DNA of 35,274 nucleotides, taken from contig CATJOM010000051.1 in NCBI GenBank assembly GCA_949741915.1, positions 1 to 35,274 of the forward strand, in the 5' to 3' direction. This document shows, in pieces, positions 1-35,274 of this stretch (position 1 is its first letter; every line of letters begins with the position of its first letter). Position numbers and translations under genes: made by a program. This DNA is from an uncultured Candidatus Melainabacteria bacterium. GTDB lineage: Bacteria > Cyanobacteriota > Vampirovibrionia > Gastranaerophilales > Gastranaerophilaceae. Under the pieces are notes generated by a model. The model had not been told where the DNA came from, did not search any database, and worked only from the letters and a program-made list of their open reading frames with translations.

Positions 1-28
1 AAAGTCTTACATCTTTTACTTGTGTCAC
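1..28 (-). CDS. 5' end of a gene running off the left edge
   Basis: Only the first nine codons are inside the window. A GTG start at 28-26 on the minus strand is preceded by a strong AAGGAG ribosome binding site (plus-strand 35-40) at a 6-base spacing, and the frame MTQVKDVRL stays open to the edge. The strong Shine-Dalgarno is the main evidence. The product cannot be named from nine residues. Confidence 0.45.
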
Positions 29-217
29 ATCAGACTCCTTTTTCTTTTAATTTCTCTTAAAAGATTAATTTTGTCTAATATGTGTTTGAACTTGGACAGA
101 TATTGAAATTTGAAAATTAAAACACAGGGTAAAAGACACTCTTTTTTTGAAAGGTAACTAGCCGGCAAATATAACTTGAGTCTTCGGGTTGGTTCCCGAC
201 TAGAAAAGGAGGTTGAT

Positions 218-298
218 ATGAATGAATTCAATTTGAGTTTATTTTTAATCTTTTTGATTCTTTATATCTTAAAAAACGGCTCTAACTCTAATAGATAG
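218..298 (+). CDS. 26-residue hydrophobic membrane peptide
   Basis: The ATG at 218 follows AAAGGAGG by about five bases, one of the best ribosome binding sites in the window. The product has a short polar start (MNEFN), an uninterrupted hydrophobic stretch of Leu, Ile, Phe and Tyr at residues 6-18, and a polar, basic tail (KNGSNSNR). It would span the membrane once. The stop codon lies inside the 3' arm of the hairpin at 273-307, and the whole gene lies between the 12-bp complementary arms at 119-130 and 348-359. This size and composition fit type I toxins and small membrane regulators; neither can be assigned from sequence alone. No homologue is recognised. Confidence 0.5.
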   Translation: MNEFNLSLFLIFLILYILKNGSNSNR

Positions 299-307
299 AA
301 CCGTTTT
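271..307 (-). terminator. Minus-strand intrinsic terminator across the peptide gene
   Basis: Arms 273-284 and 296-307 pair over 12 bp. Read on the minus strand the only imperfection is a U-G wobble, and the stem is followed by six T. Read on the plus strand the same position is a C-A mismatch. The asymmetry and the T-run both point to termination of minus-strand transcription. Such a transcript, for example from the 469-702 gene, would be antisense to the end of the hydrophobic-peptide mRNA. Confidence 0.6.
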
Positions 308-468
308 AAGCCTTCGTAAGGGCGTCCGGCAGTTTGTCCAAGCTGCCACCCTGTGTTTTTATTATAAAACATTTTTATTGATTTTTCAATCATTATTTAT
401 ATTCAACCAGTACTTGTGTAAAGCATCTGCAGACTTTTTATACTGCAACAAAGCCAGATGTAAAATAT

Positions 469-702
469 TTAAGTTTTACTGGAAAGTGACCTCATTTTTG
501 TTTCAAGCTTTTCAAATTTGTCATCCAGTATTTCAAGAAAATAGCCGACATATCCTGGCGGGGCGGGGTCGTTCAGGCTTATTTTTCTTAAGGTTTCAAG
601 AATTTTTTTGACATCAGTAAGATATCTTTTAAGTAATCTTGACCTTTTCTTTATTTGCGAAATTTCAGTTGTGTAGTTGGTTTGGGTTGTTTTTTCTGAC
701 AT
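469..702 (-). CDS. Small charged helical protein (77 residues), unknown function
   Basis: No family is recognised. The product is soluble, rich in Lys, Glu and Leu, and predicted to be mostly helical: basic helices around residues 17-42, a Pro-rich turn (NDPAPPGY, about 44-51), then a second acidic and basic helix. There is no signal peptide or membrane segment, and no strong ribosome binding site before the ATG at 702. It is divergent from the AbrB-type gene at 807 and shares a promoter region containing two TACATTGTA palindromes. Its transcript probably ends at the minus-strand terminator at 271-307. The arrangement suggests a regulator and small-protein module, but a toxin role is not shown. 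Confidence 0.55.
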   Translation of the reverse strand: MSEKTTQTNYTTEISQIKKRSRLLKRYLTDVKKILETLRKISLNDPAPPGYVGYFLEILDDKFEKLETKMRSLSSKT

Positions 703-729
703 CTTTTAGTTGTGCCTTATATTGTAATA

Positions 730-790
730 TACATTGTAAGCGTATGATAAATTGTAGCAGTTTACTATTATTTTGTCTAGTACATTGTAA
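730..790. promoter_or_regulatory. Paired TACATTGTAA operator-like sites in a divergent promoter
   Basis: TACATTGTAA occurs identically at 730-739 and 781-790. Its core TACA-N-TGTA is palindromic, and a further ATTGTAA lies at 721-727. The sites sit between the divergent starts at 702 (minus) and 807 (plus). AbrB/MazE-type proteins commonly bind palindromes in their own promoters, so autoregulation by the 807-962 product is a reasonable inference. Confidence 0.45.
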
Positions 791-806
791 TAGTAAAGGT
801 GAAGAT

Positions 807-962
807 ATGGAAAGGAAATTATATCGTTCAGGCAATGGTTGGGGATTATTTATAAATTCTACAATTCTCAAACTACTAAAAATAAATCCTGAAACTGATA
901 AGGTTGAGTACATTGTGGAAAATGATGTTTTAAAGATTAGAAAGGCTAAAACAGAGGAATAA
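807..962 (+). CDS. AbrB/SpoVT-type DNA-binding protein, antitoxin-like
   Basis: This 51-residue protein has the swapped-hairpin AbrB fold signature: RSGNGWGLFINSTILKLL near the N-terminus (residues 7-24), then NPETDKVEYIVENDVLKIRK. That pattern is typical of small antitoxin-like AbrB proteins that dimerise and bind their own promoter. The start at 807 is chosen because AAAGGTGAAG precedes it by a few bases and because the family begins with this motif. The frame is open as far as 639, but that extension has no family resemblance. It is divergent from the helical protein at 469-702 across two identical palindromes. No toxin of a known family lies next to it. Confidence 0.8.
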   Translation: MERKLYRSGNGWGLFINSTILKLLKINPETDKVEYIVENDVLKIRKAKTEE

Positions 963-1199
963 TAAGGGTTTTGTTAGCCGTTTAGAAACTTTAAATTAAT
1001 AAAGAAAACAAATTAAAGGCGCAGCTTTAGTTGTGCTTAAAACCTTATAAATTGATTGAGTAAGTAAAAATTGTGTAGGTATATTTAGCCTCAGCACCAT
1101 ACAAAATTTGCAGCCTAAAAACTGCATAGCTGCATAAAAACTTAAAATTTCGCCCTAAAATTATGCCGCAGTGTATTTGGGCCCTAAACAGAGCAGAAG

Positions 1200-1218
1200 T
1201 TTGCATAATTTATGCAAA
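1200..1218. repeat. Perfect 9-bp inverted repeat downstream of dnaB
   Basis: TTTGCATAA and TTATGCAAA are separated by one base, eight bases beyond the dnaB stop. No T-run follows on either strand, so it is a 3' end hairpin or protein site rather than a standard intrinsic terminator. Confidence 0.4.
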
Positions 1219-1225
1219 ACGAATC

Positions 1226-2590
1226 CTATCCTTCTTCCGGGCGTTTAATTGGGTTTTTAAATCTTGTTGTAGAACCTTGAAATAGCAGGTCAAATTCGCC
1301 TGTCGGGCCGTTTCTTTGTTTAGCTATGATAATTTTTGCTTTATTTTTTACCTCGGGATTATCCTTATCATAGTATTCTTCCCTGTAAATAAACATTACA
1401 ACATCGGCGTCCTGCTCGATTGCGCCGGATTCTCTAAGGTCTGAGAGCATTGGTTTTTTGTCGCTTCTGTCTTCAACCTTACGAGATAGCTGGGAAAGCG
1501 CTATAATAGGCACATTCAGCTCTCTTGCAAGAGATTTTAAGCCCCTTGAAATTGATGAAATTTGCTGGGTTCTATCCTGAGAGCTTCTATCCTCAATTAA
1601 TTGCAGATAGTCAATCATTATCATCCCAAGGTCTGGGTAATTCATCTTTAGGCGGCGGCATTTTGCACGAATGTCTGAAACGCTCACACCTGCTGTATCA
1701 TCAATTAAAAGCGGGGCAAGGTGCAGGTCATTTAAAACGCCTGAAATCCTTTGCCATTCAGCGGGCTGCAGTTCCCCTGTTCTTGCCCTCTGGGCATCTA
1801 TTTCAGCCTCTGCACATAAAACCCTCTGTGTCAATTGAATTTTTGACATTTCAAGCGAAAATATTGCAACTGGCACCTTGGATCTTATTGCGATATTTTG
1901 CGCAATATTAAGCGCAAAGGCAGTTTTCCCCATTGATGGACGCGCTGCCAATATTAATAAATCTGATTTTTGAAACCCTGCTGTCATGGCATCAAGTTCG
2001 TAAAAGCCACTTGGCACACCGGTATAAGAGCCCCTGTTTGTGCATCTGTATTCTAATTGCTCCATTGTTTCATACAACAGGCTGCTAAGTGCTTCCATCT
2101 GTGAAGAGCTTTTTTGCTGGGCTATTTCAAAGATTAATTTTTCTGCAGTTTCAAGCGAAATTTTCGATTCTGGATTCTTAAAAGTTTCCTCAATTATCGT
2201 GCTGCCTGCTGAAATCAGCTGTCTTTTTGTTGCATTTTCCTTAATAATATTTGCATAATATTCCACGTTTGATGTTAACATTGTATCCATCATCAAATCG
2301 TTCAAATATTCTCTGCCACCAATATTTTCAAGCTGGTTTTTGGCACTGAAATATTCCCCGACAGAAAGTGCATCCACAGGCTTATTCTGGTTAAAAAGGT
2401 TAAACATAGCCTCATAAATTAGTTTATTTTTGGGGTTGTAAAAACTATCAGGCGTTAAAATTTCAACAACACGGTTTAAAACATCGCCAGAGTTTATTAA
2501 AATAGCCCCAAGGACTGATTCTTCCGCCTCTAAATTATGCGGGGGAAGCTTTTTTGTAAATTTCTTATTTGCCTCAAGCTCAACTACCAT
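1226..2590 (-). CDS. dnaB: Replicative DNA helicase DnaB
   Basis: This 454-residue protein has the normal length for the hexameric helicase that unwinds DNA ahead of the replisome and recruits primase. The N-terminal domain (about 16-120, beginning PPHNLEAEESVLGAIL) is followed by the RecA-like motor. The Walker A motif is ARPSMGKT at 216-223, the Walker B strand ends at Asp327 (MIMIDYLQ), QLSR is at 367-370, and the C-terminal AKQRNGPTG at 423-431 contains the arginine-finger region. There is no intein. On the minus strand a TATAAT box lies about 40 bases upstream, and AAGGA sits in a short leader, somewhat far from the ATG. It is transcribed away from radA and stands alone, without the usual rplI neighbour. 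Confidence 0.97.
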   Translation of the reverse strand: MVVELEANKKFTKKLPPHNLEAEESVLGAILINSGDVLNRVVEILTPDSFYNPKNKLIYEAMFNLFNQNKPVDALSVGEYFSAKNQLENIGGREYLNDLMMDTMLTSNVEYYANIIKENATKRQLISAGSTIIEETFKNPESKISLETAEKLIFEIAQQKSSSQMEALSSLLYETMEQLEYRCTNRGSYTGVPSGFYELDAMTAGFQKSDLLILAARPSMGKTAFALNIAQNIAIRSKVPVAIFSLEMSKIQLTQRVLCAEAEIDAQRARTGELQPAEWQRISGVLNDLHLAPLLIDDTAGVSVSDIRAKCRRLKMNYPDLGMIMIDYLQLIEDRSSQDRTQQISSISRGLKSLARELNVPIIALSQLSRKVEDRSDKKPMLSDLRESGAIEQDADVVMFIYREEYYDKDNPEVKNKAKIIIAKQRNGPTGEFDLLFQGSTTRFKNPIKRPEEG

Positions 2591-2852
2591 ATTGTTTTTA
2601 GTGCATTTCCTTCCCAGTTAATAAAATTATAAAATAAATGCACATGACATGCAAATTAGAATTATTTTTCAGTCTTTAAATATTTTTCTTTGCAAGAAAG
2701 GCTGGATGTGAGCCAGTCTTAGCCTGCTTAAAAAATGGCATTGATTTTGCGGGAAACTATTGCAGGGCAAGGTTTTATACTATTTTATAATCTAAAAAAC
2801 GCATATAGGTGATTTCTGCTGTAAATATGCCTTAATGTATTGTTATATCTGC

Positions 2853-2881
2853 AAAAAAAAGGAACCGATTTTCTCAGTTCC
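2853..2881 (-). terminator. Orphan minus-strand intrinsic terminator
   Basis: On the minus strand an 8-bp stem (GGAACTGA with TCGGTTCC, one U-G wobble, five-base loop) is followed by eight T. On the plus strand the wobble becomes a C-A mismatch and there is no T-run. No minus-strand gene lies upstream: radA is on the opposite strand. It therefore marks the 3' end of an unannotated minus-strand RNA starting somewhere in 2885-3108 or within radA. Confidence 0.65.
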
Positions 2882-3092
2882 ACTGTATTGCCATCACCAG
2901 TTAGATATAAATTGCATAAAATATTGTGTTGATAGTTTAATACTAGATTATTTTTCAAATTTTCGTAATTACCCGTAAGTTAGAAATTTATCAAACTAAA
3001 GTATAAAGCACGTGCGTGTTTACCCTGTGAAAATGCGCGTTATTTCTTGTTTTAAGGATATTTCACGCAAAAAATTTTAAGGTAAGATTTTA

Positions 3093-3101
3093 TGATATAA
3101 T
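3093..3101 (+). promoter_or_regulatory. Extended -10 promoter giving a leaderless radA mRNA
   Basis: TGATATAAT is a TGn extended -10 with a perfect TATAAT at 3096-3101. Seven bases separate it from the ATG at 3109, so initiation would fall at or within one base of the start codon. No Shine-Dalgarno is present between the box and the ATG. The -35 region is poor, as is usual with extended -10 promoters. Confidence 0.65.
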
Positions 3102-3108
3102 TTTTGTT

Positions 3109-4515
3109 ATGGCTAAAGTAAAATCAAAGTGGGTCTGCCAAAATTGCGGCTATGAGACGGTTTCATACCTTGGAAGATGTCCTGATTGCGGACAGTTTTC
3201 AACAATGACAGAAGAAATCAGCCAGGCCAAGGTTGAAATAAAGACGAATTCACCCTCAAATGCGCTTGTGGCTGGCGATTTAGGGTACAGCAAAATAAAT
3301 GAAATAAAGCTTGATGAAACCATCAGGGTAAAATCCGGAATTGATGAATTAGACAGAGTTTTAGGTGGAGGATTTGTAGAAGGTAGTTTGATTTTGCTTG
3401 CAGGCGACCCTGGCATAGGCAAGTCTACCTTGGTTTTGCAGGCTGCAAAAAATATTGGGGATGCCAACCACAAAATTTTATATATTTGCGCAGAAGAATC
3501 GCCAAGCCAGGTAAAACTAAGAGCAGAGAGGCTTGGGGCGAATTCTGAGAACTTATATGTAACAGCACAGAACTGCCTTGAAGAGGTAGTGAAGCAAATT
3601 GATGAATTAAAGCCGGATTTTTTGGTGGTTGACAGCATTCAATCAGTATTTAGCGCGCAAATAACAAGCTCTTCGGGCACTGTGTCGCAAATTCGTGAAT
3701 GTACAAATTTATTGATGAGAATAGCAAAGACCAAAACCCTTACTACAATTGTGATTGGACACGTGACAAAGGAGGGAAACATTGCAGGGCCTAAGGTTCT
3801 GGAGCATATGGTCGACTGCGTGATAAATTTCGAAGGAGACAAATTTCGCACATACAGAATGCTTCGGAGTATAAAAAACCGTTTTGGCACCACAAGCGAA
3901 GTGGGTGTTTTTTCAATGAACGACGATGGTTTGGCCGAAATAAAAAATCCGTCTGAATTGTTTTTATCCGAGCGTGAAGAACAAAATTGTCCCGGCTGTA
4001 CTATAATAGCAACCGTGGAAGGCACGCGTACACTGCTTTTAGAGGTTCAGGCACTTGTTGGGAATACCCCATATCCAAGCCCCAGGCGGGTTGCACGCGG
4101 TGTGGAATATAACAGACTCCTTCAAATTCTTGCGGTTCTAGAAAAGCGGGTGGGGCTAAACCTAAGCAAACAGGACGTTTACATTAATGTGACAGGCGGG
4201 GTTGATATCATTGAACCGGCTGCAGATTTAGGGATTGCGATGGCTGTTTTAGCGTGCGTGAGGGATGTGTGCTGTAAAAAAGACCTTGTTATGATAGGCG
4301 AAATCAGCTTGTCAGGCGAAATTCGGCCTGTTGACAACCTTGAAAAACGTTTAAAAGAGGCACAAAAACTAGGTTTTAAGGAAGCTTTGATACCAAAAAT
4401 CAGCTCTGATAAACTATCTGCACAGGTTAAAAACCTGAAAATCAAGACTATACAAGTATCTAAGGTGATTGAAGCAATAACAAAATCTATGCAGCCTGAA
4501 AACGCAGTGAAATAG
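3109..4515 (+). CDS. radA: DNA repair protein RadA (Sms)
   Basis: RadA is a RecA-like, DnaB-related ATPase that promotes branch migration in recombinational repair. The 468 residues show the full architecture. A four-cysteine zinc finger (Cys10, Cys13, Cys24, Cys27) is followed by a RecA-type core with Walker A GDPGIGKST at 99-107 and the diagnostic KNRFG motif at 256-260. The C-terminal Lon-like domain contains DVYINVTGGV and IGEISLSGEIRP. Length is normal. The start at 3109 is fixed by the zinc finger and sits seven bases after an extended -10 box with no ribosome binding site, implying a leaderless message. It converges on the fliI-type gene 270 bases downstream. Confidence 0.97.
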   Translation: MAKVKSKWVCQNCGYETVSYLGRCPDCGQFSTMTEEISQAKVEIKTNSPSNALVAGDLGYSKINEIKLDETIRVKSGIDELDRVLGGGFVEGSLILLAGDPGIGKSTLVLQAAKNIGDANHKILYICAEESPSQVKLRAERLGANSENLYVTAQNCLEEVVKQIDELKPDFLVVDSIQSVFSAQITSSSGTVSQIRECTNLLMRIAKTKTLTTIVIGHVTKEGNIAGPKVLEHMVDCVINFEGDKFRTYRMLRSIKNRFGTTSEVGVFSMNDDGLAEIKNPSELFLSEREEQNCPGCTIIATVEGTRTLLLEVQALVGNTPYPSPRRVARGVEYNRLLQILAVLEKRVGLNLSKQDVYINVTGGVDIIEPAADLGIAMAVLACVRDVCCKKDLVMIGEISLSGEIRPVDNLEKRLKEAQKLGFKEALIPKISSDKLSAQVKNLKIKTIQVSKVIEAITKSMQPENAVK

Positions 4516-4785
4516 CTTGTTTTGAAGTGTTAAAATAGCTGTAATCATTGCTAATTAGATATATGCACGCATTTTGTGTGTCTAAAACACTCTAGATGTG
4601 GCAATTCGCTAAATTAATAACTTGAAAACTATTGTTAATACTGTATCTTCACGCAAGCCTGACATTTAAACACCTAATTTTAAAGGGTTTTTATTTTTAT
4701 AAAGCGTTAAAACCCTTGATATATGTGTACTTTAACACGATGCAATGTTTAATAATATGCCTTAAAACCCATTGTGGAGGGTCTT

Positions 4786-6132
4786 TTAGACATCTACATT
4801 CCGCATCATATCTTTAAGCGTCTGAATTGTTGTCTGCATAGAAACAATGTCTGTGGTTTTTTGCTGCAAAAAACCGTTAATCTGGGGCATTAATTGAATT
4901 GCGATGTCAAGTTTTGGATTTGAGCCAGTTTGATACATCCCAACGTCAATTAGGTCCTTGTTTTCACGGTACAATGACAGTAATTTACGCATTTTTCCTG
5001 CTGCCTGTTTGTGCTCAGGGTCTGTTATCGCTGTGAAAAGCCTTGAAATCGAGCCCAGAGTGTCGATTGCAGGGTAATGGTTCATCTCAGCCACTTTTCT
5101 TGATAAAAAGATGTGCCCATCCACAATTCCGCGGACGATGTCTACAATCGGGTCTGTGATGTCATCTCCCTCCATAAGGACGGTGTAAAGCGCTGTGATA
5201 GAGCCTTTTTCAGAGTTTCCTGTGCGCTCCAGCGCTCTTTGAAGCCAGCTGAATATTGATGGCGGGTAACCCTTCATTGTGGGCGGCTCTCCAAGGGATA
5301 GGCCAACCTCTCTTCCAGCCATAGCGCACCTTGTCACCGTGTCGGTCATCAAAAATACCTTTTTGCCTTTGTCTCTAAAATATTCGCAAACCGAAGTAGC
5401 TGCAAGGAGGCATTTCATCCTGATTAGAGGGGGCAAATCGCCTGTGGCACAAACAACAACGGACCTCCGCATACCCTCGGGGCCAAGGGAATCTTCCATA
5501 AATTCTTTAACTTCACGGCCTCGTTCGCCAATAAGCGCCATAACATTGACATCTGCGTCTGAATTACGTGCAATCATACCAAGGGTGGTGCTTTTGCCAA
5601 CCCCCGACCCTGCAAATAAGCCCATACGCTGACCCATGCCCATTGTAAGAAGTGAGTCAATGGCTCTAATGCCTGTAGATAGTGCATCTTTGATAATTGG
5701 GCGACTGAAAGGGTCTGGCACTGTGCCGTTTATGTTTACATATTCAGCATTTGTGATATCCATAGGATGACCGTCCATGGGCTCTCCAAGTGGGTTTATA
5801 AGCCTTCCGAGAAGGAAATCCCCGACAGGAAGCATAATAGGACCACCAGTGCTTTCTACAAGGCTGCCCTGGCCTATGCCTTCGCCGTCATATAATAGTA
5901 AAAGCTGCGCCACATCGCCTTTAAAGGCCTGAACTTCAGCCGCTTTTTTCTCGCCCGTGTAGGTTTGAATGTAGCATAAATCGCCAATTTTAAGCCCAGG
6001 CAGCTTTACATCCACGGTAAGGCCCAAAAGCTTTGATACCACGCCTTTATACTCATAAAGCTTTGTGTTTTCAATGATGTTTAGAGCCTTTGACTTGGTA
6101 TTTTGAATCTTTGAGCGAATATTTTCATCCAT
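4786..6132 (-). CDS. fliI: Flagellar/type III export ATPase, FliI/SctN family
   Basis: The 448 residues match the export ATPase related to the F1 beta subunit that energises flagellar or type III secretion. An N-terminal beta-barrel segment (about 28-95) precedes the catalytic domain. Walker A is AGSGVGKST at 174-182, GERGREV is at 202-208, the Walker B strand ends at Asp264, and the PAIDTLGSISR signature is at 354-364. The GYPPSIF segment and the C-terminal region agree with FliI rather than with ATP synthase. No fliH, fliJ or other flagellar gene lies nearby, so its partners must be elsewhere or it works alone. The start is supported by a perfectly spaced promoter that would place the transcription start on the ATG. 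Confidence 0.93.
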   Translation of the reverse strand: MDENIRSKIQNTKSKALNIIENTKLYEYKGVVSKLLGLTVDVKLPGLKIGDLCYIQTYTGEKKAAEVQAFKGDVAQLLLLYDGEGIGQGSLVESTGGPIMLPVGDFLLGRLINPLGEPMDGHPMDITNAEYVNINGTVPDPFSRPIIKDALSTGIRAIDSLLTMGMGQRMGLFAGSGVGKSTTLGMIARNSDADVNVMALIGERGREVKEFMEDSLGPEGMRRSVVVCATGDLPPLIRMKCLLAATSVCEYFRDKGKKVFLMTDTVTRCAMAGREVGLSLGEPPTMKGYPPSIFSWLQRALERTGNSEKGSITALYTVLMEGDDITDPIVDIVRGIVDGHIFLSRKVAEMNHYPAIDTLGSISRLFTAITDPEHKQAAGKMRKLLSLYRENKDLIDVGMYQTGSNPKLDIAIQLMPQINGFLQQKTTDIVSMQTTIQTLKDMMRNVDV

Positions 6133-6138
6133 ACCGAC

Positions 6139-6167
6139 ATTATACCGATTTTAGAACTGCAGGGCAA
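6139..6167 (-). promoter_or_regulatory. Promoter giving a leaderless fliI mRNA
   Basis: On the minus strand TTGCCC (6167-6162), a 17-base spacer and a perfect TATAAT (6144-6139) are followed by six bases and then the ATG at 6132. Transcription would start on the A of the start codon. No ribosome binding site is present in the six bases. Confidence 0.65.
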
Positions 6168-6237
6168 AACCAGACAAAATAATTTTATTATTTGTGATAA
6201 AATATGAATACAAATTTGAAAAAAACAGAATAATAAT

Positions 6238-6690
6238 TTGAAAAATATTGGAAAAACGTTAATATTTTTAATTTGCTTATATAGTGCATTTTTTCTTGCT
6301 GGCGGTGTGTTTGCACCAATTTGTGCAGCAGCGGGGGAATTTGAAGTGTCTGCTAAATTAACATCTTTATACATGTCTTCTTGTCATCAGGCTCCTGATA
6401 GGAGTTTTTGGTTCTTGGGATTTCCATTTGCTTTGTGCTGCAGGTGTTTAGGTTTTTATTTGGGGGTTGTGCTTTCGGGAATTTGTTCATTGCTATGCAA
6501 ATTAAAGCTAAGTTTAAGACTCTTTTTAATACTTGCATTGATTGTTATAATTGATATTTTGATGAATTTTAGTTTTGGCATAAAAAATACAGGCAATATT
6601 ATAAGATTTATAGTTGGAATAATTATGGGACTGCTTTTTGTTGTATCTATAAAATATTTATTGGAAAGGATATTATGTAAAAATGATTAA
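6238..6690 (+). CDS. DUF2085 family integral membrane protein
   Basis: The product resembles DUF2085 proteins, small membrane proteins with conserved Cys and His whose function is unknown. Visible marks are CHQAPDRSFWFLG from residue 49 and CCRCLGFYLG at 67-76. There are hydrophobic segments at about 7-27, 58-85, 94-111 and 122-140, giving about four membrane spans. The Cys-His-Gln and CxRC clusters could bind metal or haem, but that is a guess. The start is uncertain: TTG at 6238 lacks a clear ribosome binding site. A TGATAAAAT box about 30 bases upstream could be its promoter. It overlaps the next gene by 8 bases (ATGATTAA), so the two are translationally coupled. Confidence 0.75.
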   Translation: MKNIGKTLIFLICLYSAFFLAGGVFAPICAAAGEFEVSAKLTSLYMSSCHQAPDRSFWFLGFPFALCCRCLGFYLGVVLSGICSLLCKLKLSLRLFLILALIVIIDILMNFSFGIKNTGNIIRFIVGIIMGLLFVVSIKYLLERILCKND

Positions 6691-7309
6691 GAAATTTTTA
6701 ACATCAATTTTGGTTGCAGCATTTATGATGTTATGGCAAGCACCTTTGTCCGGGGCGGTTACAGCAGAGGATAACATGTCTCTCAGCGAATTTTTAAAGA
6801 CAACAGATGATATTGAGGCATCTTTTAAATATCCTTCAATGAAACTTGCTTCTCAAGAAAATACAAAAGGAAAGACGGTTTTAGAGCCCCATACCCCAAT
6901 TATAATACGTTGTGATGAAACAATTACAACAAACAATATAGTTAATGGCTCTATGGTAAGGTTTTCCGTGGTGCGTGATGTTAAAAGTAAAAATGGTAAT
7001 ATATTAATAAAATCAGGCGCACCTGTAACAGCACAAATTACTTTTTCAAAATCTAAAGGAATGATTGGAAGGTCCGGAGAAGTAACAGTTAGTGATTTTC
7101 ATACAACCGCAGTTGATGGTACATATATTCCGTTATCTGGTTCTGTGTCTGCAAAACCGGATGACAAGATGGTACTTTCAATAGTTTTAGGTGTAATTGT
7201 GTGCCCTTTATTTTTATTAATGAAAGGCGAAGAGGCGCAATTACCAGTAGGTGCTACAAAAACTGCCTATACTGTGATTGAGAACTATATTCAAACAGAA
7301 AGTTTATAG
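6683..7309 (+). CDS. Secreted or membrane-anchored protein, unknown function
   Basis: No named family is recognised. The 208-residue product starts with a signal peptide (Lys at 3-4, hydrophobic 5-20, probable cleavage near GAVTA at 24-28). A beta-rich region of about 70-160 follows. Its pattern (dipeptides of Asn-Gly, a hydrophobic strand every 8-10 residues, DVKSKNGNILIKSGAPVTAQI) resembles barrel-like domains in which a value is set and a default supplied. A second hydrophobic segment lies at 163-180, followed by KGEEAQLPVGATKTAYTV. It may be exposed on the outer face of the inner membrane. Its start overlaps the stop of the DUF2085 gene, so the pair forms an operon closed by the terminator at 7326-7360. 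Confidence 0.7.
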   Translation: MIKKFLTSILVAAFMMLWQAPLSGAVTAEDNMSLSEFLKTTDDIEASFKYPSMKLASQENTKGKTVLEPHTPIIIRCDETITTNNIVNGSMVRFSVVRDVKSKNGNILIKSGAPVTAQITFSKSKGMIGRSGEVTVSDFHTTAVDGTYIPLSGSVSAKPDDKMVLSIVLGVIVCPLFLLMKGEEAQLPVGATKTAYTVIENYIQTESL

Positions 7310-7325
7310 AAACCTTATAAAACAA

Positions 7326-7360
7326 AATGCTGATTGCATCAAAAGCAGTCAGCATTTTTT
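7326..7360 (+). terminator. Intrinsic terminator after the DUF2085 operon
   Basis: AATGCTGATTGC pairs with GCAGTCAGCATT over 12 bp with one wobble, around a seven-base loop, and is followed by six T. It starts 17 bases after the stop of the secreted-protein gene. Confidence 0.9.
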
Positions 7361-7838
7361 GAAAAAGAAATAATTATCTGGCTTCTTGTGTGCTCCATAT
7401 ACTGGATTTGGGCCTATAGAAAAGTTGAACGGTATCTTTTTGGTTTGGAATTTTTGTTCAACAAAATATGAAATAACACTTTATAGGCAATTGATTTGTG
7501 CAAATTATTTTCATAGTATGAGATTATCTCATTTTCAAAATATTATTTCTTTTTTTATGCCTTAATCTAGCTTGCCGCCTCCCATAGTTGCTTCTTTGAT
7601 ATTTTCTCCATAGTAATCAAAACAAATGTATTGCAAAGTATCAGCAGTAAGACAATTATTTCTCAGTATTTGGTTATTTAAGCTTTTTAGAAGCTAAAAA
7701 AAGCCGCCAAATATAATAAATGGCGGAATGAATTAATAGTTTGAAAAATATATTATTCTCTGCATCTTTTGCCCAATAGAAGACCTTGCTTTAATGCTAT
7801 TTAATTTTGCGGGTTAACTTAGTTATAACAAAAGAAGT
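7361..7838. other. Non-coding stretch with nested inverted repeats and a decayed reading frame
   Basis: No intact gene is seen in these 478 bases. There is a nested inverted repeat: CCTATA (7413-7418) with TATAGG (7482-7487), and inside it GTTGAAC (7424-7430) with GTTCAAC (7456-7462). On the minus strand a frame of about 40 codons ends at 7562. It has protein-like composition (DTLQYICFDYYGENIKEA) but no start codon, and it lies beyond the sigma gene's terminator, so it looks like a gene remnant. Confidence 0.4.
7696..7726 (-). terminator. Intrinsic terminator of the rlmB-sigma operon
   Basis: On the minus strand CCGCCA and TGGCGG form a GC-rich stem (extended by A-T pairs) followed by CTTTTTTT. 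It lies about 110 bases after the sigma factor stop at 7839. Confidence 0.85.
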
Positions 7839-8837
7839 TTACATTCCTATGTAGTTTCGTAAATTTCCGCTCAGGTTTTGGTTTTTGCAGAGTTTTTTAA
7901 GTTTTGAAATTGCCCTTGTTTCAATCTGGCGGATTCTTTCCCTTGAAACGCCGTATCTGGTGCCGATTTCATCAAGAGTTTTCTTCTGTCCGTTATCATC
8001 AAGCCCATATCTCATAATTAAAACATCTTTTTCCTTTTGGTTTAATTGATTTAACATTTTATGGATATCATCCAAAAGGCTTTCCTGGGTCACTTTTGTA
8101 TCCGGTGTAAGGTGGCTTTCATCCACAATAAAATCTGCTATTTTTGAGGAATCGTCCTTCTGATTTGCTGGTGTTTCAATACTTATTGTGCTTTGGGCAG
8201 ACTTCATAAGTGCAGATAATTTTGACAGAGGCATATTTAATTTTGCTGCAATCTCTTCCTTTGTAGGCATTCTGTTTAATTCAGAGGATAATTCTATTGA
8301 GGCTCTTTTTATTTTGCCAAGAGTTTCAATCATATGTACAGGAAGTCTTATCATCCTTGATTTATCGGCAATCCCTCTTGTTATTGACTGCTGAATCCAC
8401 CAAGTAGCATAAGTTGAAAATTTGTAGCCTTTTGTGTAGTCGAATTTTTCAGCCGCTTTCATTAGCCCCATATTTCCTTCCTGAATTAAATCTAAGAAAG
8501 AAAGGCCTCTTCCAATATATTTTTTTGCAATACTTACCACGAGCCTGAGATTTGAACTTATTAGTGTTTCTTTTGCTTTTTGGGAATTGTTTTCTTTAAT
8601 TTCTTTTGCAACGGCCATTTCTTCATCAAAAGAAAGAAGAGGGATTTTTCCTATCTGCTGCAAATACATTTTAACAGAATCATCCGCGATAACGCTTTTA
8701 TAATCTACTTTTTGGGGCTTATTAACGTCTAAGACAGAGGCTTCGTCATCTTCTGATGTTAAATCCTCCGCAGTATCTTCTGTTTGCTCTTCTATTTCTT
8801 CAAATTCTCTATTCTTCTTCTGTGCTTTTGTTTTCAT
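7839..8837 (-). CDS. RNA polymerase sigma-70 factor, RpoD/SigA-like (group 1 or 2)
   Basis: The 332-residue protein has every promoter-recognition region of a primary-type sigma factor. Region 1.2 is [16 protein letters not shown] (53-68). Region 2 is [11 protein letters not shown] through [16 protein letters not shown] (98-155). Region 3 starts near [16 protein letters not shown] (163-178), and region 4 contains the helix-turn-helix [20 protein letters not shown] (287-306). The N-terminus is an acidic 50-residue tail, with no full region 1.1. Region 2.4 has WWIQQ where most primary sigmas have WWIRQ, and the C-terminal tail is unusual, so a group 2 factor is possible. AGGAG precedes the ATG. 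It follows rlmB on the same strand. Confidence 0.9.
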
Positions 8838-8895
8838 TAGTTTCTCCTAAAGACAAAGCCATTATAACTTATTTTTGCAATTTTGCCCAATTGTT

Positions 8896-9663
8896 TTATG
8901 TGTATTCAATCTGCCTGATTGTTTCATATATAACAACGGCAGCACATGATGAAACATTTAATGATTCAAAATGCGAGGGAACCTTAATTTTAAAATCTGC
9001 TTTATTTAATAATGTCTTTGAAATACCATCGCCTTCTGCGCCAAGTACAAGGGCAAAATTCATATCCTTGTAGTTAACGTCAAAATAATTATCACTATTG
9101 TTCATATCCAAGGCAATTATCCACCAGTCGTTATTCTTAAGAAAATCAACTGCACCCGGCAGGCTATTTGTTTTTATAATAGGAATGTGGTTAACAGCAC
9201 CCGCGGAGGTTTTTTCAACAACTGGTGTTACAGGGCAGCTTCTGTGGTTTCCAACCATAATGCCGTCATATCCTGCTGCAGCAGCAGTTCTTATTATGGC
9301 GCCAAAATTATGGGGGTCTGATACGCCGTCTAAAATTATAAGTTTTTTGTGTTTTTCTTTTGGAGCATGCTCTATAAAATTTTCTAAAGAAATATATTCA
9401 ACCGGTGATACAGAGGCTATAACTCCCTGTAAATTCACATCTTCACCGGTTTCTCCTTTGATTAGGTCATAATATTTATTAAGATTTGTAAATTGAATTA
9501 TTATGGAATTATTAAGTGCAGTTTCTTTTATTTTTTTTAGACGGTTATCAAGCCCGATATTTTTTGAAATGTAAATTTTATTGATTCTTTTGGGGTTTTT
9601 TAACAGTGCTTCAAGTACAGCATTTTTTCCCCAGATGTAATTTTTCAATTTTTTATACTCCAT
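8896..9663 (-). CDS. rlmB: SpoU/TrmH family RNA 2'-O-methyltransferase, RlmB-like
   Basis: This is a SPOUT-class enzyme that methylates the 2'-hydroxyl of a guanosine in 23S rRNA, using SAM. The 255 residues contain an N-terminal substrate-binding domain (IWGKNAVLEALLKNP, residues 10-24) and the knotted SPOUT domain. Motif 1 is ILDGVSDPHNFGAIIRTAAAAG, motif 2 LVLGAEGDGIS and motif 3 SLNVSSCAAVVIYE. The N-terminal WGKNAVLEAL and the length favour RlmB over TrmH, although TrmL-like tRNA enzymes share the motifs. It is the first gene of a two-gene minus-strand unit with the sigma factor and is divergent from pilMN. The ATG has no strong ribosome binding site. Confidence 0.88.
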   Translation of the reverse strand: MEYKKLKNYIWGKNAVLEALLKNPKRINKIYISKNIGLDNRLKKIKETALNNSIIIQFTNLNKYYDLIKGETGEDVNLQGVIASVSPVEYISLENFIEHAPKEKHKKLIILDGVSDPHNFGAIIRTAAAAGYDGIMVGNHRSCPVTPVVEKTSAGAVNHIPIIKTNSLPGAVDFLKNNDWWIIALDMNNSDNYFDVNYKDMNFALVLGAEGDGISKTLLNKADFKIKVPSHFESLNVSSCAAVVIYETIRQIEYT

Positions 9664-9764
9664 ATATTGTATTTTCTAATAAAATAGTTTCCCATTTACA
9701 TTAATTATTGTATTATAAATTCCATATATAAGTATGATTAGAGTTAAAAAAGAAAAAATGAGCA

Positions 9765-11441
9765 ATGTTTAATTTTGCTAGTACAACACACAAACAAATA
9801 GTTGGAATTTCAGTGACACCTAATATTGGTGTAGAAATTCTTATGACTGACAGAAAGTCAAATCAGGTAATCAAGTATGGACGCAGGTTCATTGAGTACA
9901 ATTTCTCATCAAGAGAAATTCAGGATTACGGTGCATTTAAGGCTGCTGTAATTGACCTTTTCAATGAATTGGATATCAATCCAAAGTCAAATGTCTTTTT
10001 GACACTGCCAAATGTGCATTTTGACTTTATGAATCTTCCTTTGATTATAGGTGATGAGGCCATAAATAATGCAATTCTTGCAAAGGCCGAAGAGTCCTAT
10101 ATATTCAAGAGGGTAGAGCCTGTATCAGCTTGGCTTGATATTAACACCAATGCAAACACTGACACAAGACACATTGTGTATTCATCATTCCAGAAAACAG
10201 TTGTTGATGAAATCAAGGACGTGTTTGCCGACATAGGCTCAAACCTTGTTGGTATAGAATCTTCCTACAGTGCTATCTTGAGGGGTGTTTATTTTTCAAA
10301 TCTTTGCTCCAAAGAAATAGCAGAGAACTACAGCTGGAACGTATTGTTAATTAATACAAACAGTTATGCTATCTTCTCGCTTGTAGGAACAAGATTGGTT
10401 GATTATCAGGAAGTACCTCTTGCAATTAAGTCATTCTCTTATGAGGAAGCATATCAGGCAATTACAACTTCTGTTTCACAAATTCTGCCAAACTACCCTG
10501 CAAAGAAACTGTTGATTGTTTCTCAGGCTGATGATATTTGTGCGGAAGTATTAAAAACACAGATAATTTTTGATGAAAAGATAGAAACAATTGATTGCAA
10601 CAAATATGCAAAACGTCCGTTTGTTGATGTTGCACCCGAGATTACAAGCAAAGAAGCTTCTTCAATAACGCTTTCTGCTTTGGGCGCTGCAAACAGTCAA
10701 ATGTCAGACTTCCTTGTATTAAATATATTAGGAAGAGGGGCTGCAAGCCAGCAAACCCTGTATGCAACATTTATGTTCTTTGACAAGGAGATACTTGTTA
10801 CTCCTGAATTTGTCAGAGCGGTTTGTTGTGGAATATTCCTCGCTGTGGCACTTTTTGCCTTCTTGTTGTGGGGTTTATTGCGCACTGCAGGTGGCATTTG
10901 GGATGGAAATCTGAAATTATACCAATCTAAAATGTCAGATGCCGAGCGTGGCATTAATGAATTTAAAAACCAAGGTGGTTTCCTTGACATTGATGCGATT
11001 GTAAATGAAATATTAAGCGCAAATAAACAGGCTATAAGCTTCTATGATTCTCTGGCCTCAGATATACCTGGCAATTTATGGCTTACTTATTATTATAATA
11101 AGGATGGCGATAAAGTTGCTGTTGAGGGTGTATCAACCACGATTAACGATATTTATGGCTATTATAAGAGCTTAAAAGTAATTTCTCCTCAGTCAAGTAT
11201 TAAACTAAACAGGCTTCAGGTTGTGTCTGGCCCGCTTGATGAAGTGGATTTAGAAAACAATGATGCCAAGAAAATATTTGATTTTGAAATTGCAAATGTT
11301 TCTTCTCCCAAGTCTCTAAAAGGTGCAAGCGGAGACCAGAATCAACAAAATCAAGCCGGTTCTCAAGGTTCTTCAACTCCTGCCGGTGCGACTATAGCTC
11401 CTCCTGTTTTACCAAAGTTAGAACCGGTTGAGATGAACTAA
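9765..11441 (+). CDS. PilM-PilN fusion, type IV pilus/type II secretion inner-membrane assembly protein
   Basis: The 558 residues join two proteins that are usually separate. Residues 1-345 form an actin-like PilM/GspL-type cytoplasmic domain (opening KQIVGISVTPNIGVEI, with LTLPNVHFDFMNLPL at 79-93). A single membrane span at about 350-372 follows. Residues 373-515 are a PilN-like periplasmic part, with a coiled segment and a ferredoxin-like region (LWLTYYYNKDGDKVAVEGVS, then YGYYKSLKV). The tail is Gln, Ser and Pro-rich (520-558). PilM binds the PilN tail on the cytoplasmic face to link the pilus motor to the periplasm; a fusion would make that link permanent. A PilO-like gene follows 19 bases downstream. 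PilP, PilQ and the motors are not in the window. Confidence 0.8.
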   Translation: MFNFASTTHKQIVGISVTPNIGVEILMTDRKSNQVIKYGRRFIEYNFSSREIQDYGAFKAAVIDLFNELDINPKSNVFLTLPNVHFDFMNLPLIIGDEAINNAILAKAEESYIFKRVEPVSAWLDINTNANTDTRHIVYSSFQKTVVDEIKDVFADIGSNLVGIESSYSAILRGVYFSNLCSKEIAENYSWNVLLINTNSYAIFSLVGTRLVDYQEVPLAIKSFSYEEAYQAITTSVSQILPNYPAKKLLIVSQADDICAEVLKTQIIFDEKIETIDCNKYAKRPFVDVAPEITSKEASSITLSALGAANSQMSDFLVLNILGRGAASQQTLYATFMFFDKEILVTPEFVRAVCCGIFLAVALFAFLLWGLLRTAGGIWDGNLKLYQSKMSDAERGINEFKNQGGFLDIDAIVNEILSANKQAISFYDSLASDIPGNLWLTYYYNKDGDKVAVEGVSTTINDIYGYYKSLKVISPQSSIKLNRLQVVSGPLDEVDLENNDAKKIFDFEIANVSSPKSLKGASGDQNQQNQAGSQGSSTPAGATIAPPVLPKLEPVEMN

Positions 11442-11460
11442 AGTAAGGAAAAATACAAAG

Positions 11461-12114
11461 ATGTGGCAAATAGTTAAAGACAATTTTATTTATATTATAT
11501 TGGTAATTATAGCGCTGTTGGCAAGTATTTATGTAATTCGTCCTGAAGCTACAAATGCGTATAACAAATTCAATCAGGCGAATGAAGCAAAGAAGTTGCT
11601 TGAATCTAAGGAATCAGATCTTAGAACATTACAGGCGCAGGCCGAAGCTTCAAGAGGCGTAAAGACAACAGTTAAAGACGGAAAAAAAATATATGAGCTT
11701 GAAGGTGCCCAGTTTAGTGGCGAAGCATCATTTGCTCCTTTGTTTGAAATTGTGTTAAATATAGCGCAAACATCAGGCATTAGAATCCGCTCAATCAATT
11801 ATAATTATCAGCCCTCAGATGATAAAATTTACAATGCCCACATTGCTGAATATAATGTATGCGAGCTTTCAATAATAGCAGTTGGCTCTTATGCCCAGCT
11901 TCAAAACTTCTTTAGAGGTCTAATGAAAGATCCTAACCTGAGCTATCTTGCTGAAATTGAAATGCAGCCTTGGGAAAAAGACAAAAAAATCCTTGTTGCC
12001 AATGTAAAAGTAAGGCTTTATACAAAAACCCCAGGTGCTCCGACTTCAGTTCAATTGCCAGCTCAAAATGCAGCTCCTATGGCGCCTGATATGCCAGAAC
12101 CGGCTATGCCATAA
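11461..12114 (+). CDS. PilO-like inner-membrane pilus assembly protein
   Basis: The 217-residue product has a short cytoplasmic start, one membrane span at about 9-27 (FIYIILVIIALLASIYV), a coiled-coil (about 33-62) and a periplasmic domain with alternating strands. PAPLFEIVLN-like and YAQLQNFFRGLMKDP segments resemble the ferredoxin-like fold of PilO/GspM. The C-terminus is Pro, Ala and Met-rich. Sequence identity to classical PilO is low, so the call rests on topology and on its place 19 bases after the PilM-PilN fusion, where PilO is expected. The two form an operon that ends at the terminator at 12150-12179. Confidence 0.72.
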   Translation: MWQIVKDNFIYIILVIIALLASIYVIRPEATNAYNKFNQANEAKKLLESKESDLRTLQAQAEASRGVKTTVKDGKKIYELEGAQFSGEASFAPLFEIVLNIAQTSGIRIRSINYNYQPSDDKIYNAHIAEYNVCELSIIAVGSYAQLQNFFRGLMKDPNLSYLAEIEMQPWEKDKKILVANVKVRLYTKTPGAPTSVQLPAQNAAPMAPDMPEPAMP

Positions 12115-12149
12115 GACAAATAAGCTTGAGTGAAAATATTTATAAGTTA

Positions 12150-12179
12150 AATAACCGGTAATTTTACCGGTTATTTTTT
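12150..12179 (+). terminator. Intrinsic terminator of the pilMN-pilO operon
   Basis: AATAACCGGTAA and TTACCGGTTATT form a perfect 12-bp stem with a TT loop, followed by four more T. Confidence 0.92.
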
Positions 12180-12295
12180 GCATTATGTTTTATCATGGCC
12201 TCATGTACTACCCAAAGGGGTAATATTATTTTAATTATGAAAATATACAATAATTGTTGTTAAGTTAAGATAATATTTTAAGGAATGGAAAATCA

Positions 12296-13174
12296 ATGCA
12301 AAGTATTCAAAACATGGGCAAACCCACGTTTATGCAGGCGCCCGAAGTTAAAATGGAGGAATTAAATAATTTATTTTTTGAATTAACACAAAAAAGCTGC
12401 AATCTAAAATGCAGCCACTGTTATATCAAAAGAAACCCTTATAAACAGGAAAAAGATTTTATTCACTTAGATAAAATTAAACAATCCCTGATTTTAACAA
12501 AAAAGGAAAACCTCAAATGCATCTATTTGACAGGTGGTGAACCCATGCTGCATCCTGATTTTAATACAATATTAAGATTGTGCCTTAAATTTTCCAACGT
12601 AACAGTACTGTCAAACGGTACATTAATTAATGATAAAAAAGCACGTTTTTTAAGAAAAATTGACGATGAATCAAATTTTGAAACAATATATAGAATCAGC
12701 TTAGATCATTATAATGAACAGAAAAATGATGAACTTAGAGGCAGGGGCAGCTATAGAAAGGCTCTTCTTGCTATTCAAAGCCTTTATAAATATGAATTTA
12801 ATCCAATTATTTCTGTTGTAAATTATTATAATGAATCCAAAGAAAACTTGTTTAAAGGCTTTAAAGATATGCTGAATAAAATAGATTTTGAATTTGAAGA
12901 TATAAACTTAAAAATTATTCCCTATTTTAATCCTGCTGCCAATACTTTTGAACAGGTTGAAACAAATGAGTTTGACCAAAATAATCTTGACTGTTCCAAT
13001 TCAAGAATTGTAAGCTCAAAGGGCGTATTCTGCTGTCCTGTCCTGTGCAATGATTTTAGGGCAAGGGTGGGTGCTACAGCTGAAAGCTTTTCAAGGAAAG
13101 TCTACCTTGACACTGAAAAGTGTCTAACTTGTGTAAAACATGGCACAAAAGCATTCAGCAACGACTGGATATAA
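12296..13174 (+). CDS. Radical SAM protein with a C-terminal auxiliary-cluster-like region
   Basis: The CX3CX2C motif binding the [4Fe-4S] cluster that cleaves SAM is Cys35, Cys39 and Cys42 (CNLKCSHC). The glycine-rich SAM contact is TGGEP at 79-83. A second cysteine set in the last 60 residues (Cys233, Cys246, Cys247, Cys251, Cys276, Cys279) looks like a SPASM or twitch-type auxiliary cluster, as in peptide-modifying enzymes and molybdenum cofactor enzymes. The 292-residue length fits. No precursor peptide gene or maturation partner is adjacent; a terminator closes the gene on its own. The start is chosen at 12296; ATGs at 12314 and 12353 are alternatives. The substrate is unknown. Confidence 0.85.
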   Translation: MQSIQNMGKPTFMQAPEVKMEELNNLFFELTQKSCNLKCSHCYIKRNPYKQEKDFIHLDKIKQSLILTKKENLKCIYLTGGEPMLHPDFNTILRLCLKFSNVTVLSNGTLINDKKARFLRKIDDESNFETIYRISLDHYNEQKNDELRGRGSYRKALLAIQSLYKYEFNPIISVVNYYNESKENLFKGFKDMLNKIDFEFEDINLKIIPYFNPAANTFEQVETNEFDQNNLDCSNSRIVSSKGVFCCPVLCNDFRARVGATAESFSRKVYLDTEKCLTCVKHGTKAFSNDWI

Positions 13175-13236
13175 TAATCACTTCATTACACTTTTCCACT
13201 ATACTTTTAACTATTTTGAGATGACGTACTTTCTTT

Positions 13237-13263
13237 AGCGCCTTTAAAAAGGCGCTTTTGTTT
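13237..13263 (+). terminator. Intrinsic terminator after the radical SAM gene
   Basis: AGCGCCTT and AAGGCGCT pair over 8 bp around a four-base loop, followed by TTTTGTTT on the plus strand. Confidence 0.8.
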
Positions 13264-13467
13264 ATCTTTCAAGGGTTTTCATTATAGTAAGAATTCTTGC
13301 TTCAATGGACTCAATAATGCTAACATGGGGATGGGTGTCATTTTTGGTTGGCGTGGATTTGAAAGGGCTGTTTTTACTATATAAAGCATATCCAGGGCGC
13401 CTAGCGCTGATTTTATAACCTTATTGATTCTGTACTTTCTTCTTTTTGTGTTCATTTCTTCACTCAT
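13262..13467 (-). pseudogene. Small basic protein gene with a one-base frameshift
   Basis: From the ATG at 13467 the frame encodes MSEEMNTKRRKYRINK. It then continues as protein-like sequence only in another frame (GYKISARRPGYALYSKN through IMKTLER), ending at 13262. Adding a single G to the GG at 13419-13420 (plus-strand CC) restores one 68-residue frame. Without it the original frame gives a hydrophobic nonsense tail ending at 13282. The intact product would be small, basic and helical at the C-terminus. It is divergent from the HTH gene, and its -10 box is one arm of the inverted repeat at 13482-13511. A recent mutation, a sequencing error or phase variation could each explain it. Confidence 0.5.
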
Positions 13468-13481
13468 TTTAATATTTATGA

Positions 13482-13511
13482 ATTATATAGTATAAAATAA
13501 CACTATATAAT
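13482..13511. promoter_or_regulatory. Inverted repeat whose arms are two divergent -10 boxes
   Basis: ATTATATAGT (13482-13491) and ACTATATAAT (13502-13511) are a perfect 10-bp inverted repeat with a 10-base spacer. The outer six bases of each arm read TATAAT outward, one towards the HTH gene and one towards the frameshifted gene. One protein bound here could block both promoters. Confidence 0.6.
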
Positions 13512-13575
13512 GATAATGCCAATGATTTTTACAATGTTTAAGAATAAATAATAATAAATGTGTAAAATAATTTAT

Positions 13576-13803
13576 ATGAATTTAGATGAAAAAATTTTAA
13601 CAGAAGTCAAAATGCTTTTATTAAAAAAAGCCTGGACGCAGGAAAAGCTTGCAAAAGAAATGAGCACAAGGCTCAAGAAAAAATATTCTGCAAAAAATCT
13701 TGGGAATAAATTGAGGCTTGAAACCATAAAATACAAAGAAATAAAGCTCATTGCGGATATTTTAGGCTATGATTTAGAGTTTATTGAGCGCGATAAAAAA
13801 TAA
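13576..13803 (+). CDS. Small HTH (Cro/C1-type) DNA-binding protein
   Basis: The 75-residue product is almost entirely one helix-turn-helix domain: EVKMLLLKKAWTQEKLAKEM forms the first helices, then YSAKNLGNKLRLETIKYKEI supplies the recognition helix and the following turn. It ends LIADILGYDLEFIERDKK. XRE-type proteins of this size are autoregulators or antitoxins. The start at 13576 is chosen because the family begins MxxxEKI; an in-frame ATG at 13558 would add six unlikely residues. Neither has a ribosome binding site. It is divergent from the frameshifted gene across a perfect inverted repeat that it probably binds. Confidence 0.8.
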   Translation: MNLDEKILTEVKMLLLKKAWTQEKLAKEMSTRLKKKYSAKNLGNKLRLETIKYKEIKLIADILGYDLEFIERDKK

Positions 13804-14044
13804 GCTTATTTGTTTATGCTATCTTGTGCACAAGATTCCATAAAATCGTTGATTTTGCTTTTTTAAAATATTCGTATAAACCAACTGTACTAAAAGATAC
13901 TGAGTCATATTACATAAATACTTTAGAACAAATTTATTGATATAGATATGCTTTTCTACACAAGCCATGAATACAATTTGCCGATTGCGATTCAAAAATA
14001 ACAGTTGGAAATATTACAAAACTTAGTATAATCAGTGCTCTGTT

Positions 14045-14074
14045 TTGATAATCAATAATATTTTATGTTACAAT
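14045..14074 (+). promoter_or_regulatory. Promoter of the SRP RNA gene
   Basis: TTGATA (14045-14050), an 18-base spacer and TACAAT (14069-14074) are placed so that initiation falls at about 14081, exactly where the 5' arm of the SRP RNA terminal stem begins. Confidence 0.75.
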
Positions 14075-14080
14075 ATTTTT

Positions 14081-14341
14081 AACCACGCTCCACGGGGTGT
14101 TGCAAACTCTCGACCGGAAGCCTATGCCGGGTGTAGAGCCTACCGTGAGGGGCTGATGGGCAGACATTGAAAATTTGAATATTGTTGATATCTTTCTTTT
14201 AGGGCGGCGATTATGCGGTTGAACCGTGTCAGGATGGAAACATAGCAGCACTAAATTGATGTTAACGGGTGCCTTAAAGATTGAAGGAAATGTTTGAATT
14301 GTAGATTTTGTCCGTCATTTTCGAAAGGTAGTGGCGTGGTT
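14081..14341 (+). ncRNA. ffs: Signal recognition particle RNA, large type with Alu domain
   Basis: This is the RNA scaffold that binds Ffh and targets nascent membrane proteins. The 5' end AACCACGC pairs with the 3' end GCGTGGTT, closing a molecule of about 260 nt. The hallmark helix 8 is present: GTCAGG (14228-14233), a short stem capped by a GAAA tetraloop (14237-14240), then AGCAGCAC. The 5' part carries a TGTTG U-turn motif (14098-14102) expected of an Alu domain, as in the Bacillus-type RNA. The promoter is upstream. No terminator follows; the RNA runs into the exonuclease gene 28 bases later, so its 3' end is probably made by processing. Confidence 0.92.
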
Positions 14342-14368
14342 ATTATTTATGCCTAAGAGGAACTTTTA

Positions 14369-15292
14369 ATGCCAAAGAAGAGCGAAATTGAAATTGTATT
14401 GGATGTTGAAACTACAGGGCTTGACTATACAAAAGAAAAAATTATTGAGTTTGCCGGTGTTATGCTTGTTAATGGCAAAATAAAGGACAAATTTGAAACC
14501 CTGATAAACGCCAAACAACATATTAGAAAGTCTTCTCAGGCAATTCATGGTATTTCAGAAGAAATGCTTGAGGATGCCCCCACAGAGGAAGAGGCGTTCC
14601 CCAAAATTTTTGAATTTATTGGGGATTATCCTATTGTTGCACATAATGCAATTTTTGATTACAGCTTTTTGAATAGAACCTCAAAACGTTTATATGACAA
14701 GCCTTTAGAGAATCATTACATTGATACCCAGGTTATGTTTAAAGAAATTTACCCCCAGCTTGAATCGTGTGGGCTTGAGGCTTTGATGAACACTTTCAAT
14801 GTAGATTTTTCTACAAGACATCGTGCAATGGCTGATGCTGAGGGGCTTGCGCTTTGCTATCCAGCACTTAAAAAAATGTATTTTCAAAAATATGACTGGC
14901 AGTTGAGCCAAATTGACAATGCTGAGTACTTATTTGAAAGATACTTAAGATTGCAGCATACAATTGCTTCTATGCAGTCTGAAATTCAGGACTTAAGGTC
15001 TATATTTAAAGTTTATTTTGAAAAAGGCGGAGCCGATATTGTTGCAAATTCAGGGGAAGTTTTAACATATAATTCAAAAAAAACTTTTTCTTATGATTTT
15101 TTGCAGATTAAGGATGTTTTAGATGAAATTGGCGCTTTGCCAAAGGCTGTAAGGTTGAACAACGCATTTGTAGACAGGCTTGTAAATGGCGCCAGTCTGG
15201 ATATTGAAATTCGGGATAAAATTAAGGCTGCGCGGTGTGAAATTACAGAAAATAAAACTTTTAATGTAATTCGGCCAGATAAGAACAAATAA
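14369..15292 (+). CDS. DnaQ-like DEDDh 3'-5' exonuclease with a C-terminal extension
   Basis: The N-terminal 165 residues are a DEDDh exonuclease domain: Exo I LDVETTGL with Asp12 and Glu14, Exo II AHNAIFDYSFL with Asp97, and Exo III HRAMADAEG with His151 and Asp156. The domain is closest in pattern to PolC-type epsilon proofreading subunits. Residues 170-307 are an extension that begins with a helical stretch (ERYLRLQHTIASMQSEIQDL) and is not a domain I recognise; it may hold a partner or nucleic acid. The gene has AGAGGAA before its ATG. It directly follows the SRP RNA and may be read through from that promoter. Whether it is the replicative proofreader or an RNase cannot be told. Confidence 0.85.
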   Translation: MPKKSEIEIVLDVETTGLDYTKEKIIEFAGVMLVNGKIKDKFETLINAKQHIRKSSQAIHGISEEMLEDAPTEEEAFPKIFEFIGDYPIVAHNAIFDYSFLNRTSKRLYDKPLENHYIDTQVMFKEIYPQLESCGLEALMNTFNVDFSTRHRAMADAEGLALCYPALKKMYFQKYDWQLSQIDNAEYLFERYLRLQHTIASMQSEIQDLRSIFKVYFEKGGADIVANSGEVLTYNSKKTFSYDFLQIKDVLDEIGALPKAVRLNNAFVDRLVNGASLDIEIRDKIKAARCEITENKTFNVIRPDKNK

Positions 15293-15666
15293 TCTTTTTA
15301 AATTTCTGCTAGACAACCATTGTGTATCTTGGGCGTTGAATGCTGGCCTAGGGTTGAAAGGATTGTTTAGTATACAAATAATCCCTATTTCATGTAATTC
15401 AAGACCATTTAAATTTGTATTTATATACCAAAATATTTCCACTCACATCAGTTTCTGTCACTGTATTGGCATATTATTGAACCCCCCTTTTTTCTGTTGT
15501 GAATAAATGGATATTTTATATTAAGAGCCTTGTTGTTGGCCCGAACTTTAAGCTGCCTGGTTTTACCTGCTTATAAAAACATTGCAACAAGTTGATTTCG
15601 ACTCTTTAAATTAAGTTTTATTACAATTATTACTAAATATTAAGTAAAAAGTATATAAAAAGGCAA
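15293..15666. other. Non-coding stretch upstream of the GA-rich RNA
   Basis: No gene, clear repeat or terminator was found in these bases. The composition is that of ordinary AT-rich spacer, with a run of six C followed by six T at about 15482-15493. Confidence 0.4.
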
Positions 15667-15684
15667 TATTTTTTATAAAAAATA
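15667..15684. promoter_or_regulatory. Perfect 18-bp AT palindrome upstream of the GA-rich RNA
   Basis: TATTTTTTATAAAAAATA is a perfect palindrome ending four bases before a TATATA/TATAAG -10-like stretch at 15688-15695. It occupies the expected -35 to -10 spacer, so it could be an operator or bent DNA at the promoter. Confidence 0.4.
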
Positions 15685-15696
15685 CTTTATATAAGT

Positions 15697-15924
15697 ACGA
15701 GAGAGAAAACAAAACCCCGAAAAACCAAAAAGAGAGAAAACCAAAATACCAAAGAGGAGAGAGAAGAAAACCGTACACCACACAGAAAATAGCAAGAGAG
15801 AAGAATAGAGAACCGCCACAAAAAGAGAGAACAAAAGAGAGAAAACTACCTAAACCACATCACTACACCACATGAGGATACTTAAACAAAATTAAAGAGC
15901 CGGTTTAAAGGCTCTTTTTCTTTT
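15697..15924 (+). ncRNA. U-depleted GA-rich small RNA with six AGAGAGAA motifs
   Basis: From 15700 to 15845 only 4 of 146 bases are T, in an AT-rich neighbourhood, and the strand is nearly all A, G and C. AGAGAGAA occurs at 15700, 15731, 15758, 15795, 15824 and 15836, separated by A- and C-rich linkers. A CA-rich tail (about 15846-15885) leads to an intrinsic terminator at 15894-15924. One frame is open but has no start codon and would be Lys, Arg and Pro-rich, so coding is unlikely. With almost no U, the body cannot form many A-U or G-U pairs and is probably single-stranded: a repeated display of binding sites for a protein or for CU-rich RNAs. I recognise no known family. The 5' end is inferred from the -10-like box. 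Confidence 0.6.
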
Positions 15925-16016
15925 ACGTAAAGGGTTTGTTGGGGATTTTGAGAAACATATTGAATTTTGCAATTTTTGGTAGCTTTTTTATGACAAGTTT
16001 TTGATATGTTTAGCAT
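15882..16016 (-). CDS. Possible 44-residue basic protein
   Basis: The ATG at 16016 (minus) follows AGGAG by seven bases, and the frame is open for 44 codons. The product is rich in Lys, Asn, Gln and Cys and matches nothing I know. It starts 36 bases after the stop of the 16053-16307 gene on the same strand. Its last 14 codons lie antisense to the terminator of the GA-rich RNA, which argues for caution. The ribosome binding site is the only positive evidence. Confidence 0.3.
   Translation of the reverse strand: MLNISKTCHKKATKNCKIQYVSQNPQQTLYVKEKEPLNRLFNFV
15894..15924 (+). terminator. Intrinsic terminator of the GA-rich RNA
   Basis: AAAGAGCC and GGCTCTTT pair over 8 bp around an eight-base loop, followed by TTCTTTT. 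No protein gene on the plus strand lies upstream before 15292, so it marks the end of a stand-alone RNA. Confidence 0.8.
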
Positions 16017-16052
16017 AACAAAACTCCTGACAAGCTAAGCATTTCCAGGAAT

Positions 16053-16307
16053 TTATGAGCTTGGAAAATAGTCGCAGATAAGCTTTTTGCTTTTTTTAAA
16101 TTTCAAAAGCCTTTTAATCTTTTCAATTACTGGTGTCGGGTAAAGCTCTTTTTTGTATTTATCAATCAATATGGCCTTTTTAATTAGTGTCCGGTTGTAT
16201 GCTTCTGCCATTGCGGAGTTTGACTCTATATGCGGTTTTAACTCACGCAGCTGTTTTTTACAGTTTAATATTTCTGTTTCTAAGCGTTTTATAAGTTTTT
16301 TATTCAT
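16053..16307 (-). CDS. Small Lys-rich helical protein (84 residues), unknown function
   Basis: The product is strongly basic and predicted to be almost all helix: KLIKRLETEILNCKKQLREL at 4-23 looks like a short coiled coil, followed by a second helix around 30-53 and a Lys-rich end. It has no signal peptide or membrane span. A TATAAT lies about 35 bases before the ATG on the minus strand; the ribosome binding site is weak. It could bind nucleic acid, but no motif proves it. The possible 44-residue gene at 15882-16016 follows it. Confidence 0.5.
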   Translation of the reverse strand: MNKKLIKRLETEILNCKKQLRELKPHIESNSAMAEAYNRTLIKKAILIDKYKKELYPTPVIEKIKRLLKFKKSKKLICDYFPSS

Positions 16308-16510
16308 GACTTTGGGGGCTCAATTCCTTACTTGTGACTTAATTATAGCCAATTTGTTTTTTTTAATGTTCCCCTAAAAAATGGAAAATTATTTGTTGAA
16401 TATGGTAAAATGTGTTATATTTTTATAATATAAAAAACCTGCAAAATGCGATATAGCTTGATTATTGAGCATTTTAGCGAATGCATAAATTATAAACGGA
16501 GATTTTAACT

Positions 16511-18988
16511 GTGGCTGCCAAAAAACGAGTGATAGCCTACCTTCACACCCATTGGGACAGGGAATGGTATAGAACAAAAGAAGAGTTTAATTTGAGACTT
16601 TTGGAAGTTTTTGATGAAATTTTAGAAGAGCTTCAAAGTGGTTCTATGCCTTGTTTTTATTTTGATGGACAGACGGCAGCTCTTGAAGATTATTTAAAAT
16701 TCAGGCCTGAAAATCTTAAAATTGTTACAAAACTTATCAAATCCAAAAAACTTTTTATAGGCCCATTTTATGCAAGTGCAGACAGCTTTTTGGTGAGCGG
16801 TATTTCTTTAATCAGAAATTTGAATTTTGGTATTGAATATTCTAAAAGTTTTGGTGTGACTGATTTTATAGGATATCTGCCAGATACTTTCGGGCATTCA
16901 AGAAGTATTTTTGATATACTAAAGGCTTTTAATATTGCTAATGCCCTTGCGTGGCGAGGGATTGGGCCCTTGCCCCACAATGATTTTAAAATAAATGGCA
17001 TAAATGCCACAAGGCTTGTATATGGCTATTTTATGGATGTCTTACATCCTTTAGAAAGATACAGTGCTTGTTTTGATGATTTTTGTAATTTGAAATCCTC
17101 TGCTAATGCTGATTTTACGGTGAATGAAATTATAAAAATAGTTCAATCTTTAGAGAAAATTCTGGATAAAATTGCCCAAAACTCTGATGGTGATTTGCTT
17201 TTGCCAATAGGGGCAGATCATCTTGCAGCACTAAAGGATTCCTCAAAGATTGTAAATATTGTAAACAAGTACCTTCAAAATTATGAAATAGAGCTGAAAT
17301 CTCCATTTGAATATACCCAAAATGCTGATTATTCACATCTTTCAATGCATGGCGAGCTTCTAGATAACACTGTAACCTATATTTTACCTGGTGTTTATTC
17401 TTCCAGAATACCGCAAAAGGTTGAAAATGCTAAGCTTCAGTGGGATTTATTCAGAATTGTAGAACCTTTGAATCATTTTGCTGAATATCTTGGGATTAAT
17501 AGCTCTAAATACGCTGCCAGTCTTGATTTTGCGGCAAAAGAACTCATTAAAAACCATGCCCATGATTCAATTTACGGCTGTTCGACAGATGAGGTGCACA
17601 AGTGCGTGCAAGCCAGATTTGACAAGGTAAAGGCGGTGATTTATGGGGTAAAACAAAGACTAATTCGGGATTTAATATGTAAATTTACCCAAAATGCAGA
17701 TTATACGCCTAATAAATTTTGTACCCCACCAAAAACTAACAAAAACCAGCGTGCAGAAATTTTTGCTTTCAATCTTTCAAACTTTGAATACTCGGGCCCT
17801 GTCAGTGTTATCTCGAATACAAAGATGTCAAATGCGCAATTGGTGCGCAAATTCAGGGGCTTTAGTGACGAAATCCTATACAATACAAGGAAAATCCCTG
17901 TAACAGAGCAATACCTCCCCATGTATGAATATTTGGTACAGGCAAAATGTTTGAAACCCTTTGCTTTTGCACCCATTGAATGCGTTCAAATACAATCAGA
18001 GCTTGAAATCACAGAAAATAAAATTTCAAATTCCTTGCTGGAATTGAATTTGAGACGTGAAAAAGACAGAATAACGCTAAATTTATTTGATAAAAGAGCC
18101 GGCATACAATATTTCGATGCTCTGAAAATCATTGTGTCAGAGGATTTTGGGGATAGTTACAATTCTGCTTGCCCAAAGAAACCCATTCAATACAAGCTTT
18201 TGGGAGCCAAAATTGTTGAAAAAGGCCCAATTAGAGCCGCTTTAAGGCTTTTATTTGAAAATAATTTCAAGCTCGATGTTTATCTTTCAAATTATCAGGA
18301 ATTTTTTGAATTTGAGGCAAAATTCAACAATAACAGAAAAAATCAAAAAATTCAAGCGTGCTTTAATTTGAAAAGCCCCATAGAATCTACGTTTGCAGAG
18401 GATGCATTTGGGTTTATTGAGAGAAAACACGATTATAACTGGCTTATGCGTGAGCATATGCCTGCTAAACCAAAAATAGAGGTCTTTTCCAATTCTTTCC
18501 CTATGCAAAAATGGGTAATGGCGCAGAACTTTGGCGTGGTGACCTTTGGTCTGAATGAATATGAGATTCATAAGAGTGAACTAAAAATCACCTTAATGCG
18601 CGGCACAGCGCGGATTTCAGAGCCAAAAAATTTGGCAAGATTTATTCCAGCAGGTCCTCCGATTGAAACTCCTGATTTACAATGTTTGGGTTTTCATAAG
18701 GTAAAATTTGCGTGTGTTTTAAACTCTGATATAGCTTTAATGCAACGTGTTGCAGAGACCTTTTATGCGCCAGTGGTGCCGATTTTGGGAAGATTTTTAG
18801 ACGTGCGTGAGAAAAAATTGCTAAATTTGCCCGAAAATTTGCTTTTTTATGGACTAAAAACCGCTGGTAACAAGACTTGTGGGGTTTTCTATAATACCTC
18901 ACACGTGCCGGTTATTTATAATAATGTATCGGTGGCCCCAAAAAGCATTGAATTTATTGAACTACAGTTCAATATAGAAGCAGAATAA
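16511..18988 (+). CDS. Glycoside hydrolase family 38 alpha-mannosidase
   Basis: GH38 enzymes are zinc-dependent retaining alpha-mannosidases. The 825 residues begin directly with the catalytic domain: HTHWDREW (12-19) supplies zinc ligands, and GYLPDTFGH (121-129) holds the expected nucleophile Asp125. A later AHDSIYGCSTDEVH segment supplies the last ligand. The middle helical and C-terminal beta-sandwich domains are present, and length is normal for the bacterial MngB-like branch. There is no signal peptide, so it acts in the cytoplasm, probably on imported mannosides or glycan breakdown products. The start is GTG with CGGAG upstream. No sugar transporter or other glycosidase is adjacent. 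It is convergent with the VTT gene, leaving a gap of one base. Confidence 0.93.
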   Translation: MAAKKRVIAYLHTHWDREWYRTKEEFNLRLLEVFDEILEELQSGSMPCFYFDGQTAALEDYLKFRPENLKIVTKLIKSKKLFIGPFYASADSFLVSGISLIRNLNFGIEYSKSFGVTDFIGYLPDTFGHSRSIFDILKAFNIANALAWRGIGPLPHNDFKINGINATRLVYGYFMDVLHPLERYSACFDDFCNLKSSANADFTVNEIIKIVQSLEKILDKIAQNSDGDLLLPIGADHLAALKDSSKIVNIVNKYLQNYEIELKSPFEYTQNADYSHLSMHGELLDNTVTYILPGVYSSRIPQKVENAKLQWDLFRIVEPLNHFAEYLGINSSKYAASLDFAAKELIKNHAHDSIYGCSTDEVHKCVQARFDKVKAVIYGVKQRLIRDLICKFTQNADYTPNKFCTPPKTNKNQRAEIFAFNLSNFEYSGPVSVISNTKMSNAQLVRKFRGFSDEILYNTRKIPVTEQYLPMYEYLVQAKCLKPFAFAPIECVQIQSELEITENKISNSLLELNLRREKDRITLNLFDKRAGIQYFDALKIIVSEDFGDSYNSACPKKPIQYKLLGAKIVEKGPIRAALRLLFENNFKLDVYLSNYQEFFEFEAKFNNNRKNQKIQACFNLKSPIESTFAEDAFGFIERKHDYNWLMREHMPAKPKIEVFSNSFPMQKWVMAQNFGVVTFGLNEYEIHKSELKITLMRGTARISEPKNLARFIPAGPPIETPDLQCLGFHKVKFACVLNSDIALMQRVAETFYAPVVPILGRFLDVREKKLLNLPENLLFYGLKTAGNKTCGVFYNTSHVPVIYNNVSVAPKSIEFIELQFNIEAE

Positions 18989-18989
18989 A

Positions 18990-19664
18990 TTATGCTTCTA
19001 TTGTAATATTTTCGGTTTCTTTAGATTTTTCTGATATGGCAAGAGGGCTGCCTTCAATGATTGTTCGGGTGCTTTCAATATTTGCAATGGTCTTTCTCTT
19101 TTTGTATAAAACATAGAAAAATGCAATAATGACGGCTGTTACGGCGATTATCACAAGCTCTATATTGTCTTTAATTTTTTCGCCAAATATCATTAAAACG
19201 ATGCTTACAATAAAAAATCGCATCCCGCGCCCCACGATGGATGCGGCCATAAAAGCCCAAAAATTCATATTTAAGATGCCGCTTGCAATTGTAAAAACTT
19301 TGTATGGAATGGGCGTAAAAGCTGCAAAAAATACGGCTTGCGGACCATATTTACTGTAAAGCGCTTCTACTTTGTCAAATTGCTCTTGAGCCTTTTTGTT
19401 GCCATTTTTGCTTAAAAGCCCAAAAAGCCAGTTAAATACTGGTCTTCCACCAAATTTACCTATTAAATATCCGATGGCTCCGCCTAATGCTGACGCTATT
19501 GTGCATATAAGTGCGAAATATAGTGCATTCTGGGGATTTTTTAAATCCATTGCAATCAAGAGAAAATCAGGCGGCGGAACAAGGAAAAAGCTTTCTATAC
19601 AAGAATTTAAGGCTAATCCTATTGTGCCAAGGTCTGTAAAATATTGATTTATGGTGTTTAACAT
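18990..19664 (-). CDS. VTT/DedA-related membrane protein (YqaA-like)
   Basis: The 224-residue protein has the VTT (SNARE-associated) arrangement: a re-entrant hydrophobic start, a glycine-rich helix (ASALGGAIGYLIGKFGGRP, residues about 58-76), a loop, then FFAAFTPIPYKVFTIASGIL. Two further spans and a polar cytoplasmic tail follow. Proteins with this fold are proposed to move lipids such as undecaprenyl phosphate across the membrane; the exact substrate of this branch is unknown. AAGGA precedes the ATG. It is the last gene of the lptB cluster, 37 bases after the thioesterase. Confidence 0.85.
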   Translation of the reverse strand: MLNTINQYFTDLGTIGLALNSCIESFFLVPPPDFLLIAMDLKNPQNALYFALICTIASALGGAIGYLIGKFGGRPVFNWLFGLLSKNGNKKAQEQFDKVEALYSKYGPQAVFFAAFTPIPYKVFTIASGILNMNFWAFMAASIVGRGMRFFIVSIVLMIFGEKIKDNIELVIIAVTAVIIAFFYVLYKKRKTIANIESTRTIIEGSPLAISEKSKETENITIEA

Positions 19665-19701
19665 CGTTAATTCCTTTAGTATTAATGTATTTCAGAATTT
19701 T

Positions 19702-20127
19702 TTAGTGAAAAATACATTGCTTGTCTGTATTTTTGGACTTTAAATCTATTAAATCAGGCAAATTTCTAATAATTTTGCCATTTTTGTCCGTGGCCGTAGC
19801 CCGAACTTCAGCGATGGTACAGATTTTACCTGTTTCTTTGATTTTTATTGTTTGCTCAAATGTAACGCTTGCGTTTGAATATTCTTTTACGCTTGTGGTT
19901 ACAACCACGTTGTTCATTAGCTTTGCAGGGTATTTGTATTTTATTTTTATATCAACCACGGGCATCACAATGCCGAAATCCCTTGCCAATTCATCAATTC
20001 TGATACCCTTGTCTAAAAGCCACCCGACGCGCCCTGCTTCCATCCACCTGAGATAAGTGCCGTGCCAAACTACACCGTAAGCGTCTGTATCAGCGTATTG
20101 CACCAAATATTCAAGATTATTTTCCAT
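19702..20127 (-). CDS. Hotdog-fold acyl-CoA thioesterase, YbgC/FadM-like
   Basis: The product is a single hotdog domain with the family signature DTDAYGVVWHGTYLRWME, whose Asp and His activate water to hydrolyse an acyl-CoA or acyl-ACP thioester. I start it at 20127 (141 residues, MENNLEYLVQYADTD): that ATG overlaps the stop of the upstream gene (ATGGAAAATAA) and matches the family start. The frame is open ten codons further, as MTLKRKKAKK, which is merely the end of the neighbour read in another frame. The overlap implies coupled translation. The natural acyl substrate is unknown. Confidence 0.85.
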   Translation of the reverse strand: MENNLEYLVQYADTDAYGVVWHGTYLRWMEAGRVGWLLDKGIRIDELARDFGIVMPVVDIKIKYKYPAKLMNNVVVTTSVKEYSNASVTFEQTIKIKETGKICTIAEVRATATDKNGKIIRNLPDLIDLKSKNTDKQCIFH

Positions 20128-20653
20128 CTTTTTTGCCTTTTTTCTTTTCAGCGTCAAGAGAGGTTAAATCCCTTGTGTAAGTAACAAAAGAGGGAGGTTG
20201 AATCACCGTTCTTACAAGTAGAATGTTGTCATTAGAATATGCTTCAACAGCTACAGAATTCAAGAAGTCATCTGGGGTAATGACAACGCAGCCCAAACAC
20301 TTGTCTTTAATTGAATAGGCGGGATTTTTTTTGTCGTATGGATTTTTGTTTACAGCATTTAATTCTTTGCAGATTTTTTTTGCAACATCTGATGCTTTGA
20401 TTTTGCTGTTTGATGAAAATTCTCCCAGGGCCTTAGAGGTGAAAATGCTTGCGTTTGTTTGCATTTGGGCATTTCTTTTATTATCAAGCTTCAAAAAAAT
20501 GTTTGGCGAAAGGTAGAGGCCTATGCAAAACACTAAAAGAAGCCCTACAAAAACCTCAAAAATCGTTATTTTGTTGGGATTTTTATCTTGTTTGTTTTCG
20601 GGCGCTTTGTCAGCGCTGCTGTTTTCTATATTCTGTGTTTTGTTTTCATCCAT
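20117..20653 (-). CDS. Single-span membrane protein with a pilin-like N-terminal helix
   Basis: The 178-residue product has a polar Asn and Lys-rich start (1-28), one hydrophobic helix (about 30-50) and an extracytoplasmic domain with two cysteines close together (KDKCLGCVV), then a Lys-rich end. The helix begins ITIFEVFVGLLLVF. Its Thr at position 2 and Glu at position 5 match the mature start of type IV pilins, but the residue before it is Lys, not the Gly required by prepilin peptidase. It may be an uncleaved pseudopilin-like protein or coincidence. It sits 32 bases after the glycosidase gene, within the lpt cluster, with AAAAGG before its ATG. Confidence 0.65.
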   Translation of the reverse strand: MDENKTQNIENSSADKAPENKQDKNPNKITIFEVFVGLLLVFCIGLYLSPNIFLKLDNKRNAQMQTNASIFTSKALGEFSSNSKIKASDVAKKICKELNAVNKNPYDKKNPAYSIKDKCLGCVVITPDDFLNSVAVEAYSNDNILLVRTVIQPPSFVTYTRDLTSLDAEKKKGKKDGK

Positions 20654-20685
20654 TTATTATTTTACCTTTTTATTATTATAATACA

Positions 20686-21540
20686 CTATTTTTCTACTGT
20701 AAGAAAAGATTTTACCCTTCTTTGGTTTGTTATGCTTGAATAAATTTCCAAGTCTTTATAGTTTGCAGAGGTAGATGCTCCGCCATCAAGCGCCATTGCT
20801 TTGTCAAACTTCATTTTTTTGCAAAAATCTCTTACTTCATTCATGGTTACTTTATTTTGGTTTGTAAATAATATAATATACAGCATTTCATTTTTTAGGG
20901 CCAAAACCGTTCTTTCTCTTCGTTTTAGTACATCCGCTGCTTGAAATTTTACTTTGTTATTTTCCATCCTTAAAAAGCTTTCTTTTTCAAGGTTCATGGA
21001 TGGATATACAAAAGGGCCGCCCTGCAGGCTGTGCTTCAAGGTAAGCCCCTGTTGAACAGGAACAAAGTGATAATCCATATCGAATATTAAATTCCCTTTT
21101 TTATCCTCTAGTATCCTGAATTCTGCCCTGTTAAGTATCGCTTCAAGGCGATTTGTTTTGCCTGCATTTTCTATTAGTTTTTGGTTTGAAAATGGTGTTT
21201 CAACAACGTTTCCATCTATTGTTACATATGAAACGGCATTTCCTGTCACAATATCAAAAAAGCCGCCATTAATGACCAGGTCATATTTTTCACTATTTTT
21301 AAATACATCAGATGTAGCAGTGAGTTTGTTTGCCACATAGGGTTTTATTTTGCAGCCCATTTTTTCTGTGTTCATTTTGAATATGTATACGCCTGGTGTT
21401 GTGTGCTCTACTTCTATATTGTCTTTTGCCTCTTTTGCGGCTGCGCTTTGCATAATAAGCGGTATAGGCGCGTTTTGGGCCGGTGTATAAAATAGGCATA
21501 GGGTTATTATTAATGTCGCAAGTGTTATTTTTTTAAACAT
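20686..21540 (-). CDS. Phosphodiester glycosidase (NAGPA/DUF2233) family, exported
   Basis: Members hydrolyse or resolve phosphodiester-linked sugars; the lysosomal version uncovers mannose-6-phosphate. The 284-residue protein starts with a signal peptide (MFKKITLATLIITLCLF, Ala-rich cleavage region near 30-36). The domain carries LVINGGFFD at about 88-96 and ALDGGASTSANY at about 250-261, the two most conserved blocks. I start it at 21540, four bases after the stop of the permease gene; the longer frame to 21615 would lie inside that gene. Its place beside LPS-export genes suggests work on an envelope glycan, but the substrate is an inference. Confidence 0.85.
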   Translation of the reverse strand: MFKKITLATLIITLCLFYTPAQNAPIPLIMQSAAAKEAKDNIEVEHTTPGVYIFKMNTEKMGCKIKPYVANKLTATSDVFKNSEKYDLVINGGFFDIVTGNAVSYVTIDGNVVETPFSNQKLIENAGKTNRLEAILNRAEFRILEDKKGNLIFDMDYHFVPVQQGLTLKHSLQGGPFVYPSMNLEKESFLRMENNKVKFQAADVLKRRERTVLALKNEMLYIILFTNQNKVTMNEVRDFCKKMKFDKAMALDGGASTSANYKDLEIYSSITNQRRVKSFLTVEK

Positions 21541-21544
21541 ATCT

Positions 21545-22645
21545 TTACAAATCCTTAACTTTTTTAATAACAAATATAGAAATAATGAAGGCGATAATTG
21601 GAAGTGCGGCCGCAAGAAACGGCGGCATTACACCTTTTTGCGCCATCAAATCAAAGAATGGCAGGGTTATATAATATAAAAAAATCATGCCAACCGCAAC
21701 AGTAAACCCTACGAGCCTCTGACTCCTCGGCGGCGAAAAGCCCAAAAGGCAACCGATTGCGGCAAAAAGAATACAGGTAAGAGGATGAAGAAACCTTTGG
21801 TAATATTTTGCAAGAATATAATTGTATTCATCCGTAAAATCTTGCTCTTTTAATATTTCTTTATATTCCTTTAGGTCTTTTGTTGTAAAAAATCTTTCCT
21901 TTTTGGTTGAATTTACAATCATTTTGTAGATATCTTGCGAGAGCTTGCCATTCAAGATTTTATAATCCTTGACATTGCCTATATCTGTATAAATGCCGTT
22001 TTTGTTGATTGAATATTGTTTTGCCTCAGGAATTAGCCAGCAATCCTCCTTCAAAATGGCGTATGGTGCAAAAAGAATACTTTTAAATGTCATTGCATCA
22101 TCATATTTTTCGTTTGAAAAGTTAATAATAATTAGATTTTTTATGGCTTCATCAGTAAAGTTTGAGATTATAATGCCTCTTGTTGGGATTTGTTTTTCAT
22201 TTTTTTGTAGATAAACAAAATGCTTGTCAAAATTAGAGCCTTTGCCCATTGCTTTTGAGGCATATGGAATCATTTTATCGCTGACATAAAAGCATAAAAA
22301 AGTGAGCGCAAAGCCAAGTGTCAAAACCGGCACCATAATTCTTGTGAATGACAGCCCAATACCCCTTAAGATGCTTAATTCAGAATCCTTTGAAAGTTTA
22401 TCGAATGTAAAGATTGACCCAAGCAAAATGCCTACGGGGATGGCCTTTGCAAGGACCTCTGGCATTTCATAGGCAAGGGTTTTTGCCGCTAATAAAAGAG
22501 GCATGTTTTGTGTGAAAATTTTTTTTATAATTTTAACGAGTGTTTCAGGAGCAATCCACACAATTATGAAAAGCAAGAGGCATACGAGGGTTGCCATAAA
22601 TACCTGCTTGAATATATATTTATCGAAAATACTTATTTTAAACAC
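21545..22645 (-). CDS. LptF/LptG family LPS export permease
   Basis: This YjgP/YjgQ-type protein is the membrane half of the LptBFG transporter that pulls lipopolysaccharide out of the inner membrane. The 366 residues have three membrane spans at each end (first within 12-35, last group after about 285) around a periplasmic beta-jellyroll-like domain (about 130-270). Family marks are FDKYIFKQVF near the start, ELSILRGIG in the coupling region and FSPPRSQRLVGF near 305. The start is GTG with AGGA six bases upstream. Only one of the two permease paralogues is here, 21 bases after lptB; the other must be elsewhere, or the complex is a homodimer. Confidence 0.9.
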   Translation of the reverse strand: MFKISIFDKYIFKQVFMATLVCLLLFIIVWIAPETLVKIIKKIFTQNMPLLLAAKTLAYEMPEVLAKAIPVGILLGSIFTFDKLSKDSELSILRGIGLSFTRIMVPVLTLGFALTFLCFYVSDKMIPYASKAMGKGSNFDKHFVYLQKNEKQIPTRGIIISNFTDEAIKNLIIINFSNEKYDDAMTFKSILFAPYAILKEDCWLIPEAKQYSINKNGIYTDIGNVKDYKILNGKLSQDIYKMIVNSTKKERFFTTKDLKEYKEILKEQDFTDEYNYILAKYYQRFLHPLTCILFAAIGCLLGFSPPRSQRLVGFTVAVGMIFLYYITLPFFDLMAQKGVMPPFLAAALPIIAFIISIFVIKKVKDL

Positions 22646-22666
22646 GTTTTTCCTGCTTTATTATTT

Positions 22667-23410
22667 TTATAGGGTGAAATCTTTTCCAAGGTAAAATTCT
22701 TTGGCAACAGGGTCATTTGCCACCTCTTGGCTTTTTCCTTGAATTTTAATTTTGCCGTCAAATATAACATAGGCCCTGTCTGTAATAGAGAGAGTGGCCT
22801 TTGGGTTGTGGTCTGTAATTAGGACACCAAGCCCCTTTTCCCTTGCAAGCTTATAAATATTCTCTTTGATTTCACCTATTGCAATGGGGTCAATTCCTGT
22901 AAAAGGTTCATCCAGCAGAATAAAATGCGGTGTTGCAGCGAGTGCTCTTGCTATTTCTACCCTTCTTCTTTCGCCACCAGAAAGGGACACGGCACTTGCT
23001 TTTCTGTGGCGCGCCATGCCAAATTCTTCCAAAAGTTCTTCCAGTTTTTGTTTTTTTTCATTCTTATCAAGCTTTTCATTCAGCTCCAGCACCAGTTTTA
23101 AATTATCCTCAACTGATAATTTTCTAAAAATAGAAGCTTCCTGTGGAAGGTATCCAATGCCTAGCTTTGCCCTTTCATTCATTGGCATAAGTGTGATATC
23201 TTTTCTTTCATTTGTGTTTTTGTTAAGGAGGCTGACTTTTCCAGAATTTGCCTTCACGAGGCCCACTATCATATAAAATGTTGTGGTTTTTCCAGCGCCG
23301 TTCGGCCCCAAAAGGCCAACAACCTCTCCCTTGTTAACCTCAAAAGAAACGTCATTTACAACTGATCTGTCTCCGTAAATTTTTATAAGATTTTCTGCAA
23401 TTATTTTCAT
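22667..23410 (-). CDS. lptB: LPS export ABC transporter ATP-binding protein LptB
   Basis: The 247-residue ABC ATPase has every element: Walker A GPNGAGKTT (35-43), Q-loop Gln90, signature SLSGGERRR (142-150), Walker B ILLDEP with Asp167 and Glu168, and switch His201. PPTAG-like additions are absent, and the compact length and GYLPQEASIFRKLSVEDN stretch are characteristic of LptB rather than of LivG. It energises LPS extraction with the permease encoded 21 bases downstream. AAGAGG precedes the ATG, and a TATAAT lies at 23457-23452. As first gene of the cluster, it sets expression of six genes down to 18990. Confidence 0.95.
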   Translation of the reverse strand: MKIIAENLIKIYGDRSVVNDVSFEVNKGEVVGLLGPNGAGKTTTFYMIVGLVKANSGKVSLLNKNTNERKDITLMPMNERAKLGIGYLPQEASIFRKLSVEDNLKLVLELNEKLDKNEKKQKLEELLEEFGMARHRKASAVSLSGGERRRVEIARALAATPHFILLDEPFTGIDPIAIGEIKENIYKLAREKGLGVLITDHNPKATLSITDRAYVIFDGKIKIQGKSQEVANDPVAKEFYLGKDFTL

Positions 23411-23796
23411 CTTTTAAACCTCTTATGGCATAAAACCCTGAGTTTAAAAGTATTATACTATAAAAATATTGCGCAAGAGAATATTGGATATTATATACAA
23501 TTTTGCACTTGTCCATTAGGTGTTTTCTTTTTATTCTGGTCTTTATTCCTAAAAGAACGGATTTAAGTTTTATTTTATTTGGAGACTTAATTGGATGTGC
23601 TCTTTTTATAAAAAGATTTTCATTACAATAAAAAACGGAGCCAACATTTTTTAAGACAAAACTTGAAATAAAAAGAAAACATAATAAATAAGCAAGCGGG
23701 GAATTTGTGTAATTATTGCAGTCATTGTTTTGAATTTTTGGAATGTTTATTGTAAGATAAATTGAAAATTTACAACTAATCAAAGGAGCAGATTTT
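23411..23796. other. lptB-fabI divergent intergenic region
   Basis: 386 bases with promoters at both ends. For lptB, TATAAT reads on the minus strand at 23457-23452. For fabI, the promoter is at 23730-23758. The 164-codon minus-strand frame that covers this area has no ribosome binding site, overlaps both neighbours and is rejected as a gene. Confidence 0.5.
23730..23758 (+). promoter_or_regulatory. fabI promoter
   Basis: TTGAAT (23730-23735), a 17-base spacer and TAAGAT (23753-23758) lie 38 bases before the start codon, leaving a short leader that carries the AAAGGAG ribosome binding site. Confidence 0.6.
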
Positions 23797-24600
23797 ATGG
23801 GTATTATGGAAGGTAAAAAAGGCATCATATTTGGTGTTTCAAACAAGCATGGTATTGCAAATGCTATAGCTGAGCAGATTCACAAGGAAGGCGGCGAAAT
23901 TGCTTTTACATATGCAAATGAGGTTATGGAAAAAAGGGTAAAGCCCATTGCGGATGGAATGAAGTCTAAAATGTGCATTGAATGTGATGTTACAAAGGAT
24001 GAAGATGTTCAAAAAGCATTTGAAGAATATAAAAAGCATTATGATTCACTTGATTTTGTAGTACATGCGGTTGCTTTTGCAAATAAAGAGGATTTGATGG
24101 GTGAATTTTACACAACCTCAAAAGAGGGCTGGGATACAGCTATGCATGTTAGTGCTTATTCTCTATTGACGATTTCAAAATATGCAAAACCACAAATGGA
24201 GGCAACAGGCGGAGGTTCAATCCTTGCTTTGACTTATCTTGGCGCGACAAAGGTTGTTGCAAATTATAATATTATGGGCGTTGCAAAGGCAGCGCTTGAA
24301 TCTTCTATGAGATTTATTGCTTATGATTTAGGAAAATACAACATAAGATGTAACTGTCTTTCAGCAGGGCCTGTGAAAACCCTTGCTGCAAAGGGTATTT
24401 CAGGGTTTGATAGAATGCTGAAAGCCAATATTCTAAAGGCTCCTTTAAAGAGAACACCCTCTCTTGAGGATGTCGGCAAAGCTGGACTATATCTTGCATC
24501 CGATTTGTCATCAGGCGTTACAGGGCAGGTGCAGTTTGTTGACTGCGGCGCTAGCAGTGTGTTTGCTTCAATAGAAGAGATGGCGCAGATTCAGCTGTAA
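23797..24600 (+). CDS. fabI: Enoyl-[acyl-carrier-protein] reductase (NADH) FabI
   Basis: FabI catalyses the last step of each round of type II fatty acid elongation, and is the target of triclosan. The 267 residues form a Rossmann-type short-chain reductase. The FabI-specific cofactor loop is GVSNKHGIA (13-21), and the catalytic set is Tyr147, Tyr157 and Lys164, with the Tyr-x6-Lys spacing that separates FabI from other SDR enzymes. SAGPVKTLAAKGISGF is the substrate-binding loop. AAAGGAG precedes the ATG at a good distance. It is transcribed alone from the promoter at 23730-23758. Confidence 0.96.
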   Translation: MGIMEGKKGIIFGVSNKHGIANAIAEQIHKEGGEIAFTYANEVMEKRVKPIADGMKSKMCIECDVTKDEDVQKAFEEYKKHYDSLDFVVHAVAFANKEDLMGEFYTTSKEGWDTAMHVSAYSLLTISKYAKPQMEATGGGSILALTYLGATKVVANYNIMGVAKAALESSMRFIAYDLGKYNIRCNCLSAGPVKTLAAKGISGFDRMLKANILKAPLKRTPSLEDVGKAGLYLASDLSSGVTGQVQFVDCGASSVFASIEEMAQIQL

Positions 24601-24689
24601 GTTTCTGAGCCAATTTTGAACATAGGCTGCTTTATCAAGAAAGATAATAGCCTGGTGCAAAACTCTATAACTAAAATAAAAATACAAGG

Positions 24690-24711
24690 CCCCGGGAAGA
24701 ATTTTCCGGGG
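24690..24711 (+). terminator. GC-rich hairpin, probable fabI terminator
   Basis: CCCCGGGAA and TTTCCGGGG form a 9-bp stem (one G-U) around GAAT, 89 bases after the fabI stop. The following TAATTTCTCTCTT is T-rich but not a clean run, so termination may be partial. Confidence 0.6.
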
Positions 24712-24762
24712 TAATTTCTCTCTTAATTCTCTGATTTTTTGCGTTAGTTTGTTAAAGTAAAA

Positions 24763-24880
24763 GTAAGTAGTAGGTAAGTAGTTTTGGGGTTTAAAAATTT
24801 AGTCAGTAATTCCCGGTTTTATATAACAATCCTGGGGAAAGATGTTGAGCCAAACCGGGGATTTATTTTATTTTTTATTT
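24763..24880 (+). other. Candidate structured RNA or second terminator between fabI and the LOG gene
   Basis: AATTCCCGGTTT (24808-24819) and AAACCGGGGATT (24852-24863) pair over 12 bp with one U-G that is a mismatch on the other strand. A T-rich tail follows, so the structure belongs to plus-strand RNA. The 32-base loop is large for a terminator. Upstream, GTAAGTAGT is directly repeated at 24763 and 24774. No gene lies here (24601-24946). It is either a long-loop terminator or the end of a small RNA. Confidence 0.4.
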
Positions 24881-24946
24881 GTGTGTCATATAAAAACATG
24901 TAAATAATTTTTTTTGCTAGTTTTATTTAATTTACTTAACAATTCT

Positions 24947-25546
24947 TTACGATTTTATTAATAGCTTTTCCGTGATGTAGTTTGTTTGTCTAAATTCGTA
25001 GTTATTAATATATAAAAGCGCATCTTGTGGGGTTCTTGCAACATAATATAGTTCCTTTGAATTTTTTGTAGCAAAGTTTTTGTCAATAATTTCATCAAAG
25101 AACTTTATTAGGCCGTCATAAAAGCCATCAGTGTTTAAAAGTACAATTGGTTTGTTAGAATAGCCAAGCTGTTTTTGAACAAGCATTTCACTTAGTTCTT
25201 CAAGTGTTCCAAAACCGCCAGGGAGGGCAATAAGTGCTTCTGAAAGTTCATCCATTTTTGCTTTTCTTTCCCTCATGCCCTTTGTCATGATAAATTTTGT
25301 GCAATCGCCATGGTCTATTCCAAGACTGTGAAGTTTCTCGGGCATTACACCTGTGATTTCGCTGCCGTTTTGTTTTGCTGCACTTGTTGCTTCGCCCATA
25401 AGGCCGCAGTTTGAACCGCCATAAATAACGTTATAGTGGTTTTTTGCAATTTCAATTCCAAGCTCTTTTGCAGCAGCAAAGTATTTTTTATCAATACAGG
25501 ATGACGAGCTTGCAAATATGCATATTGTTTTTATTTTATTGTTCAT
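24947..25546 (-). CDS. LOG family protein, probable nucleoside monophosphate phosphoribohydrolase
   Basis: LOG proteins release the base from nucleoside 5'-monophosphates; in plants the product is active cytokinin, in bacteria the role is usually nucleotide housekeeping. The 199 residues show the Rossmann-like start ICIFASSSSCIDKKYF, GGSNCGLMG at about 43-51, the MRERK motif near 91-95 and the signature LPGGFGTLEEL at about 108-118. These are the residues that bind phosphate and ribose. AAAAGG precedes the ATG. It lies 136 bases downstream of ilvD on the same strand. Confidence 0.92.
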   Translation of the reverse strand: MNNKIKTICIFASSSSCIDKKYFAAAKELGIEIAKNHYNVIYGGSNCGLMGEATSAAKQNGSEITGVMPEKLHSLGIDHGDCTKFIMTKGMRERKAKMDELSEALIALPGGFGTLEELSEMLVQKQLGYSNKPIVLLNTDGFYDGLIKFFDEIIDKNFATKNSKELYYVARTPQDALLYINNYEFRQTNYITEKLLIKS

Positions 25547-25682
25547 ATGTACCTTTTAACTAGCTGAAGTCTGTTGCTACCGCTACCTTCAGGCGGGGTG
25601 ACAATAGGTTTTGTATATGGTTTGCAGATAATTGTCAGTGTGTGTTTTAAATTTGCTGGAGGAATCCGGCGGGCAATCTGGG

Positions 25683-27341
25683 TTACCCGCAGATGGCTCC
25701 TAGGTTTGCGCCGGATACCGTTTTTGCATATTTAGACAGAAATCCCCTTTCTATTTCTTTTGTTTTTGGGGTGAAATTTTTCTTTCTTTCGTTAATCTCT
25801 TCCTCTGAAACTAATAAATCGATTGTTCTTTTGTTGATATCAATCTTGATTTTATCGCCATCTTTAATAAGGCCTATAATGCCACCTTCTGTGGCTTCCG
25901 GGCAAATATGTCCGATACACAGGCCCCTTGTGCCGCCAGAGAATCTGCCGTCTGTTATCAAGGCACATTTTTTACCCAAACCTTTGCCTACAAGAAGGGA
26001 GGTTGGCGCAAGCATTTCTCTCATTCCGGGGCCGCCTTTTGGACCTTCATACCTTATTACAACAACATCTCCTGCCTTAACATCATCTTCTTCAATACCT
26101 TTCATGGCGTCTTCTTCTCTATCGTAGCATTTTGCTGTTCCTTCAAATTCGAAGCATTCTTCTGCAACGCCTGAAATTTTAACAACAGCACCTTCTTCTG
26201 CCAGATTTCCATGAAGAATTGCAAGGCCGGGGTTTTTGGTTATTGGGCTGTCAAAGGGTTTGATTACGCTGTTATCTACCCACGCTTCATTTGCTCTTTC
26301 TTCCATTGTTTTGCCTTCGATGTTTTTTACGTTTTTAAGTTCATTGGTTTTTCCCCAGAGGGTTTTTATGGTGCCTGGAATTCCGCCCGCATTGTCAAAG
26401 TCAGTCATTGTAGGAAGGGCAGATGGGTCAAGTTTTATTATTTGTGGAATTTTGAAACTTAATTCTTCAAAATCATCAAGCGTTAAATCTATGTCTGAGC
26501 TGTTTGCAATTGCAAGAAGGTGTAAAATTGAATTTGTGCTTCCACCAAGCGCCAAATCAGCAATTATCGCGTTTCTCATAGAGTCTTTTGTTACAATGTC
26601 TCTTGGACGTATGTTGTTTTTAACCAAGTCAACTGCTAAAAAGCCGGAATCAAAGGCTATTCTCCTTTTTTTGGATGATACCGCAGCAGCAGAGGCGCAC
26701 CCTGTTATGCTCATGCCCATAACTTCTGTGAGGCAAGCAAGGGTGTTTGCAGTGTAAAGTCCTTGACAGGCACCAGCTGTGGGGCAGGCGTAGTGTTCCA
26801 TCTCATGGAGTTTTTCTTCTGATATTTCACCTGCTCTGAATCTTCCTACTGCTTCTGATGAACCTCTTATAAATGTTAGAGTTTCGCCTTTGCAGTGCCC
26901 CTCAAGGGATGGGCCTGCTGTTACGACAACGGTTGGGATATTGAGTCTTAGTGCTGCAATAAGCATTCCCGGGGTAATTTTATCGCAATTTGTAAGGAGT
27001 ACAAGGCCATCAAGCTGGTGTGCGCCTGCGACGGTTTCAACGCAGTCTGCAATTAAGTCCCGGCTTGGAAGAGAATATCTCATCCCCGAATGGCCCATGG
27101 CTATACCGTCGCATACTGCCGGAGTGCCAAATATGAAGGCATTTCCTCCGTTTGAATGAATACCTTTTTCAATTTGTCTTTCTAAATCTCTCATTCCCAT
27201 ATGGCCTGGCACAAGGTCTGAAAAAGAGCTTGCTATACCGATAAACGGGCGTTTAATATTTTTGTCTGACAGACCCCCTGCGTATAAAAGTGCTCTGTGG
27301 GGTGCGCGTGCTATTCCTTCTTTAACTGCGTTACTTTTCAT
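25683..27341 (-). CDS. ilvD: Dihydroxy-acid dehydratase IlvD
   Basis: This Fe-S enzyme makes the 2-oxo acids that lead to valine, leucine and isoleucine. The start at 27341 (552 residues, [19 protein letters not shown]) is set by AAGGAG just upstream; the frame extends 23 codons further without family resemblance. Signatures are [14 protein letters not shown] (40-53), [20 protein letters not shown] (78-97), [10 protein letters not shown] (117-126) and [11 protein letters not shown] (190-200), with cysteines 78, 119 and 192 as probable cluster ligands. The GACQG form is typical of the clostridial and related branch. No other ilv gene is near. A perfect 20-bp palindrome lies in its promoter region. 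Confidence 0.95.
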
Positions 27342-27351
27342 TTTATTCTCC

Positions 27352-27379
27352 TTGAAATTATTATTAAATGGTTTATAAT
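27352..27379 (+). promoter_or_regulatory. Plus-strand promoter divergent from ilvD
   Basis: TTGAAA (27352-27357), a 16-base spacer and a perfect TATAAT (27374-27379) point away from ilvD and would start RNA at about 27386, just before the palindrome. No plus-strand protein gene follows. Confidence 0.5.
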
Positions 27380-27385
27380 AAATAT

Positions 27386-27482
27386 ATTGGGCGTGTGGAT
27401 TGCAATCCACACATTGAAAGCCTTTAGTGTTTTTTGTATTTAAGCGCTATGATTATCGCCAAGATAAGAAATGGCGCTTTTG
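27386..27482 (+). ncRNA. Candidate small RNA divergent from ilvD
   Basis: Between the plus-strand promoter and 27482 lie two hairpins: the palindrome (27393-27412) and a 9-bp stem with 27442-27450 pairing to 27471-27479 with one U-G, followed by a short T-run. The second behaves as a weak intrinsic terminator on the plus strand only. The product would be about 97 nt. It does not match a family I know. Confidence 0.4.
27393..27412. promoter_or_regulatory. Perfect 20-bp palindrome upstream of ilvD
   Basis: GTGTGGATTGCAATCCACAC is a perfect palindrome 52 bases upstream of the ilvD ATG. On the minus strand it overlaps the region where a -35 for ilvD would lie. As RNA it also folds into an 8-bp hairpin with a TGCA loop in the candidate sRNA transcribed from the plus strand. 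A repressor site is the simpler reading. Confidence 0.6.
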
Positions 27483-27484
27483 TA

Positions 27485-27565
27485 CTAATAATGAACATCA
27501 TTCAGCTTTACCTCATTTTTGTTGGTGTCACCATTAAAAATGTTGTCCAACCAGGTGGTAAGCAC
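27485..27565 (-). CDS. Possible 26-residue protein or gene remnant
   Basis: A GTG at 27565 is preceded by AAAGGG about eight bases upstream, and the frame (MLTTWLDNIFNGDTNKNEVK, then LNDVHY) has natural-looking composition, unlike the other frames. It lies 40 bases after the stop of the AbrB-type gene on the same strand. It could be a tiny second gene of that operon, or the C-terminal end of a lost one. Confidence 0.3.
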   Translation of the reverse strand: MLTTWLDNIFNGDTNKNEVKLNDVHY

Positions 27566-27605
27566 AGAGCTTGCCCTTTATTAAATTAATTTTTTAAATG
27601 TGCGG

Positions 27606-27794
27606 TTAGCTTTTTATTGGTTTTGGGTCGCAGATGGTAATTTTACCACTCTTTGTATCTAATTTAACATCAACGGAGATATTTGTCATATCATCCAAAT
27701 TGCATCCGATTGATTCAAGCAATGATTTTGGCAGTATTACGCCATAAGAAATGCTGCCTTTGCCGCCCTTGAGGTTTATAAGTTTTTTTCTCAT
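27606..27794 (-). CDS. AbrB/SpoVT-type DNA-binding protein
   Basis: The 62 residues show the AbrB swapped-hairpin pattern: KGGKGSISYGVILPKSLLESIG (residues 9-30), then a strand pair ISVDVKLDTKSGKITICDPK. The ILPKSLLESIG core matches the usual IP-K-L-LG block, so DNA binding as a dimer is expected. It belongs to a different branch from the 807-962 protein. No ribosome binding site is seen; an AT-rich -10-like stretch lies within about ten bases of the ATG, so the message may be leaderless. It is divergent from the small gene at 27917, with direct repeats between them. Confidence 0.75.
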   Translation of the reverse strand: MRKKLINLKGGKGSISYGVILPKSLLESIGCNLDDMTNISVDVKLDTKSGKITICDPKPIKS

Positions 27795-27843
27795 AAACCA
27801 ATTTTATATAATATATATAACTTAAGATAAATTGTAAATATTT

Positions 27844-27865
27844 TATAGATTTATCTATAGATTTA
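27844..27865. repeat. Direct repeats in the AbrB divergent promoter
   Basis: TATAGATTTA is repeated exactly at 27844-27853 and 27856-27865, 12 bases apart, just upstream of a TGATACAAT extended -10 at about 27876-27884. A regulator bound here would act on the small plus-strand gene and possibly on the AbrB-type gene. Confidence 0.45.
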
Positions 27866-27916
27866 ATTAAAATATGATACAATAATTCCATGACATGTTT
27901 TGTTTGCAGGGTAATT

Positions 27917-28093
27917 ATGAAGGATGTTAAGATAAATGTTTATGATTTGGAAAAGATATTTTTAAATTTGAGGGCGCAAACAAATTTAATTGAGGTTTGG
28001 AATACGGATGAAGGAAAATCCTCTGAAATCAAACTTATCCTGAAAAACATGCTGGAAAGCCTAAAAGGGCTTGAAAATTTAGTATACGATTGA
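27917..28093 (+). CDS. Small acidic/helical protein (58 residues), unknown function
   Basis: No family is recognised. The product is a soluble helical protein: VYDLEKIFLNLRAQTNLIEV at about 8-27, then a polar turn and an amphipathic helix (IKLILKNMLESLKGLENLV). I start it at 27917 because AGGG precedes that ATG and the residues before it (MTCFVCRVI, from 27890) do not look like part of the protein. An extended -10 (TGATACAAT) upstream would start transcription near 27891, leaving a 26-base leader. It is divergent from the AbrB-type gene, as the 469-702 gene is from its own AbrB-type neighbour. Confidence 0.55.
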   Translation: MKDVKINVYDLEKIFLNLRAQTNLIEVWNTDEGKSSEIKLILKNMLESLKGLENLVYD

Positions 28094-28188
28094 TGATACC
28101 AAGTTTTTTTGTAAAAATTTATTAAAAAATTTTGCAAAGAAAGTTTTATGGGAGGCAACAAATTTTATTCACAGGGTTTATATGCAAT

Positions 28189-28896
28189 ATGAAGATTATG
28201 ACTTTTTATAACCCTTTATATTTCGGGCATACAAGAAATATGAGCAAACCGCCTTGTGCAAACAGGCAAATTTCTTTTGGTGCAGACACTTTGACAATTA
28301 ATTATTATGATAAGATTGGCAGCAAAACAAGAGGAGATGTTCTGTTTGAACAAACAAAAGAACAGATGGAGCGTTTTTTAGGAAATCTTCCTGTAAATCC
28401 CGATTCAAAAAAAAGGGGGATTGAAGATATCAGCATTTTAGATGCAGGATGCGGCAGTGGGATTTGCAGCAAGTATTTTATTGAAAAGGGTTATGATGTA
28501 GATGCTTTTGATGCATCATATGAAATGTGCAAAAGGGCATCAAACTATACTGGAATTAATGTAGAGCACAAAGAATTTTCAACGTTTTCTCCCGATAAAA
28601 AATATGACGGGATTTATGCAAGAAATTCTCTTTTGCATGTTCCAAGGGATGAATTCAAGGATGCAATTGATAGTATGACAGTCTTGTTAAAGCCAAATGG
28701 TATTTTATGGGGCACAATAAAGGCTGGCAACGGCGAACAAAGGGACAATAAAAATAGATTATTTAATTATTATTGCATAGATGAAGCAAGCAAAATTCTT
28801 TCATTAGCAAAAAACACTTCAATTGTTAATATTCAGCAATATGGACAGGAAGGAGACAGCTCAGTGATTGAATTTATTTTAAGGAAAGACGCATAG
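28189..28896 (+). CDS. SAM-dependent methyltransferase, class I
   Basis: The Rossmann-type core is plain: motif I ILDAGCGSGICSKYFIEKGY, an acidic residue after the second strand (VDAFDASYEM), YDGIYARNSLLHV for motif IV and LLKPNGILWGTIK for motif VI. The pattern is that of the Methyltransf_25/UbiE-like group with unknown substrate. The N-terminal 45 residues include PPCANRQISFGAD, outside the catalytic fold. The start is uncertain: 28189 is chosen; TTG at 28132 and ATGs at 28198 and 28240 are possible. It is transcribed alone, upstream of glmU. Confidence 0.82.
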   Translation: MKIMTFYNPLYFGHTRNMSKPPCANRQISFGADTLTINYYDKIGSKTRGDVLFEQTKEQMERFLGNLPVNPDSKKRGIEDISILDAGCGSGICSKYFIEKGYDVDAFDASYEMCKRASNYTGINVEHKEFSTFSPDKKYDGIYARNSLLHVPRDEFKDAIDSMTVLLKPNGILWGTIKAGNGEQRDNKNRLFNYYCIDEASKILSLAKNTSIVNIQQYGQEGDSSVIEFILRKDA

Positions 28897-29088
28897 TTTT
28901 GTCTTGAATATGTTTTGGTCTAAAGTTAAACAACAGCAATTTCTTCTTGGGATAGCTCTTTCTGACTTAGTATGATATTAAATTTGAAAAATTGTTTTTG
29001 TAAAATTTTGTTTATAACTCAAAATTAATACTTTTATTTGACGGGATTTTATGAGAAAATAAGAGCAAAAAACGAGTTGGGTTCTTTT

Positions 29089-30363
29089 ATGAATAAAAGT
29101 CTAAAAGCAGTTATCCTTGCTGCCGGGAAGGGCACAAGGATGAAATCTGAAAAGCCTAAGGTTTTACATGAAATTTTTAACAAACCTTTGGCAGGCTGGG
29201 TACTTAGTGCTTGCGAAGAGATAGGCTCGTTTGAAAATATTGTTATTGTGGGGCACAAGGGGGAGGATGTTGAAAAATTTGTCAAGAAACAGCATCCTGA
29301 ATCCGTTTGTGTATATCAAAAAGAGCAGCTTGGAACTGCCCATGCGGTTAGTATGGCAAAAGATACTCTTGGTGATTTTGATGGCAATGTTTTAATATTG
29401 TGCGGTGATACCCCTTTGATTACAGCAAAAAGCCTTTTTGATTTTGTTGAATATCACAATAAAAATAATTCTGATATTACAGTTATGTCATCAGTCTTTG
29501 AAAATCCGTTCGGCTATGGCAGAATTGTCAGAAATAAAAATGACGCTGTTGCAGAGATAGTGGAGCAAAAGGATTGCTCTGATATTCAAAAAGATATAAA
29601 AGAGGTGAACGCCGGAATTTATTGTTTGAGCTGGCAAAAGATTAAAGGCTTTTTTGATAATCTTAAGAATGATAATGTGCAGAATGAGTATTATTTAACA
29701 GATATTATTAAATGGGGAAATGAGGCAGGGCTAAAGGTTTTGGCTTATATTCTAAAAGATTGCAGTGAAACTCTTGGCATAAATTCACGGGCTCAATTGG
29801 CAGATGCTTTTAAAACAATGAATGAACGTCATCTAAATGAATTAATGGAAAACGGAGTTACAATCGTTTCGCCCGCAAATACGCAGATTTCTCCCGAGAC
29901 CGAAATTGACGCTGACACTGTTATTTTTCCAAATACTTTTATAAATGGCAAAAACAAGATTGGCAAAAACTGTAAAATTGGTCCTTTTGCCCATCTTCGC
30001 GGAGATTGCACTATAGGGGATTATGTAAAAATAGGAAATTTTGTGGAGCTTAAAAAATCCTTTGTAAAATCTCACACAAATATTTCACATTTAAGCTATG
30101 TTGGCGATGCTGAGGTCGGCTCAAATGTAAATATAGGTGCAGGCACAATAACTGCAAATTATAATTCTATAACAAAAGAAAAGAAACAGACAATAATTAA
30201 CGATGGTGCTTCAATAGGCTCTAACACCGTGCTTGTTGCCCCGGTTGAATTGGGCAAAAAGGCATTTATTGCAGCAGGCTCCGTCATTACAAAAGACGTG
30301 GGCGCAAATTCATTAGGTTTGACAAGAAGCTCCCAAAGGGAAATAAAAAATTACGTTAAATAA
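29089..30363 (+). CDS. glmU: Bifunctional UDP-GlcNAc pyrophosphorylase/GlcN-1-P acetyltransferase GlmU
   Basis: GlmU acetylates glucosamine-1-phosphate and couples it to UTP, making UDP-GlcNAc for peptidoglycan and LPS. The uridyltransferase half opens with LAAGKGTRMKSEKPKVLHEI (10-29). The left-handed beta-helix half contains IGPFAHLRG, KIGNFVELKK, HLSYVGDAEVGSNVNIGAGT and NYNSITKEKK, all acetyltransferase residues. At 424 residues it is shorter than the usual 450-460: between EIDADTVIFPN and IGPFAHLR about 25-30 residues, roughly two helix coils, are missing. I start it at 29089 on family grounds; the frame extends to 29038. prs follows 12 bases later, the gcaD-prs order known from Bacillus. 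Confidence 0.94.
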   Translation: MNKSLKAVILAAGKGTRMKSEKPKVLHEIFNKPLAGWVLSACEEIGSFENIVIVGHKGEDVEKFVKKQHPESVCVYQKEQLGTAHAVSMAKDTLGDFDGNVLILCGDTPLITAKSLFDFVEYHNKNNSDITVMSSVFENPFGYGRIVRNKNDAVAEIVEQKDCSDIQKDIKEVNAGIYCLSWQKIKGFFDNLKNDNVQNEYYLTDIIKWGNEAGLKVLAYILKDCSETLGINSRAQLADAFKTMNERHLNELMENGVTIVSPANTQISPETEIDADTVIFPNTFINGKNKIGKNCKIGPFAHLRGDCTIGDYVKIGNFVELKKSFVKSHTNISHLSYVGDAEVGSNVNIGAGTITANYNSITKEKKQTIINDGASIGSNTVLVAPVELGKKAFIAAGSVITKDVGANSLGLTRSSQREIKNYVK

Positions 30364-30375
30364 AAGGAGAATAAA

Positions 30376-31392
30376 ATGAAGCTAGGGCTTGAAACTATGC
30401 CAGCAAAAGAGAAGACTGTGTTCCCGACACATGAGATAAAACTTTTTTGCGGCCGTTCAAATACTGTTTTGGCAAAAGAGATTGCTGAATATTTAGGAAC
30501 GACTGTGGGCCCTATGATTATAAAGAATTTTTCTGATGGCGAAATTTATGTTCAAATTCAGGATTCCATAAGGGGCGATGATGTTTTTGTTGTTCAGCCT
30601 TTATGCAATCCTGTAAATGAAAATTTGATGGAATTATTAATAATTATTGATGCTTTTAAAAGGGCTTCAGCAAAGACTATTACTGCTGTTATACCGTATT
30701 ATGGGTATGCAAGGCAGGATAGGAAAACATCCGGCAGGGAAGCAATAACAGCAAAACTTGTGGCTGACCTTTTAACTACAGCGGGCGCAGACAGAGTGCT
30801 AGCTATGGATTTGCATACTGGACAGATTCAGGGTTTCTTTAATATATTGGTTGATCATATTTATGCAACACCAATAATCGTGAATTATATGAAGAAGTTG
30901 AACTTGCCAACAGATGAACTTGTAGCGGTTTCTCCTGATACTGGCGGTGTTCAGAGAACAAGAGCTTTTGCAAAGGCAATGAACTGCCCGCTTGCAATAA
31001 TTGATAAAAGAAGAACCCAGCATAATGTTGCAGTGGCAGATCATGTTATTGGGGATGTTAAAGATAAAATTTGTGTGATGTTTGACGATATGATAGATAC
31101 CGCAGGCACGATTTGTGAGGCGGCAAAATTATTAAAAAGAGAGGGAGCAAAGGATGTCTATGTCTGTGCTGTACACCCTGTATTTTCGGGCCCTGCTTTA
31201 AAAAGACTTGATGAGGCGCCTATTAAGGAAGTTATTGTAACAAATACAATTCCCTTGAACAGCAGTGAATTTATCCCGACAAAGATTACTCAATTGTCCG
31301 TTGCCCCGCTGCTTGGTGAAGCTATTTCAAGGATTCATGATGATCAGTCAGTAAGTTCTTTGTTCGGTTTTGAAAAGGAATATACAAATTAA
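30376..31392 (+). CDS. prs: Ribose-phosphate pyrophosphokinase Prs
   Basis: Prs makes PRPP from ribose-5-phosphate and ATP, for nucleotides, His and Trp. The 338 residues include the flexible loop YGYARQDRKTSGRE, the catalytic MDLHTGQIQGFF, SPDTGGVQRTRAFA and the PRPP loop MFDDMIDTAGTI. All class I residues are present. About 20 extra residues precede the usual start (MKLGLETMPAKEKTVFPTHE). The strong ribosome binding site AAAAGGAG lies just before this ATG, so I keep the extension. It follows glmU by 12 bases, and its stop abuts the ATG of the glycosylase gene, so the three form one operon. Confidence 0.96.
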   Translation: MKLGLETMPAKEKTVFPTHEIKLFCGRSNTVLAKEIAEYLGTTVGPMIIKNFSDGEIYVQIQDSIRGDDVFVVQPLCNPVNENLMELLIIIDAFKRASAKTITAVIPYYGYARQDRKTSGREAITAKLVADLLTTAGADRVLAMDLHTGQIQGFFNILVDHIYATPIIVNYMKKLNLPTDELVAVSPDTGGVQRTRAFAKAMNCPLAIIDKRRTQHNVAVADHVIGDVKDKICVMFDDMIDTAGTICEAAKLLKREGAKDVYVCAVHPVFSGPALKRLDEAPIKEVIVTNTIPLNSSEFIPTKITQLSVAPLLGEAISRIHDDQSVSSLFGFEKEYTN

Positions 31393-31974
31393 ATGTCAGG
31401 CCTTGATGATTTAAAGGAAAAACTGCAGAATTGTAAAGGTTGTCCTCTATGTTCCACAAGGACAAACGTTGTATTCTCTGATGGTAATCCGAATGCTGAT
31501 ATTATGCTTATTGGTGAAGCACCTGGCGCAGATGAGGATAGGCTTGGGGTTCCTTTCGTGGGCCGTGCTGGTAAACTTTTGGATGAATTTTTTAAAAAGG
31601 CTGGAATTGATAGACAAAAGGATGTGTACATTTGCAATACACTAAAATGCAGGCCGCCTAATAACAGAAAGCCTGAGTCAAGTGAGAAAAAAGCCTGTGC
31701 TCCATATTTAAAACAGCAGATAGATGCAGTTAACCCGAAGATTATAATTTTGTGTGGTGCTACAGCGCTTGAGAGCTTTATAAAAGGCCTATCAATTTCA
31801 AAAGCACGCGGAAAGGTTTTTAAAGGCTCCAAGGGAACAGTTTTTATACCTATATTTCACCCTTCTTATCTTTTGAGGCATCATTCCTTGGAAGAAAATT
31901 CGCCAAGGGATTTAATGCTAAAAGATTTAAGATTCATCAAGGAATTGTCTCTGCAGGATACGATTGTTGTTTAA
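31393..31974 (+). CDS. Family 4 uracil-DNA glycosylase with an Fe-S cluster
   Basis: The enzyme removes uracil from DNA after cytosine deamination. The 193 residues contain GEAPGADEDRLGVPFVGRAG (41-60), motif 1 of family 4 with the water-activating region, and the uracil-binding FHPSYLLRH at 155-163. The four cluster cysteines are Cys14 and Cys17 near the N-terminus, Cys86 (KCRPPNN) and Cys102. Length is normal. The start codon directly follows the prs stop (TAAATG), with no ribosome binding site of its own beyond that inside prs, so translation is coupled. Confidence 0.93.
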   Translation: MSGLDDLKEKLQNCKGCPLCSTRTNVVFSDGNPNADIMLIGEAPGADEDRLGVPFVGRAGKLLDEFFKKAGIDRQKDVYICNTLKCRPPNNRKPESSEKKACAPYLKQQIDAVNPKIIILCGATALESFIKGLSISKARGKVFKGSKGTVFIPIFHPSYLLRHHSLEENSPRDLMLKDLRFIKELSLQDTIVV

Positions 31975-32120
31975 AATTATAAACTTGCTGTCTTATTTAT
32001 AAATCTATCTAAAATTGTAAATAAAATTAAACAAAACTAAATAAAGGTGGAAATCAGGCACGGTTTTGTATTAAAATATTGTTAAAATTAGGGGATTTAT
32101 AGAATTTAGGTTTTAAACGT

Positions 32121-35100
32121 ATGGCGGATAATTTAGAGATTAGAGTAGAGCAGCTTACGGATGCAATTAGAGGGTTGTACAATAAACCGTCTTTGACGCC
32201 GGCTGAAATAAATAACGCATTTAATACAATGCTTCAAAGGTTTGAGAATCAGACTAATTTGAGCACTGAAAAAATGCTTCAAATCATAGTTAACGAAATC
32301 AAAAGAACGGCCGAAGAAAGACAGGGCAATCTTCAAGAAATGCTCTATAATTTTGAAGGCGCTGTTAAAAATGCTGCTGCACAGATTACAAATCCCAAAT
32401 TTGAGATGCAGATGTCAAAATTAGACACTGACTTAAATTCTTTGTATACAAAAGTTAACAATCAGGAACTGCAGTTTCAGAAGTTTACACAAACTTTGGA
32501 TGCCTTAAGGACATCGGGCACAGCCGCAGAGATGGTAAAATTAAGTAATGATTTTGCTGCATTTTCACGGGGTTTTGATAATATAACAAATACACTGAAT
32601 AAAAATTTTGCTGAGTTTCTAGAGCAAGTGCAGTCTTTTAGCCAGAAGGAAGAACTAAACCAGATAAAATATAATCTTGAAGAAATTATTAAGAATTCCG
32701 CCAATATTACGTCTGCTGGTGAAAAAATTGATACTCTTGCAAATAGGGTGCATAACTTATCCTCAAAGGAAGACACGAATTATATTAATGAAAAAATTAC
32801 TATACTTACGTCCTTTTTAAGCGATCTCAAGGCTTACATGGAAAAGAACGATATGGATAATAAGGAGCAATTCCGCTCTACTATTGCAAATATCGAACAA
32901 AAGCTGGATAATCTTAATTTTGGCACAATAGATGAAATCAAGGGCGATATCAAGAATCTTTTTAATGAAATAAGAAACACTGCCACTTATTCAAAAGATG
33001 AAATAATAGCAAAATTCGCTGATATTGTGGATATAATTAACAAAAGTTATACAGAGATTGGTGAAAAATTAACTCTTGAGCAAGGAAATGTAAATAATAA
33101 TCTTGCGCAATTAACGGGTGAAGTAGAAAGGGTGTGTGCGGCCGTTACAGATGGAATTACGGGCCGCAGTGAAGAGATAAAGATACAGCTTCAAGGGCTG
33201 AATGATGATTTTCAGAATTTTAAGAATGCTCTTGTTGAGCTATCGTCAAATATAAATATTGATGAGGCTGCAAAGAGTATAATACAAAGCAATTCTGAGA
33301 CACTCGAGTTAAGTCATGACTTTATTCAAAGTCAGATTGGCAAGATTGAAGAGGCTTTACAAAGGCAGGAAGAGGCTGATAAGCAGCATCTTGTTAATGC
33401 CATTGAGCTTTTGAAGACAGAATTTGGGCAAATGTCTGCAAGGATGTCCGAAGAGATGTCCAGGCAAAATTCTTATGTGTCTGAGAGAATGGATTCTCTT
33501 GAGGCGGGTATTCAGCAAAATCATAATGACAGTCCTGAAAAACTTTTTGAAGAGCCGCTTAACCGTATTTCAAAGTGTGTTGAGTCGCTAGAATCATCTG
33601 ATACCCTGCGTCAGTTTTCAGAGATGCTATCAGAGGTCACAAATGATATAAATGTATCAATAACTAATTTGAAGGATAATTTCGAAAAGGCCCAGGATGG
33701 CAGCAGCATTGCTGTTTTGCAGCAATTAAATGATACTGTTCCAAAAATTTCCGATAAACTTGAAATTTTTAGAAACCATGTTGTGAGTGAAAACTCTGCA
33801 AATATTACAGAATTGAAACAGCATTTTGCACAGGTTGTAGATACTATAACTTCAAGGGTTGAGGGGATAGCAGGCTCAATTAAAGATGATTTTCAATCTT
33901 TTAATTCAGGTGGGCTCGACAGTGTCAAAGTTGATTTGCAGAATATGTCAAATCATATAATGGAAACCATTGAAAATATTAATTTTAATATTACCAGGGA
34001 ATTTAATGACCACAAGACAAATATCGATGAAGTTTTGTCAAAGATTACGGATTATGAAGATAAATTCAGGGATAAATTAAACTCTATTGAATCAACATTT
34101 GAAACTCTGAGCCAGGAAGGCACAGATAGAATTAATGATGCCATAAGCTTAAGTCAGCTGCAGGTTCATGAGACGCTAAACACCATTAAAAGCGATATTC
34201 TTGCAGGTATTTTAGGCATAAACAAGAATAGCAAGACGAATTTTGAGATGCTTGATGTTAAGCTTGAAAAATTAATTAAAAAATCTGTAGTTGAAGCCAA
34301 TCAAGAGAAGGAAAAAAGTTCTGTAACTTCTCTGCAGGAAGCAAGCCAGCAGGAGCTTTTAGCTGAGATTGAAAATAAGGTCGAAAGATGCAATCTGCAA
34401 CAAATTCATAATGGTAAAGAATTATTAAGTGAAATTCAGAATTTGAATTCAGAGTTGTCTTTTAAGATTGAAAGCCTTCATCCAAGTAACAATGATATTA
34501 CACCAAGCCTGATAAGAGGCATTGATGATAAGGTTCAGTCTATCCTTGAAGCCAATGTTGATAAGGAAGAATATGTAAAACTTATAAAAGCACATATGGA
34601 TTTGAGGATGAAAGAGGTCATCCAAAAAATTGCCAAAATCGTAAGCGTTTTTAGGCCTGATGCAGAGAAAGAAGAGGATGCACAAAAGGTTGCAGCAAGT
34701 GTTAAACTTGATGGTCTGCTATCGCAGCTAGAATACCTAAAGGATAATACTTTTGCTGAAATAAAGGAGGGCTTTGACAGGCTCGACAAGAAGGAAGAAA
34801 TCTTATCAGATATTTACAAAAACGTTGGCGAAGCTCTTTCAAATACTGTTTATATCAAAAATAATGCAGCAAATGAGTTCAAGGGTGTTCTTGAAGAAAA
34901 GCTTGAGAACATAAAAAATGTAGAGTTTTTGATTGAGGATCTAAAGAATGCTATACAAAATAATCAGACCAATACGCTCGAGAGGATAAATTCGCTTAAT
35001 GAGGATGTAAATTCTACCCGTTCAAATGTTAATGAAAAAGTGGATGCATTCCAAAATGTTCTTAGCGAAAAAACCGAAAATTTGCAAAACATTTTGAATG

Positions 35101-35274
35101 ATAAAACTAGTTCCATGCGCGATATTTTGAATGAAAGAACAGAAAATCTTCAAAATATTTTGGATGAAAGGTCAGAACATCTTCAAAATAAGCTGGCCGA
35201 AAAAGTTGATAACATTCAAAACAGTGTAGCTGAAAATGTTGGTGATATAAGAAGTGCTATTAACGATAAGGCTA
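32121..35274 (+). CDS. Giant coiled-coil protein, truncated by the window edge
   Basis: One frame is open from the ATG at 32121 to the last base, 1051 codons with no stop. The start MADNLEIRVEQLTDAIRGLY has no signal peptide, and no hydrophobic segment long enough for a membrane span appears, so the protein is cytoplasmic. The whole visible part is helical, rich in Glu, Lys, Asn, Ile and Leu, with Pro confined to about a dozen residues, i.e. a very long coiled coil. No ATPase, zinc or other catalytic motif is visible. From about residue 979 it becomes a tandem 11-residue repeat. An upstream spacer of 146 bases has a TGTTAAAAT box and a weak ribosome binding site. It resembles a structural or scaffolding protein; a tape-measure or SMC-like role is not supported by motifs. 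Confidence 0.75.
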   Translation, partial: MADNLEIRVEQLTDAIRGLYNKPSLTPAEINNAFNTMLQRFENQTNLSTEKMLQIIVNEIKRTAEERQGNLQEMLYNFEGAVKNAAAQITNPKFEMQMSKLDTDLNSLYTKVNNQELQFQKFTQTLDALRTSGTAAEMVKLSNDFAAFSRGFDNITNTLNKNFAEFLEQVQSFSQKEELNQIKYNLEEIIKNSANITSAGEKIDTLANRVHNLSSKEDTNYINEKITILTSFLSDLKAYMEKNDMDNKEQFRSTIANIEQKLDNLNFGTIDEIKGDIKNLFNEIRNTATYSKDEIIAKFADIVDIINKSYTEIGEKLTLEQGNVNNNLAQLTGEVERVCAAVTDGITGRSEEIKIQLQGLNDDFQNFKNALVELSSNINIDEAAKSIIQSNSETLELSHDFIQSQIGKIEEALQRQEEADKQHLVNAIELLKTEFGQMSARMSEEMSRQNSYVSERMDSLEAGIQQNHNDSPEKLFEEPLNRISKCVESLESSDTLRQFSEMLSEVTNDINVSITNLKDNFEKAQDGSSIAVLQQLNDTVPKISDKLEIFRNHVVSENSANITELKQHFAQVVDTITSRVEGIAGSIKDDFQSFNSGGLDSVKVDLQNMSNHIMETIENINFNITREFNDHKTNIDEVLSKITDYEDKFRDKLNSIESTFETLSQEGTDRINDAISLSQLQVHETLNTIKSDILAGILGINKNSKTNFEMLDVKLEKLIKKSVVEANQEKEKSSVTSLQEASQQELLAEIENKVERCNLQQIHNGKELLSEIQNLNSELSFKIESLHPSNNDITPSLIRGIDDKVQSILEANVDKEEYVKLIKAHMDLRMKEVIQKIAKIVSVFRPDAEKEEDAQKVAASVKLDGLLSQLEYLKDNTFAEIKEGFDRLDKKEEILSDIYKNVGEALSNTVYIKNNAANEFKGVLEEKLENIKNVEFLIEDLKNAIQNNQTNTLERINSLNEDVNSTRSNVNEKVDAFQNVLSEKTENLQNILNDKTSSMRDILNERTENLQNILDERSEHLQNKLAEKVDNIQNSVAENVGDIRSAINDKA
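35055..35274 (+). repeat. 33-bp/11-residue tandem repeat at the end of the coiled-coil gene
   Basis: Six consecutive units and a partial seventh follow the pattern N-x-L-x-E-K-x-x-N-L-Q: NVLSEKTENLQ, NILNDKTSSMR, DILNERTENLQ, NILDERSEHLQ, NKLAEKVDNIQ, NSVAENVGDIR, then SAINDKA at the edge. Eleven-residue periodicity (hendecads) gives a right-handed or straight coiled coil. The third and fourth units are nearly identical at DNA level, so copy number probably varies. The array continues beyond the window. Confidence 0.75.

Follow-up and report, generated by a model that had tools for sequence, protein, structure and literature searches.

A conserved family of U-poor, multi-motif RNAs in Gastranaerophilales, most likely of a decoy type, on a promoter that also precedes protein genes

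Since T makes up a fraction of 0.33 of the window, by which we mean the whole stretch of 35,274 nucleotides analysed here, a segment with only 4 T in 146 bases (15697-15842) raises the question of what kind of sequence this is and what it might do. The runner-up among the window's 146-base stretches has 21 T, and 85 of the 146 bases of the segment are A. The host genome (G000, 2.45 Mb, 98% complete) belongs to the Gastranaerophilales, and in a ranking of T-poor segments over the 1.55 Mb (63%) of it that was examined the segment came second; the single stronger one was about 3 kb long, and the remaining ones were, by inspection only, coding-like in appearance. In the initial annotation it was proposed that a U-depleted RNA maintained by selection starts here, that it carries six copies of AGAGAGAA and its own terminator, and that it serves as a single-stranded sponge or decoy for a regulatory protein or for CU-rich RNAs. 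A recount gave exactly the same number of T and the same six positions.

The RNA body, about 197 nt long, spans 15697-15893 on the plus strand. Within it, copies of AGAGAGAA lie at 15700-15707, 15731-15738, 15758-15765, 15795-15802, 15824-15831 and 15836-15843, with variable spacing; the only further copy within the window is found at 24716 on the minus strand, and the whole genome holds 81 copies on both strands, six of them at this locus. In dinucleotide shuffles of 15697-15893 the mean was 0.45 copies, and six were reached in none of 5000. Several features lie beyond what had been noted before, namely a second motif, ACCAC (15777-15781, 15854-15858 and 15867-15871), a GAGGA module towards the 3' end, a dedicated promoter and a regulon. 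Single-strandedness, which had also been proposed, agrees with the folding predictions, as the body has a predicted minimum free energy of -1.8 kcal/mol compared with about -10.5 kcal/mol for shuffles of equal composition.

The large SRP RNA (14083-14339), the sole Rfam match in the window, and an RNase_T exonuclease gene (14369-15292) lie upstream, while a GH38-type gene (16511-18988) follows; the RNA itself had no Rfam match above the gathering threshold. The claim that no gene is located upstream therefore needs qualification, as the exonuclease gene is on the same strand and its 3' end is 405 bases away; what stands is that a conserved promoter-like element, oriented towards the plus strand, separates it from the RNA. 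This element comprises an upstream part, GTATATAAAAAGGCAATATTTTTT (15651-15674, including GGCAAT at 15662-15667), and a core box, ACTTTATATAAGTAC (15684-15698), which includes a -10-like TATATA at 15688-15693, 20 nt from the GGCAAT, and which was also recovered by exact-pattern search. The GTATATAAAAAGGCAATATTTTTT element varies hardly at all when the host genome is compared with its congener and with four loci from a different genus, and a related upstream element also precedes protein genes of the family. From this arrangement transcription would be expected to start at about 15697-15700. In most members, coding or noncoding, ACGAGAGA or a close variant is found 3' of the promoter.

The RNA has two copies of GAGGA, one of which, towards its other end (15874-15878), resembles a Shine-Dalgarno sequence, is conserved in the congener and has no gene after it. 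It is followed after 20 nt by an intrinsic terminator (15894-15924), made up of an 8-pair stem (15894-15917) and the T tract behind it, so that the proposed plus-strand terminator is indeed present; judged by sequence it is bidirectional, and relatives carry equivalents. In 36 of 38 terminator-bearing noncoding RNAs the distance from GAGGA to the stem is 18-30 nt. It looks as though the gene behind a ribosome-binding site had given way to a terminator.

In the congener (G001) the homologous exonuclease gene is likewise followed by the same RNA (L007). The two loci are nearly identical from about -50 to +20, and the 3' module, AAACCACAT.ACTAC..CAC..GAGGATACTTA, is conserved; the terminator is equivalent with a changed stem, and the middle has diverged with AGAGAGAA copies retained. 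When a three-copy motif pattern was searched, such RNAs were found in two other genera of the family, in one of which the promoter is in common with that of the G000 RNA. The congener thus keeps the RNA in the same position, other relatives have it at other places, and the conserved promoter, terminator and retained motifs bear out the proposed selection on a U-depleted RNA. The matches of the first DNA search in G033 and G011 looked like a coding region and plain terminators and were discarded as relatives. A model of promoter and start, R1, matched in 168 of the 191 genomes of the family; since among the matches listed from an order-wide sample only four, all marginal, fell outside it, the RNA and promoter system looks restricted to the family f1. 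Named records bearing the promoter are mostly Candidatus Gastranaerophilales. A phage origin was also considered and set aside, the promoter and start pattern having no exact match among viral contigs.

What else the promoter drives was examined with the exact pattern TTTATATAAGTACRAGAGA, which gave at least 116 sites in at least 115 loci, two of them, labelled Sulfurospirillum and Clostridiaceae, looking like chance matches. Among the exact sites listed, a short ORF lies behind 71 and is absent behind 45. The ORFs encode mainly a 62-aa ribbon-helix-helix (RHH) protein (PF01402), a candidate DNA-binding member of the regulon; a second group encodes a protein of 57-67 aa ending in NFIA, and the rest assorted coiled-coil or unknown proteins. 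The NFIA protein (for example L083 795-968 and L145 4869-5045) is conserved and among the commonest genes on the promoter; the members scanned had no Pfam or NCBIfam match, and structure prediction for a 58-aa form gave a poor model (pLDDT 64). Most regulon proteins belong to no recognisable family. Where no ORF follows, the site mostly belongs to a noncoding RNA of one of two classes. Class A, to which the G000 RNA belongs, has 5-20% T, AGAGAGAA, ACCAC, GAGGA and a terminator, and in one genus occurs in several copies per genome, as in G144 with four. Class B also carries a terminator and is marked by a GGAAUG...CAUUCC hairpin and by a 3' half rich in CU/AC (ACUUACUUCAC...), and one locus (L224) mixes features of both classes. 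The RHH coding sequence of G057 has a terminator-bearing GA/ACCAC stretch on its 3' side, which ties an RNA of class A type to the RHH gene. Over dinucleotide shuffles, class A RNAs are enriched in AGAGAGAA (z = 22.9), ACCAC (19.1; 75 observed, 13.8 in shuffles) and GAGGA (12.4), z-scores that overstate the evidence because the sampled relatives are related sequences and not independent. Folding was weaker than in composition-matched shuffles in 22 of 23 bodies. A search of nine related promoter loci against Rfam gave no credible match.

The leaders of the co-promoted mRNAs are short and U-poor and use the same words, with ACGAGAGA at the start, then AGAGAG, ACCAC, and GAGGA as the ribosome site; many RHH leaders read ACCAC-AGGAGGA-AUG. 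In the two commonest mRNA groups, RHH and NFIA, the T fraction of the leader is 0.11 and 0.16, compared with 0.33 in general. Since the sampling pattern ends in AGAGA and biases the first few bases, these were left out of the word counts; past the first 10 nt, 59% of the RHH group and 92% of the NFIA group carry AGAGAG in their leaders, as against 2.2% of 507 general leaders. ACCAC is present in 45% of RHH leaders and in 1.6% of leaders in general. The RNA thus has the recognition words of the co-promoted leaders and no reading frame. Such sharing could also come from a common demand for unstructured purine-rich leaders and not from one binding factor.

Our preferred reading, which from sequence evidence we put at slightly less than an even chance, is that the locus is a gene for a small noncoding RNA, equipped with a promoter and a terminator of its own, and that its product acts as a leader-mimic decoy, or sponge. 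One transcription system would switch on both the RNA and a set of mRNAs, whose products are the RHH regulator and further proteins that are small or unusual. A sequence-specific factor, most likely a protein, would read AGAGAG where it overlaps or adjoins the ribosome-binding site of the U-poor leaders, and ACCAC beside GAGGA would probably be recognised by it too. By presenting many single-stranded copies of the leader words with no gene behind them, the RNA would titrate this factor and so alter the translation or stability of the leader-bearing mRNAs, which would be de-repressed if the factor is a repressor. The sponge or decoy idea of the initial annotation is in this respect strengthened by the vocabulary in common with the mRNA leaders, while its CU-rich RNA partner has found little support. 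A wider proposal, of a family-wide RNA-based control made up of a dedicated promoter class, an RNA-binding factor reading AGAGAG/ACCAC, class A and B decoys and a regulon of unusual proteins, is more doubtful, and we hold it as a tentative possibility.

RNAs that titrate proteins are known mainly through CsrA and Hfq, and the distal face of Bacillus subtilis Hfq has a preference for AG repeats. The Hfq profile (PF17209) gave no match in any of the 191 family genomes, a profile that may miss Hfq of the cyanobacterial type, as the positive control genomes that it matched included no cyanobacteria; the best match in G000 had an E-value of 0.19 and a stop inside. CsrA (PF02599) was not detected in G000 or G001 and was present in 30 of the 59 genomes searched, and the RRM profile (PF00076) did not detect a protein in G000; all three negatives for G000 apply to the sensitivity of these searches. 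KH profiles for KhpA/KhpB gave weak, sub-threshold matches in G000 to frames of 519 and 269 aa, which exceed the size of a KhpA and resemble KH proteins of other kinds. Because of the AG-repeat preference of Bacillus subtilis Hfq a diverged Hfq was kept as a lead; the partner could be such an Hfq, a KH protein or another protein.

CsrB/CsrC and RsmX/Y/Z are described as mimics of their target mRNAs, their GGA motifs imitating the Shine-Dalgarno element (PMC9037510). Like CsrB/RsmZ, the RNA is small and noncoding, reiterates short motifs that are found again close to the ribosome-binding site in the leaders of the putative target mRNAs, and has several copies per genome. In CsrB/RsmZ, however, it is GGA that is reiterated, typically in exposed hairpin loops, whereas here it is AGAGAGAA together with ACCAC, in an RNA predicted to be essentially unfolded, and CsrA is found in about half of the relatives searched and not in G000; the RNA thus departs from that group in motif, structure and CsrA, and it has no Rfam match. 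CrcZ, rich in A and backed by redundant homologues, is a decoy for Hfq (PMC8395346). With CrcZ/CrcY, the Hfq/Crc decoys of Pseudomonas, the RNA has in common its A-richness, the logic of many sites and redundant copies. It differs from CrcZ, which is about 407 nt long and whose A-rich motifs are bound by Hfq's distal face, in its AG repeats, its length of about 70-200 nt and its promoter; the RNA is A-rich and predicted to be unstructured, but its conserved words are AGAGAGAA, ACCAC and GAGGA, and the Hfq profile, with its possible blindness to the cyanobacterial type, detected no partner. We place the RNA in a family of its own within the known kind of decoy RNA.

Several other explanations of the locus have to be weighed against a leader-mimic decoy. 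The absence of T removes stop codons and leaves frames open by composition, and minus-strand frames of 44-56 aa do run through the stretch, so that a charged peptide from the U-poor strand or a hydrophobic one from the opposite strand might be imagined. The plus strand, which the conserved promoter drives, has no ORF of at least 20 aa, and 1361 of 1768 gap lengths among relatives are not multiples of 3; the stretch is by these observations very probably noncoding, and a translated product is extremely improbable. A DNA-level role, or one in the fate of the transcript, would make the promoter box and the initial ACGAGAGA a site for a regulator or RNA polymerase and the purine body a matter of stability, RNase handling or sorting. 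The recurrence of ACGAGAGA behind the promoter in coding and noncoding members, and a candidate DNA binder, the RHH protein, within the regulon would suit this; the reading is nevertheless unlikely, as copies of AGAGAGAA recur, unevenly spaced, far downstream of the promoter in noncoding RNAs that have a terminator at their end.

The RNA resembles an RHH leader as far as the start codon, and its 3' GAGGA is a Shine-Dalgarno look-alike at a nearly fixed place, which suggests that it might be a leader that has lost its frame, in which GAGGA and the purine repeats bind the 30S subunit, or else an untranslated remnant that a strong promoter expresses. A remnant would be expected to lose the AGAGAGAA reiteration and the single-strandedness, yet both persist across several genera and in more than one copy per genome, and the titration of ribosomes by one small RNA seems unlikely, so we give this explanation a low probability. 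Base pairing, in which the AGAGAGAA repeats would pair with CU-rich stretches and the RNA would either sponge a CU-rich small RNA or target CU-rich mRNA sites, is in our judgement just as improbable. The repeats are predicted to be single-stranded and exposed, and like the sponges that pair with small RNAs the RNA would have repeated sites on offer; moreover, in G050 (L236 115-190, G050:C2) a promoter-model match precedes a short RNA that ends in a terminator and whose GCUCUCUCUUCUU complements AGAGAGA, which makes it a possible antisense partner in G050. Apart from this one candidate no conserved CU-rich partner was found, neither as a terminator-linked RNA in the 63% of G000 examined nor as a second such RNA when further promoter sites across the family were sampled; CTCTCT is found in 3 of 999 G000 gene leaders, and pairing leaves both the ACCAC motif and the GAGGA module unexplained.

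For the leader-mimic decoy itself, the main weakness lies in the host genome, whose regulon seems to be small, with leaders poorer in the motif than those of other genera. In G000, R1 scored 65 bits at the RNA and 27 bits at the RHH gene, and weaker sites lie before genes for unknown proteins and a class B RNA. AGAGAG occurs in 1.4% of 999 G000 gene leaders, including those of two weakly predicted regulon genes, and the RHH leader has AGAGAA, with neither AGAGAG nor ACCAC. Five weak candidates of the promoter class, encoding 263-1075 aa (L272 3195-3986, L337 17345-19096, L325 16613-19204, L348 362-3589 and L316 11109-12710), gave no convincing family in Pfam. The class B RNA (L333 14337-14403, minus strand, and following bases; G000:C92) has a weak promoter match, a CACUUCACACACGAGGAAU...AUUCC hairpin and a terminator, and with it G000 seems to hold both classes.

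Other noncoding sequences were seen in the same genome. At L309, about 850-1010 (G000:C95), ACCAC, AGAGAGAGGAA and AGAGAGAA are followed by a terminator-like hairpin, with no clear promoter match. Within the window, an intergenic gap at 24690-24870 on the minus strand holds a probable second noncoding RNA, in which ACUUAC-type repeats (ACTACTTACCTACTACTTACTTTTACTTTAAC) and AGAGAATTAAGAGAGAAA are accompanied by a strong GC-rich terminator; it resembles the 3' half of class B, and its promoter has diverged. An export-gate gene of the FHIPEP (FlhA/SctV) family, of a second type (G000:C88:7525-9501), is present in nearly every genome searched, also in genomes that have neither CsrA nor the higher-scoring FHIPEP copy, which suggests an order-wide non-flagellar export system. 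Given this distribution and the many regulon proteins of no known family, one may guess that the regulon serves type III-like export. A literature search found no relevant paper on small RNAs or type III secretion in the Gastranaerophilales, nor anything describing such an RNA in this lineage.

Taken on sequence grounds, the RNA is one of a conserved family of multi-motif RNAs that had not been described before and is most likely of the decoy type. An unfolded RNA of this kind would be expected to escape RNA discovery pipelines that rely on structure. If the interpretation is true, a decoy-like family in a lineage in which neither a CsrA nor an Hfq partner was detected in G000 would point to a new RNA-binding regulator with specificity for AG repeats, and the RNA offers a concrete bait with which the binding factor could be fished out. 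The promoter and leader signature, moreover, groups many unannotated proteins of the Gastranaerophilales, which are common gut bacteria, into one candidate regulon.
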